From Natrarchaeobaculum sulfurireducens (lineage in GTDB: Archaea; Halobacteriota; Halobacteria; Halobacteriales; Natrialbaceae), in NCBI RefSeq assembly GCF_003430825.1, contig NZ_CP024047.1, forward strand, positions 3,100,001 through 3,164,000: DNA of 64,000 bases. The letters run 5' to 3'. The notes beneath the pieces are model-generated. The model was not told the origin of the DNA, ran no database searches, and saw only the letters and a list, made by a program, of their open reading frames with translations. Position 1 is the first letter of the stretch, and each line of letters begins with the position of its first letter. Below are positions 1-64,000 of this stretch, in pieces. Both the position numbers and the translations under genes were made by a program.

Positions 1-1
1 G

Positions 2-442
2 GGGATCGAGATCGGTGACATGGTCGTCGCGACCGGTGCCGCGAAAAACGAGGGAACGACGAAACGCTACGAGGACGTCGAGTACCCCGCCGTGCCAGAC
101 TACGACGTGCTCTCGGCGCTGGTCGAGGCGGCCGAAGCCAACGACGAGGACGTCCACGTCGGGCCGATCGCCTCCGACGACGCCTACTACGCCGAAACTG
201 ACGAATACGTCGCCGACTGGGAAGCCGCAGGCCTGCTCGCCGTCGAAATGGAAGCCGCAGCACTGTTTACGCTCGCACGTCGCAAGGGCCTGCGCGCTGG
301 CGCGATCTGCACCGTCGACGGCAACCTCGTGGAAGGGACCCAGAAAGGAACCGACACCGAGGACGACGAACTCCCCGAAAAGGCCAAAAACAACGTCGGC
401 CGCGCCATCGACCTCACGCTCGAGGCCGCAACGAACCTATAA
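2..442 (+). CDS. Nucleoside phosphorylase (uridine phosphorylase-like), C-terminal part
   Basis: The reading frame is open from base 2, so the start lies before the window; 146 residues remain. The sequence fits the PNP/UDP family, which cleaves nucleosides with phosphate to give a free base and ribose-1-phosphate in purine and pyrimidine salvage. The family signature for ribose contact is visible in AVEMEAAALF, followed by a typical C-terminal stretch that includes GLRAGAICTVDGN. The next gene is convergent. Substrate choice between uridine and purine nucleosides cannot be settled from this fragment. Confidence 0.85.
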   Translation, partial: GIEIGDMVVATGAAKNEGTTKRYEDVEYPAVPDYDVLSALVEAAEANDEDVHVGPIASDDAYYAETDEYVADWEAAGLLAVEMEAAALFTLARRKGLRAGAICTVDGNLVEGTQKGTDTEDDELPEKAKNNVGRAIDLTLEAATNL

Positions 443-527
443 ATCGAGCCATACGTCAGCCTGACTCGAGCCCGAACGACGCGTGAAACGCCGACAAACC
501 GAACGCAATACGGCCGTGTGCGGCCGA

Positions 528-1340
528 TCAGGCGTCGTGCAACCGCTCGGCGACGATGGTCGTCCGGTCGGTCAACGCTTCCGTCGTCCCGGAGGCCGTC
601 TGTAGCGTCTCGTTGATCGCCTCGTACAGCGACTCGAACGCGACAGTGTCGTCGGCTGGACGGCACCAATCGTCGATATCGCGCGTCTCGAGCCCACACG
701 TCGAACAGCGGTCGCGGTCGCCACCGGGAACTGGCTCGAAACAGCCCTGACAGCGCTCGAGGCCGACGACGATCGACTCGCCGAGGGCGACGATACCCCG
801 GAGTTCCGATTGGAGTTTCGTCGCCGTTCCGGTGAACCCGGCGAGTGCGTCGCCGACGGTCGGCTCGAGCGCGTCGGCGTCGACGGCGTGGAGTTGCTCG
901 AGGCCGGCGTCAACGGAGTCGATCGCGAGCAACACCTCGCGGCGGGCCTGGCGGTACTCGGCGGCGGCCTCCGACTCGGCTGGCAGGCCAGACGCGTCGG
1001 CATCGACGGCCTCTGGAAGCCCGGTGGTCAGTGACGCGAAGGCGGCGACCGCAGAGACGGTTACGCCTTCGCGTTCGGTCGTCTTCCGGACGAGATCGAA
1101 CAGTGGGGCTGGCTCGAGAACGGTCCCCGATATCGGCTCGACGTGCAAAGACCCAAAACACGACGTGCAGACGGTCACGAGCCCGCTCTCGTGAACGTCG
1201 CCGTCGATCGGGACACCGCCGACGGGATAGAGGCACAATCCCGCAGGGTCCTCGTCGGCCGTCGTTCCACACCGGCGGCAGGTATCGTCGTCTCGCTCGA
1301 ACACGGCGGCTCGATCGCCGGACCACTCGCCTGAAGTCAC
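528..1340 (-). CDS. HNH-endonuclease-like zinc protein with a C-terminal zinc ribbon
   Basis: This is a 270-residue protein if translation begins at the GTG at 1340 (residues VTSGEWSG); an upstream in-frame ATG would run into the promoter of the divergent gene. The N-terminal third resembles a haloarchaeal HNH domain with a CxxC (CRRC) and a second CxxC (CTSC). The position where HNH nucleases usually carry the catalytic His-His reads LYPV, so nuclease activity is doubtful. The middle is helical. The C terminus has another pair of CxxC motifs (CQGC and CSTC), a probable zinc ribbon. The role is unknown; DNA binding is an inference. Confidence 0.6.
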   Translation of the reverse strand: MTSGEWSGDRAAVFERDDDTCRRCGTTADEDPAGLCLYPVGGVPIDGDVHESGLVTVCTSCFGSLHVEPISGTVLEPAPLFDLVRKTTEREGVTVSAVAAFASLTTGLPEAVDADASGLPAESEAAAEYRQARREVLLAIDSVDAGLEQLHAVDADALEPTVGDALAGFTGTATKLQSELRGIVALGESIVVGLERCQGCFEPVPGGDRDRCSTCGLETRDIDDWCRPADDTVAFESLYEAINETLQTASGTTEALTDRTTIVAERLHDA

Positions 1341-1455
1341 GAGCGAGCGAAGACAGCGAATCGACAAAAACGCACCGACCGCGCCGTCGACTGACCGCGC
1401 TGCAGTGAGGGACACTAGCACGAAACCATATTTTCGAGGCCGTCCTGGATCGACT

Positions 1456-2097
1456 ATGGGAGACTCACCGACCGACTTCCGGCTCGAGTGGGGAACCGAC
1501 CGCGAGGCGCTGGCAGGCCTCTTCCGTGACGTCGCCGTTGCGCTCGAACGCGGTGGTCCGATCGCGTTCAGCGACGACGAGACGAGCGTCACGCTCGAGG
1601 TCCCGATGCACGTCGCCGCCGGGTTGCGAGTCGATCACCAGGCAGACAACCCACCCCAGACCGGGCTCACGTTCGATCTCCAGTGGGATGACGACGGCTC
1701 GAGCGTCGACCGGGGCACCGCCGTGGACGAAACCGCGTCGACGGACACCGGCGACGGACCGGTGATCGAACCGCAAGCAGGGACGGGTGGGTCGACAGAC
1801 ACGACGCCGCCGATCGAGGCAGGCTCAGCAGCAGCGCCGGCGGACGCCGTCGTTTCCGCGCGAAAACGGCGGATGCGACAAGCTGAGGACTCCGGAAATC
1901 CAGCGCGGCGAAGTCGATTCGAAGTGTACGAAGACCGCGCTGGCGAGTGGCGCTGGCGGCTGGTCCACTGGAACGGAAACGTCGTCGCCGACGGCGGTGA
2001 GGGATACGCCTCGAAATACAACGTCAAACGGGCGGTCAAAAGCGTCATGCAGACGGCCTCGAGTGCACGCCTCGTCGAACGATCGAACGAGGAATGA
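1456..2097 (+). CDS. amphi-Trp domain / DUF1508 (HVO_2922-type) protein
   Basis: This protein has 213 residues. The ATG at 1456 follows a TATA-like stretch (catattttcg, about 25 bases upstream), which fits a leaderless transcript. Residues 1-80 resemble the haloarchaeal amphi-Trp domain, with alternating hydrophobic strands and a terminal LQWDD. Residues 85-145 are low-complexity linker. Residues 150-213 match the short DUF1508/YegP fold, recognised by FEVYEDRAGEWRW and SKYNVKRAVKSV. DUF1508 proteins are small and often duplicated; no biochemical role is established. It is divergent from the HNH-like gene. Confidence 0.75.
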   Translation: MGDSPTDFRLEWGTDREALAGLFRDVAVALERGGPIAFSDDETSVTLEVPMHVAAGLRVDHQADNPPQTGLTFDLQWDDDGSSVDRGTAVDETASTDTGDGPVIEPQAGTGGSTDTTPPIEAGSAAAPADAVVSARKRRMRQAEDSGNPARRSRFEVYEDRAGEWRWRLVHWNGNVVADGGEGYASKYNVKRAVKSVMQTASSARLVERSNEE

Positions 2098-2137
2098 GAC
2101 GGGCTTCGAGACGGGCTGTGGTACCGATTTGCCGAAG

Positions 2138-2875
2138 TCAGGGACGGAGATCGTCGAACTCGAGGTCGGTGTCGAACTCCGGGGCTCGGTCCAGGGCCTC
2201 GTACTCGAGCGAGGGAGTCACGCCGGCGGGGACGGCGTTGTACTCCTGGAGGAACTCGACGATGCCGCGTTTGCCGCCGAAGTCGCCCCGGTACCGTCTG
2301 AAGAGCCGAGGAATCCTCGCGGCGGCGGACTCGTCGTCGTAGCCGACGTTCTCCTCTAAGAACCACTCGACGGCGATGTCCAGGTCGGCGTCGACGTCCG
2401 CGGGCGAGTAGATGGCGATCGGCGGACAGGTATCGCCCCCACGAGACAACCCGAAGTGGATGCGCGGATCACACTCGGGGAGTCGAAACTGCCGTTCGAA
2501 AGACGAAGGAAACGGTCGCGGGAGATAGCCAAAGCCCCACCGATGTTTCGAGCGCCGCAGGAGGCCGTGTTCGAGGTCGTTGAGGCTCAGCCAGACGCCG
2601 CCGACTGGAATTCGGTCGCGGGCGAAGAACGTCCAGCGGTCGAGGACGTTCCCCTCGAGCAGGGATCGGTCGTCGGCCTCCATCAGGACGTGGCCGTAGG
2701 CGTTGTAGCAGTTGAGCCAGAACGAGAGCTTCCGGGTCCGGGTCGACAGCGCGCGCTCGAGGCGCGGTCGCTCGAGGGTCGCTAGCTGTCGCTGAAGCCA
2801 GTCGGCGTCACCCTCGGTCTTGACAGTGTAGAGGAGATCCGCTGAGAGGGAGACCGGATCGAGCTGCGTAGCCAT
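2138..2875 (-). CDS. DUF547 domain protein
   Basis: This protein has 245 residues, starting at the ATG at 2875 (MATQLDPVSL). The core FWLNCYNAYGH and the later HFGLSRGGDTCPP match the conserved blocks of DUF547. That family is thought to have a papain/transglutaminase-like fold in which the Cys of the xCPP block and an upstream His may be catalytic. No signal peptide is seen, so it is probably cytoplasmic, unlike many bacterial members. The substrate is unknown. The next gene starts 128 bases away in the divergent direction. Confidence 0.75.
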   Translation of the reverse strand: MATQLDPVSLSADLLYTVKTEGDADWLQRQLATLERPRLERALSTRTRKLSFWLNCYNAYGHVLMEADDRSLLEGNVLDRWTFFARDRIPVGGVWLSLNDLEHGLLRRSKHRWGFGYLPRPFPSSFERQFRLPECDPRIHFGLSRGGDTCPPIAIYSPADVDADLDIAVEWFLEENVGYDDESAAARIPRLFRRYRGDFGGKRGIVEFLQEYNAVPAGVTPSLEYEALDRAPEFDTDLEFDDLRP

Positions 2876-3002
2876 TCGATCGACTAGACGCGGACCAGTT
2901 CCTTCAACTCGTGTTGTGACTCCCGCCGACAGTCCGACAGGTGGATATGTTGGCGAATATGTCGGCCCCACGCTTATCGGGACGAGCGTCGTCTGCGCTG
3001 AC

Positions 3003-4019
3003 GTGAACCGCAGTACGGGTTACCTCCTCGTTCTCGTTGCGATTTCCGCTTACCTCTCCTGGCAACTCGTCACGCCGTTTCTCGGCTTCGTCCTCGCGGC
3101 GATCCTCATCGCGTTCGTCCTTACTCCGCTCCAGCGACGTCTCGAGCGCGTCTTACCGGCCGGCATCGCCGCGTTCTCGCTGGTGATACTGGCCACGGTG
3201 GGCGGTGTCATCCCGTTCGTCCTCGTCGCCCTCGTCGTCGCCGAAGATGCCGCCGACCTCGTCCGCGACGTCGATCCCGACGACCTCGCTGTCGCCGACC
3301 TCGAGGCGTGGATCGAGGCAGAACTCGGGCTCGAGGTCGACGTCACGGCGGCGGTCGTCGACTCGGCCGAACAGATCGGCACGATCCTGATCGAGCAGAC
3401 GACCGCCTGGTTCAGCGTGCTCACGCACACGCTGATCGGGCTCGGACTGTCGCTGTTCGTCCTCTACTACCTGCTCAAGGAGGGTGAGACGCTGATGGCG
3501 TGGCTTCGCGAGCGGACGCCGCTGCCCGAAGACGTACAGGACGACCTCTATGGCGAACTCGACGAAGTGATGTGGGCGGTGCTCGCCGGCCACGTACTCA
3601 TTGCGATCGTCGAAGGCGTCATCGCCGGCCTCGGCCTGTTCGCGACCGGCATCCCAAACCCCGCGTTCTGGACGTTCGTAATGGTCATCCTCTCGCTCGT
3701 GCCGCTGATCGGGGCCTTCCTCGTCTGGGGACCCGCCGTTGCGTATCTCGTCGTGACCGGCGAACCGATTCTCGCAGTCGGCCTCGCGGTCTACAGCGCC
3801 ATCGTCGTCGGCATCGCAGACGACTACCTGCGGCCGGTCGTCGTCGACCGATACGCCGAACTCAGCCCCGCGATCATCATCCTCGGCGTCCTCGGGGGCA
3901 TCTACGCCTTCGGCATCATGGGACTGTTCTTCGGCCCCGTCGTGCTTGGTGCCCTGCTCGCGACGGTCGATGTCTTCGACGAACACTACGAGCGACTCGC
4001 CGACACCGAGCAAACGTAG
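3003..4019 (+). CDS. AI-2E/PerM family membrane permease
   Basis: This is a 338-residue integral membrane protein read from the GTG at 3003 (VNRSTGYLL). It shows the family layout: two hydrophobic segments at the N terminus (about 10-70), a hydrophilic region of about 80 residues, then five or six segments. The conserved block around EGVIAGLG and the final IYAFGIMGLFFGPVVLG are typical of the AI-2E transporter (PerM/TqsA) family. In haloarchaea a role in autoinducer-2 export is not expected, and the substrate is unknown. Longer in-frame starts exist, but they precede the likely membrane start. Confidence 0.8.
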   Translation: MNRSTGYLLVLVAISAYLSWQLVTPFLGFVLAAILIAFVLTPLQRRLERVLPAGIAAFSLVILATVGGVIPFVLVALVVAEDAADLVRDVDPDDLAVADLEAWIEAELGLEVDVTAAVVDSAEQIGTILIEQTTAWFSVLTHTLIGLGLSLFVLYYLLKEGETLMAWLRERTPLPEDVQDDLYGELDEVMWAVLAGHVLIAIVEGVIAGLGLFATGIPNPAFWTFVMVILSLVPLIGAFLVWGPAVAYLVVTGEPILAVGLAVYSAIVVGIADDYLRPVVVDRYAELSPAIIILGVLGGIYAFGIMGLFFGPVVLGALLATVDVFDEHYERLADTEQT

Positions 4020-4116
4020 CTCCCAAAACGCGTCGACGGACGCGACGGTCGCGAGGACCCATTTAGTCGTGGGAATCTGCCCCGCGCTTATACCTCTCGC
4101 GGTTCAAGAGGGCAGT

Positions 4117-4533
4117 ATGCACGTGTTGGTACCCCTGGACGATTCGGAGCCGGCCCGAGCCGCACTCGAGCACGCGGTGGAAGAACAACCCGACGCGCAG
4201 ATTACCGCGGTACACGTCATCGACCCGAGCACCGCCGTCTACGGCGAGGGCGGGATCTACGCCTACGATGCGCTCATCGAGAGCCGACGGGAGGCCGCAA
4301 AGACGCTGCTCGAGGACGCCGAAGCGCTGGCCGCCGACCACGGCGTCGACCTCGAGACGGAGACGGTCGTCGGGCAGGCGGCACGAGAGATCGTCGAGTA
4401 CACTGACGAGAACGACGTCGACCGGATCATCATCGGCAGTCGCGGTCGGTCCGGCGCCTCTCGAGTGTTGCTGGGCAGCGTTGCTGAGAACGTCGCTCGC
4501 CGCGCGCCGGTGCCGGTGACGATCGTCCGATAA
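4117..4533 (+). CDS. Universal stress protein, UspA family
   Basis: This is a 138-residue, single-domain protein of typical family length. It starts MHVLVPLDDSE and ends APVPVTIVR. The nucleotide-binding signature G-x2-G-x9-G-S is present as GSRGRSGASRVLLGS (about residues 106-120), so it is probably an ATP-binding type. It is cytoplasmic. Haloarchaea carry many such paralogues, and the specific stress cannot be read from sequence. The ATG at 4117 was chosen because the family starts at the first beta strand. Confidence 0.9.
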   Translation: MHVLVPLDDSEPARAALEHAVEEQPDAQITAVHVIDPSTAVYGEGGIYAYDALIESRREAAKTLLEDAEALAADHGVDLETETVVGQAAREIVEYTDENDVDRIIIGSRGRSGASRVLLGSVAENVARRAPVPVTIVR

Positions 4534-4614
4534 CGACCCCCTGGTGAGCCATCGGTGTCGAGCGCCGATCCGTCGCGCTTTTGACCGCCCGTCCCCGACG
4601 GTGTGATAAGACGG

Positions 4615-5868
4615 ATGGCCCGATACCACATCGAGACCTACGGCTGCACCTCGAATCGTGGCGAGAGCCGCGAGATCGAGCGGCGGCTCCGCGACGCCGG
4701 TCACCACCGCGTCGGCGGCCCCGACGAGGCCGACGTGGCCATCCTCAACACCTGTACGGTCGTCGAGAAGACCGAACGAAACATGCTCCGGCGGGCGGAG
4801 GAACTCGCGACGGAGACGGCAGACCTCTACATCACTGGCTGTATGGCCCTCGCGCAGGGCGAGGAGTTCGCCGACGCCGAGGTCGACGGCGAGGTCCTCC
4901 ACTGGGACGAGGTCCCACAGGCAGTCACCAACGGGGAGTGTCCGACGACGACGCCCGACGCCGAGCCCGTTCTCGACGGCGTCGTCGGCATCCTCCCCAT
5001 CGCGCGAGGGTGCATGTCCGACTGTTCGTACTGCATCACCAAACACGCCACCGGCAAGATCGAGTCACCGCCGATCGAAGAGAACGTCCGCAAGGCTCGA
5101 GCGTTGATTCACGCCGGCGCAAAGGAGATCCGAATCACCGGTCAGGACACCGGCGTCTACGGCTGGGACCAGGGCAAACGAACGCTCCACGAACTGCTCG
5201 AGCGCATCTGTGCCATCGACGGCGAGTTTCGGGTGCGCGTAGGCATGGCGAACCCGAAAGGCGTCCACGGCATCCGTGAGGACCTCGCCGACGTCTTCGT
5301 CGAGAACGACGAACTCTACGACTTCCTCCACGCCCCCGTCCAGTCGGGTTCGAACGACGTCTTAGGCGACATGCGCCGCCAGCACCAGGTCGGCGAGTAC
5401 CTCGAGGTCGTCGACACCTTCGACGAACGCCTCGAGTACTGGACTCTGTCGACGGACTTCATCGTCGGCTTTCCGACGGAGACCGACGACGACCACCGAA
5501 AATCCCTCGAGTTACTCCGTGAGACGCGCCCCGAGAAGGTGAACGTCACCCGCTTCTCGAAGCGACCGGGCACCGACGCTGCCGACATGAAAGGGCTCGG
5601 CGGCACGCTGAAGAAAGAACGCTCGAAGGAGATGAGCAAACTCAAGCGCGAACTCGTCGGCGAGGCCTACGAGTCGATGGTCGGCGAGACCCGTCCGAAC
5701 TGTCTCGTCGTCGAGGAGGGCGTCGGCGACTCCGTGAAGTGTCGTGACTCCGCGTACCGACAGCTCATCGTCCAGCACGCGAGCGATCACGGCCTCGAAC
5801 CAGGCGACTTCGTCGACCTCGAGGTGACCGCCCACGAGACGATGTACGCGTTCGCCGAGCCGGTCTGA
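4615..5868 (+). CDS. tRNA N6-threonylcarbamoyladenosine-37 methylthiotransferase (e-MtaB/CDKAL1 type)
   Basis: This protein has 417 residues. It inserts a methylthio group at C2 of t6A37 in ANN-decoding tRNAs to give ms2t6A. It has the UPF0004 domain with cluster cysteines at about C11 (YGCTSN), C47 (NTCT) and C76. The radical-SAM motif CxxxCxxC lies at C133, C137 and C140 (CMSDCSYC), and a C-terminal TRAM region ends the protein. The CTSN form of the first motif is typical of the archaeal/eukaryotic e-MtaB branch rather than MiaB. The ATG at 4615 gives the family start MARYHIETYG; a second ATG lies 12 bases upstream. Confidence 0.92.
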   Translation: MARYHIETYGCTSNRGESREIERRLRDAGHHRVGGPDEADVAILNTCTVVEKTERNMLRRAEELATETADLYITGCMALAQGEEFADAEVDGEVLHWDEVPQAVTNGECPTTTPDAEPVLDGVVGILPIARGCMSDCSYCITKHATGKIESPPIEENVRKARALIHAGAKEIRITGQDTGVYGWDQGKRTLHELLERICAIDGEFRVRVGMANPKGVHGIREDLADVFVENDELYDFLHAPVQSGSNDVLGDMRRQHQVGEYLEVVDTFDERLEYWTLSTDFIVGFPTETDDDHRKSLELLRETRPEKVNVTRFSKRPGTDAADMKGLGGTLKKERSKEMSKLKRELVGEAYESMVGETRPNCLVVEEGVGDSVKCRDSAYRQLIVQHASDHGLEPGDFVDLEVTAHETMYAFAEPV

Positions 5869-5917
5869 ACGCGACGGCAACCAGTCGAACGTCGCTCGAG
5901 CGGTGTTACAACCGGGT

Positions 5918-6397
5918 TCAGAGCCGGTCAACGGCGGCTTCGATCTCGACCTGCGGTAACGGCGAGATCCAGTCGTCGGCGACGAACGCATACTGGACCT
6001 CGAGGTCCGGATCGATCACGAACGCCGAGCGCCACGGGGTCGAGACGCCCGCCATGTGCTCGCGGTCGGCCAGCAACTCGAGAGACTCGCCCACGACGCC
6101 GTCCACGTCGGCGAAAAAGCGAAAGTCCGGAGCGTCGAGCCAGCGGAGAAACTCGTTCTGGGCGTACGGGCCGTCACGGCTGACGCCGAGGACGGACACC
6201 TCGTCGAACTCGTCCCAGCCGGCGCGAACGAACCGTTTCCACCAGTTCTGTGCGATCGCGCTGAACGCAAAGCCCGTGAAGATGAGGACGGCACCGCGGT
6301 CGTCGACCACTCCAGAGAGGCTGGTCGAACGGAACGTTTCGCCGTCACAGCACAGCGCCTCGAAATCCGGAACCGTCTCTCCGACCGTCGGTGGCAT
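5918..6397 (-). CDS. Redoxin (AhpC/TSA-like) protein lacking the usual peroxidatic Cys
   Basis: This is a 159-residue thioredoxin-fold protein beginning MPPTVGETVPDF, as in peroxiredoxins of the AhpC/TSA/BCP group. The strand VLIFTGFAFS occupies the place where peroxiredoxins carry the catalytic Cys (usually FxxxxxTxxC), but here the residues are FSAIAQNWW with no Cys. The only cysteines are a CC pair near residue 18. It is therefore either non-catalytic or uses another residue. It diverges from a glutaredoxin-like gene, which suggests a thiol-redox role by context only. Confidence 0.7.
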   Translation of the reverse strand: MPPTVGETVPDFEALCCDGETFRSTSLSGVVDDRGAVLIFTGFAFSAIAQNWWKRFVRAGWDEFDEVSVLGVSRDGPYAQNEFLRWLDAPDFRFFADVDGVVGESLELLADREHMAGVSTPWRSAFVIDPDLEVQYAFVADDWISPLPQVEIEAAVDRL

Positions 6398-6414
6398 ACC
6401 CCGACCTCGTCTCC

Positions 6415-6456
6415 CGGAACCAAAAAGTTCCGTTCGGCGGCAGTTCGGTGTCGAAC
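6415..6456. promoter_or_regulatory. Two inverted repeats between divergent redoxin and glutaredoxin genes
   Basis: A perfect repeat CGGAAC-caaaaa-GTTCCG (6415-6432) is followed by GTTCG-gtgt-CGAAC (6443-6456). Both lie in the 104-base divergent spacer, where either could act as an operator. TTCG/CGAA words are common in this genome, so the second repeat is weak evidence; the first, centred on an A-tract, is more convincing. Confidence 0.4.
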
Positions 6457-6501
6457 GGCCGACCACCCAGCCTTTTGCCACCGCGAGTCGAACGCCAGCA
6501 C

Positions 6502-6738
6502 ATGCTCACGCTCTACCGCCTCGAGGGCTGTCCGTACTGCGAGATCGTCGTCGACCGACTCGAGGAACTCGGCGTCGACTACGAGAGCGTCTGGGTCGAA
6601 GGGCTGCACTCGAAACGCGACGCGGTCAGACGCGTCTCCGGCCAACGCCAGGTGCCCGTGATCGTCGACGACGACGTCGGCGTCACGATGGCCGAGTCCG
6701 AACGGATACTCGAGTTCCTCGAGCGGTCGTACGCCTAA
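6502..6738 (+). CDS. Glutaredoxin / GST N-terminal domain protein
   Basis: This is a 78-residue, single thioredoxin-fold domain with the active-site motif CPYC at about residues 10-13 (EGCPYCEIV). The cis-Pro loop QVPVIVDD and the C-terminal MAESERILEFLE are also present. It is expected to reduce disulfides or mixed disulfides in the cytoplasm. Haloarchaea use gamma-glutamylcysteine rather than glutathione, so the thiol partner is uncertain. The ATG at 6502 places the start right before the first strand. Confidence 0.88.
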   Translation: MLTLYRLEGCPYCEIVVDRLEELGVDYESVWVEGLHSKRDAVRRVSGQRQVPVIVDDDVGVTMAESERILEFLERSYA

Positions 6739-6765
6739 CGTCGGTCTGACGAGCGCCGTTTTCCG

Positions 6766-7170
6766 TCACTCGTCGCGCAGACTGTGTGGATCGAGACCGG
6801 GATCCTCGACTGCAGGCGCACCGACGGCGAGCACGACCCCTCGCTCGTCGCCGACGTTCCGGTGGCCGTGACCGATCTCGGGTTTGGCGAGCCAGGCCGC
6901 TCCGGGGCCGACCTCGACGTATTCTTCCTCGCCGGAGCGGCCGAGTTTCAGCGAGAACTCGCCCTCGAGTACGTAGTACAGCTCTTCCTGTTGGCTGTGA
7001 GCGTGGTACCGGATCTCCTCACCCGGTTCGAAATACCAGAGCTTGCAGTTGACCTGATCGGCACCGAGAGCCTCGTCGAGGGCCGTGATCTCGAGGTCGG
7101 GGGGCACCTCATCGATCTTCGAGAGGTCGGTGGTCGGCACGTCGTCGGTCTGAACTACTTCGTATCCCAT
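6766..7170 (-). CDS. Cupin domain protein
   Basis: This protein has 134 residues. A single cupin barrel is indicated by YHAHSQQEELYYVLEG (metal-site His and Glu of motif 1) and by PEIGHGHRN in motif 2. It is expected to bind a divalent metal. The ATG at 7170 gives MGYEVVQTDD; an upstream in-frame Met adds ten unlikely residues. Enzyme function and substrate are unknown. A second, unrelated-looking cupin lies at 39751-40095. Confidence 0.8.
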   Translation of the reverse strand: MGYEVVQTDDVPTTDLSKIDEVPPDLEITALDEALGADQVNCKLWYFEPGEEIRYHAHSQQEELYYVLEGEFSLKLGRSGEEEYVEVGPGAAWLAKPEIGHGHRNVGDERGVVLAVGAPAVEDPGLDPHSLRDE

Positions 7171-7242
7171 GCGTGTAGTGAACACGACACAATATGACAA
7201 AAGCGTACGGACCGCCGGCTCGGCTTGCTGATAGCCGGTCGA

Positions 7243-7782
7243 TCAGTCGAAGACGACCGCACTCTCTGTGTCGGGAACAGTCGCGCCCTCCTGGTCGGCG
7301 AACGCCGCGTGAACGCGCTCGTAGGTCTCCGACAGCGCCTCGACGATCACCGAGGTGTCGCTCAGCACGGGCATGAAGTTAGTGTCACCCCGCCAGCGAG
7401 GGACGACGTGGGTGTGGAGGTGGTCGCCGATGGAGCCGCCGGCACCGTCGCCGAGATTCAACCCAGCGTTGAAGCCGTCGGGTTCGAGTGCGACCTCGAG
7501 CGCATCGAAGGTCCGCTGTTTCAGCCGCGCGTGCTCGAGCAGTTGCTCGTCGGTGAGGTCGCCATACTCGCCCGTGTGAACGCGGGGAATCACCATCGCG
7601 TGGCCCGGGTTGTACGGGTAGTTGTTCAACATGACGAACGCCCGCTCGGACCGTGCGACGATCAGGTTCTCCCGATCGTCGTCCTGTTCGGGAAGTTCAC
7701 AGAACACGCAGTCGACGACGTCGGGGTTTTTGTCCGCGCGCTTGATCCACTCGATCCGCCACGGGGCAAACACCTGTTCCAT
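7243..7782 (-). CDS. HIT family nucleotide hydrolase
   Basis: This protein has 179 residues and starts MEQVFAPWRIEWI at 7782. The histidine triad is visible as HLHTHVV, and it follows a conserved block with Asn and Gly-Ser-Ile that contacts the nucleotide phosphates. CxxC residues near the N terminus (VVDCVFC) suggest the zinc-binding Fhit/HINT-like form found in archaea. Members hydrolyse or transfer nucleotidyl groups, for example AMP derivatives or diadenosine polyphosphates. The exact substrate is not determinable here. Confidence 0.88.
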   Translation of the reverse strand: MEQVFAPWRIEWIKRADKNPDVVDCVFCELPEQDDDRENLIVARSERAFVMLNNYPYNPGHAMVIPRVHTGEYGDLTDEQLLEHARLKQRTFDALEVALEPDGFNAGLNLGDGAGGSIGDHLHTHVVPRWRGDTNFMPVLSDTSVIVEALSETYERVHAAFADQEGATVPDTESAVVFD

Positions 7783-8053
7783 ACGCGTGCGTACTCGAGC
7801 CGACGCTAAACGGATTGTGTAACAACCGAACCGGTCGGTCCGGGGCGGTGCGCTCGAGCGCTGTCGGTCCACGCTCGGGCGATAGTACCCTGCTAGCAAG
7901 GGTGGGTGTCTCTGCCCGAAGAGTGGCGTCCTGAGCAGTCGTTTTAAACGATAAAGAACGGTTTTAGCGCGTTTTACTGTCGACCATCCGGGACGACTCA
8001 CCGCTCGTAATAAAGCATGGCTTTAAGACAACAGTATCGAAAGTGGACGGGTA

Positions 8054-8254
8054 ATGGCAACGACAGATGACTCCTTTAACGGCTTGACTGAGTACTGTGA
8101 TGAGTGTGAGCTGGATACGCTCCACGAAGTGTCGGTTCAGATTCGAACCGAAAGTACGAAAAAAGAGAACGCTCAGTTCTCGCGTGAACCCTACCGCGTG
8201 AGTGAGTGCCAGCGCTGCGGTCACCGGACGAGTCAGCGGATGAACAACGCCTGA
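8054..8254 (+). CDS. Small zinc-ribbon protein
   Basis: This protein has 66 residues, with CxxC at YCDEC and CxxC at CQRC flanking a short beta segment. That layout is a classic treble-clef or zinc ribbon, similar to small haloarchaeal zinc-finger proteins (I believe DUF7835-like). It is probably monocistronic, with an AT-rich promoter region before it (7960-8035). It could bind nucleic acid or protein; nothing more can be said from the sequence. Confidence 0.75.
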   Translation: MATTDDSFNGLTEYCDECELDTLHEVSVQIRTESTKKENAQFSREPYRVSECQRCGHRTSQRMNNA

Positions 8255-8386
8255 CCGGCATCGAAACGAGACACTCGAAACGATCGGTTGACCGATAACA
8301 ACCCAACAATCACCCCCTACTTCTCGTCGATGCGGGCCCACTATCGTGGTCCCGGTCGGCGATACGCGCCTGACCACCGAGCGACG

Positions 8387-9043
8387 TTACCCGGTCGTCA
8401 GCTCCCAGCCACGTTCCGTCCGCTGGACGATCCCCTCGTCGGCCATCACCTCGAGTAGCTCGGCGACGACCTCCCGTGGGGCGTCGACGTCCCGGCCGAG
8501 GTCACTGATCGACTTCGGTTCGGAACGAACACTCGCCAGGACGTCGGCATAAATCCGGCTTTCGGGGCCGGCACCGACGGTCTCTGAGACGCGATCGAGT
8601 ACGTCACAGAGCCGTCCCTGTACCCACCGTTGGGCGAGCGAGAGTTCGTTTTCGAGCTGCTCCAGATCCTCGAGAGTCGAAAGGAGATCGTCGAGTTCGT
8701 CGGTCTCGTCCCAGGCAACGTCGAGCGAGAGGTGTCGACAGGTCGTAATGTCGAAACTGTTGTTCGACGGGTAGGCGCTCTTGCTCGCATAGCCGTACGG
8801 AGAGACGTTCACCTCGAGTCGAACGTTCCGAGCGATGTGGAAATACTTGCGACGCTGGTCGTCGACTCGACTCTCGATCAGGCCCGCCTTCTCGAGCTTT
8901 CGCAGGTGCTCGATGACAGCCTTGGGACTCACACCGAGATACTCTGAGATTTCCGTAACGTAACAGGGCTTCCGGGCGAGCAATCGGAGGATGCGCCGCC
9001 GATTCTCGTTCCCCAGCAAATCCAACAACGCGGCGGAGTCCAT
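8387..9043 (-). CDS. ArsR-family winged-helix transcriptional regulator
   Basis: This protein has 218 residues. The N-terminal winged helix (residues 1-75) contains NENRRRILRLLARK and the recognition helix region YLGVSPKAVIEHLRKLEKAGLI. A helical middle follows, and a second winged-helix-like segment near the C terminus (about 165-218) ends DEGIVQRTERGWEL. There is no ArsR metal-binding CxC motif, so the effector is unknown. It is a DNA-binding repressor or activator by homology; the target is unknown. Confidence 0.85.
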   Translation of the reverse strand: MDSAALLDLLGNENRRRILRLLARKPCYVTEISEYLGVSPKAVIEHLRKLEKAGLIESRVDDQRRKYFHIARNVRLEVNVSPYGYASKSAYPSNNSFDITTCRHLSLDVAWDETDELDDLLSTLEDLEQLENELSLAQRWVQGRLCDVLDRVSETVGAGPESRIYADVLASVRSEPKSISDLGRDVDAPREVVAELLEVMADEGIVQRTERGWELTTG

Positions 9044-9162
9044 CGGGCGAAACTAGAGCCTCACCGCTGAAAAGCGTGTCTGCTCACAGGCAACCGGCTC
9101 CCTGCCGACCGTCGTCGACTGGTTTCGAGGAAAGACGACCGCGACGGAAGACGACCGCCAGA

Positions 9163-10008
9163 TCACTGGCCAGGTGCGTCGTCCGGCGGGCCACCACCGA
9201 CATCGGTACTCGAGTTGCCAGCCTGTTCGGCGCTTGACTCTTCGTCAGCATCCGCTCCGTCGGTCTCGTCGGCGTCGTCGGTCGGCGAGCCCTCACGCTC
9301 TTCGTTCGGGACGTCACGGTCCGACGGTCGCTCCTCCGGTGGACCTGAGTCGTCGTCGTTAGCCCCGGATTGGGCGGCCGACTGCCCGGACGACGACCGC
9401 TCGTCGGCTGGCGGGCTGGCACCCGGATGGCCGTCGACACCCGCTAGCCCACGTGCGGTTTCGGCAACGTCTGGTCCGGCGAGGGCGGAAGCGTTCGACC
9501 GCAACGCACCGAGGCGCTCCCCGTCGACGCCGGACTCGTTCGCCCGGTGTTCAGCCCGGTCGATCGACTGGTTGAGCGATGCGAGCTCGACCGTCAACCT
9601 GGTCAGCCTGGCCTGGTGTTCCGGTTCTGAGAGGTTCCCGTCGGTCTGCAGTTCGTCACGTTCGGCCTCGAGTGCGTCGACGCGATCCTCGAGAATGGCG
9701 GTCCGGTCGACGACGACGTCAGCCCGGCTCTCGTTTGCTGCGTTCTCGAACGCTGCATCGAACATCCCCGATTCGACCGTGTACTCCGCCTGGGCCGCGT
9801 TCGATTGCATGAACGCGGAGACGCTCGCGTTGGACGAGCCGTTCTCGCTCGGCGACTCGTCTTCACTCGTGGCGGCACCGTCCGCAACGGCCGGTTGGTC
9901 AGCGTCGCCGATTCCGGTTGCGACGGCACCGCTCGCCGCCGGGGCGAACGCCACGCCGGCAACGGCGAGTATCACGAGGAGAGCGACGGCCCGAGTCGAG
10001 GTCATCAT
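9163..10008 (-). CDS. Secreted coiled-coil protein with acidic Ser/Asp-rich tail
   Basis: This protein has 281 residues from the tandem ATG at 10008/10005. A Sec-type signal peptide is clear (TRAVALLVILAVAG then AAS). A helical region of heptad type follows (about 110-165, with RVDALEAERDEL and LASLNQSIDRAEHRAN). The last 90 residues are disordered and rich in Asp, Glu, Ser, Gly and Pro. It resembles DUF7096-like haloarchaeal exported proteins, but I cannot confirm the family. No lipobox is seen. Confidence 0.65.
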   Translation of the reverse strand: MMTSTRAVALLVILAVAGVAFAPAASGAVATGIGDADQPAVADGAATSEDESPSENGSSNASVSAFMQSNAAQAEYTVESGMFDAAFENAANESRADVVVDRTAILEDRVDALEAERDELQTDGNLSEPEHQARLTRLTVELASLNQSIDRAEHRANESGVDGERLGALRSNASALAGPDVAETARGLAGVDGHPGASPPADERSSSGQSAAQSGANDDDSGPPEERPSDRDVPNEEREGSPTDDADETDGADADEESSAEQAGNSSTDVGGGPPDDAPGQ

Positions 10009-10243
10009 CCGGTCGTTAGCCCGAACGTCATAAAAAGTCGAACTTCCGTTCGCATCGTTCATCGACCCGTCTCAGCTACCGAGCGAATTCGAAAGCGTTT
10101 ACAAATCGTTCTCTTCGTTTCGTTCCGTGATTCGAGCGATGTACGAACGTTCCGTCTGCGATCCGTCCAGACGAGGACACGGTCGAAACACGTCGCTCGA
10201 GGAGGACGCTGATAGCGATACGATATGAATCTGTCTGCAAATA

Positions 10244-10250
10244 GTTATAC
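10244..10250 (+). promoter_or_regulatory. TATA box of the DUF5802-like gene
   Basis: The element gttatac ends 27 bases before the ATG at 10277, which is the spacing of a leaderless archaeal promoter. It supports choosing that ATG over the one at 10262. Confidence 0.5.
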
Positions 10251-10276
10251 GTCTTCACCCTATGGTATTTGGTAGC

Positions 10277-10690
10277 ATGTTCGAGCTTTTCTCGCAAAGC
10301 TACTATCTCGGGCGTCTCTACGTGATGCCGGTCGACGACGACCGTGCACTCATGCACCGTGATCAACACGAACACATCAACGAAGCAGTGTACGCGACAG
10401 GCGAGGGGGTCGAACGCCTAGACGCACCGCTGGTGATGAAACTCGAGTCCGGTCACTTCCCGGTCCACGGTGACGAAGGGGTGCCGGCGAATACGCTCGC
10501 CGTCCCCGAGTCGCTGCTCGAGGGAACCGATGTCCGGAATCCGCCGTCGCTTCGCGAAGTGTTTCTCGCCCGCCGGGAGCGGGCACGACAGCTGCTCGAG
10601 TACGCCAGTGGTTGGCAGCCGTCCAGAGACGAAACGGGCGGTCGGTTCGACGCTGACCCGGGCGACGGCTATCCGAACGCCGGAACCTAA
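10277..10690 (+). CDS. DUF5802-like haloarchaeal protein
   Basis: This is a 137-residue soluble protein starting MFELFSQSYYLGRLYV. It has the look of the haloarchaeal DUF5802 family, a conserved, short, acidic protein without known catalytic residues. The last 30 residues are disordered. The next gene begins 29 bases downstream on the same strand, so the two may be cotranscribed. Function unknown. Confidence 0.65.
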   Translation: MFELFSQSYYLGRLYVMPVDDDRALMHRDQHEHINEAVYATGEGVERLDAPLVMKLESGHFPVHGDEGVPANTLAVPESLLEGTDVRNPPSLREVFLARRERARQLLEYASGWQPSRDETGGRFDADPGDGYPNAGT

Positions 10691-10719
10691 AAGTAGCCTC
10701 GCTTCGCGTTTTCGCCAGG

Positions 10720-11649
10720 ATGTTCGACGTCGACGCGTTGCTCGGCCGTGCGTCGCTCAAAGACCGCATCGAGGAACTCGAAGAAGAAAACGAGCGGCTG
10801 CAAGCCCGCTATGAGGCCGAATCTGACCGACGAGCGGACGCCACGACGGCCAGACAGGAGGCCGAACGGCGGATCAATCGCCTCGAGGATCGCATCGCCC
10901 AGCTCGAGGGAGAACTCGAGCGCCGTCGAGAGGACGAAACCGGCCTCGAGTATCGACGGCGCGAACGAATTCGGGGCGGCGAGCTCGCCGACATCGTCGA
11001 TCGACTGGCGTCGGTCAGAACGGGAGCCGAGGGCGCACTCACCGCAGTCGTCGACGACGCCGGTGTCGACGCGCTCGGCGTGGACCTCGAAGGCGTACTG
11101 GGCGAGCGCGTGGCCCTGCTCGAGGACGCCGCACCGTGTGTCTGCTGTGTCGACGACGCCGGACTGATCGCCGTCGCGCTCGATCCGCCGGTCCGTCCCG
11201 GGCTCGAACCCATCTGGGACGACCGGTTCGCGCTCGAGCGCGAGTGGTTCCTCCCCACCGGTCGGTACGTCCTCGCGCTGGTCCGAGCCGACCTGTTCGC
11301 CGTCGGCGTCTACGAGGGTGGCGACCGAGTCGACTACCGCGGGTTCGAAAGCGACGTCAAAGGCAGCCACTCGAAAGGCGGGTTCTCACAGGCCCGCTTC
11401 GAGCGCATTCGCGACGATCAGATCGACGACCACCTCGATCGGTGTGCCGACGCACTCGAAGAGTCCCTCGACGACGAGCCGTCGACGCCGCTATACCTCG
11501 CCGGCCAGCGCGGGGTCCTCGAAACGCTCACCGACGAATCGGGGCTCGAGCCAGCCGCGACGGCCGCCGTCGACGCAACCGGGAACCCGAAACCGGCTCT
11601 CGAGGACGCCCACCACGCGTTCTGGACGACGGACCTCCGTGTGTTATGA
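10720..11649 (+). CDS. Vms1/Ankzf1-type peptidyl-tRNA hydrolase (VLRF1 domain)
   Basis: This protein has 309 residues. Residues 10-75 form a coiled coil; the rest is an eRF1-like release-factor domain. The loop KGSHSKGGFSQARFER (about 214-229) carries the conserved Gly-Gly and the Gln (about Q224) that in the Vms1 family takes the place of the eRF1 GGQ glutamine. Eukaryotic Vms1 frees nascent chains from stalled 60S subunits. The haloarchaeal protein probably does the same in ribosome rescue, as an inference from homology. The eukaryotic ankyrin and zinc-finger parts are absent. Confidence 0.82.
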   Translation: MFDVDALLGRASLKDRIEELEEENERLQARYEAESDRRADATTARQEAERRINRLEDRIAQLEGELERRREDETGLEYRRRERIRGGELADIVDRLASVRTGAEGALTAVVDDAGVDALGVDLEGVLGERVALLEDAAPCVCCVDDAGLIAVALDPPVRPGLEPIWDDRFALEREWFLPTGRYVLALVRADLFAVGVYEGGDRVDYRGFESDVKGSHSKGGFSQARFERIRDDQIDDHLDRCADALEESLDDEPSTPLYLAGQRGVLETLTDESGLEPAATAAVDATGNPKPALEDAHHAFWTTDLRVL

Positions 11650-11720
11650 GGGGGATGTAACGGGCTACCAGGGGGCTCGAACTACAGTAGTTTAAGTCCC
11701 CGGTCAGCCATGTCGTGGGT

Positions 11721-12740
11721 ATGCACGTCGCAATTCTCGCCCACGAGAAGTTTCCGGGCCGTGCGAAGACCGCACTCGGCGTTCTCCGATACGCCGACTA
11801 CGAGGCCGTCGCCGTCGTAGACCGTGAGAACGACGGCCGTCGAGTGAACGATTACGTCCCGGACGTCCAGGACGCACCGATCGTCGCCGGGATGGACGAC
11901 CTCGATGCAGACGCCGTCGACACGCTGCTGATCGGCATCGCGCCTATCGGCGGCGGCTTCGACGAGAGCTGGCGCGAAGACGTCCGCACGGCCCTCGAGT
12001 ACGGCTGTGACGTCGTCTCGGGCCTGCACTACTTCCTCAGCGAAGACGAGGAGTTCGTCCGACTGGCCGAGGAAAACGGCTGTGAACTCCAGGACGTTCG
12101 CAAGCCCCACGATGATCTGACCGTCGCGGAGGGCGTCGCCGGCGATATCGACGCCGAGGTCATCCTGACCGTCGGCACCGACTGTTCGGTCGGGAAGATG
12201 ACCGTCTCGATGGAACTCGTCCGTGACGCCCGCGAGGCCGGTCTCGACGCCGCCGTCGTCCCCACCGGCCAGACGGGAATCATGATCGAAGGCTGGGGCA
12301 ACCCGGTCGACCGCGTAGTCAGTGACTTCACCGCTGGTGCCGTCGAAGAGATGCTCGTCGAACTCGGCGACGAACACGACTACCTCTTCGTCGAGGGCCA
12401 GGGAAGCATCGTCCATCCGGCCTACTCCGCCGTCACCTGTGGCATCCTTCACGGCTCGATGCCCGACAAACTCGTCCTCTGTCACGAGGCCGGCCGCGAG
12501 GCGATCCACGGCTACGAGTCGTTCTCTCTGCCGTCGATCCCGACGTACGTCGACCTCTATGAGAATCTCTCTGCGCCCGTCTCGGAGGCCGAAGTCGTCG
12601 CCGGCGCGTTGAACACCGCCGGACTCGAGGACGACGTGGCCGCCCGCGACGCCGTCGATGCGTACGCCGAGACGCTGGGTGCGCCCGCGACGGACGTCAT
12701 CCGCTTCGAAACCGACGATATCATCGAGGCACTGCGATGA
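11721..12740 (+). CDS. dgcN: DUF1611 protein, DgcN-type D-glutamate N-acyltransferase
   Basis: This protein has 339 residues. DUF1611 proteins have an N-terminal Rossmann-like domain and a C-terminal P-loop domain. The P-loop is visible as GTDCSVGKMT (about 152-161), and a second block reads FVEGQGSIVHP. A bacterial member, DgcN, N-acetylates D-glutamate, which its partner DgcA then racemises. The downstream enolase-superfamily gene overlaps this one by four bases (ATGA), which supports that pairing. A GTG six bases upstream is an alternative start. The archaeal substrate is inferred, not shown. Confidence 0.75.
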   Translation: MHVAILAHEKFPGRAKTALGVLRYADYEAVAVVDRENDGRRVNDYVPDVQDAPIVAGMDDLDADAVDTLLIGIAPIGGGFDESWREDVRTALEYGCDVVSGLHYFLSEDEEFVRLAEENGCELQDVRKPHDDLTVAEGVAGDIDAEVILTVGTDCSVGKMTVSMELVRDAREAGLDAAVVPTGQTGIMIEGWGNPVDRVVSDFTAGAVEEMLVELGDEHDYLFVEGQGSIVHPAYSAVTCGILHGSMPDKLVLCHEAGREAIHGYESFSLPSIPTYVDLYENLSAPVSEAEVVAGALNTAGLEDDVAARDAVDAYAETLGAPATDVIRFETDDIIEALR

Positions 12741-13792
12741 GTGGTGAGACGACGATGACGCTCGAATCCAGTTTCAGACGCCACTCGTTGGCGCTCGAGT
12801 ACCCCTTTACGATCACTCGAGGGACGCAGACCGACGCCGAGATCGTGACCGTCCGTATCGAGGACGGGGATGGCACCGTCGGCGTCGGCGGGGCCGGGCC
12901 GTCGGCTCACTACGGTGAAACCGCAGCTACCGTCGAAGCCGTGCTGCCGGAGTTGCTCTCGGTCGTCGAGGAGATCGGCGATCCACACCAGCTCGGACGG
13001 ATCGAACGCCGGATTCGTGAGACCGTCAACCGGAACCCAGCAGCACGCACCGCGGTCAGCATCGCACTCCACGACCTGGTCACCAAACGACTCGACGTCC
13101 CGCTCTACCGCTACTGGGGACTCGACCCGACCGACACGCTCGAGACGTCGTATACGATCGGCCTCGACGACACGGAGACGATGCGCGAAAAGACCGAGAC
13201 CGCACTCGAGCGCGGCTACAACACGCTCAAGGTCAAACTGGGTACCGACCGAGACATCGAGATCGTCGAGACGATCCGGTCGGTCGCCCCGGACGTTCGC
13301 CTCTACGTCGACGCAAACGAAGCCTGGACCCCGCGAGAGGCCGTCTCACGAATCGACCAGCTCGCCGAGTACGACCTCGAGTTCGTCGAACAGCCCGTCC
13401 CCGCCGAAGATCCCGAAGGGCTTCGGTACGTCTACGAGCGCTCGGCGCTCCCGATCGCTGCCGACGAATCGTGCATCACGCTCGAGGATATTCCACAGAT
13501 CGCAGACCGCTGTGACGTCGCAAACCTCAAGCTGATGAAGTGTGGCGGCCTACGCGAGGCGAAACGGATGATCCACGCCGCCCGCGCCCACGGCCTCCAG
13601 GTGATGTGTGGCTGTATGACCGAGTCGAACGCCTCGATCGCCGCCGCCTGTCACCTCGCGCCGTTGCTCGACTACGTCGACCTCGACGGGGCGTTGTTGC
13701 TCGCGGAGGACCCGTACGAGGGCGTTCCCATGCCCGGCGGCGAGATCGATCTCGCGGGACTCGAGCGAGCCGGCACCGGCGCCAGACGGTAA
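12737..13792 (+). CDS. dgcA: Enolase-superfamily epimerase (DgcA / dipeptide epimerase type)
   Basis: This protein has 351 residues. The mandelate racemase/muconate lactonising fold is shown by the acid-base KxK lysines (LKVKLG), the metal ligands in YVDANEAW, FVEQP and IAADES, and the second catalytic lysine in LKLMKCGG. Members with these residues are 1,1-proton-transfer epimerases, such as L-Ala-D/L-Glu epimerase or DgcA, the N-acetyl-D-glutamate racemase. Translational coupling to the DUF1611 gene favours the DgcA role. Starts at 12737 or 12755 are possible; the former overlaps the upstream stop. Confidence 0.82.
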   Translation: MSGETTMTLESSFRRHSLALEYPFTITRGTQTDAEIVTVRIEDGDGTVGVGGAGPSAHYGETAATVEAVLPELLSVVEEIGDPHQLGRIERRIRETVNRNPAARTAVSIALHDLVTKRLDVPLYRYWGLDPTDTLETSYTIGLDDTETMREKTETALERGYNTLKVKLGTDRDIEIVETIRSVAPDVRLYVDANEAWTPREAVSRIDQLAEYDLEFVEQPVPAEDPEGLRYVYERSALPIAADESCITLEDIPQIADRCDVANLKLMKCGGLREAKRMIHAARAHGLQVMCGCMTESNASIAAACHLAPLLDYVDLDGALLLAEDPYEGVPMPGGEIDLAGLERAGTGARR

Positions 13793-13876
13793 TCGATCGG
13801 CAGGGACAGCGACCGCATCGGCTGCACCGATTTCCGCCACCCGATCGCTTTTGCGCCGAATCTGCGATGCTGGGAT

Positions 13877-15031
13877 ATGCCCACACCGACAGCGCGAGTC
13901 ACTCGAGCCGAACACTCGAGCATCCGCGTCATGTTCGATCTCGCAGAGCGACACGACGGCGACCTCGTCAGACTCGAGGTCGGCGAGCCCGACTTCGACA
14001 CGCCCGAGCACGTCGTCGACGCGGCCGCACGCGCCGCTCGGGCCGGCGAAACCCACTACACCTCGAACGCCGGGTTGCCGGCGTGTCGGCGCGCGATCAG
14101 TGACGTCCTGGCTACCGAGTACGACGTCCAGTACGATCCCGACGAGATCGTCGTCACCGTCGGTGGGATGGAAGCGCTCCACCTCGCGGTGCTGTCGACG
14201 GTCGGCCCCGGCGAGGAACTGCTCGTTCCGGGACCGACCTGGCCGAACTACGAGACGCAGGCGATACTCGCGGGGGGCTCGCTCCGTGAAGTGCCGATGC
14301 CGGCCGCATCAGATTTCGACCTCGAGGCCGACCGCGTTATCGACGCGATGAGCGACGAGACCGGTGCAGTCGTACTCACGACGCCGTCGAATCCGACCGG
14401 GCGCGTCTTCGATCCCGAGGAGTGTCGTGCCGTCGTCGAGGCCGCCGCCGACCACGGGGCGTACGTGATCGCCGACGAAGTCTATCTCGGACTCACCTAC
14501 GACCGCGAGCCAACGGGGATCGCCGCCTATACCGACCATCCCGACCACGTCCTCACGGTCGGCTCCTGTTCGAAAGCCTACGCGATGACCGGCTGGCGAC
14601 TGGGCTGGCTCGCGGGCGACCGTCACCTCCTCGAGTGCGTGCTCGCGGTTCGTGAGTCGACGACGGCCTGTGCCTCGAGCGTCGCCCAGCACGCGGCCAT
14701 CGCCGCACTCACCGGCCCACAGGAGCCGTTCGAGGAGATGCGCCGGGAGTTCAGGCGGCGTCGTGACCTCGTCGTCGATCGCGTCGAGGCGATCGACGGG
14801 CTCTCGTGTCCACGACCCGAGGGAGCGTTCTACGCCTATCTCGACCCGGGAATCGACGGCGAAAGCCTCCCGCTTGCGAAATACCTGCTCACAGAACACG
14901 GCGTCGTGCTCGCGCCGGGCGATGGCTTCGGCGACGCGACTCCGGGACGGCTCCGACTCTCGTTTGCGAACTCTATCGACCGCCTCGAGGAGGGGTTCGA
15001 CCGGATCGAAGCCGGATTGGCACAGTACTAA
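13877..15031 (+). CDS. PLP-dependent class I/II aminotransferase
   Basis: This protein has 384 residues, the normal length for fold-type I AspAT-like enzymes. PLP-site residues are present: SNPTGRV (about 171-177), IADEVY (198-203) and the Schiff-base Lys in SCSKAYAMTGWRLGW (about K233). The substrate is unknown. It lies 84 bases after the DgcN-DgcA pair on the same strand and could pass the resulting L-glutamate or a related amino acid to a keto acid, but this is context only. Confidence 0.88.
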   Translation: MPTPTARVTRAEHSSIRVMFDLAERHDGDLVRLEVGEPDFDTPEHVVDAAARAARAGETHYTSNAGLPACRRAISDVLATEYDVQYDPDEIVVTVGGMEALHLAVLSTVGPGEELLVPGPTWPNYETQAILAGGSLREVPMPAASDFDLEADRVIDAMSDETGAVVLTTPSNPTGRVFDPEECRAVVEAAADHGAYVIADEVYLGLTYDREPTGIAAYTDHPDHVLTVGSCSKAYAMTGWRLGWLAGDRHLLECVLAVRESTTACASSVAQHAAIAALTGPQEPFEEMRREFRRRRDLVVDRVEAIDGLSCPRPEGAFYAYLDPGIDGESLPLAKYLLTEHGVVLAPGDGFGDATPGRLRLSFANSIDRLEEGFDRIEAGLAQY

Positions 15032-15044
15032 TTCGATCGTGGAG

Positions 15045-15773
15045 TCAACACATCAGTTCGCCGCCGTTGACGTTCAGTGTCTCGCCCGTGACGAACGTCG
15101 CATCCCGCAGGTACGCCACCGCGTCGGCGATCTCGTCCGGCCGACCATAGCGGTCGACCGGAATCACTGCCAGTTCCTCGCGTTTTTCGGCTGGTGACCG
15201 ATCGCCGGTCATGTCCGTCTCGACGTGCCCCGGCGCGACCGCATTCACTCGAATGCCGGGCGCGAAATCCCGTGCGTGACTCCGGGTGAGCGAGAGCAGC
15301 GCCCCCTTCGAGGCGGCGTAGTGACACTCGATTGCCGCGCCGGTGTGAGCGAGAATCGACGAGACGTTCGTCACCGACGGGTCGGCCGTCGACGCGTGAA
15401 GAAAGGGGAGTGCCGCTTTGGTGACGGCAAACGCGGAGTTGACATTTACGTCCATGATCCGATCGAAGTCCGATGGCTCGAGATCCTCGGTAACGACGTG
15501 CTGATCGACGCCGGCGTTGTTGACGACGTGATCGACACCACCGAACGCGTCGGCGGCCGCGTCGACCAGTCGGGCGGCAGCGTCGGCGTTCGAGACGTCC
15601 GCCCCGACGGCGACCGCCGCTTGCCCACGGTCGCGAATCTCGTCGACGACCGCGTCTGCGGCATCAGCACTCGAGCGATAGTTCACGGCGACGTCGTATC
15701 CATCGTCGGCGAATCGGAGCGCGATCGCCTTGCCAATTCCTCTCGACGATCCGGTGACGACTGCGGCTGGCAT
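15045..15773 (-). CDS. Short-chain dehydrogenase/reductase (FabG-like)
   Basis: This is a 242-residue classical SDR. The cofactor motif TGSSRGIGKA (about 6-15), NNAG (about 83-86) and the catalytic Ser with YxxxK (YAASK) are all present. It ends EGGELMC-like in the family position, as VNGGELMC. The family converts 3-oxoacyl thioesters or other carbonyls with NAD(P)H, and haloarchaeal FabG-like proteins serve PHA or other pathways. It is convergent with the aminotransferase. The substrate is not predictable. Confidence 0.88.
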   Translation of the reverse strand: MPAAVVTGSSRGIGKAIALRFADDGYDVAVNYRSSADAADAVVDEIRDRGQAAVAVGADVSNADAAARLVDAAADAFGGVDHVVNNAGVDQHVVTEDLEPSDFDRIMDVNVNSAFAVTKAALPFLHASTADPSVTNVSSILAHTGAAIECHYAASKGALLSLTRSHARDFAPGIRVNAVAPGHVETDMTGDRSPAEKREELAVIPVDRYGRPDEIADAVAYLRDATFVTGETLNVNGGELMC

Positions 15774-15857
15774 ACCGTGACAACGGGCGAGGGCCGACTT
15801 CGTCGTTTGGGTCGAGGAACTCCACAATCGATCGATCCCCGGAACCGGCCCGGACAG

Positions 15858-16517
15858 TTATTGCCTTCGTACTCCCCCGGACCGAGAGACGGCCACCCGT
15901 CCTTCGTCGATCTCGAGGCCGAACCCAAGCTCCTCGAGCGTCGCAGCCGCCTGCCCGTCGCCGTGGAGCAAGACCTCGACGAGGTCGCCGGGTTCGTCGA
16001 TATCGGTACTCAGCCGGAACGAGTCGATCGACACACAACTCGCGCCGACCTCGCGGGCGATCCGGACGTGATCGAGGTAGGACGCGCCGTGGTAGTCGAC
16101 TCGAAACGAGGGGTGGCGAACCACGAGCGCGTTCGTCCCGCCGCCGCGTCCCGGCGCGATCACCACGTCCGCGTCGGCGGAAAACAGCCGCTCGAGTGCG
16201 GTCGGCGTCGCCAGTGCGAGGTCGGCCATGACGACCGCAACCGTCTCGCCAGCCGACGTCGGAAGCCGTGCGTTGACCGCCTCGGTCAGCGGCCGGTCGT
16301 CGACCGTCACCGCCGCCGGGAGGCTCGAGAGCCCCGGTCCGTTCGCGTCGGCGAGCGACGCAGTCGAAAGCACCGTGGGCTCGTGGCCCGTCTCGACGAG
16401 CGCCGAGACGACGTCCGTAAGCATCGCCCGGGCAACCGTCGATCGCTCGACAGGCGAGAGCACCGACTCGAGCCGGGTTTTGGGTGTCTCGGCGGCAAAG
16501 GGAACGACGACCTGCAT
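15858..16517 (-). CDS. cofC: 2-phospho-L-lactate guanylyltransferase CofC
   Basis: This protein has 219 residues. It catalyses activation of 2-phospho-L-lactate (or phosphoenolpyruvate) with GTP in coenzyme F420 synthesis. It shows the family start MQVVVPFAAETPKTRL, the nucleotidyltransferase strand AVVMADLAL, and GGGTNALVV followed by SIDSFRLSTDIDEP. The length matches haloarchaeal CofC. CofG, which makes the F420 chromophore precursor, is encoded 25 kb downstream in this same window. Confidence 0.92.
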   Translation of the reverse strand: MQVVVPFAAETPKTRLESVLSPVERSTVARAMLTDVVSALVETGHEPTVLSTASLADANGPGLSSLPAAVTVDDRPLTEAVNARLPTSAGETVAVVMADLALATPTALERLFSADADVVIAPGRGGGTNALVVRHPSFRVDYHGASYLDHVRIAREVGASCVSIDSFRLSTDIDEPGDLVEVLLHGDGQAAATLEELGFGLEIDEGRVAVSRSGGVRRQ

Positions 16518-16697
16518 CTAGCGTGGGAACTCCTTACGCGCTGAAAAATACGTCGAACTTCGCCACAAACCGGGCGGAGTCACCGAGTGCAGTCCACTGC
16601 GTCTCAGACGACGCTCGGACAGCAACCGGTGTAAACCGACCAGGTCACGGCCGGCCCCACCACGACCGTTCGTGCCCCCCGACACGCGTGCGGTCGT

Positions 16698-16713
16698 CCC
16701 GTCGACCGACGGG
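16698..16713. other. Hairpin just past the cetZ stop
   Basis: CCCGTCG-ac-CGACGGG is a perfect 7-bp inverted repeat with a two-base centre, 6 bases beyond the cetZ stop codon. There is no following T-run on the minus strand, so a terminator role is only possible. Confidence 0.3.
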
Positions 16714-16718
16714 CGTGG

Positions 16719-17897
16719 TCAGAACAGCGGTTCGAGTTCGTCCTCGTCGTCCTCGACGAGTTCCTCTAAGTTCTCTTCGCTTTCGGCCTGGATGTCGTCC
16801 ATGTTGTCCTGAGCCTCGATCGCGACCTGCTGAAGCCGCTTGATCCGTGGGACGTTCGTTACGCCCGAGAGCAAGATGGCCGACGAGACCTCCGGCACCT
16901 TCTGGGGATAGTCGCCACCCCGAACCTCCATACTGCCGGTTTCCTCCTCGAGCCACTTGCGGCCGCGTTCGATGCCTTTTCGGTTCAGGTACTCCGGCGG
17001 TCCGGAGACAACGAGCAGGGCGCGCTCGGTGCCTTCGATCTCACACGGGAGCGTAAGCCGTCCGAGGGCGGCCTTGCGAACGAGGCTCGTGATTCGGTTC
17101 GTCGTGTTCGCGGCGTCGAGATCGTCGGCGCCGCCGTCGTCGCCGGTGAACCGCGAGAGGAGCCCACCGCTCGAATTGAGCTCGACGCCCTCGCTGGCAA
17201 AGCCAACCGTCGAGACGCCGCCACCGGAGAGCGTGTTGATGATCTCAGAGGAGTCGACGACGCTCTCTGCAACGTCCTGGTTGCCGGTGACCTCACCGGC
17301 ACCGAAGAGGATGCCGAATCGCCGGACGATCTCCTCGTTGATCTGACCGTAGCCGCTCTCGACGGACTCGCCGGTCTGTCGCCAGGAGTCGTTGTCGAAG
17401 ACGAGCAGGTTGTCGACCTCACGGACGAACGTCTGGAACGATCGCGCCGCGTTGAGGGTGTAGATGCCACCCTCGTCGGTCCCCGGCAGGACGCCGAGTC
17501 CGTACACCGGGATCGTGTAGATTCGCTTGAGGTGTTTCGCGAGAACGGGCGCGCCACCGGAGCCGGTGCCGCCGCCCATACCGGCGACGATCAAGAACGC
17601 GTCGACCTCGTGGGTCGGGATCGCGTCGATCGCGTTCTGCACTTCGTCGATGTCCTCTTCGGCGATTTCCGCGCCGAGCTCGTTGTCTGCACCCACGCCA
17701 TGGCCCTTTACTCGGGCCTGGCCGATGAGTACACGATTCTCCTGTGGGATGCGCTCGAGACCCATGAGGTCTGCTTTCGCGGAGTTCACCGCGAGCGCCG
17801 CGCGGACGATTCCGCTGTTCGTCCGGTCGTCGTAATCGAGGAATCGATCGACGATCTTCCCACCGGCCTGTCCAAATCCGATCATCGCCAGCTTCAT
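16719..17897 (-). CDS. Tubulin/FtsZ-superfamily cytoskeletal protein CetZ
   Basis: This protein has 392 residues. It has the N-terminal GTP-binding glycines (GFGQAGGK) and the tubulin signature GMGGGTGSGG (about 106-115). CetZ-type synergy-loop residues and a long acidic tail ending DEDELEPLF follow. The start MKLAMIGFGQ and the absence of FtsZ-type flanks place it with haloarchaeal CetZ rather than FtsZ1/FtsZ2. CetZ1 in Haloferax controls rod shape and motility; which CetZ paralogue this is cannot be decided without alignment. It is transcribed alone from a palindromic promoter. Confidence 0.9.
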   Translation of the reverse strand: MKLAMIGFGQAGGKIVDRFLDYDDRTNSGIVRAALAVNSAKADLMGLERIPQENRVLIGQARVKGHGVGADNELGAEIAEEDIDEVQNAIDAIPTHEVDAFLIVAGMGGGTGSGGAPVLAKHLKRIYTIPVYGLGVLPGTDEGGIYTLNAARSFQTFVREVDNLLVFDNDSWRQTGESVESGYGQINEEIVRRFGILFGAGEVTGNQDVAESVVDSSEIINTLSGGGVSTVGFASEGVELNSSGGLLSRFTGDDGGADDLDAANTTNRITSLVRKAALGRLTLPCEIEGTERALLVVSGPPEYLNRKGIERGRKWLEEETGSMEVRGGDYPQKVPEVSSAILLSGVTNVPRIKRLQQVAIEAQDNMDDIQAESEENLEELVEDDEDELEPLF

Positions 17898-17936
17898 TGT
17901 TAGTCAGGGGGCTCCGTTGGGTTGGAACAGAGCGAT

Positions 17937-17953
17937 CAAGGTTATAAACCTTG
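17937..17953 (-). promoter_or_regulatory. cetZ promoter: TATA box inside a perfect palindrome
   Basis: CAAGGTT-ata-AACCTTG is a perfect 17-base palindrome centred on the only TATA-like element upstream of cetZ, about 40-56 bases before its ATG. A protein binding the palindrome would cover the TBP site, so autoregulation or repression is plausible. The repeat is in an AT-rich stretch extending to about 18060, which also holds TATAAA-cgata-TTTATA at 18034-18050. Confidence 0.5.
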
Positions 17954-18141
17954 TGATGATGTGAATTTCTCTCATAAATGAATGTACGAAGAAATAGAAT
18001 GACAGCGCCACGTTCCGCTGAGCGAACCACACCTATAAACGATATTTATAACGAGTTGAAACGACGTTTTTAGGCCGCGGGAGCGACGCACGGGCCCTGT
18101 GAAACGAGTGAGGCGATCCCAACCGCCGAGGCGCAGCTCGA

Positions 18142-19062
18142 TCAGACGCGTTCGGGCTGTCGCGTGTCCGCCCCGTCCGGTGTGAGGCCGAGATACGACT
18201 CGAGCGTCCGCAGGGTAGACTCCTCGCGGCCGAACGCCGTGACGTCGTTATCCGAGACGGTGTTGTCCATCTCGAGCGATCGGGCCTGGTCGCCACCGAA
18301 CGGGACGAACGGAACCGGTTCGATCGCGGTCAGCCCGACCTTCGCGAGCGCCATCGGGACGGGAAGGACGGTAACCGACCGTCCCTCGGCTTCGTAGGCG
18401 AGTCGCGTTACGTCCGCGAGGGTGAACACGTCCGGACCGCCGATTTCGTAGATTTCCCCGACGTGAGCGTCGGCCTCGAGCGCGTCGGCCACCATCGGGA
18501 CGAGGTCACCGACCCAGATCGGCTGAAAGCGCGTTCGGCCGCCGCCGGGAAGTCCAGTGACGTAGGGGGTCGTCAACTGCTTCGTGAAACCGACGAACTC
18601 GCCGCCGTCACCGAAGACGACGGAGGGGCGAAAGATCGTCCACTCGAGACTCGAGTTCCTGACGACGCGTTCTGCACGACCTTTCGCCCGGATGTATGCC
18701 GTGTCCCCACCGGGATCGGCATCGAGTGCGCTCATCTGTACGAACCGGTCGACGTCGCCATCTTCGGCGGCACGAACGAGGTTCTCGGTGCCGCCGAGGT
18801 GGACCGCGTCGTGGTCGGCCGCACCCGTCGGCTGGTACAGCGGTGAGAGCGAGACGAGGTTGACGACGGCGTCGTGGGCCGCGACCGTCTCGGCGATCGA
18901 GTCGTACGCGCTCACGTCACCCATTGCCGTCTCGACACCGTCTGGAACGGCGTCGGCATCCGGTGATCGGGCCAGCGCCGTCACCTCGTGATCGCGCCTC
19001 GCCAGTTCCGCACACAGATTCGTTCCGATGAAGCCGGTGCCGCCGGCAACGAGGATCTTCAT
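18142..19062 (-). CDS. NAD(P)-binding SDR, complex I NDUFA9-like
   Basis: This is a 306-residue atypical/extended SDR. The N-terminal Rossmann motif VAGGTGFIGTNLC is clear, as are the later block VHLGGTENLVRAAEDG and the GDV/NLVSLSP region. It lacks the usual YxxxK with certainty, as do NDUFA9 and NmrA-like members. Haloarchaeal homologues are usually annotated as complex I NDUFA9 subunit family, but no nuo gene is nearby and a redox-sensing or epimerase-like role is equally possible. The ATG at 19062 gives MKILVAGG. Confidence 0.8.
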   Translation of the reverse strand: MKILVAGGTGFIGTNLCAELARRDHEVTALARSPDADAVPDGVETAMGDVSAYDSIAETVAAHDAVVNLVSLSPLYQPTGAADHDAVHLGGTENLVRAAEDGDVDRFVQMSALDADPGGDTAYIRAKGRAERVVRNSSLEWTIFRPSVVFGDGGEFVGFTKQLTTPYVTGLPGGGRTRFQPIWVGDLVPMVADALEADAHVGEIYEIGGPDVFTLADVTRLAYEAEGRSVTVLPVPMALAKVGLTAIEPVPFVPFGGDQARSLEMDNTVSDNDVTAFGREESTLRTLESYLGLTPDGADTRQPERV

Positions 19063-19168
19063 AGCCAAACCGTGTGCTCGAAGCGGTATATACCTGATCG
19101 CCTTACAATGTCGTGACCGGCCAGCTCGGATGGTGTCTCCTAAGTAGTTCTCGCCACGAGATGTGAGC

Positions 19169-19768
19169 ATGCTGGTCACGCTCGAGGGACTGGACGGCAG
19201 CGGGAAAACGACGGTCTGGGAGGCACTCAGAGAGCGCTATCCCAACGCGACGTTCACCCGCGAACCAACGAACGACTCCTGGTACGGCGATGCCGTCTAT
19301 CGGTCGATCGACGACGACGACGCCGACCCGCTTGCCGAACTCTTTCTGTACACCGCCGACCACGCCGACCACCTCTCACGGGTGATCGAACCCGCCCTCG
19401 AGCGCGGCGACCTCGTGATCTCCGATCGCTACGCCGACTCGCGGTTTGCCTATCAGGGCGCGACGCTCGAAGGCTACGACCGACTCGCCGTCGACGATCC
19501 CCTCGAGTACGTCGTCGACGTTCACGACCCGTTCACCATCGAACCCGATCTGACCGTTTACCTCGAGCTCGACCCCGAAACGGCCGCGGACCGCGCCGGT
19601 ACGACGAACAAGTTCGAACGCGCCGCCTACCTCGAGTCGGTCCACGCAAACTACGAGCGCCTGCTCGAGTGCGACCCCGACCGGTTCGTCCGCGTCGACG
19701 CGACTCAGGAACCAGACGCAGTGTTCGAGAAAGTCGACGGCGTACTGGCCGACGCGATCGGCGACTGA
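19169..19768 (+). CDS. tmk: dTMP kinase
   Basis: This protein has 199 residues. It phosphorylates dTMP to dTDP for DNA synthesis. The Walker A loop GLDGSGKTT (about 7-15), the DRY-like [15 protein letters not shown] block that contacts the nucleotide, and a LID region are present. [10 protein letters not shown] at 19169 is the usual haloarchaeal start; a GTG six bases upstream is less likely. It is divergent from the NDUFA9-like gene with a 106-base spacer. Confidence 0.92.
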
Positions 19769-19829
19769 ACACGATGGCCGGGAGCGACGCTCCCGTCAGT
19801 TCGGCCGACCACAGCGAAACCGCTGGCCG

Positions 19830-20060
19830 CTAATCCATCGCGATGTACGTCTGGGTTCCCTCGACGCCGTCGATATCCTGGATCTGCGTCGCGGCGATCT
19901 CTTTGACCGCCGCGGGGGTATCGACCTGCGCCTTCGCGATAATGTCGATGTCGCCCGCGACGATGTGCGCCGAGTCGACGCCATCGATCGCTTCCATCTC
20001 GGTTCTGAGCCGGTCCGCCTCTCCCGTGTTCGCTTTGACCATGACGAATGCTGTGACCAT
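19830..20060 (-). CDS. Stand-alone Lrp/AsnC effector (RAM) domain protein
   Basis: This protein has 76 residues and consists only of the ligand-binding alpha-beta domain of Lrp/AsnC regulators. It has the family pattern AHIVAGDIDIIAKAQ and ends TQTYIAMD. There is no DNA-binding helix-turn-helix. Its ATG overlaps the stop of the upstream trkA gene by one base (TGATG), so the two are translationally coupled. A role as a small-molecule sensor or as a partner of TrkA is inferred from coupling. Confidence 0.85.
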   Translation of the reverse strand: MVTAFVMVKANTGEADRLRTEMEAIDGVDSAHIVAGDIDIIAKAQVDTPAAVKEIAATQIQDIDGVEGTQTYIAMD

Positions 20061-20761
20061 CAGTTGATACCTCCGGTGCCCGCGTTCGCGGCTGCCTGTG
20101 TCGGACGCTCGCCGACCACTAGCTGTCTGACGTCGCTCAAGACGTCGAAGTCAGCCAGGACGACCAACCGGTCGCCGATCTCGAGTGACTCGTCCGGGGA
20201 CGGGATCTCGAGCGAGCGGTCGCGTTTGCCGTGTGCGAGGATGGTTGCGTCGGCGGGAAGCTCCAGTTCGCCCATCGTATACCCGTTGGTCGGGGCCTCG
20301 TCAGTGACCGTGAGTTCGACGATCTGGAGGTTCGGGGCGACGTCGGCGATGGCGCGGATCGTCCCGCCCAGCAGGGCGTTCTTGGCGCCGATCGCACCCA
20401 GCCGTTCGGGGTAGACGACCTCGTCGACCTCGTCGGCGTACTTCCGATAGATCTCCTCGCGATAGGCCTCGTCGATGCGCATGACCGTCCGACAGCCATA
20501 GTGAGTGGCGATCATGCAGGCGGTGAAGTTGACGTTCAGATCGCTCGTCAACGCCCCGACTGCGTCCGCCGACTCGACGCCGGCGTCCTCGAGGATCGAC
20601 TCGCGTGAGCCGTCACCCGTCACGACGGTGAACGATTCGCGCTGAGCGCGCCTGACCATCGCCTCGTCCCGCTCGATCAGCGTCAAATCGTGGCCTTCCT
20701 CGCGAAGGACACGCGCAGTGCGCAGTCCAACCCGTCCAGCCCCGATAATCACGAACCGCAT
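20060..20761 (-). CDS. trkA: TrkA-type K+ uptake regulatory protein
   Basis: This protein has 233 residues. The N-terminal RCK/TrkA-N domain shows the NAD-binding fingerprint IGAGRVGLRTARVL, followed by ERDEAM. The C-terminal TrkA-C domain (about 150-220) contains LPADATILAHGKRD and IGDRLVVLAD. TrkA proteins gate TrkH/Ktr-type potassium channels through NAD(H)/ATP binding; no TrkH lies in this window. The ATG at 20761 gives MRFVIIGAGR. It forms an operon with the downstream Lrp-like domain gene. Confidence 0.9.
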   Translation of the reverse strand: MRFVIIGAGRVGLRTARVLREEGHDLTLIERDEAMVRRAQRESFTVVTGDGSRESILEDAGVESADAVGALTSDLNVNFTACMIATHYGCRTVMRIDEAYREEIYRKYADEVDEVVYPERLGAIGAKNALLGGTIRAIADVAPNLQIVELTVTDEAPTNGYTMGELELPADATILAHGKRDRSLEIPSPDESLEIGDRLVVLADFDVLSDVRQLVVGERPTQAAANAGTGGIN

Positions 20762-20882
20762 GGAAAGGGGTACGGCACCACCCATCAATAAGGTTGTGCC
20801 AGTGTTACACACAGTCGTGAAACACGACGACTGAGTCGGGCAAAGGCTTTAGTCGTGTCAGAGAATACCACACGGTCGACCG

Positions 20883-21113
20883 ATGGTACACGCGTTCATC
20901 ATGATCAAGACGGCTGCTGGTAAGTCCGAGGGGCTGCTCGCCTCGATCAGAGACCTCGAGTCGGTCTCGACCGCCCACATCGTCGCGGGCAACTACGACA
21001 TCATCGCGGAGGTCGACGCACCCGAGGTCTACGACGTCCTCAAGGCCGTCTCCTCGAGCATTCAGGGGCTCGAGGGCGTGACCGACACGAAGACCTACAT
21101 CGCGATGGACTAA
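20883..21113 (+). CDS. Second stand-alone Lrp/AsnC effector domain protein
   Basis: This protein has 76 residues and is a paralogue of the product of 19830-20060: the same length, the same core AHIVAGNYDIIAEV and the same ending TKTYIAMD. It is a RAM domain with no DNA-binding part. It diverges from trkA with a 121-base gap. The pair on either side of trkA probably arose by duplication and may form mixed oligomers, as inference. Confidence 0.85.
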   Translation: MVHAFIMIKTAAGKSEGLLASIRDLESVSTAHIVAGNYDIIAEVDAPEVYDVLKAVSSSIQGLEGVTDTKTYIAMD

Positions 21114-21168
21114 CGACGCCGTGGTAGGCTATGATGCACTGCTGGTACACCCTCGAGAGACGTTCGGT

Positions 21169-21699
21169 TCACAGCGGCATTCCGCCGCGTTCACCATCGG
21201 CTGCCTCCTGTCCGCGACTCTGAGCGTTCTCGAGCAGCGTCGCGGCCGGACCAACGTACTCGTAGCCAGGGACGATCCCCTCGGCGAACGTGCCCTCGAC
21301 GAACTCGACGAGTGCCTTGGCGTCTTCGACTCCCTCGCGGGCGTCCCAGGCGGTGTACTCGAGGACGACCAGAACCTGATCGGCCGTGCGGTCGACGGCT
21401 GGCTCGTCGTGGGTGTCCGTGTGAGCAACGGTGAAGACGTCCGCGAGGCGTCGCTCGAGAGTCTCGAACCAGTCGCGTTCGATGATGTCCGCGACGGCAT
21501 CGCCGACGACGGCAGCCCCGAGGGTGGGCAGTGAAACAGTTACGCTGATGTGACCGTCCCGGGGCCCCTCGGCGTCAGTGGCCGTGACGGTCGCGTCGAA
21601 GACTGTCGTGGTGAGTTCGTACGCCTCGTCTGTCGGTTCGAACGCCTCGTGAGACTCGAGTTCGCGTTCGATGGCCGCGGGGAGTGAAGAATCGGGCAT
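21169..21699 (-). CDS. DUF5813-like haloarchaeal protein
   Basis: This is a 176-residue, soluble, acidic alpha/beta protein. I recognise the overall pattern (ELTTTVFDATVTATDAE, later DQVLVVLEYTAWDAREGVEDAKALVEFVEG) as a conserved haloarchaeal family, probably DUF5813, with no known function. No catalytic motif or membrane segment is seen. It is convergent with the second Lrp-like gene. Confidence 0.65.
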   Translation of the reverse strand: MPDSSLPAAIERELESHEAFEPTDEAYELTTTVFDATVTATDAEGPRDGHISVTVSLPTLGAAVVGDAVADIIERDWFETLERRLADVFTVAHTDTHDEPAVDRTADQVLVVLEYTAWDAREGVEDAKALVEFVEGTFAEGIVPGYEYVGPAATLLENAQSRGQEAADGERGGMPL

Positions 21700-22090
21700 T
21701 ACTCGAGCAGAAGGGCCTAAGAGAGAAGGGCGTTTCGGGCTCGCCGAGCGAGCACACCTCGGGGCGGGGCAGACGGCATCGTTTCACGGCAGTAGTCGAT
21801 CCTTTCCAGCGAAAACGTCGTCCATTACTACAACCGATATCGACGTTGCCCGTCGGCATGACTCTCGACAGACACGCCGCCGAACGGCGTCGGTTCGCTC
21901 GGCTACTCGGCGTCGACGGAACGCTCGGCTCAGGCCTCCCGATCGGAACCGTCTCGAGGCGTCGTCGAACGGAGCACCGCCCGGAAAAACGCCGACGAAA
22001 GGAGAGCCTCACGGAGAACGAACGGCGAGCTGGCGGTGATCAAATACGTGATCACGAGGACTCGCAAACAGACGCCGAATGCGACCGCGC
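21700..22090. other. Divergent/adjacent spacer with one doubtful small ORF
   Basis: No confident gene is seen in these 391 bases. A possible 78-residue plus-strand ORF runs from the ATG at 21858 to 22094 (MTLDRHAAERRR), rich in Arg and Glu and unlike a folded domain. It overlaps the 3' end of the next minus-strand gene by 4 bases and has no clear TATA box. A short inverted repeat (TGATCA-aatacg-TGATCA) lies near 22038-22055. I leave the ORF uncalled. Confidence 0.5.
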
Positions 22091-22480
22091 CTAGACGACC
22101 GCTCGGTCCTGAAGGAACGAATCGACGGCCGTCGCGACCTCCTCGAAGTCCTTGATCGTGAGGCCGTCGGTCGTCACGAAGACGCCCTCGCTCTCGCTGG
22201 TCACGCGGATCAGAAAGCCGTTGTCGAACACTCGGATCGTGTAGTTGTACTCACCGAGTTCTGATCCCTCGTAAGCGGTTCGGGCCGTCTTGAACCCGCG
22301 CCACTCGTGGCCGATAAACGTCGAGAGGTCAGCGTCGCGCTCGAGGTCGCTCCGCAGGTAGACCTGTTCGTAGTCGTCGCGGGTGAAGTAGGTGACCGAC
22401 CGTAAGCTGTCACCGACCGCCGTCCGGCAGGTCGCAACGATCTGCTCCGCCGCTTCGTTCGTAAGTAACCCTGTCGCCAT
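22091..22480 (-). CDS. Haloarchaeal protein of unknown function (DUF7522-like)
   Basis: This protein has 129 residues, starting MATGLLTNEAAEQI. The pattern SLRSVTYFTRDDYEQVYLRSDLERDAD and YNYTIRVFDNGFLIRVTSE resembles a family of short haloarchaeal proteins that I believe is DUF7522. The fold is predicted as mixed alpha/beta, with no signal or membrane segment. Homologues are often near genes for stress or light sensing, but nothing here confirms that. Confidence 0.6.
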   Translation of the reverse strand: MATGLLTNEAAEQIVATCRTAVGDSLRSVTYFTRDDYEQVYLRSDLERDADLSTFIGHEWRGFKTARTAYEGSELGEYNYTIRVFDNGFLIRVTSESEGVFVTTDGLTIKDFEEVATAVDSFLQDRAVV

Positions 22481-22539
22481 ATCTGAGGGATCGAACCGCG
22501 GTGCCTTAATAACCGGGGCGAAGCCGCGTGAGAACGACG

Positions 22540-23721
22540 TTACTGGTAGGGCCAGGCGAACAGCGTGCCATCCCAAGCACTGTTCATGACGAGGTCACGA
22601 ACGCCCAGTTGGTCGAGGTGTTCCCAGATACTGGTTCTCGTTTCAGGAGTCGCATACAGGTCCCAGTGAGGCGACAACCAGAGCGCCTCGGTCGCGTCTC
22701 TTGTTCGAGCGTCGTCACGGTCGTCCCGCGTATCTGCTTCGAGCCACGTGTCAATGATCTCGAGGACAGTTTCGGCCTGGTCGGGGTCGATCCCGAGATC
22801 GAACGATGCGGCGAACGGTCCGGTATGGGCGGCGATAGCCTGCTCGACCGCCTCGTCGGTCATTTCCGACCCGGTAGTAGCAAGAAACGGATTGAGAACG
22901 TGACCGGCCAGCGCCTTGAGCGCCCGCCCCCGCACTACGGTCGGTTCCATCGAGTCCGTAACTGCCTCGAAGAGAGATGCCCGCTCGTCTGCGTCGAATG
23001 GATTAGAAACGACGTTTCGTGCTGTTCTGGTCGACGGATTTTCGATGACGTTGTACGTGTGTTTCTCCCAGCAGTCTTTGGCTGCACGGAGACGCACACC
23101 TTCGTCTCCCGTTCGAACGAGTTGGGCAACATCTGCTCGGCGAATGGCCATATCGATGTTGGAACGGATACCACCTTTGAAGCCATAGTCCCGGTAAACG
23201 TCGGCGATGACATCCGTTGCGTGATGTTTCGGACGACCGTGATATGACTCGAGGAGCGCCGTTGATTCCCCGTCGCGTTCGTACAGTCGACCGGTCGTTC
23301 CGTCTTCGGGATCGAACTCGAGAGTGAGCAACCGGTCGACGCTTTCAGGTGGACACTCGACCACTGGTGACGGATCGAACACCAGTCGATCGTGATTTGC
23401 TGTCCGGCCAGCTTTGGCGACGAGATTCCCACATTCTTCCGAGATGGTAACCTGGCCGAGACGCACTCGAAGCTCGTTTCGGAGCGCAACGGCTTCTCTC
23501 TGCTCGTCAGGTAGCTGGCTAACGTCCGTTCGTACGTCTCCGGTTTCGTCCTGTCGAACTCCCTCGTGCCTGTTTTGCTGATCAGTTGCCCCTAGACTCG
23601 GCTCAGAAGTGGCCGAGACACCGTACGAAATGGTGTCCTCAAGCACCGAGCCAGTACTGATGGCGTGAGAGCATTCTACAGTCACGGTCGTCCACCGATC
23701 CGTTCGCTTCATCGAGGTCAT
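22540..23721 (-). CDS. Unrecognised 393-residue protein
   Basis: I do not recognise this protein. It is soluble and less acidic than its neighbours, with no signal peptide, membrane segment or clear catalytic motif. The middle (about 150-290) looks helical and carries HHATDVIADVYRDYGF and GIRSNIDMAIRRADVAQL, which could be helix-turn-helix-like. The C terminus reads SPHWDLYATPETRTSIWEHLD and ends with aromatic residues. The ATG at 23721 is preceded by a TATA box at 23757-23764; the frame stays open upstream to 23847. It is followed by no operon partner. Confidence 0.65.
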   Translation of the reverse strand: MTSMKRTDRWTTVTVECSHAISTGSVLEDTISYGVSATSEPSLGATDQQNRHEGVRQDETGDVRTDVSQLPDEQREAVALRNELRVRLGQVTISEECGNLVAKAGRTANHDRLVFDPSPVVECPPESVDRLLTLEFDPEDGTTGRLYERDGESTALLESYHGRPKHHATDVIADVYRDYGFKGGIRSNIDMAIRRADVAQLVRTGDEGVRLRAAKDCWEKHTYNVIENPSTRTARNVVSNPFDADERASLFEAVTDSMEPTVVRGRALKALAGHVLNPFLATTGSEMTDEAVEQAIAAHTGPFAASFDLGIDPDQAETVLEIIDTWLEADTRDDRDDARTRDATEALWLSPHWDLYATPETRTSIWEHLDQLGVRDLVMNSAWDGTLFAWPYQ

Positions 23722-23756
23722 TGGCGCACCACTTCGTTGTTCGTTTCCAAGTACAG

Positions 23757-23764
23757 AATATAAC
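23757..23764 (-). promoter_or_regulatory. TATA box of the unrecognised 393-residue gene
   Basis: On the minus strand the sequence gttatatt lies 36-43 bases before the ATG at 23721. It is the only AT-rich element nearby and argues against the longer start at 23847. Confidence 0.45.
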
Positions 23765-24071
23765 TCTTCCCCTGATCGAATAGAACCGCGCTCAGGTCGA
23801 ATGCGTTGCCATCCACGCGACCGAGGGTCAGCTTTGAGATGTTTCACCAGTTTCGGGTACGTCGAACGCTCGAACTACGGATTGTCGGAAACCACTTCGG
23901 CAGCCACCAACAGAACCAGTCGACTGCTCGCCAAGTGAGACTGTCGGACAGCAGTCAGTGAGCTGTCGGTCGCGAATTCGGGACCCTCACCGATGGCGAC
24001 GACCGCAGTAGCGTGACCGATATTCGATACGTTCTGTCCGACACGATGAGTAGACGGTTCTCGAATCGAAG

Positions 24072-25358
24072 TCAGGCCTTTTCGATCGCCCGATCGAGAT
24101 CGGCGATCACGTCGTCGACGTCCTCGATCCCAACCGAGAGGCGGATGAGGTCGTCGGTGACGCCGCTTGCCAGTTTCTCCTCCTCCGTGAGCTGCTGGTG
24201 AGTCGTGCTCGCGGGGTGGATGATCAACGTCTTCGCGTCGCCGACGTTTGCGAGCAGGCTCGCGAGGTCGACCTCGTTGCAGACAGTTTCGGCCGCGTCG
24301 TAGCCACCCTCGAGTCCGAAAGTAATCATGCCGCCGTAGCCACCGTCGAGGTATTTGCTCGCGTTCTCGTGGGTTTCGTGGCTCTCGAGGCCGGGGTAGG
24401 TGACCCAGTCGACGTTCGGGTGGTCCTCGAGGAACTCGGCGACGGCCATCGCGTTCTCGCAGTGTTTTTCCATGCGCAGGGGCAGCGACTCGAGTTTCTG
24501 GAGGGTGACCCAGGCGTCGAACGGTGCCTGCTGGTTCCCCAGGTCACGCAGCCCGCGGGTACGAGCCACGATCGAGAACGCCTGTTCGCCGAACGTCTCG
24601 TAGAAGTTGACGCCGTGATAGGCAGGGTTCGGTTCGGCGATTTCGGGGTAGTCGCCCTCGTCCCACGGGAACGAACCGCCGTCGACGAGAATGCCGCCGA
24701 CGGTCGAACCAGCGCCGTGGATCCACTTCGTCGTCGAGTTCCAGACGAGGTCCGCGCCGTGGTCGAGCGGGCGGCAGAGATACGGCGTCGCGAACGTGTT
24801 GTCGACGAACAACGGGACGTCGTTCTCGTGCGCGATATCGGCAATTCGTTCGATATCCGGCGTCACGAGCGCGGGGTTGCCGATCGTCTCGAGGTGGACG
24901 AACGCGGTGTCGTCGTCGATCGCCTCCGCGTAGGCGTCGTAATCGAGCGTGTCGACGAACGTCGTCTCGACGCCGCGTTTGGCGACGGTGTGCGTGAGGT
25001 AGGTGTAGGTGCCGCCGTACAGCGACGACGAGGAGACGATGTTGTCGCCGACGTCGGCGAGGATGAACGTCGCCAGGTCGAACGCCGCCATCCCCGAGGA
25101 GGTCGCGAGCGCGCCGACGCCGCCCTCGAGCGTGGCGATGCGCTCTTCTAACATCGCGTTCGTCGGGTTCATAATCCGCGAGTAGATGTTGCCGAACTCC
25201 TGTAAGCCAAAGAGGGAAGCGGCGTGGTCCGTATCCTCGAACTCGTAGGAAGTCGTCTGATAGATCGGCGGTGCTCTGGCTCCAGTCGTCGGGTCAGATT
25301 GCTGGCCAGCGTGGACGCTCTCTGTCGCGAACGCTCGCTCGTCGGGGTCGTCGCTCAT
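24072..25358 (-). CDS. O-acetylhomoserine aminocarboxypropyltransferase / cysteine synthase (MetY)
   Basis: This protein has 428 residues. It is a PLP enzyme of the Cys/Met metabolism family: the start region FATESVHAGQ...PPIYQTTSYEF, the GTYTY block and the Schiff-base Lys in WNSTTKWIHGAG are all present. The length and the insertions match the MetY group, which makes homocysteine from O-acetylhomoserine and sulfide, rather than MetB/MetC. No metX (homoserine acetyltransferase) is adjacent here, although the two are often paired. It is cytoplasmic. Confidence 0.9.
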   Translation of the reverse strand: MSDDPDERAFATESVHAGQQSDPTTGARAPPIYQTTSYEFEDTDHAASLFGLQEFGNIYSRIMNPTNAMLEERIATLEGGVGALATSSGMAAFDLATFILADVGDNIVSSSSLYGGTYTYLTHTVAKRGVETTFVDTLDYDAYAEAIDDDTAFVHLETIGNPALVTPDIERIADIAHENDVPLFVDNTFATPYLCRPLDHGADLVWNSTTKWIHGAGSTVGGILVDGGSFPWDEGDYPEIAEPNPAYHGVNFYETFGEQAFSIVARTRGLRDLGNQQAPFDAWVTLQKLESLPLRMEKHCENAMAVAEFLEDHPNVDWVTYPGLESHETHENASKYLDGGYGGMITFGLEGGYDAAETVCNEVDLASLLANVGDAKTLIIHPASTTHQQLTEEEKLASGVTDDLIRLSVGIEDVDDVIADLDRAIEKA

Positions 25359-25481
25359 ACGTGCCGACACTCGCAGCCAGGCAACCTAAAACCGCGAGTT
25401 GTCGCAAAAGACGCCGACGTCGACGACGATCCGAACCTCTCCGAATCGGACAGCCGACGGGAAAGCGAGCGCCCGCCGTGC

Positions 25482-25649
25482 TCAGAAGACTGGACCGGCC
25501 ATCGAGAAGACTGCCGCGAACGCATCGCTGAGGAAGACGAGCAAGATTCCAGCGAGAACCACAAGCGTCGTCCAGACGATCATGATGTACATCGCTCGTT
25601 TGATCTCTTCTTTGCGCTCGCCACCCTGAACGGCCTCGTTAGTGCTCAT
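25482..25649 (-). CDS. Small single-span membrane protein
   Basis: This protein has 55 residues: a charged N terminus (GGERKEEIKRAM), one strong membrane segment (YIMIVWTTLVVLAGILLVF) and a short outside tail. It starts at the ATG at 25649. The arrangement is like many haloarchaeal mini-proteins of unknown role. It stands alone between metY and gpmI, both on the same strand. Confidence 0.6.
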   Translation of the reverse strand: MSTNEAVQGGERKEEIKRAMYIMIVWTTLVVLAGILLVFLSDAFAAVFSMAGPVF

Positions 25650-25730
25650 TAGCGGACGTTCCGCCGCTACGGACATAATTCTACCCCCTCGAGCGCGCAG
25701 TTCCTGCGGCTGGTCGGGACGAGTCCGGAG

Positions 25731-27314
25731 TCACTCGAGCAGCGACTCGCCGGTCATCTCGGGAGGCTGGTCGACGTCGATCAGCTCGAGCAGTGTCGGG
25801 GCGACGTCGGCGAGCGTGCCGCCTTCGCGGACCGTCCGTCTCCCCGCTGTGCCGTCAGGGGCGAGATAGACCAGGGGCACCTCGTTGTACGTGTGCGCCG
25901 TGTGGGGATCGTCTTCGGTGCCCATGTCGTCTGCGTTACCGTGATCGGCGGTGATCAGGACGTGTGCGGCATGGGACTCGAGAGCCGTCACCAGCCGCCC
26001 GAGCTGTTCGTCGACGGCCTCGACGGCTGCGATTGTAGCCTCGTAATCGCCTGTGTGTCCGACCATGTCGGGATTGGCGTAGTTGAGGACGAGCGTATCG
26101 GGGGTCTGGGCCTGTTCGCGAGTCGTTCCTCCCCGCTCATCGTTTCGAGGCTCCCCCTCCGGTCGCGCCTCGCCCTCGAGGACGTCGATCGCGGTATCGG
26201 TCACCTCGGCTGCGCTCATCTCGGGTTGCCGGTCGTAGGTCGGGACGTCGGGGCTCTCGACGATTTCGCGGATCTCGCCGTCGAACTCGACCTCGCGGCC
26301 GCCGTTTAAGAAGTAGGTGACGTGGGCGTACTTCTCCGATTCGGCGATCCGCAGTTGCGTTTTGCCGTGAGCCGCGAGCACCTCGCCGAGGACGTTCTCG
26401 GGTTGGGTCGGCGGGTACGCGATCGGGAGGTCGAACGTCTTGTCGTACTGGGTCAACATCACGACCTCGGCGTCCGGCGGCGTGGTCTCGAACTCGTCGG
26501 CCCACGCGTCGGGACGGATATCGGCGAGCATCCGCGTGAGCTGTCGTGCGCGGTCCGACCGGAAGTTGAACCAGACGACCGAATCGCCGTCGGCGAGTGC
26601 CGGCTGGTCCGAGACGATCGTCGGCTCGACGAACTCGTCGGTCACGTCGCGGTCGTAGGACGCTTCGACGGCCTCGAGTGCCGACGCGGTCTCGTGGTCG
26701 GCTTCGCGATTGACGATGGCGTCGTAGGCGCGTTTCGTCCGATCCCAGTTCTGGTCGCGGTCCATCGCGTAGTAGCGGCCCGTAACGGTCGCGACGTGGC
26801 CCGTGCCGTGCTCGGCAACCACGTCCTCGAGCGCCTCGAGGTACGCCTGGCCGCCGGTCGGCGAGGTGTCACGGCCGTCGGTGACGGCGTGAGTGACAGC
26901 GGAGACGTCGCGGTCGCCGGCGAGTTCGATCAGCGCGTGGAGGTGTTCGTGATCGGAGTGGACGCCGCCGTCGCTGACGAGGCCGACGAAGTGAATCCGG
27001 CCGTCGTTTTCGATTGCGTTGTCGAAAGCAGTGGTGATCGCGTCGTTCTCGCGGAACGAGCCGTCGTCGATCGAATCCGAGATCCGGGTGTACTCCTGGT
27101 AGACGACCCTGCCGGCCCCGATGTTCAGGTGACCGACCTCGCTGTTTCCCATCTGTCCCTCGGGAAGGCCGACACGGCGGCCCGCGACCTCGAGCGTGCC
27201 GTACGCGCCAGCGTCGGCGAGTCGATCGAACGCGGGTGTATCGGCGGCCGCGACGGCGTCTCTACCGCCGTTGCCGAGGCCCCAACCGTCGAGAATAATC
27301 AACGCACCGTCCAT
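25731..27314 (-). CDS. gpmI: 2,3-bisphosphoglycerate-independent phosphoglycerate mutase
   Basis: This protein has 527 residues, the normal length for the bacterial-type iPGM. It interconverts 3- and 2-phosphoglycerate in glycolysis and gluconeogenesis using two Mn ions. It shows the first metal-site Asp in LIILDGWGLG, the phosphorylated Ser in GNSEVGHLNIGAG (about S58), and the second metal site in ITADHGNADDM. Both alkaline-phosphatase-like and phosphotransferase domains are complete. A short loop (about 385-400) is a lineage insertion. Confidence 0.95.
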   Translation of the reverse strand: MDGALIILDGWGLGNGGRDAVAAADTPAFDRLADAGAYGTLEVAGRRVGLPEGQMGNSEVGHLNIGAGRVVYQEYTRISDSIDDGSFRENDAITTAFDNAIENDGRIHFVGLVSDGGVHSDHEHLHALIELAGDRDVSAVTHAVTDGRDTSPTGGQAYLEALEDVVAEHGTGHVATVTGRYYAMDRDQNWDRTKRAYDAIVNREADHETASALEAVEASYDRDVTDEFVEPTIVSDQPALADGDSVVWFNFRSDRARQLTRMLADIRPDAWADEFETTPPDAEVVMLTQYDKTFDLPIAYPPTQPENVLGEVLAAHGKTQLRIAESEKYAHVTYFLNGGREVEFDGEIREIVESPDVPTYDRQPEMSAAEVTDTAIDVLEGEARPEGEPRNDERGGTTREQAQTPDTLVLNYANPDMVGHTGDYEATIAAVEAVDEQLGRLVTALESHAAHVLITADHGNADDMGTEDDPHTAHTYNEVPLVYLAPDGTAGRRTVREGGTLADVAPTLLELIDVDQPPEMTGESLLE

Positions 27315-27478
27315 GGAGGATGGATACCCAGCCTCGCCTAACTAGCTGTCGTTGTCGGGTGATCGGCCGACAGCTCAGTGGTCAGCGGCTGCCGTCGCAG
27401 GGCCTCGAGCGTGAGGTGCCTGCCCAGAGAGTGAGAACGAGCGAAACGATCAGGGTCCGAGAACGACCAGCGTTCGAT

Positions 27479-27580
27479 ATGGACCTCGGCTGGTACGTCG
27501 CTGCGCTTGGCTATCCGGTGATTATCCTCGGCCTCATCTACCTCGTGTACCGTTCGAACGTCGGTCGCTCAAAATCGTGA
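27479..27580 (+). CDS. 33-residue membrane peptide
   Basis: The peptide MDLGWYVAALGYP continues into one hydrophobic segment (VIILGLIYLVYR) and a basic/Ser tail. The ATG at 27479 is chosen because the upstream extension is Arg-rich and unlike a protein. It resembles the tiny membrane proteins conserved among haloarchaea. Function unknown; the call rests on one clean membrane span and high GC3. Confidence 0.45.
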   Translation: MDLGWYVAALGYPVIILGLIYLVYRSNVGRSKS

Positions 27581-27617
27581 CTGGACTGGCTGGACACTTC
27601 ACGAACGGGTCCGACGG

Positions 27618-27869
27618 TCACCGATCGTGGTCGAACGCCGTGCCGCAGTCGCCACAGACCGATCCGGTTCCGGGAACGGATCGCTGGGCAAAGACGGCCC
27701 CGCAGTCGGAACAGATCATGTAGAGTCGATGTTCCGGCGGGACGCCCGCCTCGAACTCCATTCGAACCCAGGCGTCGGGGTTTTTCTCGTCATAAAGTGT
27801 CACGGCGGTGCCGGTCTGTCGCCAGTTGATCGCCGCCTCGCCGTCGGCGGTCGTCCGTCTGGATGCCAT
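27618..27869 (-). CDS. Small zinc-ribbon protein (DUF7129-like)
   Basis: This protein has 83 residues starting MASRRTTADGEAAINW; an in-frame ATG at 27902 is a second option. The C-terminal half has two CxxC pairs (ICSDCG and VCGDCG), a zinc ribbon. The first half is a short beta domain that contains YDEKNPDAWVRME. Haloarchaea have a similar conserved family, I think DUF7129. It is divergent from nurA. Confidence 0.7.
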   Translation of the reverse strand: MASRRTTADGEAAINWRQTGTAVTLYDEKNPDAWVRMEFEAGVPPEHRLYMICSDCGAVFAQRSVPGTGSVCGDCGTAFDHDR

Positions 27870-27995
27870 CGAGGTATCCGGACGCACCTCGCCCGCAAAC
27901 ATAATCTTTCTGATGGTAACTTACACGGCCTCGAGTGAAGGCTCGGAACAGTCACGATCACTGGATTTTTGCCGGTGCGACGGGAGCGAACTGGC

Positions 27996-29279
27996 ATGAC
28001 CCTGGACCCGGTCCATTTCGACGGCATTGCGGGACTTGCAGGGCGGATCGACCATGGGGCCGACGAGCGCGACCGTCGGGCGTTCGCCGAGACGGTCTGG
28101 GAGGAGTTTCTGGACCCGCTCTGGGACCGACGACGCGACCGGGCGATCCTCGAGCCGGTGGACGAGCAGGTGCGCCGGCTGGTCGACTGCGAGGACGTTG
28201 CCCTTCAGGAGCCGGCGTTTCCGACCGTTCACGGCCTCGACGCGGGGACGATCAATCCGACGACGTTCAAAAACGGGCTCGTGATCGACGTCGCCCAGGC
28301 GGCGATGAGCGCAACGCCGAGCGACCTCGACCTTCATCGCTCGCGCACCGTCGTCATGACCGTCCACTCGAACGACGAAACGATGACCGTCGAGGAGTCC
28401 TGGGGGAAGTTCGATGGCGGGTTCAGCCGTCGGCGAGCCGTAAAGATCCCGCCGCTGCCGCGGTTCGCCGAGGGCGTCGTCCACGCACTGGCACTGTATC
28501 TCGCCGAGAGTAAACACGCCCTCGCACACGCCGACGGAGTGACGGATCTGCTCGTCCTCGACGGACCGCTCTATCCCCGTGGCCTGCTGCGCTGGGCCGA
28601 CCAGCATCCCGACCTCGCTGACTTCTTGCTCGAGGACCCGCGGCCGACGACGGTGCTCGAGAACTACGTCCGACTCGTCGAGGACTTCGTCGACCGGGAC
28701 GTTCCGCTGGTCGGCTTCGTGAAGAACCCGACGACGCGACTTATCACCCGGACGCTGAAGGGCAACCGGGACGTCGACGTGGCCGTTCCCTGGAGCGACG
28801 ACGCGGCGCTCTTTACCCGATTGCTCGAGCGCGGCGAGTACGTCGACGACGTCGAGGGCGACCGCTGGGAACGCGATCGGTCGGCGCTATCGTATACGAA
28901 CTGGTTCCGATCGCGCGGGGGCGTCGACGAGCCGCTTTCGGTCGACGGCGACGCACTCGGCGTCGACCGAAAGCTCCCACCCGAGAGCTATGAGGTGACG
29001 TTCTTCGTCATCTACGACCCCAGAGACGACCTGATCTATCGCGTGGAAGCCCCGTACGCGTTCACTCGTGACCCCGAGACGCGCGAACGACTCGCGTTAC
29101 AGGTGTTACAGGACGTCGCCGTCTCTCACGGGCCGCCGACGATCGTCGAGAAAGCCGACGAACTCGCCCGGATCAGCAACCCGGAGAAGCGATCGCTCAG
29201 CAAGCGACTCGAGGAAGGATTCGAGACGACCCAGAAACGGACCTACGACGATCACCGCTGGGACGGCGACGAGTTCTGA
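27996..29279 (+). CDS. nurA: NurA-family DNA repair nuclease
   Basis: This protein has 427 residues. NurA is a Mn-dependent 5'-3' exonuclease and ssDNA endonuclease that works with the HerA ATPase and Mre11-Rad50 in resection of double-strand breaks. The RNase H-like core shows the catalytic Asp in GLDAGTIN (about D82). The mid-region LLVLDGPLYPRGLL carries a second acidic residue, and the late FFVIYDPRDDLIYRVEAPY is also typical. The herA-like gene lies 1.5 kb downstream on the same strand. The ATG at 27996 begins MTLDPVHFDG. Confidence 0.88.
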   Translation: MTLDPVHFDGIAGLAGRIDHGADERDRRAFAETVWEEFLDPLWDRRRDRAILEPVDEQVRRLVDCEDVALQEPAFPTVHGLDAGTINPTTFKNGLVIDVAQAAMSATPSDLDLHRSRTVVMTVHSNDETMTVEESWGKFDGGFSRRRAVKIPPLPRFAEGVVHALALYLAESKHALAHADGVTDLLVLDGPLYPRGLLRWADQHPDLADFLLEDPRPTTVLENYVRLVEDFVDRDVPLVGFVKNPTTRLITRTLKGNRDVDVAVPWSDDAALFTRLLERGEYVDDVEGDRWERDRSALSYTNWFRSRGGVDEPLSVDGDALGVDRKLPPESYEVTFFVIYDPRDDLIYRVEAPYAFTRDPETRERLALQVLQDVAVSHGPPTIVEKADELARISNPEKRSLSKRLEEGFETTQKRTYDDHRWDGDEF

Positions 29280-29349
29280 GCCGCTCGTCGCTCATCGCCG
29301 CCGCGCCGTCGCTCGAACATATCGCTGACGCTTGTCCACCGACGGCGCG

Positions 29350-29694
29350 TTACCACTCGGCGGCAACGTCCTCGCGTTCGACCTCGAGGTCGACGGCCGC
29401 GGGATCGACGCCGATTCTGGCGAACTGGGTCCTGATGTGTTCTTTGGCCTGTTCGACCGCCTGGTCACGAGTGTCGAATCCGCGGGGCATCGGGGACTCG
29501 AACGCGAGATTAACCTCGCGGTCGTCGACGCGCTGTGTGGTCCCGCCGCTGTCGACCTCGTAGAATTCATCACAGACCCAGACGTACGCGGCGTCTTCGT
29601 CGGGCGCGCCACGAAAGGACGGGGCCCGTTCACCGCGTTCGTACAGCGTGCCAGTGAGTTCGGTCCCCCCCGCACGGCCGCGTACCATGAGCAT
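29350..29694 (-). CDS. DUF7113-like haloarchaeal protein
   Basis: This protein has 114 residues from the ATG at 29694 (or 112 from 29688). It is a small beta-rich domain with TGTLYERGERAPSF and AAYVWVCDEFYEVDSGG, followed by a helix and DLEVEREDV. I match it loosely to DUF7113, with no known function. It lies between nurA and herA on the opposite strand. Confidence 0.6.
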   Translation of the reverse strand: MLMVRGRAGGTELTGTLYERGERAPSFRGAPDEDAAYVWVCDEFYEVDSGGTTQRVDDREVNLAFESPMPRGFDTRDQAVEQAKEHIRTQFARIGVDPAAVDLEVEREDVAAEW

Positions 29695-29921
29695 AAACTG
29701 AGCTACGGCGCGGAGCCGCAAAAACCCGGCGGGGACTGCCAGGAGCCGCGAAACGGGTCGTTCAATTCACCCTCGGAGCTGCGCGACGGACGGCCGTGAT
29801 CGTGACTTGCGAGCGACCAGTCCGCACTACCTGGCCGGCGATAGTGCCCGATGAGACGTGTCGCCAGATGACCCAAACTGTTTTGGGAACGTGCTTATCC
29901 GGGTCGCTCCGGTGGGTTTTG

Positions 29922-30536
29922 ATGATGAGCCTGGACGCTCCCCTCGACACCACTGGCGAGTCAGCCCCACTAAGCGACGTTCCCAGAGAACGATACGAGG
30001 TGTTTCGCCACCCCCAACGGCTCTATCTCCTCGAGTTCCTCGACGACAACGGCCGACAGTCGCTCGCGGACCTGACGACCGAACTGCTCGAGAGAGCGGG
30101 AGCCGACCCGTCGAACGGCCAACGACGTCACGAGGTCCGGATCGACCTGGTACACGCCCACCTGCCGAAACTCGATGCCGCCGGCCTCGTCGACTGGGAC
30201 CTCGAGACGGGTGCCGAACTGGTCGTCGAACCACCGGCAACCCCCGCGATCTTTTCGACGTTGCTCGAGGCCGACCACGATGTCGAAGAACTGGTCAGCG
30301 AGGTCGTCGATCCGGTCCGACTCCGACTGCTCGAACTCGTCGACGACGACCAGCCCCGCTCGCTCGAAGAACTCGCGTCCACGCTCGCTGCCTGCGAATC
30401 CGCCGCTCCCGCCGACCCCGAGCGCGCCAAGATCGTCCTCCACCACTCCCACCTGCCCGCCCTCGAGGGCGTCGACCTCCTCACCTACGATCGTGACTCC
30501 AGGCAGGTTGCGGTCGCCGACGATTCCGCCAGATAA
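29922..30536 (+). CDS. Tandem winged-helix regulator (DUF7344-like, two copies)
   Basis: This protein has 204 residues from the tandem ATG at 29922/29925. Two similar winged-helix units are visible. The first is about 25-100 (FRHPQRLYLLEFLDDNGRQSLADL then LVHAHLPKLDAAGLVDWD). The second is about 125-190 (VDPVRLRLLELVDDDQPRSLEEL then LHHSHLPALEGVDLLTYD). The repeat points to an intramolecular duplication of a DUF7344-type domain. A TATA-like cttatcc stands about 25-31 bases before the start. Targets are unknown; herA starts 217 bases downstream. Confidence 0.75.
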   Translation: MMSLDAPLDTTGESAPLSDVPRERYEVFRHPQRLYLLEFLDDNGRQSLADLTTELLERAGADPSNGQRRHEVRIDLVHAHLPKLDAAGLVDWDLETGAELVVEPPATPAIFSTLLEADHDVEELVSEVVDPVRLRLLELVDDDQPRSLEELASTLAACESAAPADPERAKIVLHHSHLPALEGVDLLTYDRDSRQVAVADDSAR

Positions 30537-30752
30537 CCGGCCGTCCAATGGAACACTGACTCGCCAGGCCTTCGCTGACTCCCCACACTTTCGCTGATTC
30601 TCTACGGTGTCGACTCGAGCGAGACAGCGGTAGCCGTCGACTCGAACGACCCAGGCGCACGGCTCGAACCCGTCTCGAGGGAACACCGCTCCAAGCGAGT
30701 GACACTCCACAGGAGGGAAACGCGTTTTAGCGCCCGCTCTGATGCAGTGTAT

Positions 30753-32648
30753 ATGACCGATCTGGGCGATTTCAGCGAGTACGACGGTGGCGCTGACGCG
30801 TCTGCGTCCGGGGACGATACGACGGCCGGCGACGACGGGCAGTCGCTGGCCGCAGGTGATGTACGCGAATCGGCCGCCGGGGCTGGCGAGAGTGCGTTCG
30901 AGGAGACGGCTGTCGAGCCCCGCGGCGAGGACGTCGGCATCGGCGCGCTCTGTGTCTCCCAGGGACTGCGCGTCGCCGAGGACGAAGAGGACACGACGCT
31001 CAAGGCGTACGTCACCCGCGAAAACCGCTCGTCAGTTCGCATCGGCGGCTACCTCCTCGCACCGTACCCCGACAGGACGGCGACGGCCGCCAGCCAGACG
31101 CAGGCCAGTAGGTCTACGAGCGGCGAGACGCTGTTCTGTCGGATTACGGGACTGGAGTACGCCCAGCAGTACCACGCCGACGACGCGACCGAGATCCACG
31201 CCCGGCGGGCGATGCGCACCGACGGCATCGAGGAGGCCGACTACAAGTTCGTCGCCAGTCTCGAGCCGGTTGCCATCCTCTACGACGACGACGGTGAGCT
31301 GAAACGACGGATGACCGACCGGGTGCCAACGCCCCAGACGGTGATCAAACAGGCCGACGACACGGAGGAGATCAAAACCGGGCTGAAGATCCCCGACGAA
31401 GGCGTCTTTCTCGGACACCTCTCCGTCGGCGGCGAGAAAGTCAGGACGGCCGCCTCGCCGCCGACGATCGACTATCGACTGAAAGACGACTACGAGGCCG
31501 GCGATCCACTCGTCTTCCGACACACCCTCGTCGCCGGCGGAACGGGATCGGGGAAGACCCACGGCGCGAAGAACGTCCTGCGACAGTACCTCGCCGACGA
31601 GCGGACGTATCCGATGGAAGACGGCCGATCGGTCCAGCCCGCCGTCGTCCAGTTCGACCCCCAGGACGAGTACGCCCAGATGCACGACGACAACCCCGAC
31701 CTGGACGACGCGTTCGCTCGCCGCTTAGAGCGCGAGGGCGTCGCCTACGGCGGCGTCGAAGAGACGACGGCGTTCGTCCCGAAAGTCGGCTCGGCGAGCT
31801 ACGCGGCGAGTCACCACCGCGCCGAACAGGTCGAGTTCACGATTCCGTTTTCGATGGTTCACGACAACCCCTGGCTGGTCGCCGGCAGCGGGCTGAACGA
31901 CAACCAGTACGGGGCGCTGGTGAGCGTCCTGTTACCGCGATTCCGGCGCGATTACGGTCCCAATGGAACCTACGACGAGTTCACGACGTTTCTCGACGAT
32001 CCGGCACTGCGGGAGGAACTCGACGAGTCCGGCCGCGTCCACGAGGCGACGTTCGACGCCGTCCGTCGGCGCGTGTTCGGCTTCAGTCACGTCTTCGACC
32101 AGGACGCCCGTCCGATCACCGACCTGATCAGCGAGTTCGTCCGTCCTGGCGGCCTCTCGGTCGTCCCGACCTACCACATCACCGACTCGCGGGCAACCGA
32201 GGCAATCGTACTCGCGCTCTCGAGTCTGTTGATCGACGAGAAGCTCTCGAACGACCCGACCTACGACCGGATCAAGGAGACGCCGCTCATCCTGGGGATG
32301 GACGAGGCCCACAACTTCCTCACCGACGCCGACAGCGTCCAGGCGGGGAAGGTCATCAAAAAGTTCACCGAGGCCGCAAAGCAGGGCCGAAAGGAACGCC
32401 TCGGGCTCTTCCTGATCACACAGGATCCCCAGGACATCGACGATGCCGTGTTCAAGCAGATCAACACGACCATCGTCCTGAACTTAGGCGACGAAGACGC
32501 CATCAAGAGCGTCAACATCCCCTCGAACCTCGAGTCGAAAGTCCCCTACATGGAGAAAGGCCAGATGGTCGTCTACTCGCCCGATAACTCCGAACCCGTC
32601 GAGTTGATCGGCCTCCCGAACTGTCTGACGCGACACGGCAGAGACTGA
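30753..32648 (+). CDS. herA: HerA-type hexameric DNA-pumping ATPase
   Basis: This protein has 631 residues. The first 80 are acidic and disordered, then a HerA/VirB4-like barrel leads to the FtsK-like ATPase. Walker A is VAGGTGSGKTH (about 260-270) and Walker B ends in ILGMDEAHN. LFLITQDPQDI (sensor-type) and the C-terminal VPYMEKGQMVVYSPD are also typical. HerA translocates DNA and stimulates NurA. The acidic N terminus is longer than in Sulfolobus HerA and looks like a haloarchaeal addition. The ATG at 30753 gives MTDLGDFSEY. Confidence 0.85.
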   Translation: MTDLGDFSEYDGGADASASGDDTTAGDDGQSLAAGDVRESAAGAGESAFEETAVEPRGEDVGIGALCVSQGLRVAEDEEDTTLKAYVTRENRSSVRIGGYLLAPYPDRTATAASQTQASRSTSGETLFCRITGLEYAQQYHADDATEIHARRAMRTDGIEEADYKFVASLEPVAILYDDDGELKRRMTDRVPTPQTVIKQADDTEEIKTGLKIPDEGVFLGHLSVGGEKVRTAASPPTIDYRLKDDYEAGDPLVFRHTLVAGGTGSGKTHGAKNVLRQYLADERTYPMEDGRSVQPAVVQFDPQDEYAQMHDDNPDLDDAFARRLEREGVAYGGVEETTAFVPKVGSASYAASHHRAEQVEFTIPFSMVHDNPWLVAGSGLNDNQYGALVSVLLPRFRRDYGPNGTYDEFTTFLDDPALREELDESGRVHEATFDAVRRRVFGFSHVFDQDARPITDLISEFVRPGGLSVVPTYHITDSRATEAIVLALSSLLIDEKLSNDPTYDRIKETPLILGMDEAHNFLTDADSVQAGKVIKKFTEAAKQGRKERLGLFLITQDPQDIDDAVFKQINTTIVLNLGDEDAIKSVNIPSNLESKVPYMEKGQMVVYSPDNSEPVELIGLPNCLTRHGRD

Positions 32649-32736
32649 CGCAGGTCGACGCCAAGACGTCCGAGACCGACTCGAGGACGGAAAATCGATG
32701 TCTGGCGAGCGGTTCCGCGTCAGCCAGCGGCAGGCG

Positions 32737-34350
32737 TTACCCTTCGCCGACCATCGCGTCTTCGTCTTCCCACTCCTGTTCGCGGAGTTCGAACTTCTGG
32801 ATCTTCCCGGTTGCCGTTTTTGGTAGTTCGTCGACGAACTCGATCCGGTGGATGACTTTGTAGCCGGCGAGTCGCGCTTTCGTGAACTCGGTGAGTTCGT
32901 CCGCGGAGATCGGCGGGTTCTCGGGGTCCTCGTTCGACGGCACGACGAACGCCTTCGGCGTCTCGCCCCACTTCTCGCTGGGCGAGGGAATAACGGCCAC
33001 GTCGGCGACGGCCTCGTGGTCGAACAACGTGTCCTCGAGTTCGATGCTCGAGATGTTCTCGCCGCCGGAGATGATGATGTCCTTATCGCGGTCCTGGATC
33101 GAGATCATGCCGTGTTCGTTGACGACGGCGAGGTCGCCGGTGTGGAACCACCCCTCACGTCGATCGTTGAACGCCTCCTCGGTCGCCTCGGGTTTCTCCC
33201 AGTAGCCGTCCATGACCTGGTTGCCCTTGACGACGATTTCGCCGATGGTCTCGTCGTCCCACGGGACGACGTCGCCGTCCTCGTCGACGACGTCGACTTC
33301 GGTGGCAAGCGGCGCGATCCCCTGGCGTTTCTTGAGGGCGAACCGTTCCTCGCTGTCCTCGTCGATGAGTCGGCGGGTCGCGGAGGTACTGATCAGCGGG
33401 CCCGTCTCGGTCGCGCCGTAGAGCTGGCGGAAGTGCCAGCCGAACTCCTCTTCGACCATCTCGATGACGCTCTCGGGGGCGGCCGCGCCCGCGGCGGTGA
33501 CGCGCATCGGATTCTCGCCTTCGGTGGCGACGTCGTTCGCGTCGGCGTAGTCACCGAGCATGCTGAGCACCGTCGGTGCACAACAGAGGAACGAGACGTC
33601 CTCCTCGGCGATGTCCTCGAAGATCTGTCCGGCGTCGACGCCGCGCGTACAGACGTGTTTCGCGCCGATACCGGTGACCGCGTAGATGTGCCCCCAGCCG
33701 TTGACGTGGAACATCGGCAGCGTCCAGAGGTAGACGTCGTCGTCCGTGATCTCGTGGTGGATCGTCACGAGCTGGGCGTGCAGCGACTCGGTTCGGTGAG
33801 TTCGACAGACGCCTTTCGGGTCACCCGTGGTTCCCGAGGTGTAGTTGATCGTGATGATGTCGTCCTCGCTCATCTCCGGCCGGTCGTACTCGGGGTCGGT
33901 CTCCTCGAGCAGCGCGTCGACGTCCTCCCACTCGCCCTCCACGGCATCCGGGTCGTTCGTGATGAACAGTTCCGTCGGCACGTCGTCGCGCACCGCTTCG
34001 ATCTTCTCGGCGTACTCGTAGTCGGCGAAGATCGCCTTCACGCCCGCGTCGTTGAGCAGGTAGTCGTAGTCATCGGGCGTCAACCGGTAGTTCAGCGGCG
34101 CGTGGATCGCCCCCAGTTGCATGATCCCGTAAGCCGCCTCGAGGTGGTAGTGCGTGTTCGGGTCGAGCACGGCCACGCGGTCACCCTTCTCGATACCGCG
34201 CGCCTGAAGAACAGCAGAGAACCGGTCGGCGCGGTCGCCGAACTCGTCGTAGGTAAATCGCTCCCCGGTCGTCGCGACGATCGCTTCCTGATCGCCGTAG
34301 TACTTGCGTGCCCGATCGAGGAAATCAGTAACCAGCAGTGGGACTTCCAT
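32737..34350 (-). CDS. Acyl-CoA synthetase (AMP-forming)
   Basis: This protein has 537 residues. It is an ANL-superfamily ligase with the P-loop YTSGTTGDPKG (about 184-194), the A5 motif QLYGATETGP, the A7/A8 hinge WFHTGDLAVV...RDKDIIISGG, and the A10 lysine in PKTATGKIQK. The family makes acyl-AMP and then acyl-CoA from fatty or related acids. The chain-length preference cannot be read. The start MEVPLLVTDF follows a strong TATA box on the minus strand at 34371-34380. Confidence 0.92.
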   Translation of the reverse strand: MEVPLLVTDFLDRARKYYGDQEAIVATTGERFTYDEFGDRADRFSAVLQARGIEKGDRVAVLDPNTHYHLEAAYGIMQLGAIHAPLNYRLTPDDYDYLLNDAGVKAIFADYEYAEKIEAVRDDVPTELFITNDPDAVEGEWEDVDALLEETDPEYDRPEMSEDDIITINYTSGTTGDPKGVCRTHRTESLHAQLVTIHHEITDDDVYLWTLPMFHVNGWGHIYAVTGIGAKHVCTRGVDAGQIFEDIAEEDVSFLCCAPTVLSMLGDYADANDVATEGENPMRVTAAGAAAPESVIEMVEEEFGWHFRQLYGATETGPLISTSATRRLIDEDSEERFALKKRQGIAPLATEVDVVDEDGDVVPWDDETIGEIVVKGNQVMDGYWEKPEATEEAFNDRREGWFHTGDLAVVNEHGMISIQDRDKDIIISGGENISSIELEDTLFDHEAVADVAVIPSPSEKWGETPKAFVVPSNEDPENPPISADELTEFTKARLAGYKVIHRIEFVDELPKTATGKIQKFELREQEWEDEDAMVGEG

Positions 34351-34370
34351 GTGTGTCGTTCTCGAACATT

Positions 34371-34380
34371 GTTTATAATA
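34371..34380 (-). promoter_or_regulatory. TATA box of the acyl-CoA synthetase gene
   Basis: On the minus strand tattataaac lies 21-30 bases before the ATG at 34350, matching a leaderless promoter and confirming the start codon. Confidence 0.65.
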
Positions 34381-34502
34381 TTCTTTCTGGATTTTTCCTA
34401 GATTCGACGGCCGTACTATACGTTCGATTGATACGTTTCGCAACCGAGAAGCCGTCGGCCCCCATTACCACTGGATCGAACGAACCGACGACCACCGCTG
34501 TA

Positions 34503-35138
34503 TCAGCCCTCGAGGCCAGCAGGCTCAAGGAGCGTTCGCTCGAAGAACTCACGGACAACGCTCGCGATTTCGGGTCGCGTGCCCAGGAAAAAGTGGTCGG
34601 CGGGGAGCGACGTGACGTCGTCGCTGCGGTCCCGAGCGCGCTCGACGAGCGGCTCCCACTCGACCGTCGTGTCACGCTCGCCGTAGCACACCTGTACGGG
34701 AACGGAGAGCCGCCCGTAGGCCTCGAGTGCGTCCAGTTCGTCCCCCAGACGCACCGTGGGTGCGAGAACGGAGACGGCGTCGATCGCCCCGTTCTCGAGG
34801 CCGGCAGCGGCGAGCAACGCCTGGCTTGCACCGAAGCTGTAGCCGAAGACGCCGACCGGGGGGTCTCCGTCCCATCGGTCGGCCTCGCGTGCCCAGCGAA
34901 CGGCGTTGCGGACGTCCTCGCGTTCACCGTGGCCCTCGTCCCACGGGCCGTAGTCGAATCGGAGACAGGCGATTCCCGCATCCTGGAGGGCCGTCGACAC
35001 TGCGACGAGTCGCTGGTCGGTTCGCGATCCCCCGTGTTGTGGGTGAGGTGGACAGGCGACGACGACGGCATCGGGATCGTCGGGCACCTCGAGCGTCCCG
35101 CGGACGTCGCGGCCGCCGGGAATCAGGACGTCGGTCAT
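34503..35138 (-). CDS. Alpha/beta hydrolase (dienelactone hydrolase-like)
   Basis: This protein has 211 residues. The nucleophile elbow GYSFGAS, the HPHPQHGGS oxyanion region (as CPPHPQHGGS), the acid in YGERDTTV and the His in PADHFFLG all fit a small alpha/beta hydrolase. Its shape is close to bacterial proteins annotated CocE/YfrE-like, which act on unknown acyl esters. It lies 152 bases upstream of the acyl-CoA synthetase start on the same strand; cotranscription is uncertain because the synthetase has its own TATA box. Confidence 0.85.
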   Translation of the reverse strand: MTDVLIPGGRDVRGTLEVPDDPDAVVVACPPHPQHGGSRTDQRLVAVSTALQDAGIACLRFDYGPWDEGHGEREDVRNAVRWAREADRWDGDPPVGVFGYSFGASQALLAAAGLENGAIDAVSVLAPTVRLGDELDALEAYGRLSVPVQVCYGERDTTVEWEPLVERARDRSDDVTSLPADHFFLGTRPEIASVVREFFERTLLEPAGLEG

Positions 35139-35297
35139 GGCTGCCCGTTACGTCGCGTCGGTAATCAAGGCCCGCGTTCGGCAGGCAGCGTCGGAAAGCG
35201 TCGAGCGCCGATGGCCGTTCCCATCCGAACTGGACGCCGTCGTCATGGTCTGTCGCTGATGTGATGTTTTTAAGGGTCGCGAGCGATACGTACGAGT

Positions 35298-36131
35298 ATG
35301 GGCATCCTCTCTCGGACCTCCTACGTCATTCGGTCGAAGATCAACTCGCTGCTCAACCGAGCCGAGGACCCGACGCAGACGCTCGATTACTCGTACGAGC
35401 AGATGCGCGACCAACTCCAGGAGGTCAAACGCGGCATCGCCGACCTCACGACACAGAAAAAACGCCTCGAGATGCAAAAACGCCGGCTCGAGGACAACGT
35501 CGAGAAACACAACGATCAGGCCCGGACGGCGGTCAAACAGGACCGCGAGGACCTGGCGCGACGCGCTTTAGAAAAGAAGAAGACGAAAATGAACCAGATC
35601 GAGGATCTCGAGCGGCAGATCTCCGATCTGCAGGGTCAACAAGACCAGCTGATCGAGCAGAAAAACGAACTCCAGACGCGCATCGAGGAGTTCCGGACGA
35701 AAAAGGAGACGATGAAAGCCCGCTACGAGGCCGCAGAGGCGAGTTCGACGGTCTCAGAGGCGATGACAGCGACTGGCGAGGAGTTCGAGGACGTCGGCCG
35801 GGCCATCGAACGCGCCGAGGAGAAAACCGAAGACATGGAAGCGCGCGCGGCCGCTCTCGACGAACTCCACGAGTCCGGGGCGTTCGACGACGTCCTCTCC
35901 GACAAAGACAACATCGACCGCGAACTCGAGCAGCTGTCGGCCGGCAGCGGCGTCGAGGCCGAACTCGAGACGCTCAAATCCGACGTCGGAACGGCTGACA
36001 CCGAGGCCGAATCCGAGCCGGAGGTCGAAGGCGACGTCGACGAGGCCGACCTCGAAGCGCTCGAGGCGGACGTCGACGAGGGCGAGATCGACGCGGAACT
36101 CGCCGAACTCAAAGACGAAGAGAGTTCGTAA
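35298..36131 (+). CDS. PspA/IM30 family membrane-associated protein
   Basis: This protein has 277 residues and is almost entirely helical and coiled-coil, typical of PspA/Vipp1, which are ESCRT-III relatives that assemble on stressed membranes. The start MGILSRTSYVIRSKINSLLNRAEDP is the amphipathic membrane-binding helix followed by the conserved NR-EDP. The last 60 residues are an acidic, haloarchaeal extension. In Natrialbaceae and Haloferax, PspA homologues respond to salt or viral stress. A TATA-like tttttaag lies about 28 bases upstream. Confidence 0.9.
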   Translation: MGILSRTSYVIRSKINSLLNRAEDPTQTLDYSYEQMRDQLQEVKRGIADLTTQKKRLEMQKRRLEDNVEKHNDQARTAVKQDREDLARRALEKKKTKMNQIEDLERQISDLQGQQDQLIEQKNELQTRIEEFRTKKETMKARYEAAEASSTVSEAMTATGEEFEDVGRAIERAEEKTEDMEARAAALDELHESGAFDDVLSDKDNIDRELEQLSAGSGVEAELETLKSDVGTADTEAESEPEVEGDVDEADLEALEADVDEGEIDAELAELKDEESS

Positions 36132-36361
36132 CCGAGACCGGTCCGGAGGCTGGCCCCGAGGCTGAGCCGAGAGAGTGGTGAGCCACTGCCGAAAGACCGA
36201 CGCCGTCGAAAGTCACCGAGAGGAACGGAACCGTCCGCCCACGTTCTTTTGTCCGTCACTGGAGCGCCGAACCGAGAGCGAGTGGGACGACTCGAGTGGC
36301 GGTCCCAGCGAACCTGTGTGCACCGGAACACCAATTACCGTGGTCGTGGGCAACTGAATGT

Positions 36362-36709
36362 ATGGCAATCGAAACGACAGTCAACTCACTGTCGCTCGCC
36401 GAGCAGGTGGTCTTACTCGGTGTCACGGTAGTGGATCGGGAAGACGAAACGCCGGTGCAAACCCACGAACTCCGTCGGACGTGTATGAACTGCGTCGAAG
36501 ATGCCGACACGGAAGTCGTCGGCTCGCTCACCGAAGCGGACGTGATGCGTACGCTCTACCGCCTCGAGGCCGAGGACATCGTCGAGGAGATCGAAACCAG
36601 CCGAACGTCGCCGACTGGGAAGGGACGGCCCGCCTACGCGCTCGCCGAACAACCCGAGACGATCCTCGAGGCGGTCGACGACGCGCTCGTCGAGTCCGTC
36701 CTCGAGTAA
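36362..36709 (+). CDS. Winged-helix DNA-binding protein
   Basis: This protein has 115 residues. A compact winged-helix pattern is visible: LSLAEQVVLLGVTV, the helix EADVMRTLYRLEAEDIVEEIE, then a basic wing SRTSPTGKGRPAYAL. It resembles the C-terminal winged helix of Orc1/Cdc6 or a small haloarchaeal regulator. There is no AAA+ part, so it is a separate small protein. A single Cys pair (RRTCMNC) could bind metal or sense redox state. Confidence 0.65.
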   Translation: MAIETTVNSLSLAEQVVLLGVTVVDREDETPVQTHELRRTCMNCVEDADTEVVGSLTEADVMRTLYRLEAEDIVEEIETSRTSPTGKGRPAYALAEQPETILEAVDDALVESVLE

Positions 36710-36822
36710 CGCCACCTAGATCGTCGGTGACGGCACGAGAGACCGGCAACTGAGCGATAGCCGACGTCAGTCGCGGGCGTCACACGTGATCGAGAACGAC
36801 GCTAGAGCGGTGTTTCGAGGAC

Positions 36823-37350
36823 CTAAGACGGCGTCCCGAGTGCCGCCACGTCGTAGCCGCCGATCTCGTCCGGAGATTCGAGCAGGACGACCTCGAACGC
36901 CCACGTCGAGCCGGACTCGAGGTCGCCGGTGAAATCGAGATACCGGCCGAGCTGGTCACCGTCGGGGTCGTAGATGCGGGTGCGGACTTCGGCGGACTGG
37001 ATTCGATCGTCGCCGTCGTTTGCGATGGTGCCCTGTACTGTCGCGCCGCGAAAGTCGTCCTCGAAGACGAACTCGTGGTCCTCGAGCGAGAGCGAGTTGA
37101 GCGGCGTCATGCCGTCGTCGATCTCCTGGTCGGCAAGCGCTTCGGCGGCGGCCATCTCGTCGGCCGATCGGGGTTCGCCGTCGACGTCGACAGTCCCCTC
37201 CTCGTAGCTCGGCGCATTCTGTCCGAGAACACCGTTGCAGCCGGCGAGCGCGACCGAAGCGCCGACACCGACTCCCGCGAGTACGCGACGTCGATTCCAC
37301 CGGTCGTCGCGACCCGCGGTCGCGTCGGCGCTTCTTCGGGTACGGCTCAT
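36823..37350 (-). CDS. Tat-exported lipoprotein with FxLYD-like domain
   Basis: This protein has 175 residues. The twin-arginine region RWNRRRVLAGVGVG and the lipobox LAGC (Cys about residue 38) show Tat export and lipid anchoring, the haloarchaeal norm. The mature part contains a beta domain with DFRGATVQGTIANDGDDRIQSAEVRTRIYD, similar to FxLYD. No catalytic site is seen. The ATG at 37350 places the RR motif about 20 residues from the start. Confidence 0.8.
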   Translation of the reverse strand: MSRTRRSADATAGRDDRWNRRRVLAGVGVGASVALAGCNGVLGQNAPSYEEGTVDVDGEPRSADEMAAAEALADQEIDDGMTPLNSLSLEDHEFVFEDDFRGATVQGTIANDGDDRIQSAEVRTRIYDPDGDQLGRYLDFTGDLESGSTWAFEVVLLESPDEIGGYDVAALGTPS

Positions 37351-37530
37351 GGACGACGCGAGGGGACGGGCGCATTTCAGTCCGGACCTTGCACTGCGTG
37401 GCCGATCAGCCGAAGACGCCGAGAGACGAGTCACGAGTCGGGCCGCCGAGCCGACTGCAGACGGTGCCGGTCGTCGAGGGCAGGATATGCAACGCAGGGG
37501 CTTATCCTCGGGACCGTCGAAGCCGTTGTT

Positions 37531-38601
37531 ATGGGGTCCTCCGAGAGCGACGAGACGCTCGAGTCGTTCGGTGCGGACATCGGGAAACGGACACGTTCGT
37601 GGACCCGGTTTCGCGAGTGGCTCCTCGTCGAGGCGGATCGGCTGTTCGTCGCTGCGCTCATCTCTCTGGGCGTGTTCGTCGGACTGCTCGGTTTGAACGA
37701 ACTCGGGATCGTCTCGTTCGTCAACGACGACTCGATCACCCGGCTGGCAGGCGGCATGGTCGCCGGGACGTTCTCGCTCGTCACGCTGGTCGTCTCGATC
37801 AACCAGCTTATTCTCTCACGGGAGTTCGCCGCCGCTGGCGAGTCCGAATCCCAGCTCGAGGCCGTGGCCTCGTTTCGCCAAGACGCCGCCGACCTCGCCG
37901 AGGTTCCGGCGAGTCCAGCGTCGCCGACGCGACTCCTCGAGTTGCTCGTCCAAGGGATCTACGATCGGGCCGAGACCCTCGAGGCCGCAGTCGACGGTCA
38001 CGACGACGAGTTCGCGACGCCCGTGACCCGGTACGCAAACAGCGTCCAGAAGCGTTCGAGACGGATCGACGAGACGCTCGAGCACACGAAGTTCGGGACG
38101 TTTCGCGCCGTTTCGGCAGCGGTCGGCTACAACGACGCCTGGCAGCTATACGCCGCCAGACACATCCAGGGCCGGTACGGTGAGCGGCTCTCTCGTGAGG
38201 GCGAGGAGTCACTCGAGGAGTTGATCGACGCCCTCGAACTCTTCGGCATCGCCCGCGAGCACTTCAAGACGACGTACCTCCAGCGCGAACTCACGCGCTT
38301 TTCCCAGCTAACGATCTACTGTGGCGTGCCGGCGATCCTCGCGGCGATGCTCATCGGGTTCATCTATGCGGACCTCGCCGGACCAGCGATCAGCATCGAC
38401 ACGCTGCCGTGGGTCGTCAGTGCCCTCGTCGCAGTCGTTGTCTCACCGCTGGCGCTGCTGACGTCGTTCATCCTCCGGACCGCAACGGTAACCCGGCGGA
38501 CGGCCTCAGTCGGCCCGATGCTCCCCCAGAAATCCCCCGACGAAGGGCCGTTCGACGTCACCTACGGCGACGAAGGGAGCGCTGGAACGCCGTCGGACTG
38601 A
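37531..38601 (+). CDS. Four-span membrane protein, tandem paralogue 1
   Basis: This protein has 356 residues. Two membrane segments lie at about 40-95 and two at about 260-320, separated by a soluble helical region of about 160 residues. Blocks shared with the next gene are VxINQLxLSxE just after the second span, TKFGTF, and AREHFKTTYLQREL before the third span. I do not know the family, and no pore motif is recognised. The ATG at 37531 follows a TATA-like ggcttatcc. It is a likely homo- or hetero-oligomer with its neighbour. Confidence 0.75.
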   Translation: MGSSESDETLESFGADIGKRTRSWTRFREWLLVEADRLFVAALISLGVFVGLLGLNELGIVSFVNDDSITRLAGGMVAGTFSLVTLVVSINQLILSREFAAAGESESQLEAVASFRQDAADLAEVPASPASPTRLLELLVQGIYDRAETLEAAVDGHDDEFATPVTRYANSVQKRSRRIDETLEHTKFGTFRAVSAAVGYNDAWQLYAARHIQGRYGERLSREGEESLEELIDALELFGIAREHFKTTYLQRELTRFSQLTIYCGVPAILAAMLIGFIYADLAGPAISIDTLPWVVSALVAVVVSPLALLTSFILRTATVTRRTASVGPMLPQKSPDEGPFDVTYGDEGSAGTPSD

Positions 38602-38694
38602 CCCGCGAATGTTCGCCCATCGAAGCGCCCCGCCTCACCCCTCGATTCCCGGGCGTGGTATTTTACCCGCCGCCGTAGTCGAACCTCCCAGTCG

Positions 38695-39714
38695 ATGAGC
38701 GATTCGGACTCGAGCGACGATTCGAACGAGCGACTCGGTGGCGTGCGCCTGTGGCTCTTGCTCGTGGTGAACCGCTGGGCACTGACGGGTGTACTTCTGG
38801 GGCTCGTCTTCGTGATCCTCGTGGCCGCAAGCGGGCTCGGGCTGACGCCGTTGCGGGAGATCGTCGAGAACCAGGACGGCCTCGAGTTCCTCTTTTCGGC
38901 GTTTATCGGGGCGATCATCACGGGGACCTCGATCGTCGTCACGATCAACCAGCTCGTCCTCTCACAGGAACTCGGCGCGGTCGGCCAGCAACGCTCGCGA
39001 ATGCAACAGTCGATGGAGTTCCGACGGGACGTCGAAAGCACGATCGACGAGGACACGAGTCCGCCCGAACCCGCTGCCTTCCTCTACGAACTCGTCGACG
39101 GCGTCCAGGCGCGAGCGAACGAACTCGAGTCGGAGCTGGACGACGAACGCGACGAGGAACTCCGTGAGAAGATTGCCGACTACGTCGAGGATACGACCGC
39201 GAACGCACGGTCCGTCAAAGACAGGCTCGAAGACGCCCAGTTCGGGACGTTCGACGTCATCTGGGCCGCACTGAATTTCAACTACTCGCGGAAGATCTAC
39301 GACGCCCGCAAGATCCGGGCCGACCACGGTGATTCGCTCTCCGAGGAAGCGGCCGAGAAGATCGACCACATGATCGAGACGCTGCAGCTGTTCGGCCCGG
39401 CGCGAGAACACTTCAAAACGTTGTACTTCCAGTGGGAACTGATCAACCTCTCGCGGGCGCTGCTGTACATCTCGGTGCCCGCACTCACCGTGATGGCGCT
39501 GTTGATCATGTACATCGACGGCGCGGCAGTGCCCGGAACGACACTCGGCGTCGACAACCTCGTCTGGCTCACGAGCGCGGGTTTCGTCGTCGGCATCTCG
39601 CCGTTCGTCGTCTTCATCGTCTACATCCTGCGAATCGCGACGATCGCGAAGCGAACGCTCGCGATGGGGCCGTTCATCCTCCGCGAGTCGGAACGCGACG
39701 AGGACCTCGGCTGA
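38695..39714 (+). CDS. Four-span membrane protein, tandem paralogue 2
   Basis: This protein has 339 residues. It has the same layout as the product of 37531-38601: spans at about 22-90, a helical cytoplasmic region, and spans at about 260-320. The shared motifs are VTINQLVLSQE, AQFGTF and AREHFKTLYFQWEL. The two genes are 93 bases apart on the same strand, with a second TATA-like tatttta before this one. They look like an old tandem duplication that has diverged strongly between the blocks. Confidence 0.75.
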   Translation: MSDSDSSDDSNERLGGVRLWLLLVVNRWALTGVLLGLVFVILVAASGLGLTPLREIVENQDGLEFLFSAFIGAIITGTSIVVTINQLVLSQELGAVGQQRSRMQQSMEFRRDVESTIDEDTSPPEPAAFLYELVDGVQARANELESELDDERDEELREKIADYVEDTTANARSVKDRLEDAQFGTFDVIWAALNFNYSRKIYDARKIRADHGDSLSEEAAEKIDHMIETLQLFGPAREHFKTLYFQWELINLSRALLYISVPALTVMALLIMYIDGAAVPGTTLGVDNLVWLTSAGFVVGISPFVVFIVYILRIATIAKRTLAMGPFILRESERDEDLG

Positions 39715-39750
39715 ACGGCCTCGAGTCGCCCGGATCGCTAGACGATTCCC

Positions 39751-40095
39751 TTACAGCGGCGCCCCGACGAGCACGAGTTTCGCCCGCTCGTCACCACGGT
39801 TGTGGATCTGGCGGGGTTCGTCGGGATCGAGCCGAAGCACGTCGTCTTCGGCCAGCGTAACGGTTTCCTCGCGGTCGGTGAGGTCGACCTCGATTTCTCC
39901 CGAAACGACGTAATAAAGTTCCTCCTGGCCGGTTGCCGTCTCGTCGTGTTCTTTCCCCTTCCCGTCGGGCTCGAGTTCGAGGATCGTGAATCCGAGTTCG
40001 TTGGTCTCGAGTTCGTCTTTCAAAAACCACATGCCGCCCCACTCTTCGGGGACGACGGAGTCGGGGTCGGTCTTGTGTGCGGTGTCGTAGCCCAT
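39751..40095 (-). CDS. Cupin domain protein
   Basis: This protein has 114 residues starting MGYDTAHKTD at 40095. A single cupin barrel shows ATGQEELYYVVSGEIEVDL (with metal-ligand Glu; the preceding HDE may supply the His) and PDEPRQIHNRGDERAKLVLVG in motif 2. It is similar in length and outline to the cupin at 6766-7170, but the motifs differ. Substrate unknown. Confidence 0.8.
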   Translation of the reverse strand: MGYDTAHKTDPDSVVPEEWGGMWFLKDELETNELGFTILELEPDGKGKEHDETATGQEELYYVVSGEIEVDLTDREETVTLAEDDVLRLDPDEPRQIHNRGDERAKLVLVGAPL

Positions 40096-40184
40096 ACACG
40101 AGTCGTCGACCGCCGGCTCAAAATCGATGTGGGAACCGGCAGGCGAGCGAGCGATCCGGTCTCGGGACCGACCACCTCCCCTGT

Positions 40185-41225
40185 TCACCAGTCGAACGGC
40201 GAGAAGTCGTCGGGTCGCTGGTCGGGAACGAGGTCGTCGGGGAGGACGTCCCACCCGAGGTCGTCTTCGCCGGGTTCCGCGTCGGTCTCGAGGTCAGGGT
40301 CGTCTGCGGGCGCTACGTCTCGGTATTCGGCTGGCGGTCCGTCGTGGGCGTAGACTCCCTCGGGATGGTCGACGGTCCAGACGTGCATCATACACGGCGT
40401 TCGACAGGGAAGGCGCAGATCGCCGTCGGCGAAATCTTGCTCGTATGCCTGCCGGTAGAACCACCAGGAAAACCGGCCGGGGAGCCCGGTGTGGGCGTGC
40501 CAGGGCGCACAGTGGTCGGGGTCCCCATCGGGGTGGTGAGCGTGGTCGTCGTGGTCCGAGCCGTGGTCGTCCGCCTCGTGGTGGTCGTGATCGTCGTGGT
40601 GGTCGTCCGCCTCTTCGTGTCGGTGATCGTCGTGGGGCGCGTGATGCTCGCCACCCGCCTCGAGGTCCAGCGGCTCTGCCTCGTATACCGGTCCCGGGAA
40701 GCCGTCGTCGCCGGCCTCGAACACCGTCGGCGCTTCGACGGCCTCACCCTCGAGCGTGGCGATGAACATCACACCGATCGAGCGCCACGACTCGTTGTCC
40801 ACGAGCACCGACTCCGGCCGTTCGGGGTCGAGCATCACGTCGTCGCCGATGTACTCGGGACTGAGCCAGTGTGACCAGCCGTCGTCGTCATGGTCGAGCG
40901 TGTCGAAGTAGGGTTTGAACCCCGCGTCCGCCAGCGCGCCGGCGTCAGGGTAGCGCTCCTCGAGCGTCTCTTCGACGGCCGCTCGCAGTTCGACCGTCGC
41001 TGGGTGGTCGTCCGCACAGGCACCCATGCTCGCCCCCTCGCACGGTCCCATGCTCGGTTCGATCGTCGCCTCTGGACACCGCCCGTCCAGAAACGAGGCG
41101 CGCTCGAGGTCGTCGGGCTGTGCAGCTGCCGATCCCGTGGCGACCGCCGAAATCGTGATCGTCGTTCCGGCCGCCTGAAGTACCCGCCGTCTGGAGAGTG
41201 ATGACGTGTCGTCTTCCCCTGGCAT
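40185..41225 (-). CDS. Tat-exported protein with a large histidine/aspartate-rich segment
   Basis: This protein has 346 residues. The Tat motif SRRRVLQAAG lies at about 11-20. There is no lipobox after it, so it is probably secreted. The mature part has several Cys (about 50, 62, 70) and a middle region similar to haloarchaeal uncharacterised proteins. Residues 194-245 contain about 18 His and many Asp/Glu in HH, DH and HxH patterns, which looks like a metal-buffering (Zn, Ni or Cu) stretch. The end has another Cys pair (LPCRTPC). Function unknown; metal binding is inferred. Confidence 0.75.
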   Translation of the reverse strand: MPGEDDTSSLSRRRVLQAAGTTITISAVATGSAAAQPDDLERASFLDGRCPEATIEPSMGPCEGASMGACADDHPATVELRAAVEETLEERYPDAGALADAGFKPYFDTLDHDDDGWSHWLSPEYIGDDVMLDPERPESVLVDNESWRSIGVMFIATLEGEAVEAPTVFEAGDDGFPGPVYEAEPLDLEAGGEHHAPHDDHRHEEADDHHDDHDHHEADDHGSDHDDHAHHPDGDPDHCAPWHAHTGLPGRFSWWFYRQAYEQDFADGDLRLPCRTPCMMHVWTVDHPEGVYAHDGPPAEYRDVAPADDPDLETDAEPGEDDLGWDVLPDDLVPDQRPDDFSPFDW

Positions 41226-41636
41226 TTCGGACCAATCCACACCGAGGAGGCCTTTAACGACTGTTGGCGATCACTCCGACAGTCCGCGCTCGTGATCGTT
41301 CGAGTCGCGTTCGGTTTTAGTGCAGAGATAGAGTCGAGCCGTGTCCGGTTCACAGGACGAATCCAGAGTCGAGGAGAACACCACGAAAGCCCCTGACCCG
41401 CTCGAGTCGGGCGGTTCGCTGCGCGCGCTCGCTCCGCTCGCGTGCTTACGTCACCGTCCGTCATCGAGCGCGCCAGCCCCTTTCAGTCCCACCCGGCGGT
41501 GAGTAGTCCCACCAGCCGACACCAGTGGGAATGAAAGGGGTTTATACGGTGGTAACGGCGTCTCGGCCTGGGTTCCCACAGGAGAGATCGGCAGTAAGTG
41601 AAGGGCTTATGTGCGACGCGACGTCAGACCGAGGTA
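41226..41636. other. 411-base spacer with structured repeats
   Basis: No gene is seen. The spacer lies between a minus-strand gene and cofG. It holds a GC-rich segment with CCCG-ctcgagt-CGGG near 41396-41411, a run of repeated CGCTCG words (41420-41445), the 64-base inverted repeat described separately, and the cofG promoter. A TATA-like element (tttatac, 41541-41547) directly follows the inverted repeat; a second (cttatgt, about 30 bases before the cofG ATG) is the likelier leaderless promoter. Confidence 0.5.
41477..41540. repeat. 64-base inverted repeat (16-base arms)
   Basis: The left arm CCCCTTTCAGTCCCAC (41477-41492) is matched by the right arm GTGGGAATGAAAGGGG (41525-41540), 15 of 16 positions complementary. 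The 32-base loop holds a second copy of the word gtcccacc, so the loop could pair with the right arm as an alternative fold. I know of no coding role. It may belong to a dispersed haloarchaeal non-coding repeat family, from memory and unverified. Confidence 0.6.
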
Positions 41637-42806
41637 ATGTTTCCGGGGGCGACGACGTACGGCGTGGACCTCGAGATTGCGGACGAATCCGTCGAGGACC
41701 TCCTCTCGGTCCGTCCCGAGGACGTCTCGCCCCCGAACCGGCTCACGTTCGCCCGGAACGTGTTCGTGCCGCTGACGACGGCTTGCCGGTACACCTGCAC
41801 CTACTGCACCTACTTCGATCCGCCGGGACAGGCCTCGCTGTTGAGCCTCGAGGAAGTCCGCGAGATCTGCCGGCGCGGAGCCGAAGCGGGCTGTACGGAG
41901 GCGCTGTTCACGTTCGGCGACGATCCCGACGACCGCTACACCGACATCCACGCCCAACTCGACGAGTGGGGCCACGACTCGATCCACACCTACCTGCGCG
42001 ACGCCTGTGCGGTCGCCATAGAGGAGGGACTGCTCCCGCACTCGAATCCGGGCGATCAGACGCTCGAGGAGATGGCCGAAGTCGCAGACCTCAACGCCAG
42101 CATGGGAACGATGCTCGAGACGACAGCCGAGGTGGACGCCCATGCGGGCCCGCGACGGAAAGAGCCCGGCCAGCGCCTGCGCACGATCCAGAACGCGGGC
42201 GAACTCGACGTCGCTTTTACCACGGGCATTCTCGTCGGCATCGGCGAACGCTGGCGCGACCGCGCCGAAAGTCTGCTGGCGATCGCCGAGTTGCACGACC
42301 GGTACGACCACGTCCAGGAAGTGATCGTCCAGCCGGTCCGCGAGAACGACCGCTGGGCAGGCGGCTCGCCCGACCTCGAGACGATGCGTCGGGTGACGGC
42401 GATGGCTCGCGCCGCATTGCCCGAAGACGTGTCGGTACAGGTGCCACCCAATCTCGTCTCCGCCCGCGACCTGATCGATTGCGGGGTCGACGATCTGGGC
42501 GGCGTCTCGCCCGTCACCGACGACCACGTCAACCCCGACTACGCCTGGCCCGCACTGCGCGAACTCGAGGCGATCGCCGACGCGGTCGACCTGCCACTCG
42601 GCGAGCGACTCCCGGTCTACGAACGATTCCTTCCTGCCGATCTTCGAACCGACGGATTCGACGGCGTACCGGCCGCCGGAACGACGTCCACAGCCGACGG
42701 CGACACCGAACGCGAGTGGCTCTCGCGGACGATCCGCGAGGCGCTCACCGCCGACGACGAGGCCGGCCAGCGGTACCGACAGGTGCTCGAGTCGAACACG
42801 CGATAA
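41637..42806 (+). CDS. cofG: 7,8-didemethyl-8-hydroxy-5-deazariboflavin synthase subunit CofG
   Basis: This protein has 389 residues. It is the radical-SAM half of the F0 synthase (CofG with CofH), making the deazaflavin chromophore of coenzyme F420. The cluster motif CxxxCxxC is visible as CRYTCTYC, followed by Y-F-D-P and the family block FTFGDDPDD. GGVSPVTDDHVNP and the C-terminal region match haloarchaeal CofG. The ATG at 41637 yields MFPGATTYGV. cofC is 25 kb upstream; cofH is not in the window. Confidence 0.93.
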   Translation: MFPGATTYGVDLEIADESVEDLLSVRPEDVSPPNRLTFARNVFVPLTTACRYTCTYCTYFDPPGQASLLSLEEVREICRRGAEAGCTEALFTFGDDPDDRYTDIHAQLDEWGHDSIHTYLRDACAVAIEEGLLPHSNPGDQTLEEMAEVADLNASMGTMLETTAEVDAHAGPRRKEPGQRLRTIQNAGELDVAFTTGILVGIGERWRDRAESLLAIAELHDRYDHVQEVIVQPVRENDRWAGGSPDLETMRRVTAMARAALPEDVSVQVPPNLVSARDLIDCGVDDLGGVSPVTDDHVNPDYAWPALRELEAIADAVDLPLGERLPVYERFLPADLRTDGFDGVPAAGTTSTADGDTEREWLSRTIREALTADDEAGQRYRQVLESNTR

Positions 42807-42984
42807 CGGCGGTCTCGACGAAGGGGCAACGGCCTCGAGGGGTTCCGCAGGCCCTACCACTCGTAACGCGCTCATTTACTATCGAGTTAGTCAGCTGACA
42901 GTGGGCCGTGAACAGCGAGCCGCTCCGAATTGCCCTCCAGGGGAGTACCCACCCCATCGCGGACGCGCTGGGATCGTCGCTTCG

Positions 42985-44400
42985 ATGGCGAGGTGCTGTG
43001 TCGTGACGGCGAACCGCGTGCTAGCGGTCGCGGTAGTTCTCGTCATCGCGAGCATCGCTGGCGTCGTCCCCGGCGGCACAGCGACGCCAGCGTCACAGTC
43101 GGTTGCGGACACCGACAGGTACGTCCTCGAGCAGGGCGACGTCTGCCAGGAGATCGAGCCGCTCGAGAGCGACGGAACCGTCCACTCGTTTTATGACTAC
43201 CGCAACCACGAGACCCATCCCGACACCGACGACAACCTCTACAGCTCGTACGGTACACAGCACCTGCAAGAAGACGACACGAGCATTCTGATGCTTCACG
43301 AAGGGGCCGACGGGACGAGTCTCGTCGTCGTCCACGACCGACTCGAGGGTACCAGCGCGGGCGGCGTCGTCACGTTCGATGTCGTCGGCACACCGCCGGA
43401 GGCAGACTGGGTCGTCAGAGACGACGAGTACGATGCGCCGACGAACATGGCCGAGTGGCGCGCTGGCGACGGCTGGCTCGGTGCTGACTGGATCTGGGCG
43501 GACGGCCGCACCGACGGCGGGGCGATCAACGGCGGCCTCGACGACGAGTTCGCGCTAACGATCTACCCGGCGTTCAACGAGGACTCGCCGTTCTACGGCG
43601 ACGAGACCCTCCACGATCCCGACTGGCACGGTGACGGCCGGATCGACGACTGGCAGGTCCTCTCCGGCGACCTCACCGACCCCGACCGAACGTCGCTCTC
43701 ACTCTCGGAGCCGGTGACGATCCGAACCGGGACCTGCGAGACACCATCTACGACCTACAATCGAGCCGACGACGGCATCGTCGCCACCGTCGACGTCACC
43801 GACGCGGTACAGTCGTCGACGACCTCGAGCGAGCCCGTCCGATTCGACTCGGTCACGGTGGCTGACGTCGACCCCGCCGACGGCCCGTTCGTCCTCGAGC
43901 GGGACACCGACCGTCCACCGACGCCGGACCACCGTGAGGTGCTCTCGGAACTCGCGTTCGCAGGTGATCGAACCGATGGCGCGGCAACCGTCACGTTCAG
44001 CCTCGACGCCGACTGGCTCGAGGACGAGGGGGTCGACGCCGAAGAGGTCGGCCTCCACGAAGCCGACGGTGACGAGTGGAGCGACGCCGACACCGAAATC
44101 CGTTCGGCGTCGGACGGTCGGTACCAGTTCGAGGCGACGGTGACGTCGCTCGAGGGACTGATCGTAACTATACCACAGGACGACGGCTCGAGCGGAAACG
44201 ACCGGACGGACGGCGAAAGCGGAGGCGACGGGGAAGACCGGTCGAACGAAACCGACGCTGACCGAGACGGCGAGTCAGGTACCGATTCGGAGAGCGAGAC
44301 AGGGACCTTCGAGGCGTCACTCCCGCTGTTCGCACTCGGAGTCGTCGTCGTGCTCGCCCTCGGTGTGGTCCTGTTGGTACATGTCGGCTGGCGGCACTGA
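42985..44400 (+). CDS. Surface glycoprotein with PGF-pre-PGF-like domain and C-terminal anchor
   Basis: This protein has 471 residues from the ATG at 42985. The N-terminal signal peptide is clear (NRVLAVAVVLVIASIAGVV). The mature domain has a Cys-containing beta region (residues about 45-260) followed by a PGF-pre-PGF-like unit (VTFSLDADWLEDEGVDAEEV). A Ser/Gly/Asp-rich stalk then leads to a single membrane segment near the C terminus. It lacks the PGF sorting motif, so the anchor is a plain transmembrane helix. The function is probably extracellular; the ligand is unknown. Confidence 0.75.
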   Translation: MARCCVVTANRVLAVAVVLVIASIAGVVPGGTATPASQSVADTDRYVLEQGDVCQEIEPLESDGTVHSFYDYRNHETHPDTDDNLYSSYGTQHLQEDDTSILMLHEGADGTSLVVVHDRLEGTSAGGVVTFDVVGTPPEADWVVRDDEYDAPTNMAEWRAGDGWLGADWIWADGRTDGGAINGGLDDEFALTIYPAFNEDSPFYGDETLHDPDWHGDGRIDDWQVLSGDLTDPDRTSLSLSEPVTIRTGTCETPSTTYNRADDGIVATVDVTDAVQSSTTSSEPVRFDSVTVADVDPADGPFVLERDTDRPPTPDHREVLSELAFAGDRTDGAATVTFSLDADWLEDEGVDAEEVGLHEADGDEWSDADTEIRSASDGRYQFEATVTSLEGLIVTIPQDDGSSGNDRTDGESGGDGEDRSNETDADRDGESGTDSESETGTFEASLPLFALGVVVVLALGVVLLVHVGWRH

Positions 44401-44436
44401 AAAACGGTTCCGGAGCCTATCCGGGCGTGCCGTTCG

Positions 44437-45519
44437 TTACTCGCTCGAGTTCGCAGAATCAGGCGTGTCGTCTTCCGGGATTTCCTCGGGGTCGTCGGGA
44501 AGGTCCGCAGTGTCTTCCGGCAGCGCCGGGGGCTCCCCGGCGGCTCCGGAGGAACTATCGCTGTCGGCAGGTGCGTCTAGGCCACCTGGTGTCCCGGTCC
44601 CGCTTACGAGGAACTCGAGGACGTTTCCGATGAAGACCTCGTTGTCCGCGACGTTGTACCGCTCGCTGGTCATGAACCCAGCGTCGCCGACCGCGACGGC
44701 GTTGTCGCCCTCGACGGCAACGGAGTGGGAACCGGCTTCACGGCTCTCTGAGTGTTCGGTCGTCTCGCTCGTCGCAAGCAGCGTCTGACCGGAGGTGCTC
44801 ACCTGCGTCGGGCCGTCGAAGACGACGCGGTCGACACCGTCGGTGAGCTGGCCACCCGCCTCGGGAGTTACCTCGAGCGTGCGGTAGTTGTGTTCGGACT
44901 CCATGTCGTAGAGGTAGCCGGTGTCGTAGGCGATACCGAACTGGGAGCTCACCGAGGCGAACTCGCCGTCGCCGCCGGTATCCGCGGCTGGCAGACCGAG
45001 CAGTCCACCCAGCATATCGCCACCGGTGTCGGGTCCAGCGGCGAACAGGAGTCGACCGTCACTGGCCGCGAAGTCGGAGACGACCTCGGTTTCACCCGTG
45101 GTGTATCGGGCTTGTGGTTCGACGACGACGAACGCGTCGACGTTCTCGAGGGCGTCAGCGAGGTGTTCTGCACGTTCTTCGGGAGGCATGTTCTGATCGT
45201 ACTCGACGTACTCGACCGAGTGGCCCTCGGCAGTCAGCGCCGAGACGACCGGCTGGAGGTCTGCTTTCGAGACGTCGTTGGCGTGTGCGGCGTCGATCGC
45301 GACGGTCTGTGGGCCGGCTGGCGAGTCGAAGTCGATCTCGCCGCCACGCTCGAGTTCGGACGTCTCGATGCCGTCCGGCTGAAGGTGGGCGTGGTCGACG
45401 GTCGGTCGTTCGGTCGTGCCCTGGTCAGTGATGACGCCAGCGCCAGCGACGCCGACGACGACGACGCCGACGACCGCGACGAACAGGAGGAGTCTCGACT
45501 GGATCTCGTCGGCGTTCAT
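44437..45519 (-). CDS. DUF4350-type membrane-anchored protein
   Basis: This protein has 360 residues. A single N-terminal span (LLLFVAVVGVVVVGVAGAGV) leads to an extracytoplasmic domain that resembles DUF4350, related to the GldG/ABC-type uncharacterised auxiliary component family. Conserved-looking blocks are DAFVVVEPQARYT, GRLLFAAGPDTGGD and AVGDAGFMTSERYNVADNEVF. The tail is acidic and Pro-rich. Its ATG overlaps the stop of the upstream SppA gene by four bases, so translation is coupled. Confidence 0.75.
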   Translation of the reverse strand: MNADEIQSRLLLFVAVVGVVVVGVAGAGVITDQGTTERPTVDHAHLQPDGIETSELERGGEIDFDSPAGPQTVAIDAAHANDVSKADLQPVVSALTAEGHSVEYVEYDQNMPPEERAEHLADALENVDAFVVVEPQARYTTGETEVVSDFAASDGRLLFAAGPDTGGDMLGGLLGLPAADTGGDGEFASVSSQFGIAYDTGYLYDMESEHNYRTLEVTPEAGGQLTDGVDRVVFDGPTQVSTSGQTLLATSETTEHSESREAGSHSVAVEGDNAVAVGDAGFMTSERYNVADNEVFIGNVLEFLVSGTGTPGGLDAPADSDSSSGAAGEPPALPEDTADLPDDPEEIPEDDTPDSANSSE

Positions 45520-46496
45520 GATCGGTCACCTCCGTCATCGGCTTCATCGGTGGGATCTGGCTCGACGGAGTCGTCGGTGGCCGTATCCGCAATCGTTTCA
45601 CCTTCGACCGATCCCCAGACGGCGAGGAAGGCGGTCGTCTCGACGTCGCCGTAATCACCGAACGTCTGCGGATGGGCGTGTGGCTCGGCGGTCGGTTCGC
45701 CCTCGCCACCGTCCTCGAAGAGGATGGGCATATCCATCGGCTGGTCGTCGCCCAGCTCGACGACGTCATAATCGCTGAGTCCGGCCTTTTCGGCGGCTGC
45801 ACCGACTGCAACGTCAGAATCACCGATTTCGTCGGCGAGGCCGTTCTCGACGGCTTGCGTGCCGGTGTAGACGTTTGCGTACGCGAGTTCGTCCTCGGAG
45901 AGCGTCAACTCGTCACCGCGGTGTTCGACCACCGAGCCGAGAAACGCCTGTTTCATCTCCTCGACTTGAGCCGTAACGTGGGCTTCGGTCTGTCCCGATT
46001 TGTCCGGCCCGGTCGTGATCTCGGAGTCGACCGGCGGCTGGTCGACGTGCGTCGCTCGCACACCGATGCTTCCGACCGTCGACGCAGGGTTGACGTAGAT
46101 TTCATCGCTCGGTGCGCTCATATAGTAGCCGCCTGAGGCACCCATCGACTGGACGCTCGTAACGACGGGCATCTCCTCGGCGGTACGATCAACCGCGAGG
46201 TAGAGACTCTCACTTGCCGTAACACCGCCGCCGGGGCTGTCGACTTTCAGGACGACCGCATCGATCGACTCGTTCTCTCGAGCCTCGCGTAGGTCGTCGG
46301 TGACCGCTTGGGCGGTCGGTTCGGTGATCGAACTGTCCATCTCGATGACGGCAACCGTGCCGTCGGGTCCGCTCGCTGCCCCCCACGCCATCGGAGCCAG
46401 TGCGGCTCCGACGAGGAGGGCAACCACGGCGATCGTCACGTACGACCGTGCGACCGCCCCGAGTAGATCTCGGACGAGGGCTAATGTATCGCTCAT
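45516..46496 (-). CDS. sppA: Signal peptide peptidase SppA (S49 family)
   Basis: This is a 326-residue, short, single-domain form. An N-terminal membrane anchor (residues about 18-40) precedes a ClpP-like fold: VVLKVDSPGGGV, then the nucleophile in SMGASGGYY (about S121). TVGSIGV follows, and a Lys at about 166 lies near the expected catalytic Lys. SppA degrades leftover signal peptides and misfolded membrane proteins. It overlaps the DUF4350 gene by four bases. The ATG at 46496 follows an unusually AT-rich promoter. Confidence 0.88.
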   Translation of the reverse strand: MSDTLALVRDLLGAVARSYVTIAVVALLVGAALAPMAWGAASGPDGTVAVIEMDSSITEPTAQAVTDDLREARENESIDAVVLKVDSPGGGVTASESLYLAVDRTAEEMPVVTSVQSMGASGGYYMSAPSDEIYVNPASTVGSIGVRATHVDQPPVDSEITTGPDKSGQTEAHVTAQVEEMKQAFLGSVVEHRGDELTLSEDELAYANVYTGTQAVENGLADEIGDSDVAVGAAAEKAGLSDYDVVELGDDQPMDMPILFEDGGEGEPTAEPHAHPQTFGDYGDVETTAFLAVWGSVEGETIADTATDDSVEPDPTDEADDGGDRS

Positions 46497-46499
46497 ATT

Positions 46500-46565
46500 C
46501 AGTTCCACAATATAGTCAGAATTGTTGATATAAATATTATTCTATAGTGGTTGACAATAATTGGC
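46500..46565 (-). promoter_or_regulatory. AT-rich promoter region of the sppA operon
   Basis: About 60 bases with very low GC carry several overlapping TATA-like words (tataaatatta, ctatagt) and the inverted words TTGT and ACAA. It is the most AT-rich stretch seen in the window and holds the sppA promoter, and perhaps an operator. Confidence 0.5.
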
Positions 46566-46706
46566 AGACAGAAGGAGCTACTCGAGGAAAGAGCCGCGAC
46601 GATCGATCCGCGGGGACGGTGGCGGTGTTCCTCGTTCGAGCGATACGAACACCGACCTAAAAGAGCCGACCGGGCGTTTTCCGGATGAGAAACTGCGTGA
46701 CGGCGC

Positions 46707-48086
46707 TTACTCTCGTTCGCCCGCACCGAGAGCGCTCTCGCCGACTTTCTCGTGCCCCTCGATGACTTCCTGGCCGTCCATGTACGGCCGGAGCGCCTCG
46801 GGAATCGTCACGGTGCCGTCGTCGTTCTGGTAGCACTCGAGGATGGCAACCATCACCCGTGGGAGCGCGAGTCCGGAGGCGTTCAGGGTGTGGAGGTATT
46901 CCGCGGACTCGTGGCGTTCGGGGCGGTAGCGCAGGCCAGCCCGTCGGGCCTGAAAGTCCTCGAAATTCGACGCCGAAGAGACCTCGAGCCAGCGGCCGCC
47001 CTCCTCGGGACCGTCGTCCATGTCATCGGCGGGTGCCCAGACTTCGATGTCGTAGGTCTTCGCGCTCGCGAACGTGAGGTCGCCCGTACAGAGTTCGAGG
47101 ATTCGGTAGGGAAGCTCGAGGCGTCTGAGGACCTCCTCGGCCTCGTCGACGAGTTCCTCGAGACGGTCGTAGCTGGTCTCGGGGTCGACGAAGTTGACCA
47201 GTTCGACCTTGTTGAACTGATGGACGCGGACGATGCCGCGGGTTTCGGTGCCGTGTTCTCCGGCCTCACGGCGGAAGTTGGGGGTGTAGGCCTGGTGTTT
47301 CAGCGGCAGGTCGTCAGCGAGCAGGATCTCGTCGGCGTACATGTTGGTGACGGGCACCTCCGCGGTCGGACAGAGCCAGAGGTCCTCGTCGTCGTAGGCG
47401 TCGGTGTTGGCTCCGCCGAGTCGGTAGGCGTCGTCGGCGAACTTCGGAAGCTGTCCCGTCCCGCGCATCGACGTGCTCTTGATCGGGATCGGCGGGAAGA
47501 GATCGACGTAGCCCTGCTCGCGGTGGACGTCCATCATGAACTGGATCAGCGCGTGCTCGAGCCGTGCGCCGTCGCCTTTGAGGAAGTAAAACCCCGATCC
47601 CGTCGTCTTCGCGGCGCGAGCCTCGTCGATGATGTCTAAGTCCTCGCCGAGTTCGTAGTGGGGCGTGACTTCGTCGGCGTCGACGGGGAGGTCGTCGAAT
47701 CCCCAGCGTCGGTCCTCGACGTTGTGGCGTTCGTCGATCCCCAGCGGCACGCTCTCGTCGGGAATGTTCGGAATCTCGAGGATTCGCTGGTCGAGTTCCG
47801 TCTTGAGCTCGGTCGCTTCGGCCTCGATGTCCTCGATCTGTGCTTTGAGCTCTTTGGACTCCTCGATGGCCTGCTCGCGCTCGTCGACTTTCCCCTCGGA
47901 AACTAGCTTGCCGATCTTCTGGGTGATCTGGTTTCGCTCGTGGCGCAGTTCGTCGCCGCGGGCTTTCAGCTCCCGCCAGCGCTCGTCGAGTTCGACGAGT
48001 TCGTCGACGTCGACGTCCGCGCCTCGGTTCTCGACAGCGTCGCGCACCTCGTCGGGATCCTCCTGTAAGTAGCTCCGGTCGATCAT
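46707..48086 (-). CDS. serS: Seryl-tRNA synthetase
   Basis: This protein has 459 residues. It charges tRNA-Ser (and tRNA-Sec/Pyl where present). The N-terminal long coiled-coil arm for tRNA (about 30-110) precedes the class II core, with motif 2 NFRREAGEHGTETRGIVRVHQF and motif 3 LPRVMVAILECYQ. It is the common bacterial-type SerRS used by haloarchaea, not the methanogen-type rare form. The start MIDRSYLQED is the usual family start. Confidence 0.96.
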   Translation of the reverse strand: MIDRSYLQEDPDEVRDAVENRGADVDVDELVELDERWRELKARGDELRHERNQITQKIGKLVSEGKVDEREQAIEESKELKAQIEDIEAEATELKTELDQRILEIPNIPDESVPLGIDERHNVEDRRWGFDDLPVDADEVTPHYELGEDLDIIDEARAAKTTGSGFYFLKGDGARLEHALIQFMMDVHREQGYVDLFPPIPIKSTSMRGTGQLPKFADDAYRLGGANTDAYDDEDLWLCPTAEVPVTNMYADEILLADDLPLKHQAYTPNFRREAGEHGTETRGIVRVHQFNKVELVNFVDPETSYDRLEELVDEAEEVLRRLELPYRILELCTGDLTFASAKTYDIEVWAPADDMDDGPEEGGRWLEVSSASNFEDFQARRAGLRYRPERHESAEYLHTLNASGLALPRVMVAILECYQNDDGTVTIPEALRPYMDGQEVIEGHEKVGESALGAGERE

Positions 48087-48424
48087 TGACCGTGGCTTCT
48101 TTGCGGCCGTCCAAAACCGTATCGGAAGGCACCGTCAAAGCGCGCTCTCGACTCGCGATACCGCCGGATCGATCGACGACCGTCGGTCGCTCGAGCGACG
48201 AAGCCACGATCAGACACGTCGACACGCGGTGATCGTCGGCTGGCGCTCTGTGAGTGAATCGGCGAACGTCACGGCGGTGAGAGCTGGTTCCGGGGGACTC
48301 TCAGTCACCGATTCGACTGGCCGAACACACACTCTGCGGATCGTCTTCGCCGGCTGTCGCCGCAGTCGGGTCGTCCGATGTCGGGCGGGAAACGCTTTTT
48401 TCACCGGGCACCGCGTGGTTCACC
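48087..48424. other. 338-base divergent spacer without a gene
   Basis: The spacer lies between serS (minus) and the PhoU/TrkA-C gene (plus). I see no small ORF with coding character. The stretch aacgcttttttcacc, about 25-40 bases before the ATG at 48425, is the likely promoter for the plus gene. No clear TATA box for serS is visible within 60 bases of its start. Confidence 0.5.
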
Positions 48425-49633
48425 ATGGACCCGCTCGAGGGAGAGGCGTCGTCGGGAGCAGTTGAGTACGAGCCGGTGAGTGTCAAAGACGTGCTCGTCG
48501 AGATGAAAGACACCGCAGAGCTGTTGATCGACCTCTCGTACTCGGCGGTGTTGCACAGCAACGAGGCGCTCGCGCGTGAAGTGTTGCGCCTGGAAGAACG
48601 GATGGACGTCCTCGAGCTCAAAGCGCGGATGAGTCTGATGATGGCCGTCCGCAATCCCGGAGATGCAGAACAGCTCGCACCCGTACTCGGGATCGTCGCC
48701 GCCGCTGGAGACATCAGCGACGCCGCCGGCGACATCGCGAAGATCGTCTTAGAGGAGATGGGGCTGCCGGATGCGATGCGAGCCGCGCTTCCCGAAGCCG
48801 CCGAGACGCTCGTCCGCGGCGTCGTCGGGCGCGACTCTCCGTACGCCAATCGGACACTCGCCGATATCGACCTCGAGTCCGGGACAGGTGTACGCGTGAT
48901 CGCGCTTCGCCGGGGCGACGAGTGGCTGCTCAATCCCGGTCCGTCGACGACTATCGAGACCGACGACGTGGCACTGCTTCGCGGGCCGGAGACTGCCATC
49001 GACGAGGTCTACGAGTCGCTGACCGGCGAGGGCTACGAGTCGCCGGACATCGAGGTTGAAGGGATCGCAGACCTAGAGCGCGCCGTCGACACGATCGTTC
49101 ACATGAAGAACCTCTCGGAACTCGCAGTCGACCTGGCCTACAGCAGCGTTCTCTTCGGGAGCGAGGGACTCGCCGAGGAGGTCCGCAACCTCGAGATCGA
49201 AGTCGATGCGATGGAGTCGCGCTTCGAAGCCTGGACGCTCCGAGCGGCCGCAGACGCCGAAGAGCCGGTCACCCTCCGTGGCCTGATCCGGCTGGGGAGT
49301 GCCACGGAAGTCATCAGCGACGCCGCCATCGACATCAGCGAAGGCGTACTGCGTGACCTCGAGGTCCATCCCGTCGTCCGGATGGCCGTCGAAGAGAGCG
49401 ACGAGATAATCAGCCGGCTAGAGATCGAGGCCGACAGCGACCTCGACGGGGTCCGAGTCACCTCCGGGGTTCCCGACGTCGAGTCGACCATGTCGGTGAT
49501 CGCCATCCGACGACCCGGCGAGGGCTGGATTCTCGTCGGTGACACCGACGTCGAACTACAGACTGGCGACGTCCTCATCTCGAAGGGGACTCGAACGGCC
49601 GCGGAGGCGTTCGAGTCGCTCGCTGCCGACTGA
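48425..49633 (+). CDS. Duplicated PhoU/TrkA-C domain regulatory protein
   Basis: This protein has 402 residues, an internal duplication of about 200 residues each. Each half has a PhoU-like helical bundle (VKDVLVEMKDTAELLIDLSYSAVL and VDTIVHMKNLSELAVDLAYSSVL) followed by a TrkA-C beta domain (RVIALRRGDEWLL and MSVIAIRRPGEGWIL). PhoU/TrkA-C proteins gate ion channels in response to ligands. Three MgtE-family genes follow within 4 kb, so it may regulate divalent-cation entry; a K+ channel is the alternative. Confidence 0.85.
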   Translation: MDPLEGEASSGAVEYEPVSVKDVLVEMKDTAELLIDLSYSAVLHSNEALAREVLRLEERMDVLELKARMSLMMAVRNPGDAEQLAPVLGIVAAAGDISDAAGDIAKIVLEEMGLPDAMRAALPEAAETLVRGVVGRDSPYANRTLADIDLESGTGVRVIALRRGDEWLLNPGPSTTIETDDVALLRGPETAIDEVYESLTGEGYESPDIEVEGIADLERAVDTIVHMKNLSELAVDLAYSSVLFGSEGLAEEVRNLEIEVDAMESRFEAWTLRAAADAEEPVTLRGLIRLGSATEVISDAAIDISEGVLRDLEVHPVVRMAVEESDEIISRLEIEADSDLDGVRVTSGVPDVESTMSVIAIRRPGEGWILVGDTDVELQTGDVLISKGTRTAAEAFESLAAD

Positions 49634-49767
49634 CTGTCACCGTCTTGTGTCGAGTGCAATGAGCGCCGCTGAGTGCCACTATACACCGTATCACGTATCG
49701 ACACCCGGTTTGGCCCGTGTTGATCCCCTGAGCGAACAACATATCCGTCGCTTCGACTGAGGTCCGA

Positions 49768-49917
49768 TCAGCCGCCCAACCGCCAGATCGGATCGATCGA
49801 GCCGTGATCGGTCGCGGCGGTCGCCTCGAGGAGGACTAACACGAGTTCGAAGTAGACGAGCACGCTAGCAACGAGAACGATGCTCGCGACTGCGAACGGG
49901 AGAAGGGGACGCGTCAT
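49768..49917 (-). CDS. 49-residue membrane protein coupled to the HalOD1 gene
   Basis: This protein has 49 residues: MTRPLLPF, then a strong hydrophobic segment (AVASIVLVASVLVYFELVLVLL) and a short outside tail ending WRLGG. Its ATG overlaps the stop of the HalOD1 gene by four bases, the usual sign of a real translationally coupled gene, and third-position GC is high. Function unknown; it could anchor or signal through the HalOD1 protein. Confidence 0.6.
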   Translation of the reverse strand: MTRPLLPFAVASIVLVASVLVYFELVLVLLEATAATDHGSIDPIWRLGG

Positions 49918-50294
49918 GGGCTATCGTGGGCGGTTGTGGGACGGTCAATTCGCTGCGCTCGAGGTCGACTCGAGTCCCCGGTGTGGGCGCGAGTTACGAT
50001 AGGAGACCGTTCGGCCGTCGACGACCGTCCAGTCCCCGGTCGTTCCGACGGGGCCTCGGCGGCCGCCGTCACCGATACCTCGCCCGTGTGCTCGACCGTT
50101 ACGATGTACTCCCGGTAGTCGAAGGAGATCCGACCCTCGAATCCCGCGGATCCGAGTTCTCGAGCACCGAGTAGCGTCTCGAGGGCTTCGACGTCGACAA
50201 CCTCGTACAGCGGCGGCTCAAGGTGAATCGGATCGGTCTCCTCGCGGGCAGCGATCTCTCGGGCGATCGTGAGTTCGAGTGGCTCGTCGTCCAT
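49914..50294 (-). CDS. HalOD1 output domain protein
   Basis: This protein has 126 residues. The N-terminal 75 residues fit the haloarchaeal HalOD1 domain (LTIAREIAAREETDP, LYEVVDVEALETLL, GRISFDYREYIVTVEHTGEVSV). The rest is a disordered Ser/Arg/Thr tail. HalOD1 is thought to be an output or signalling domain, often near sensor genes. It overlaps the 49-residue membrane gene by four bases. The start at 50294 or 50309 cannot be told apart for certain. Confidence 0.75.
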   Translation of the reverse strand: MDDEPLELTIAREIAAREETDPIHLEPPLYEVVDVEALETLLGARELGSAGFEGRISFDYREYIVTVEHTGEVSVTAAAEAPSERPGTGRSSTAERSPIVTRAHTGDSSRPRAQRIDRPTTAHDSP

Positions 50295-50329
50295 AGAACG
50301 GACGGCCACACCATTGCACTTGAAATTCA

Positions 50330-50377
50330 GTCAGACGCTCGACAGACAGGCCGACACGCGTCAGACAGTCGACAGAC
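50330..50377. promoter_or_regulatory. Two 18-base direct repeats upstream of the HalOD1 gene
   Basis: The word gtcagac-nn-tcgacagac occurs at 50330-50347 and at 50360-50377, identical except for the two middle bases and 30 bases apart (about three helical turns). The position, just upstream of the HalOD1 start, suits a regulator that binds one DNA face. Confidence 0.4.
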
Positions 50378-50495
50378 GAAACGTAAGGCGAGGTTCAGAA
50401 GAGGTATCGAAGGGTCGTACAGCTTCCAGACGCGAACCGGGAGGCGAGAGGGGTGCGTGGCCACGGATACCGCTGGGTGATTACGAGACACCCGT

Positions 50496-51077
50496 TCAGA
50501 ACCCGAGGACGACCGCCGAGACGCCGATGAAGATGACCATTCCGAAGACGTCGACGACGTTGGTGACGATCGGGATCGTCGTGTCGTCGGGATCGATTCC
50601 CAGTCGATACGAGCCGTACGTCGCCGCGAAACTGAAAACAATGGCGATGACGGCGACGGACATACCGCTGACAAGCGAGATGAACAGGAGCGTTCCGAGG
50701 CCGATTGCACCGCCGAACAACAACGCGCCGATCAGGTACGCCCCCACGCCGAGTGCGGTGAAGATCGTCACCGCGAGCGCGAGGATTGCACCGACGTTCG
50801 CCCACAGCACCCGGTCGGTCGGGTCGAGTTCCGTCGTCCCCAGATGAAAACGCGTCGACAGCCGCGAACTCAAGATCGCACCGAGGTTACCACCCATGTC
50901 GACCATCGTCGGCACCATCACCGCCAGGATGGCGAACTCCTCTAACATCGCTTCTGCGCTCTCGAGGGTGATCCCTGCCCAGAGGACGATGATCGAGAGA
51001 ACGACCAGCAGCGGGAACATGTTGCCGACGATCGACTTCCAGTTCCAGGTACCGAGTGAGTCCTGCGGGACGACCAT
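50496..51077 (-). CDS. MgtE-type divalent cation transporter, half-size (distal)
   Basis: This protein has 193 residues. It has five membrane segments and the MgtE/SLC41 core signature VPTMVDMGGNLGAI, plus the later IVTNVVDVFGMVIF. There is no N-terminal or CBS domain, so it is a pore module only. Half-size MgtE domains must dimerise, most simply with the product of the overlapping upstream gene (stop and start share one base, TGATG). The substrate is most likely Mg2+. Confidence 0.85.
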   Translation of the reverse strand: MVVPQDSLGTWNWKSIVGNMFPLLVVLSIIVLWAGITLESAEAMLEEFAILAVMVPTMVDMGGNLGAILSSRLSTRFHLGTTELDPTDRVLWANVGAILALAVTIFTALGVGAYLIGALLFGGAIGLGTLLFISLVSGMSVAVIAIVFSFAATYGSYRLGIDPDDTTIPIVTNVVDVFGMVIFIGVSAVVLGF

Positions 51078-51646
51078 CAGACGAGCACCTCCACGAAGCC
51101 GATCGCGAACAGCATAAAGAGCATCCCGAAGATATCACCGAGGGTCGTAACGATCGGACCGACGAGGTTGTCGGGGTCGTAGCCATAGCGGTAGCCGGCG
51201 AAGATCAGCGCGAGCAGGCCGACGATCATGACGACCGAGGTCAGCACGCCGGCAACGAGCATGATCCCGACGAGTTCGTAGACGGCGGCGACGTTCCAGC
51301 CGATGAGGAGCAACGCGAGCCAGGTGACGACACCGATAACGATCGAAATTCCGATGCCGTTGACGAACGAGGCGAGCACGGCGTTGACCAGCCGCTCGTT
51401 CCGCTCGAAGCGTGGTTCGATCAGCCCCTGGTGGAGCCCGCTCGAGATCCGACCGCCGAGTGCGCCGTAGACGTTCCCACGGGTCGCGAGGAAAACGGGA
51501 ACCATCACGAGCAAGCCGGGGAACCGCTCGACGCTCTCGAGAATTCCTTCGAGGACGATACCGGCGAAGAGGCCCCCGCCGAGGGCGACAAACAGGATCG
51601 GGAGTGCTTCGCGATAGATCGACCAAAAATCACGCCGAAAGCTCAT
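51077..51646 (-). CDS. MgtE-type divalent cation transporter, half-size (proximal)
   Basis: This protein has 189 residues and is the first gene of the pair. It has five spans, with the family signature as VPVFLATRGNVYGALGGRIS and IVTTLGDIFGMLFM. The signature departs from MDMGGN at the Gly-rich site, reading ATRGN, so the two half-transporters are distinct partners rather than copies. The start codon at 51646 is followed by MSFRRDFWSIYREALP. Confidence 0.85.
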   Translation of the reverse strand: MSFRRDFWSIYREALPILFVALGGGLFAGIVLEGILESVERFPGLLVMVPVFLATRGNVYGALGGRISSGLHQGLIEPRFERNERLVNAVLASFVNGIGISIVIGVVTWLALLLIGWNVAAVYELVGIMLVAGVLTSVVMIVGLLALIFAGYRYGYDPDNLVGPIVTTLGDIFGMLFMLFAIGFVEVLV

Positions 51647-51825
51647 ATCTGGGTCTCACTACGTCGCCTGTTAATACTGCCGGAGAGAACGGTTCGGAAT
51701 GCGGTGGATCGAGTGGATACGAGTGAGTGATCAGGCCGGCGGCCGGGCGTTGATCGACGAGGACGGGCGGCAAACGTATTCGTTTGTGGAGTAGTCACAC
51801 CGCAGGATAAAACCGCTATAACTGT

Positions 51826-51844
51826 CCGACAGGGGCAATGTCGG
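51826..51844. promoter_or_regulatory. Operator-like inverted repeat between divergent mgtE genes
   Basis: CCGACA-ggggcaa-TGTCGG is a perfect 6-base repeat in the 276-base divergent spacer between the half-MgtE operon and the CBS-MgtE gene. A TATA-like attatatg for the plus strand is at 51868-51875. A shared regulator binding here is possible. Confidence 0.4.
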
Positions 51845-51922
51845 TCGGTCCCATGATAGCCGAACACATTATATGTACTAGATGAGAACGTTTTTTAGAG
51901 GCCACTAAAAACGTCCTCGCGC

Positions 51923-52090
51923 ATGCTGGACACTAATCACAGCAGCGGATACGGCACCGATTCTGCGATCAACGACGGTGAACGCGAGCGCGGCCGCTCG
52001 CTCGAGGAACTGATTCTCGACTTGCTCGAAGGTGAGTTCGCGGGCGTCATGCGCTCGCACAGCCGGGGTGAGGTGTATGGGGGCTACTAG
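51923..52090 (+). CDS. 55-residue ORF overlapping the CBS-MgtE start
   Basis: The ATG at 51923 lies 48 bases after a TATA-like element. The ORF has coding-like codon use (LEELILDLLEGEFAGVM) and ends inside the start of the MgtE gene, overlapping it by 14 bases in another frame. It is either a small upstream protein that couples translation of mgtE or the N terminus of MgtE broken by a frameshift. The GEFAGVM words faintly recall the hinge before MgtE CBS domains. Confidence 0.4.
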   Translation: MLDTNHSSGYGTDSAINDGERERGRSLEELILDLLEGEFAGVMRSHSRGEVYGGY

Positions 52091-53123
52091 CGGCCGCGAC
52101 GTCGACTTCCACGCGGACCGCGTCGACGAGATCACCGACGAAGAGTACGTCGCCGTCACTCAGGAGACGTTCGTCGGGCCCGCCATCGAGGAGTTCCGCG
52201 ACTTCGAGCCAGTTTCTGACGAAACGACGGTCTACTACCTGTACGTCACCGACAACGCCGGCCGACTCGTCGGTGTCATGTCACTTCGTGAGCTGCTGAA
52301 CGCGCCCGAAGACGACGTCGTCGAAGCTCACATGGCCACCGACGTGGTGACGATCAACGCCGACGCAGACCCCGAGTGGGCCGCCGACGAGATCGCCGAG
52401 CGAGACTTCCCCGCGATGCCGGTCGTCGACGACGACGGCGTGCTCGTTGGCGTCCTCCGAACCGACAACATGATCGAAGTCGTCGAGGAGGAGGCAACCG
52501 AAGACATCCTCAAAAGCGCCGGCTTCTCCTTCGCCGACGTCGAACGGTCCCGAAGTTCGGCGATCCTCGAGTCCTCGATCCCGAGGATCCTCCGACTGCG
52601 ACTGCCGTGGCTGGTCGTCGCGCTCGCGGGCGGACTCCTCGCTGGCGGTGTCATCGAACAGTTCGAGGATACGCTCGAGGCAGTGGTTGCACTGGCCTTC
52701 TTCGTTCCGGTGATCATGGACATGGGCGGCAACGTCGGGACGCAGGCGTCGACGATCTTCGTTCGCGGACTGGCGCTCGGACAGATTGACGACCGAAACG
52801 CGATGAGACACTTCGCCCGGGAGGGAGTCATCGGCCTGCTCATCGGCCTCATCATCGGTGGCATCGGCGCGCTGGCTGCCTACGGCTGGCGGACGTGGGC
52901 TGGCGATCCGAACGCCGGAACGATCTCCGTCGTGGTGTTCATCGCCCTCGTGTCGGTCTGTGTGGTCGCATCCGTCGTCGGCTACGTCATCCCGTGGCTG
53001 ATGAACAAACTCGGGTTCGACCCCGCAGCAGCCTCGGACCCGCTGATCACGACCGTCAAAGACGTGACGGCGCTGCTGATCTACTTCGGCCTGGCCGCGG
53101 TGTTGCTCGCCGAACTGCTGTAG
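52077..53123 (+). CDS. mgtE: Magnesium transporter MgtE with CBS pair
   Basis: This protein has 348 residues from the ATG at 52077. Two CBS motifs (about 20-85 with YYLYVTDNAGRLVGVMSLRELL, and about 85-140 with FPAMPVVDDDGVLVGVLRTDNM) form the Mg2+-sensing module. The five-span pore carries FVPVIMDMGGNVGTQASTIFVRGLALGQI. The usual N-terminal superhelical domain of bacterial MgtE is missing or lies in the upstream ORF. It imports Mg2+ and closes when internal Mg2+ is high. It diverges from the half-MgtE operon. Confidence 0.92.
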   Translation: MGATSGRDVDFHADRVDEITDEEYVAVTQETFVGPAIEEFRDFEPVSDETTVYYLYVTDNAGRLVGVMSLRELLNAPEDDVVEAHMATDVVTINADADPEWAADEIAERDFPAMPVVDDDGVLVGVLRTDNMIEVVEEEATEDILKSAGFSFADVERSRSSAILESSIPRILRLRLPWLVVALAGGLLAGGVIEQFEDTLEAVVALAFFVPVIMDMGGNVGTQASTIFVRGLALGQIDDRNAMRHFAREGVIGLLIGLIIGGIGALAAYGWRTWAGDPNAGTISVVVFIALVSVCVVASVVGYVIPWLMNKLGFDPAAASDPLITTVKDVTALLIYFGLAAVLLAELL

Positions 53124-53368
53124 CCCCACGCTGACGCCTATTTTTCGCGCGCTATCGATCCCGTTTGCCGACGTCTCTGCTCGTTCGACCGACGGCTCGC
53201 CCACCACGCAGTAGACACGCCTATCGGAGGTATCTCAGCGAACGCGAGCACTCGGGCGAGCGCGAACGCGAACACGTCCTCGAGATCCCCAAACCGTTGT
53301 GGAAACGGACGTCCGTCGAAGGGCGGTCCCGGTGACGGTCGCTCGACCCAGTGAGAAAGGATCAGCCG

Positions 53369-53845
53369 TCAAAACGGACCCACAGCGACGAGTAGCCAGG
53401 CGAGCCCGATTCCCAACAGCGAGAGCACGAGGTTCGCCGCGGCGACCACCACCGCAAGGTCTCGATCACCGCGCTCCCAGAGCTGGACCGTCTCGACCGA
53501 AAACGACGAGAACGTGGTGAACGCCCCACAGGCACCGATCCCGACCAACTGAATCGTCGACTCCGTCGCACCGGCGAAGACGAACAATCCGAAAACGACG
53601 CTTCCAACCACGTTGACGACGAGCGTCGGGATCGGATACCGATCCGACGAAAGCTGGAGGTAGACCAGGTGCCGACAGACGGCACCGATCGCCGCGCCGG
53701 TACCGACGAGGTGTGCCGGTTCGGGATCGAACGAGGCGACGGCCGCGGTAGCGGCGACGACGGCGACAGCGACGGCGTCAACCGAGAGCATACCGTGGAT
53801 CGACCCGAGTAGACCGGCAGCGAGGGCGAGTGTCGTGGCGATCAC
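53369..53845 (-). CDS. crcB: Fluoride channel FluC/CrcB, subunit 2
   Basis: This protein has 158 residues. It is a four-span Fluc protein with the conserved GAVCRH, LVVNVVGSVVFG (pore Asn) and GACGAFTTFSSFSVE (central Phe/Thr/Ser track). The N terminus has an extra hydrophobic helix of about 30 residues (ATTLALAAGLLGS). Fluc channels export F- as antiparallel dimers. Its ATG overlaps the stop of subunit 1 by four bases, which suggests a heterodimer. Confidence 0.92.
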   Translation of the reverse strand: MIATTLALAAGLLGSIHGMLSVDAVAVAVVAATAAVASFDPEPAHLVGTGAAIGAVCRHLVYLQLSSDRYPIPTLVVNVVGSVVFGLFVFAGATESTIQLVGIGACGAFTTFSSFSVETVQLWERGDRDLAVVVAAANLVLSLLGIGLAWLLVAVGPF

Positions 53846-54231
53846 GCTCGCTCACCCCCGATCCGTCTGGCGACTCCACGGCCGACGAGTACGCCCGTAA
53901 ATCCGAGCACGTAGTTGACGCCGACGATAGCCAGCGCGAGCCAGACGGTCTCCGCCTCGGCGATCCCCATCGCGAACCCGCTGTAGGTCGTCAGCGACGA
54001 GAGAAACCCCGTCGTAAAGACGAGTCGCGACTGACGATCGACGATTCCGGTGTACTGGGCCTCGTAGACGAAGACGCCGAGGAGCGTGCTGCCGACAATG
54101 TTGACGAGCGCGATCGCCAGATCGTCGGGGACGGTTCCGAGTGCAAAGAACCGGAGGTTCGCACCGGCAAATCCACCGATGGCGATCAGTGCAAGCGTCT
54201 CGAGTCGGACGAGCGGATGTCGGTCTGCCAT
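53842..54231 (-). CDS. crcB: Fluoride channel FluC/CrcB, subunit 1
   Basis: This protein has 129 residues, the usual size. It has GGFAGANLRFF, LVNIVGSTLLGVFVYE (pore Asn) and TGFLSSLTTYSGFA, in which Tyr replaces one Phe of the standard TTFSTF track. It is the first gene of the fluc operon, and its start codon lies 14 bases after the predicted fluoride riboswitch. The operon should remove fluoride that enters as HF. Confidence 0.92.
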   Translation of the reverse strand: MADRHPLVRLETLALIAIGGFAGANLRFFALGTVPDDLAIALVNIVGSTLLGVFVYEAQYTGIVDRQSRLVFTTGFLSSLTTYSGFAMGIAEAETVWLALAIVGVNYVLGFTGVLVGRGVARRIGGERA

Positions 54232-54244
54232 GGCTGTCGAGTCA

Positions 54245-54320
54245 GGACAGGGACCGTCAGCCGCCCACGATATCGCAGGGATCGGCAGTTGGATCAGGCG
54301 GGCCCCATCGCCCGGTTACG
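54245..54320 (-). ncRNA. Fluoride riboswitch (crcB motif)
   Basis: Read on the minus strand, the leader of the crcB operon has GGCG-AUGGGGCC-CGCC (54312-54297), matching the crcB aptamer stem with the conserved AUGG start of its loop. A second stem CUGCC/GGCGG follows (54287-54283 with 54265-54261). Then comes CUGACGGUCCCUG, whose GGUCCC can pair with GGGGCC of the loop to form the diagnostic pseudoknot. A last hairpin CUGUC/GACAG ends two bases before the AUG and may be the expression platform. Known crcB RNAs sit in the same place before fluoride exporters. Confidence 0.75.
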
Positions 54321-54488
54321 GCAGGGGTTCTCACAGAACGGACATGAGCGTTGCGAAAGTCGACATGTCCACTCGAGACGGGAGCCGAACGCTCTCGGAG
54401 CATCGGCCCACAGCCAGCTGCGTTTCGCAGGAACAACTGTCGTAGCGAGTCCGAATCGCTCAAGTACGCGACCGGTCTATTCCGTAGC

Positions 54489-56555
54489 GTGTCGAAGCAG
54501 GTCCAGGACGTAGAGACGCTCTTCTGTCACGAGACCGGCGACGATTACCTCGTCGTCGTCGAACGCGACGGAACGCGGCTCTTCCGTGCAAAACTCGGAC
54601 TCTCCGAGACGTCGGCCGGTCCCCGTCCGGCGAAGTTCCGGCTCAAACAGGGCTCGAGCGAAGAGCCTCGCCAGCCCGACGAGTTCGTCGAACTCGCCCG
54701 GCGTACGAAGCGCATCCGAATCTCCGAACAGACCTCTCGCGAGGCCCGCGACGAGCTGATGGAGATGCTCGCGGGCTACCAGCTCGAGGAGAAAGCAAAG
54801 GCCGTCCGGACCTGTCGGTACTGTGCCTCTGCGGGCCGTTACTCACCGATTACGACCGAGACTGCCGTCAAAGACGACCAGGACTGGATCTGCCGGGACT
54901 GTGCCCAACAGGAACTCGAGCGTCAACTATCTTACTCCGGCGGCGGCCGGGTCACCGGCGACGCCAAAGACCGACTCGAGGACCTGATGCTCGAGGTGCA
55001 GGATCTACAGCGGATCGTCAACCTACTGAAAGGCCGCCTCGATCCCGATCTCACGAAGTTCGATACCATCTCGGCGACGACCGACGAGGTCGACCCGGTG
55101 CGGGTGGACTCGTTGAGCCTGCATCCGGGACTCCAGGGGTTGCTCGAGGATCGGTTCGAGACCCTGTTGCCGGTCCAGAGTCTCGCAGCGGAGAACGGCC
55201 TCTTCGAGGGCGACGACCAGCTGGTGGTGTCGGCGACGGCGACCGGGAAGACCCTCGTCGGCGAGATGGCTGGGATCGACCGCGTGCTGAACGGCAAGGG
55301 GAAGATGCTCTTTCTCGTCCCGCTCGTGGCGCTGGCCAACCAGAAGTACGAGGACTTCCAGGATGAATACGGCCACCTCGTCGACGTTTCGATCCGCGTC
55401 GGCGCGAGCCGAATCAACGACGACGGCAACCGGTTCGACCCGAACGCCGACGTCATCGTCGGCACCTACGAGGGAATCGACCACGCGCTGCGGACGGGCA
55501 AGGAGATGGGTGATATCGGCACCGTCGTCATCGACGAGGTCCATACCCTCAAAGAGGACGACCGGGGCCACCGCCTCGATGGACTGATTTCACGGCTCAA
55601 ATACACGTGCGAGCGACGTGCGGAGAGGCGGGACGGCTACGATGGTGCCCAGTGGGTCTACCTCTCGGCGACCGTCGGCAACCCCGAACAGCTCTCGGGC
55701 GCCCTCGAGGCGACGCTCATCGAGTTCGAGGAACGACCGGTGCCGATCGAACGCCACGTCACGTTTGCGGACGGCCAGGAGAAGGTCCGCATCGAGAACA
55801 AACTCGTCAAACGCGAATTCGACACCGAGTCCTCGAAGGGATATCGCGGGCAGACGATCATCTTCACCAACTCCCGACGGCGATGTCACGAGATCAGTCG
55901 CAAACTCGAGTACGCCTCCGCGCCGTACCACGCCGGGCTCGATTACAAGCGCCGGAAGACGGTCGAACGGCAGTTCGGCGAGCAGGACCTCGCGGCCGTC
56001 GTTACGACCGCCGCACTGGCTGCGGGGGTCGACTTCCCGGCCTCGCAGGTGATTTTCGATACGCTGGCGATGGGCATCGAATGGCTCTCGGTTCAGGAGT
56101 TCCACCAGATGCTCGGTCGCGCGGGCCGACCGGACTACCACGACGAGGGGACCGTGTACGTCCTCGTCGAGCCCGACTGCGCCTACCACAACTCGATGGA
56201 GATGAGCGAAGACGAGGTCGCGTTCAAACTCCTCAAAGGCGAGATGGAGGCGGTGATGACCCACTACGACGAGTCCGCGGCGATCGAAGAGACCCTCGCG
56301 AACGTCACCGTCGGCGGCAAGTCCGCGAAGGCGCTCAACGACCGGATGCTCGGCGAGGTCCCGACGAAACACGCCGTCGGCAAACTCCTGCAGTACGACT
56401 TCATCGACGGCTTCGAGCCGACGCCGCTCGGCCGGGTCGTCACCGAACACTTCCTCGACCCGGGCGAGGCGTTCGCCCTGCTGGACGGCATCCGAAAGGA
56501 CGCCCATCCCTACGACCTCATCGCCGACATCGAACTACGCGATTCACAGCTCTGA
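54489..56555 (+). CDS. Ski2-like DEVH-box helicase with zinc ribbon
   Basis: This protein has 688 residues from the GTG at 54489 (MSKQVQDVETLF). A zinc ribbon (C109xxC112 and C135xxC138) precedes a coiled region and the SF2 core. Walker A is ATATGKT (about 249-255), Walker B is DEVH (about 349-352), and LSATVGNPEQ, IIFTNSRRRC and QMLGRAGRPDYHDEG are the later motifs. It is close to Hel308/Ski2 but has the haloarchaeal zinc-bearing N terminus. The role is probably DNA or RNA unwinding in repair or decay. Confidence 0.85.
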   Translation: MSKQVQDVETLFCHETGDDYLVVVERDGTRLFRAKLGLSETSAGPRPAKFRLKQGSSEEPRQPDEFVELARRTKRIRISEQTSREARDELMEMLAGYQLEEKAKAVRTCRYCASAGRYSPITTETAVKDDQDWICRDCAQQELERQLSYSGGGRVTGDAKDRLEDLMLEVQDLQRIVNLLKGRLDPDLTKFDTISATTDEVDPVRVDSLSLHPGLQGLLEDRFETLLPVQSLAAENGLFEGDDQLVVSATATGKTLVGEMAGIDRVLNGKGKMLFLVPLVALANQKYEDFQDEYGHLVDVSIRVGASRINDDGNRFDPNADVIVGTYEGIDHALRTGKEMGDIGTVVIDEVHTLKEDDRGHRLDGLISRLKYTCERRAERRDGYDGAQWVYLSATVGNPEQLSGALEATLIEFEERPVPIERHVTFADGQEKVRIENKLVKREFDTESSKGYRGQTIIFTNSRRRCHEISRKLEYASAPYHAGLDYKRRKTVERQFGEQDLAAVVTTAALAAGVDFPASQVIFDTLAMGIEWLSVQEFHQMLGRAGRPDYHDEGTVYVLVEPDCAYHNSMEMSEDEVAFKLLKGEMEAVMTHYDESAAIEETLANVTVGGKSAKALNDRMLGEVPTKHAVGKLLQYDFIDGFEPTPLGRVVTEHFLDPGEAFALLDGIRKDAHPYDLIADIELRDSQL

Positions 56556-56590
56556 GTCGTCCCGAAGTCACACAGGTCCGACGGTCCGTC

Positions 56591-56848
56591 TCAGGGGACA
56601 AACGCAACGCCGAAGAGCGAGAGCACGAGCACGACCAGCGCGCCGGGGAGTCCGCCGAGGGCGACGATCACGAGCGCGATGGGCGTAACTGCGATCGAAA
56701 GGCCGAACAGGGCCTGGACCGCGAACAGCACCAGCAAGCCGACGACGGCGTTGACGAGCAGCGGCCTGACGGTCTCGAAGAGCGTCGATACGCCCATGAT
56801 CGCGACGAGAACGAGGACCAGAAGCAGAATCTCGAGTCCGGTAGCCAT
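56591..56848 (-). CDS. BofA-like (pro-sigmaK processing inhibitor family) membrane protein
   Basis: This is an 85-residue, very hydrophobic protein with two or three spans starting MATGLEILLLVLVLVAI. The pattern of LLVNAVVGLLVLFAVQALFG followed by ALVIVALGGLPGALVVLVLSLFG is the BofA domain. In archaea the bacterial sporulation role does not apply and the function is unknown. It is convergent with the helicase gene. Confidence 0.8.
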   Translation of the reverse strand: MATGLEILLLVLVLVAIMGVSTLFETVRPLLVNAVVGLLVLFAVQALFGLSIAVTPIALVIVALGGLPGALVVLVLSLFGVAFVP

Positions 56849-56900
56849 AGTCGGTGGTTGACCGGCGAGGGTCAAAACCGTTCGGACAAGAACGAAACCC

Positions 56901-56907
56901 TTTATGA
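56901..56907 (+). promoter_or_regulatory. TATA box of tRNA-Pro
   Basis: tttatga lies 24-30 bases upstream of the mature tRNA start, the normal archaeal spacing once a short 5' leader is allowed. Confidence 0.6.
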
Positions 56908-56930
56908 TGTGCACGCAAAAGGGAGGGTAC

Positions 56931-57003
56931 GGGATCGTGGGTTAGCCTGGTATACTTCGGGCCTTGGGTGCCCGTGACCGCGGTTCAAATCCGCGCGATC
57001 CCA
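56931..57003 (+). tRNA. tRNA-Pro (anticodon UGG)
   Basis: The cloverleaf is complete. The acceptor GGGATCG pairs with CGATCCC, with discriminator A at 57003. The anticodon stem CGGGC/GCCCG encloses loop CTTGGGT with anticodon TGG. The T arm is CGCGG-TTCAAAT-CCGCG. There is no intron, and CCA is not encoded beyond the discriminator. It reads CCN proline codons by wobble. Confidence 0.95.
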
Positions 57004-57163
57004 CTTACTTCGTCGCAAACAACACCGTGAGCCGCAGCTCGTGGTGGCGGGTACAACGCCGGTACTGGTGACCAGTCACGTTCGACCGGTGTCCCAGAGC
57101 AGCCACCAAACGAACGACTCGACGAGCTAAATCGTGACACGTGGCCTCCACGTTCGTGTAACG

Positions 57164-57170
57164 TTTATAT
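57164..57170 (+). promoter_or_regulatory. TATA box of the 57195 gene pair
   Basis: tttatat ends 25 bases before the ATG at 57195, as for a leaderless transcript, and supports that small ORF as a gene. Confidence 0.6.
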
Positions 57171-57194
57171 GCCACGTCGTGGGCACCCTGTACG

Positions 57195-57410
57195 ATGACG
57201 GCTACGACTACACCCATCACAGTGCCAACCGAATTCAGCTCTCCAGACGCCACCCTGGGCTCTCTGACCTGCCTCGGCACCGATGCCGTCGCCGTGACGG
57301 ACCTGCAAGAACGGCTCGAGCGGGCCACGGTTCCCCTCCCTCCAACTCTCTCGTCGCTCATCGATAACGACCGCGTCCGGCACCCGGAGGCGAGCGATGT
57401 CGGCCGATAA
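57195..57410 (+). CDS. Small protein of unknown function, first of a coupled pair
   Basis: This protein has 71 residues. It is a Thr/Pro-rich N terminus followed by a short helix (DLQERLERATVPLPP). I recognise no domain. A well-placed TATA box and a 14-base overlap with the following gene argue that it is real. The overlap suggests coupled translation and perhaps a joint function with the product of 57397. Confidence 0.55.
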   Translation: MTATTTPITVPTEFSSPDATLGSLTCLGTDAVAVTDLQERLERATVPLPPTLSSLIDNDRVRHPEASDVGR

Positions 57411-57993
57411 GTTCGCCGACGCCGCGCCCATCGCCCTCGAGTCGACCGGCGACTGCCGGATCGATTGCTACGTCAGGGCGTCCGTCCCTGGTCCGCTCGT
57501 CGAGACGGTCGACGCCGTCGTCGGACGACTCGAGCGCCTGCGCGAGCGAGAACAGATCGCTGCCTACCGGGTTACCGACTGGCCACCCGAACATCATATC
57601 GGCGGCGATAGCGGGGTGGGGACGCGTGACGACCTCGTCACCGAGTTCGAACGCTGGGCCAGCCGCCACGGCCACTCGCTCGAGCCGGCGTTTCGCCGCC
57701 GCGAGCGACCCACCACGTACGGCTGGGGTGCCTGCGATTGGCGCGAGCAGGTCCGCGTGCCGCTGGTCGCGCTAGCGGTGTACGATGAGAGCGCAGATAC
57801 CGACGAGGCGACGGACGATGACGCCATGAAGGGACTCCGAGCAGTCGTCCCGTATACCGAGCGGCCGGGGACGGCCGGGCAGCGAACCCACACCGTCCGG
57901 GAGTGGCTACGGCGAGCCGACCCGGAGGGCGACGCCGCATCGGCTCATCCAGGAGACCACGGCGAGGTCGTGCTTCTCGAGGGACGCCAGTAG
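57397..57993 (+). CDS. Haloarchaeal HTH-domain protein
   Basis: This protein has 198 residues. The N-terminal part (CRIDCYVRASVPGPLVETVDAVVGRLERLREREQIAAYRVTDWP) matches a family of haloarchaeal small HTH-type proteins with a beta strand, a helix and a strand. Gly/Arg-rich middle and Asp-rich linker regions follow, then a short beta end. Function unknown; the family members I recall are not characterised. It overlaps the preceding gene. Confidence 0.6.
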   Translation: MSADKFADAAPIALESTGDCRIDCYVRASVPGPLVETVDAVVGRLERLREREQIAAYRVTDWPPEHHIGGDSGVGTRDDLVTEFERWASRHGHSLEPAFRRRERPTTYGWGACDWREQVRVPLVALAVYDESADTDEATDDDAMKGLRAVVPYTERPGTAGQRTHTVREWLRRADPEGDAASAHPGDHGEVVLLEGRQ

Positions 57994-58124
57994 TGGTGGC
58001 TCTCGAGTGACGATGATGCGCTCGAGAGTTGGACAGGGCGGTTGACGAGGCGAGCGGTTGCGTCGGTTGTTGTGAACGAAACGAGATCTTATATGTCGTC
58101 ACAGCGTATCCTCGCTATCGCTAC

Positions 58125-61100
58125 ATGCCCTCTATACGGTCTGTGCTGACCGTCAGTGCCGTCGTCGTCTTCGTTCTCCTGGTCGGTTCGTTCGCTGCGA
58201 TGCCGACCGCGGACGACGGTGCAGACGGTGAGCCACGAGCCGAAAACCTCACTCCGGGTCCGACTGGCGACGGCGTCACCGTTGCGGTCGTCGACACGGG
58301 AATCGACGACGGGCACGTCGGACTCGAGGGTCGCGTCGTCGACCGAATCGATCTAACCGACGACGGAGACGACGCCGACAGCGACGAGGCCGACGTGGGC
58401 GTCGACGAACACGGCCACGGCACTCACGTCGCTGGGATCGTCGCTGGAAGCGGGGAGGGTGAGGACGGTGACGCTGGCCTTGCACCCGGGGCAGCCCTCG
58501 TCGACGTCCGGGTGCTCAGCGAGGAGGGTGAGGGGGACGCCGACCGGATCGCCGACGGCATCGAGTACGCGGTCGACGAGGCAGGCGCAGACATCGTCGT
58601 GTTGAGCCTCAACGTCGACGGCGTCGACGACGAGCCGATCGACGCGAGCGTCGCTCACGCGACCGAACAGGGGACCGTCGTCGTCGCCTCGGCCGGCAAC
58701 AGCGCCACTACGCGTTCGATCACGACTCCGGGAGCGACACCGGAGATGATCACCGTCGGCGCAACTGCAAAAGACGGCTCGGTCCTCGAGCACTCCTCGC
58801 GCGGGCCGACCGACGACGGTCACCTCAAGCCGGAACTCGTCGCACCGGGCGAAGACATCCCCGGCCCCGCTGTGGGGACGGGCGAGGAGTATACGACCCG
58901 AACGGGGACGAGCGTCGCCGCCCCACAGGTCGCCGCTACGGCCGCCCTGCTGCTCGAGACCGAGCCGTCGCTCTCACCACAAGAGATCGAGAGCCGACTC
59001 GCGAGCACCGCCCGGCCGCTCGAGGGGGCTGACGTCTACGCGGCTGGCGCTGGGAAACTCGACGTCGACCGGGCGCTCGAGCCGAATATCGTCGTCGACG
59101 AGGGGGTGATCGACTTCGGGCTCGTCGACGACGACGAGCCGGTGACGCAGACGGTGACCGTCGAGAACCACGACGATCAGGTACACGACCTCTCGCTCGA
59201 GGCCGACGTGACGAACCTCGACATCGAGATGGACGGAGGCGAAGTAGACGGAGACGGTGTGAGTGGAGGCGAAGTAGACGGAGACGGTGTGAGTGGAGGT
59301 GAAGTAGACGGAGACGGTGTGAGTGGAGACAAGGTGGACGAGGCCACTACGGATGGAGGTGACGCGGTGGCGAACGAGACGCTATCGGTGAACCGAAGCG
59401 AACTCACGCTCGAGCCCGGTGAGCGGGCAGCCGTCGAACTGACCGTCGATGCGGATGCCGACGCTGGCGTCCACTCGGGGGCGCTCGCGTATGCAGTCGA
59501 CGGCGAACCGCGGACGGTCCCCGTCGGCTTCGTTCGCGGTGGCGAGGTGACCGTCGAGAAGCGACCGCTGTCGGCCGGCGACCGGGTCGACGGCGATCCG
59601 CTGTTTTTCTTCAGCGAGGACGGCACCCATTCGGGCATACAGGACTTCGAGGACGGCGAGACGTCGTTCGTCGGCGGCGGCGGGACCTACGTCCTCTGGT
59701 CGAAGGGGGTCGATCAGGAGACCGGCTCTATCGTGTTTCTCTCGGAGCGAGTCGACATCGACGGCGAGAAACGGGTCGTCCTGGACGAGTCGGAGACGAT
59801 CCCGGTCGGCGTCGACGCCGAGCCGATCGTCGAGAAGTATGGACCGCTCGAGAACAACAGCGTCGTGGCGTCGATGAGCACTATGGCGGGAGACAGCACC
59901 CAGCGACTCTCCCGGACGCTGCTCGACGCCGACAACCGGACCGTTCGCGTCTCCGAAGACCCCGACAACGCGATCGCGACGACCTACCTGCTCACGCCCG
60001 ACTCCGACGACGAACTCGAGACGGCGGACGTCTTTCAGCTCCATCACGAGACCTCGAGCGCCGAGTGGGCGTCCCCGGTCGAGATCTCCCCGTCCGACCT
60101 CGAGACGACGGCGTACCGAATCCACCGGCCAACCCAGGACCTGCCGCTCGAGGCACAGGATCGAACGACGACCCGGTTCGAGTGGAACGACCCCGCCCGC
60201 TACTGGTTCGAACTGGGCGACAGCGGCGATCAGCGAGTCCACCGGACGACGACCGGCGTCTCACATGACCGCGAACTTCGTGGTGACGGCTGGCGGGCGA
60301 TCGTCGACGATCGTACTGCGGAGTCGACCGACGTCCTCGCCCACCCGCTGACTGCGGTCGTCGACTCGGTCGCGGTCGAAAACCACACGGTGACGATCGA
60401 GGGCGAGCCGCTCGCCGACGGTGCCGGAACGGAACTCTACGTGAGCGCAGAACACTCGCTGACGACCGCCGTCGGTGACGAGGTCGTCGATGTCGTCGAA
60501 AGCGACGAGCCGGAACTCCTCGCGCGAGACGTCCCGATCGATCACGACGAACCGCTCACGGTCGAACTCGCGGGCAACAACTCCGATGGATGGCTCTCGA
60601 CGAATACAAAGGCGACAGTTACGATCGACGAGCCCAGGCCGGGCGAGCCGCTCGAGGCACCGCTCGTCAGAGACGTCGACGTCGACGCCGACGAGACGAA
60701 CGCCGCAGGGCCGGGCGAGGTGACCGTCGCACTCGAGGTCGACGACCTCCGGTCGGTCTCGTCGCGGTCGGTCTGGTACGCCCCTGACGGGCCGGAGACC
60801 CCGCCCTGGGACGAGTCGACGGGCTGGGAACGTGCCGACACCGGTTACGAGGACGGCCGACTCACTGCCACGCTCGACGTGCCCGAGGACGCCGACACCG
60901 TGAGCCTCGCGGCCGAACTCGAGGCCGACGGCGACCGCGTCCGGACGATGACGGCCGACGCGTTCTACGCTGGCGAAGCACCGAACACGTCGACGCGAAC
61001 GATTTCGGGTCAGCTGCTCACCCACGACGGAACACCCGCGGACAACGACACCGTCCTCGCGGCCCCCGTCGACGGCGACGACGCACCCACGATCGACCGA

Positions 61101-61841
61101 ACCGACGAGGACGGAACCTTCGATCTCGAGGTGCCCGCAGATGAGACCTACACCCTCGCGTACCGCCGTGGCGAGCCGTGGCAGTTGAACGCCTCGCTCG
61201 AGGACGAGCGTCCTGCGTTCGCCGCGCTCGATCGTGTGACCGTCGACGAAGACGTGACCCTCGAGGAGACCCTTCTACGGGCGACGCCGGTGGACATCGA
61301 GATCGTCGACGAACGCGGCGAAGCCGTCCCGAACGCCACAGTCGAACTCGGCCACCGGGCTGCCAACGCCTCCGTCGGGGCGACCGTCGACTCCGACGCC
61401 GACGGGATGGTACGGCTCCCGAGCGCCGACGAGTCGGGCATCTCGCTTTCGGGGGCGGTCACGGCCACCATCGACCCACCTGAGGAGGGACCGTACGTCG
61501 ACCGGACGTATCGAACGAACGTCACCGTCGACGAGCCCCGATCGGTGACGGTCGAGATCGAGACCGAACCACCCGAGGCGAGCCTCGAGACGAACCGGGA
61601 GTGGATGCTCGAGGGAACGCCGGTGACGCTCGATGCCGGAGCGAGCGACGTGCAAGCAGGTGCCGAGGAGTATCGCTGGGATCTCACGGGCGACGGCTCG
61701 ACCGACGAGGTCACCCCACAGCCGGTCCTGAGACACGAGCCGGAACCGGGGACGACCGAGGTGACCGTCACCGTAGTCGACGAGGCCGGTGCCACCGACG
61801 ACGCGTCAGCGACGGTTCGGGTAGACCCGCTCGAGGAGTGA
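58125..61841 (+). CDS. Large secreted subtilisin-like (S8) protease
   Basis: This protein has 1238 residues. After a signal/anchor (SVLTVSAVVVFVLLVG) the catalytic domain begins almost at once, without the usual I9 propeptide: Asp in VVDTGIDD (about 57), His in HGHGTHVAG (about 98), oxyanion Asn in SAGNS (about 192) and Ser in GTSVAAPQ (about 263). The long C-terminal part holds beta domains, a carboxypeptidase-regulatory-like domain (about 965-1040) and a PKD domain at the end (about 1155-1238, EYRWDLTGDGST). A 30-base tandem repeat lies inside it. Exported halolysin-type proteases degrade extracellular protein. Confidence 0.85.
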   Translation: MPSIRSVLTVSAVVVFVLLVGSFAAMPTADDGADGEPRAENLTPGPTGDGVTVAVVDTGIDDGHVGLEGRVVDRIDLTDDGDDADSDEADVGVDEHGHGTHVAGIVAGSGEGEDGDAGLAPGAALVDVRVLSEEGEGDADRIADGIEYAVDEAGADIVVLSLNVDGVDDEPIDASVAHATEQGTVVVASAGNSATTRSITTPGATPEMITVGATAKDGSVLEHSSRGPTDDGHLKPELVAPGEDIPGPAVGTGEEYTTRTGTSVAAPQVAATAALLLETEPSLSPQEIESRLASTARPLEGADVYAAGAGKLDVDRALEPNIVVDEGVIDFGLVDDDEPVTQTVTVENHDDQVHDLSLEADVTNLDIEMDGGEVDGDGVSGGEVDGDGVSGGEVDGDGVSGDKVDEATTDGGDAVANETLSVNRSELTLEPGERAAVELTVDADADAGVHSGALAYAVDGEPRTVPVGFVRGGEVTVEKRPLSAGDRVDGDPLFFFSEDGTHSGIQDFEDGETSFVGGGGTYVLWSKGVDQETGSIVFLSERVDIDGEKRVVLDESETIPVGVDAEPIVEKYGPLENNSVVASMSTMAGDSTQRLSRTLLDADNRTVRVSEDPDNAIATTYLLTPDSDDELETADVFQLHHETSSAEWASPVEISPSDLETTAYRIHRPTQDLPLEAQDRTTTRFEWNDPARYWFELGDSGDQRVHRTTTGVSHDRELRGDGWRAIVDDRTAESTDVLAHPLTAVVDSVAVENHTVTIEGEPLADGAGTELYVSAEHSLTTAVGDEVVDVVESDEPELLARDVPIDHDEPLTVELAGNNSDGWLSTNTKATVTIDEPRPGEPLEAPLVRDVDVDADETNAAGPGEVTVALEVDDLRSVSSRSVWYAPDGPETPPWDESTGWERADTGYEDGRLTATLDVPEDADTVSLAAELEADGDRVRTMTADAFYAGEAPNTSTRTISGQLLTHDGTPADNDTVLAAPVDGDDAPTIDRTDEDGTFDLEVPADETYTLAYRRGEPWQLNASLEDERPAFAALDRVTVDEDVTLEETLLRATPVDIEIVDERGEAVPNATVELGHRAANASVGATVDSDADGMVRLPSADESGISLSGAVTATIDPPEEGPYVDRTYRTNVTVDEPRSVTVEIETEPPEASLETNREWMLEGTPVTLDAGASDVQAGAEEYRWDLTGDGSTDEVTPQPVLRHEPEPGTTEVTVTVVDEAGATDDASATVRVDPLEE
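59235..59324 (+). repeat. Three tandem 30-base repeats within the subtilase gene
   Basis: Units at 59235-59264, 59265-59294 and 59295-59324 are almost identical and encode GGEVDGDGVS three times; a degenerate fourth (GDKVDE) follows. They use GTA and AGT codons rare in the rest of the gene, which points to a recent expansion in a linker. Confidence 0.9.
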
Positions 61842-62225
61842 GCAAGGTCCACGCGTCGCAGAACCGTTCGGTGGTCACTGTTCGGTATCGTTCACGCGGA
61901 CGGCAAGTCCAGCCGAACGGGGAGTGTCAATCAGTGTGACGGGTCCATATCTACATAAGTGATGCCGGCGAAGTCTCTGACGAGGCCACGTGACCGGTAC
62001 TGTTGTCGTACGCCGTACGACAGTCAGTACGCGAGCGGGAATACAGGAGACGGCGTGTTCGTCGCCCACTGTGGCGACGGCCGTCGAACGGACGGTTCGA
62101 CGTGGCCCGAACTCGATCCGTTCAGTTCTCGAGAGGAGTTCTCACGGCGTGCCCAGAGCAGTCGACGACCAGTGTCGACAGGGTTTGCGACCATTTATAC
62201 CTGATGACGGCCGTACAACAGTGCA
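61842..62225. other. 384-base spacer before mcm, with palindrome and promoter
   Basis: No gene is called. Short plus-strand ORFs here are Arg/Ser-rich and disagree with haloarchaeal composition. The spacer holds a 34-base palindromic element (61997-62030) and a TATA box tttatac at 62194-62200, 26 bases before the mcm ATG. Confidence 0.55.
61997..62030. repeat. 34-base near-perfect palindrome upstream of mcm
   Basis: The core TGTCGTACG-c-CGTACGACA (62004-62022) is a perfect 9+1+9 palindrome. Outside it, GTACTG (61997-62002) and CAGTAC (62025-62030) pair again after small bulges. It stands about 200 bases before the mcm start, too far for the TATA box but placed for an operator or a replication-linked binding site. 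Confidence 0.7.
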
Positions 62226-64000
62226 ATGGCGCAAGCGGGCAATTCTGAACTCGTCGACGCGTTCGAGCGGTTCTTCCGCGACTACTACGATAACGAAATC
62301 AAACAGCTTGCGCAGCGATATCCGAACGAACAGCGGTCCCTGCCGGTCGACTGGCAGGACCTCTATACGTTCGATCCGAACCTCGCAGACGACTTTCTCG
62401 AGCATCCCGAACAGCTCCAGCGGTACGCCGAGGAAGCCCTGCGACTGTACGACCTTCCGATCGACGTCAGCCTCGGCCAGGCACACGTCCGGGTTCGAAG
62501 CCTGCCCGACTCGGAGTCGCCCGAAATCCGTGAGATCCGCGCCCGGCACATGAACAAGCTCGTCCAGGTGCGCGGAATCGTTCGCAAGGCGACCGACGTT
62601 CGTCCCAAGATCGAAGAAGCCGCCTTCGAGTGCCAGCTCTGTGGCACCCTGACACGCGTCCCACAGTCGACGGGCGACTTCCAAGAGCCCCACGAGTGTC
62701 AAGGCTGTGAACGACAGGGGCCCTTCCGTGTGAACTTCGATCAGTCGGAGTTCGTCGACGCCCAGAAGCTCCGCATCCAGGAGAGTCCCGAAGGGCTCAG
62801 AGGCGGTGAGACGCCACAGGCACTCGACGTCCACGTCGAAGACGACATCACCGGCGAGGTGACTCCCGGCGACCACGTCTCCGCCGTGGGCGTCCTCCGA
62901 CTCGAACAGCAGGGCAACCAGCAGGAAAAATCGCCGATCTTCGACTTCTACATGGAAGGGATGTCCGTCGATGTCGACGAAGAGCAGTTCGAGGACATGG
63001 ACATCACCGAGGCGGACAAACAGGAGATCGTCCGCCTCTCGGGCGACGACGGCATCTACGAGAAGATGATCGGCTCCATCGCGCCAGCGATCTTCGGCTA
63101 CGACGACGAGAAACTCGCGATGATCCTCCAGCTCTTTTCCGGCGTGACCAAACAGTTGCCCGACGGCTCGAGGATCCGTGGCGACCTGCACATGCTCCTG
63201 ATCGGTGACCCTGGTACCGGAAAGAGCCAGATGCTGGGCTACATCCAGAACATCGCACCCCGCTCGGTCTACACCTCCGGGAAGGGGTCGTCCTCGGCGG
63301 GGCTTACGGCCGCTGCGGTTCGCGACGACTTCGGCGACGGCCAGCAGTGGACCCTCGAGGCCGGCGCGCTCGTGCTCGCCGACCAGGGGATCGCTGCGGT
63401 CGACGAACTCGACAAGATGCGGTGTATTACCGGTGACTCACTGGTCCACACCGCCGATGGAATCAAACCGATCAGGGACGTCGCTCACGAAGCGATCACC
63501 GACGGGACGATCGAAGAGTTAGACAACGGCCGAACGATTCGAGAGGTCGACCTAGCTGTCTGGACGATGACAGATGACGGGGCTCTCGAGGAGCGTGACG
63601 TTCTCGCTATCCACGAATACGATGCCCCCGACGAACTCTGGGAAGTCACGGTAGAGAGCGGAGAGCGGCTAACGACGACAGCCGATCACCCGTTTTTCGT
63701 TTTGGATGGCGGAGAGAGGGCAGAACGAAACGCGGCGGAACTCGAGGTCGGGGATTGGGTGTACGTCCCTCGCACACTCCCGACCCGTCTGACCGACGGC
63801 GGTGTAAGCGCGTTATCTTCAACTGATTCCGAAACGAAACGGAACGAGTTGTCGCCAGCTCACGGGTCGATCCTGGGATACATCGCCGGTGATGGAAATA
63901 TCTTCTATGACCGGGATGAGGGAGTTTACGGGTTCAGGTTTACGAACAAAGAGCAAGAACTACTCGAGGACTTCGAAACGGCCTGTGAAGGCGCATTTGA
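62226..64000 (+). CDS. mcm: Replicative helicase MCM (incomplete, intein-containing)
   Basis: The frame is open from the ATG at 62226 to the window end, 591 codons. The N-terminal domain A and the zinc ribbon (CQLC and CQGC) precede the AAA+ core. Walker A is GDPGTGKS (about 328-335). Walker B starts VDELDKM (about 392-398), and an intein breaks the gene after the next Arg. MCM is the hexameric 3'-5' helicase of archaeal replication. The leaderless promoter at 62194 supports the start. Confidence 0.95.
   Translation, partial: MAQAGNSELVDAFERFFRDYYDNEIKQLAQRYPNEQRSLPVDWQDLYTFDPNLADDFLEHPEQLQRYAEEALRLYDLPIDVSLGQAHVRVRSLPDSESPEIREIRARHMNKLVQVRGIVRKATDVRPKIEEAAFECQLCGTLTRVPQSTGDFQEPHECQGCERQGPFRVNFDQSEFVDAQKLRIQESPEGLRGGETPQALDVHVEDDITGEVTPGDHVSAVGVLRLEQQGNQQEKSPIFDFYMEGMSVDVDEEQFEDMDITEADKQEIVRLSGDDGIYEKMIGSIAPAIFGYDDEKLAMILQLFSGVTKQLPDGSRIRGDLHMLLIGDPGTGKSQMLGYIQNIAPRSVYTSGKGSSSAGLTAAAVRDDFGDGQQWTLEAGALVLADQGIAAVDELDKMRCITGDSLVHTADGIKPIRDVAHEAITDGTIEELDNGRTIREVDLAVWTMTDDGALEERDVLAIHEYDAPDELWEVTVESGERLTTTADHPFFVLDGGERAERNAAELEVGDWVYVPRTLPTRLTDGGVSALSSTDSETKRNELSPAHGSILGYIAGDGNIFYDRDEGVYGFRFTNKEQELLEDFETACEGAF
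63423..64000 (+). mobile_element. Intein in mcm, 5' part (LAGLIDADG type)
   Basis: The intein begins at Cys codon 400 of the MCM frame (CITGDSLVHTADG, splicing block A). Block B is seen as TTTADHPF. LGYIAGDG is the first LAGLIDADG motif of a homing endonuclease (about residues 552-559 of the precursor). It sits just past Walker B, next to the usual Ser of the RSE motif, which would be the +1 residue. The base composition is more AT-rich than the flanking gene, as expected for a mobile intein. Confidence 0.88.

Follow-up and report, generated by a model that had tools for sequence, protein, structure and literature searches.

The crcB motif was discovered in 2010 in both bacteria and archaea (PMC2864571), and as of 2021 the sole riboswitch shown experimentally in an archaeon was that of the hyperthermophile Thermococcus kodakarensis (PMC8241225). 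Our literature search, which covered openly accessible papers but not predictions, found no paper on fluoride riboswitches in haloarchaea. In Haloferax volcanii, 5'-UTRs do not require a Shine-Dalgarno (SD) sequence (PMC3986360), and a synthetic riboswitch has been shown to function there by masking the start region, with better performance at higher salt (PMC8241225), so that, by analogy, a translational ON switch suits haloarchaea. We now propose that the 5' leader of the crcB1-crcB2 (Fluc) pair of Natrarchaeobaculum sulfurireducens quite probably contains a fluoride riboswitch that acts on translation. The locus lies within a stretch of 64,000 nucleotides of this genome, which we refer to as the window, and its features are collected in Table 1.

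Table 1. Features of the crcB leader and gene pair, in window positions
Feature	Position	Strand	Basis or detail
Promoter-like element TTTCGCAACGCTCATG (BRE/TATA position)	54343..54358	minus	alignment by distance from P1
Fluoride riboswitch aptamer, RF01734	54241..54321	minus	full-model covariance match, sole credible one in the genome
P1 hairpin GGCG-AUGGGGCC-CGCC	54297..54312	minus	inspection and covariation among relatives; GGCG 54312-54309 with CGCC 54300-54297, loop contains AUGGGGCC
5' pseudoknot strand GGGGCC	54301..54306	minus	within the P1 loop
P2 helix	54260..54286	minus	GCCG 54286-54283 with CGGC 54263-54260; covariation
U38-G39-A40-C41, 3' pseudoknot strand GGUCCC (54255-54250) and linchpin U48 (54249)	54249..54259	minus	conservation
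Proposed OFF hairpin, GGCUG 54262-54258 / CAGCC 54236-54232	54232..54262	minus	local fold, enrichment
crcB1, 129 aa, first subunit of a Fluc-type fluoride exporter	53842..54231	minus	PF02537, E 4.7e-14; predicted start AUG at 54231-54229
crcB2, second CRCB subunit	53369..53845	minus	PF02537, E 2.8e-22

The minus-strand leader is CCGGGCGAUGGGGCCCGCCUGAUCCAACUGCCGAUCCCUGCGAUAUCGUGGGCGGCUGACGGUCCCUGUCCUGACUCGACAGCC-AUG. An earlier reading, made from the sequence alone, had described in it a GGCG/CGCC stem, a second helix and a pairing of GGUCCC with GGGGCC, all of which are present on this strand. The two pseudoknot strands can form five Watson-Crick pairs and one G-U pair, and P2, whose loop is very variable in length among relatives, sits between P1 and the 3' pseudoknot strand. 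The nucleotide numbering follows the crystal structure of the Thermotoga petrophila RNA, in which the A6-U38 and A40-U48 contacts form the fluoride site. In a covariance scan with cmscan, positions 1-64 of the 64 of model RF01734 align to the leader with 29.5 bits and an E value of 2.2e-6, calculated for a 401-nt stretch against all 4227 Rfam families. The match is thus significant, as the sequence-only reading had led one to expect, though it falls under the curated gathering score of 34 bits, and RF01734 was not reported when the locus was scanned at the gathering threshold. The second-best RF01734 score in the whole genome is 13.4 bits (E 0.9), and a 29-base pattern of the subtype described below has a single match in the window, at the crcB leader, with 0 expected from shuffles.

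Both genes downstream encode CRCB proteins, in agreement with their earlier assignment as a haloarchaeal crcB pair. The crcB1 AUG had been placed 14 bases beyond the RNA; the distance is about 13 bases from position 54245, the end given for the RNA in that reading, and 18 from the end of the pseudoknot strand. The GTG start of crcB2 overlaps the stop codon of crcB1 (GTGA), which suggests that the two genes are translationally coupled. Just downstream of the pair, at 50496-53123 of the window, lie a CBS-MgtE gene and two adjoining half-size MgtE genes, and mgtE relatives are found no more than about 1.5 kb from crcB in many other Natrialbaceae; the placement of magnesium transport beside fluoride export may be functionally meaningful. 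A divergent open reading frame for a DEAD-box helicase (54351-56555, plus strand) begins upstream of the crcB leader and was not found beside crcB in the related loci examined.

How far the RNA extends among relatives is apparent from the haloarchaeal class as a whole. With a limit of E ≤ 0.05, RF01734 has matches in 103 of the 391 genomes that represent the class, 34 of which exceed the gathering cut-off, and the crcB1 protein is present in 56 of 61 relatives. From the DNA directly 5' of crcB1 we collected 79 distinct aptamer-bearing haloarchaeal leaders, all with the same aptamer-then-crcB arrangement, and by sequence these can be sorted into two types. Type I (GGCGAUGGAGUCCGCC ... GGCUGAUGACUCCU; 31 leaders) is spread over most haloarchaeal families, while type II (GGCGAUGGGGCCCGCC ... 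GGCUGACGGUCCCUG; 48 leaders) is confined to the Natrialbaceae and includes the N. sulfurireducens RNA. This Natrialbaceae subtype is further characterised by GGCGAUGGGGCCCGCC ... GGCUGACGGUCCC, a G-U pair held constant in the pseudoknot, and C41. Among 125 Natrialbaceae genomes, 78 have an exact match to a type II pattern, at most one in each (reversed control, 0); among the 391 genomes of the class, 60 do, every one of them from the Natrialbaceae (reversed-pattern control, 0 of 391). All collected type II leaders stand before crcB1. Of 42 distinct rows, 41 keep the G-U pair, and the distance from P1 to GGCUG ranges from 16 to 174 nt. By these sequence characters the Natrialbaceae RNAs are a distinct aptamer subtype, with a GGGGCC/GGUCCC pseudoknot, C41 and a variable P2 arm. 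Only four of the 60 type II genomes (G047, G212, G350 and G020) reach the Rfam gathering score, probably because of the G-U pseudoknot pair, the variable distance between P1 and GGCUG and the long P2 arm, and most Natrialbaceae members are therefore missed by Rfam's threshold. Four further RF01734 matches (L020, L090, L095 and L096) were set aside, since the retrieved DNA contained no crcB1 and the aptamer motif expression had no match in it; the scores of L090, L095 and L096 are weak and were taken as chance, whereas L020 scores well.

The aptamer helices are backed by covariation across haloarchaeal crcB leaders. In 34 distinct trimmed leaders, 98.7% of the aptamer cells are paired and six pairs are altered on both sides, values that none of 500 shuffles matches by any measure, and sliding the pairing partner abolishes the signal. 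Paired cells amount to 99.3% in P1, 97.1% in P2 and 99.5% in the pseudoknot, with double changes seen in P1 and P2: a compensatory GGUG/CACC occurs in P1 of L168 (Natronococcus sp. A-GB7) and of G390, and C-G becomes U-A in P2 in other families. Individual pseudoknot pairs are 98-100% paired across leaders, position 10-45 being represented by A-U, G-C, G-U and C-G and position 12-43 by U-A, C-G and U-G. A6-U38 is retained in 68 of 69 distinct leaders and A40-U48 in 67. P1, P2 and the pseudoknot thus covary as a fluoride riboswitch assignment predicts, which supports the identity given to the RNA in the sequence-only reading. A chance resemblance within a G+C-rich leader would be compatible with the sub-threshold score, but we regard it as a negligible explanation given the E value and the empty reversed-pattern control, and the strong covariation together with class-wide conservation at the same place refutes it. 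Nor do we think it at all likely that the Natrialbaceae RNA preserves the fold while having drifted to another ligand or lost its function. The fixed G-U pair with C41, the score under the cut-off and the decayed copies in some relatives could be read in that way, but the core bases are nearly invariant within the subtype, both fluoride-site contacts are kept and each collected leader precedes crcB1 with the pattern occurring no more than once per genome. In our view these comparisons confirm the leader 5' of the crcB pair as a genuine fluoride riboswitch, one that belongs to a family-wide type with slight alterations and whose binding of fluoride we infer.

Several related loci depart from the common arrangement. 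In L161, L169, L177, L185, L204 and L228 decaying aptamers, of which only the 3' half remains or the core is broken, lie 5' of an intact crcB, and this suggests repeated loss of fluoride control. The converse is seen in a Natrialbaceae genome (L014, position 1510), where an intact type I aptamer of 53.9 bits is followed by an apparent truncated crcB remnant, and which looks like a riboswitch that has outlived its gene. Two loci, L013 and L011 (the latter on its minus strand), have tandem fluoride aptamers, at about positions 1095 and 1510; the first precedes a membrane protein of about 70 residues (MGQQDT...) with a strong SD sequence, GGUGGAGGU, and the second precedes crcB1. Two non-haloarchaeal genomes of the same phylum (G704:C3:201740-214613 and G644:C16:70098-82052) contain seven RF01734 matches within 13 kb, possible fluoride-response islands.

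The position of a putative promoter would place the aptamer at the beginning of the transcript. The promoter-like element is kept in Natrialbaceae leaders about 30 nt 5' of P1, and type I and type II alike show a peak of A+T-rich or TATA-like sequence about 30 nt upstream of P1, with the form TTTCGCAACGCTCATT or similar in type II. This spacing suggests that the transcript starts close to the 5' end of the aptamer, and it predicts a start near 54313-54322.

At the other end of the leader, the last five bases 5' of the AUG are CAGCC, complementary to the aptamer segment GGCUG, which comprises the 3' strand of P2 together with U38 and G39. The local hairpin (54262-54232) has a calculated energy of -13.6 kcal/mol and a pairing probability of 1.0 in its arm. 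Information content before the AUG peaks at positions -1 to -5 (1.05-1.5 bits vs mostly <0.6 further upstream). A complementary arm of 5 bp or more that runs exactly to base -1 is found in 36 of 48 leaders of type II and 9 of 31 of type I vs 3 of 99 other ATG genes taken from twenty 20-kb stretches of this genome, although the Fisher values (1.7e-20 and 1.2e-4) overstate the case because leaders of the same family are related and so not independent of each other. Additional type II leaders from named genomes have the AUG-adjacent arm in 13 of 17 cases, and it occurs in 3 of 38 crcB leaders counted as aptamer-less, two of which (L169 and L177) are decayed riboswitches. Even in L054, where a 96-nt spacer with a long perfect hairpin separates the pseudoknot strand from the start, CAGCC still adjoins the AUG. 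The local hairpin forms in 88% of type II leaders vs 41% of those with shuffled spacers, at mean energies of -12.5 and -7.1 kcal/mol, respectively. In pseudoknot-free folds of whole leaders the OFF helix is dominant in 46% of type II vs 18% with shuffled spacers, a comparison that discriminates weakly because G+C-rich leaders misfold in silico. Since the OFF hairpin takes up P2 together with U38, G39 and some of the pseudoknot strand, it would be incompatible with the ligand-bound aptamer. The leaders therefore contain a predicted helix that would exclude the aptamer and occlude the initiation region, the covariation of which is not significant (88-250 of 500 shuffles score as high), as the aptamer constrains its 5' arm. 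The sole clean double change is G39-A with C-U, giving GGCUA/UAGCC in L048 and L254, and the L048 relatives L252, L253 and L255 have GGCUG/UAGCC, that is, U-G intermediates.

Two other pairings near the start codon were considered and rejected. In the minimum-energy fold of 54330-54221, CUGCCGU (54324-54318) is paired with AUGGCAG of the start region. We do not take this pairing as the switch because CUGCC is unconserved in other leaders and most of it falls 5' of where transcription is predicted to begin. The sequence-only reading had proposed the final hairpin by the AUG as the switch, with control probably at translation or through mRNA folding, and the idea of a hairpin there that acts on translation is supported. 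The CUGUC/GACAG hairpin right before the AUG, probably the one meant in that reading, was rejected, as it occurs only in this genome and the conserved pre-AUG partner is GGCUG.

Based on these features, we put forward a hypothetical mechanism in which transcription would begin near the aptamer 5' end and, when fluoride is lacking, GGCUG would pair with CAGCC beside the AUG, disrupting P2 and the pseudoknot. This hairpin would block initiation, a step for which a Shine-Dalgarno sequence would not be required. With fluoride and Mg2+ the aptamer would dock, holding GGCUG in P2 and the core, so that CAGCC-AUG would be free and crcB1 translated, with crcB2 translated next via start-stop coupling. 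As fluoride would free the start codon, the RNA would be an ON switch for fluoride export. We favor, with somewhat less assurance than the translational riboswitch explanation as a whole, the more specific reading that this is a natural subtype with a Shine-Dalgarno-independent translational platform, in which GGCUG would fold onto the five pre-AUG bases, so that structure close to the start codon would by itself gate initiation on haloarchaeal leaders, and would do so at multimolar salt. An SD-like motif before the start is present in none of the 48 type II leaders.

The same hairpin could instead terminate or pause RNA polymerase, which would make this a true but transcriptional fluoride riboswitch. 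The stability of the local hairpin and the use of terminators by the switches of Bacillus cereus and Thermotoga petrophila (PMC11077080) are in keeping with this alternative, but we consider it improbable. Between the pseudoknot strand and position +40, T runs reach a length of no more than 3 in the 48 type II leaders and 4 in the remainder, no intrinsic terminator with a U-tract overlaps the aptamer in the 48 type II leaders, and the hairpin ends right at the AUG; this agrees with the earlier judgement that a bacterial terminator is probably not involved. Slightly less improbable, though still unlikely in our view, is a true fluoride riboswitch in which CAGCC reflects an initiation or sequence preference, with switching by mRNA decay or by docking alone affecting the ribosome. 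In its favor are the lack of significant covariation in the OFF helix and the approximately one quarter of type II leaders that are without the AUG-adjacent arm, as well as three type I leaders (L028, L030 and L035) in which a pre-AUG GGAG stands opposite a CUCC pseudoknot strand instead. It is hard to reconcile with the finding that CAGCC stands directly before the start codon in 29 of the 48 type II leaders but at 0 of the 99 other ATG starts of this genome, and that it is rare at aptamer-less crcB starts save those with decayed aptamers. Under the translational mechanism that we prefer, the GGAG leaders indicate that some type I leaders employ candidate competing pairs of another kind.

If the SD-independent reading is correct, this would be a natural riboswitch in a halophile whose output does not use a ribosome-binding sequence. 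Fluoride switches of this kind are widespread in haloarchaea, lie right at the start codon and, in the Natrialbaceae, are without an SD motif. They would provide a natural test system for translation initiation on leadered mRNAs, and halophile genetics would gain from them an inexpensive inducible switch that does not depend on a promoter.

What is new here is the family-wide aptamer subtype and the proposed SD-less platform abutting the start codon, as the riboswitch class is already known. With the RF01734 crcB motif the Natrialbaceae RNAs share P1, P2, the pseudoknot, the A6-U38 and A40-U48 contacts and the place before crcB, and they differ from it in the G-U pair of the pseudoknot, C41, the long variable P2 arm and a score that is usually below the gathering value. 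The T. kodakarensis switch is likewise archaeal and, according to Speed et al. (2018) as cited in PMC8241225, presumed to be translational, but the 86-nt RNA in question is found 5' of TK0513 and not directly before crcB (PMC4247193), whereas the haloarchaeal form adjoins the crcB1 start codon and is without an SD motif. The B. cereus and T. petrophila switches belong to the same aptamer class and also use a competing hairpin that captures the 3' pseudoknot strand, but theirs is a terminator with a U-tract, while that of the Natrialbaceae has no U-tract and reaches the AUG (PMC11077080). The closest parallel in output is the synthetic theophylline riboswitch E of Haloferax volcanii, also a translational ON switch with the start region masked in the ligand-free state, which is engineered and contains an SD sequence, whereas the Natrialbaceae RNA is natural and SD-less (PMC8241225).
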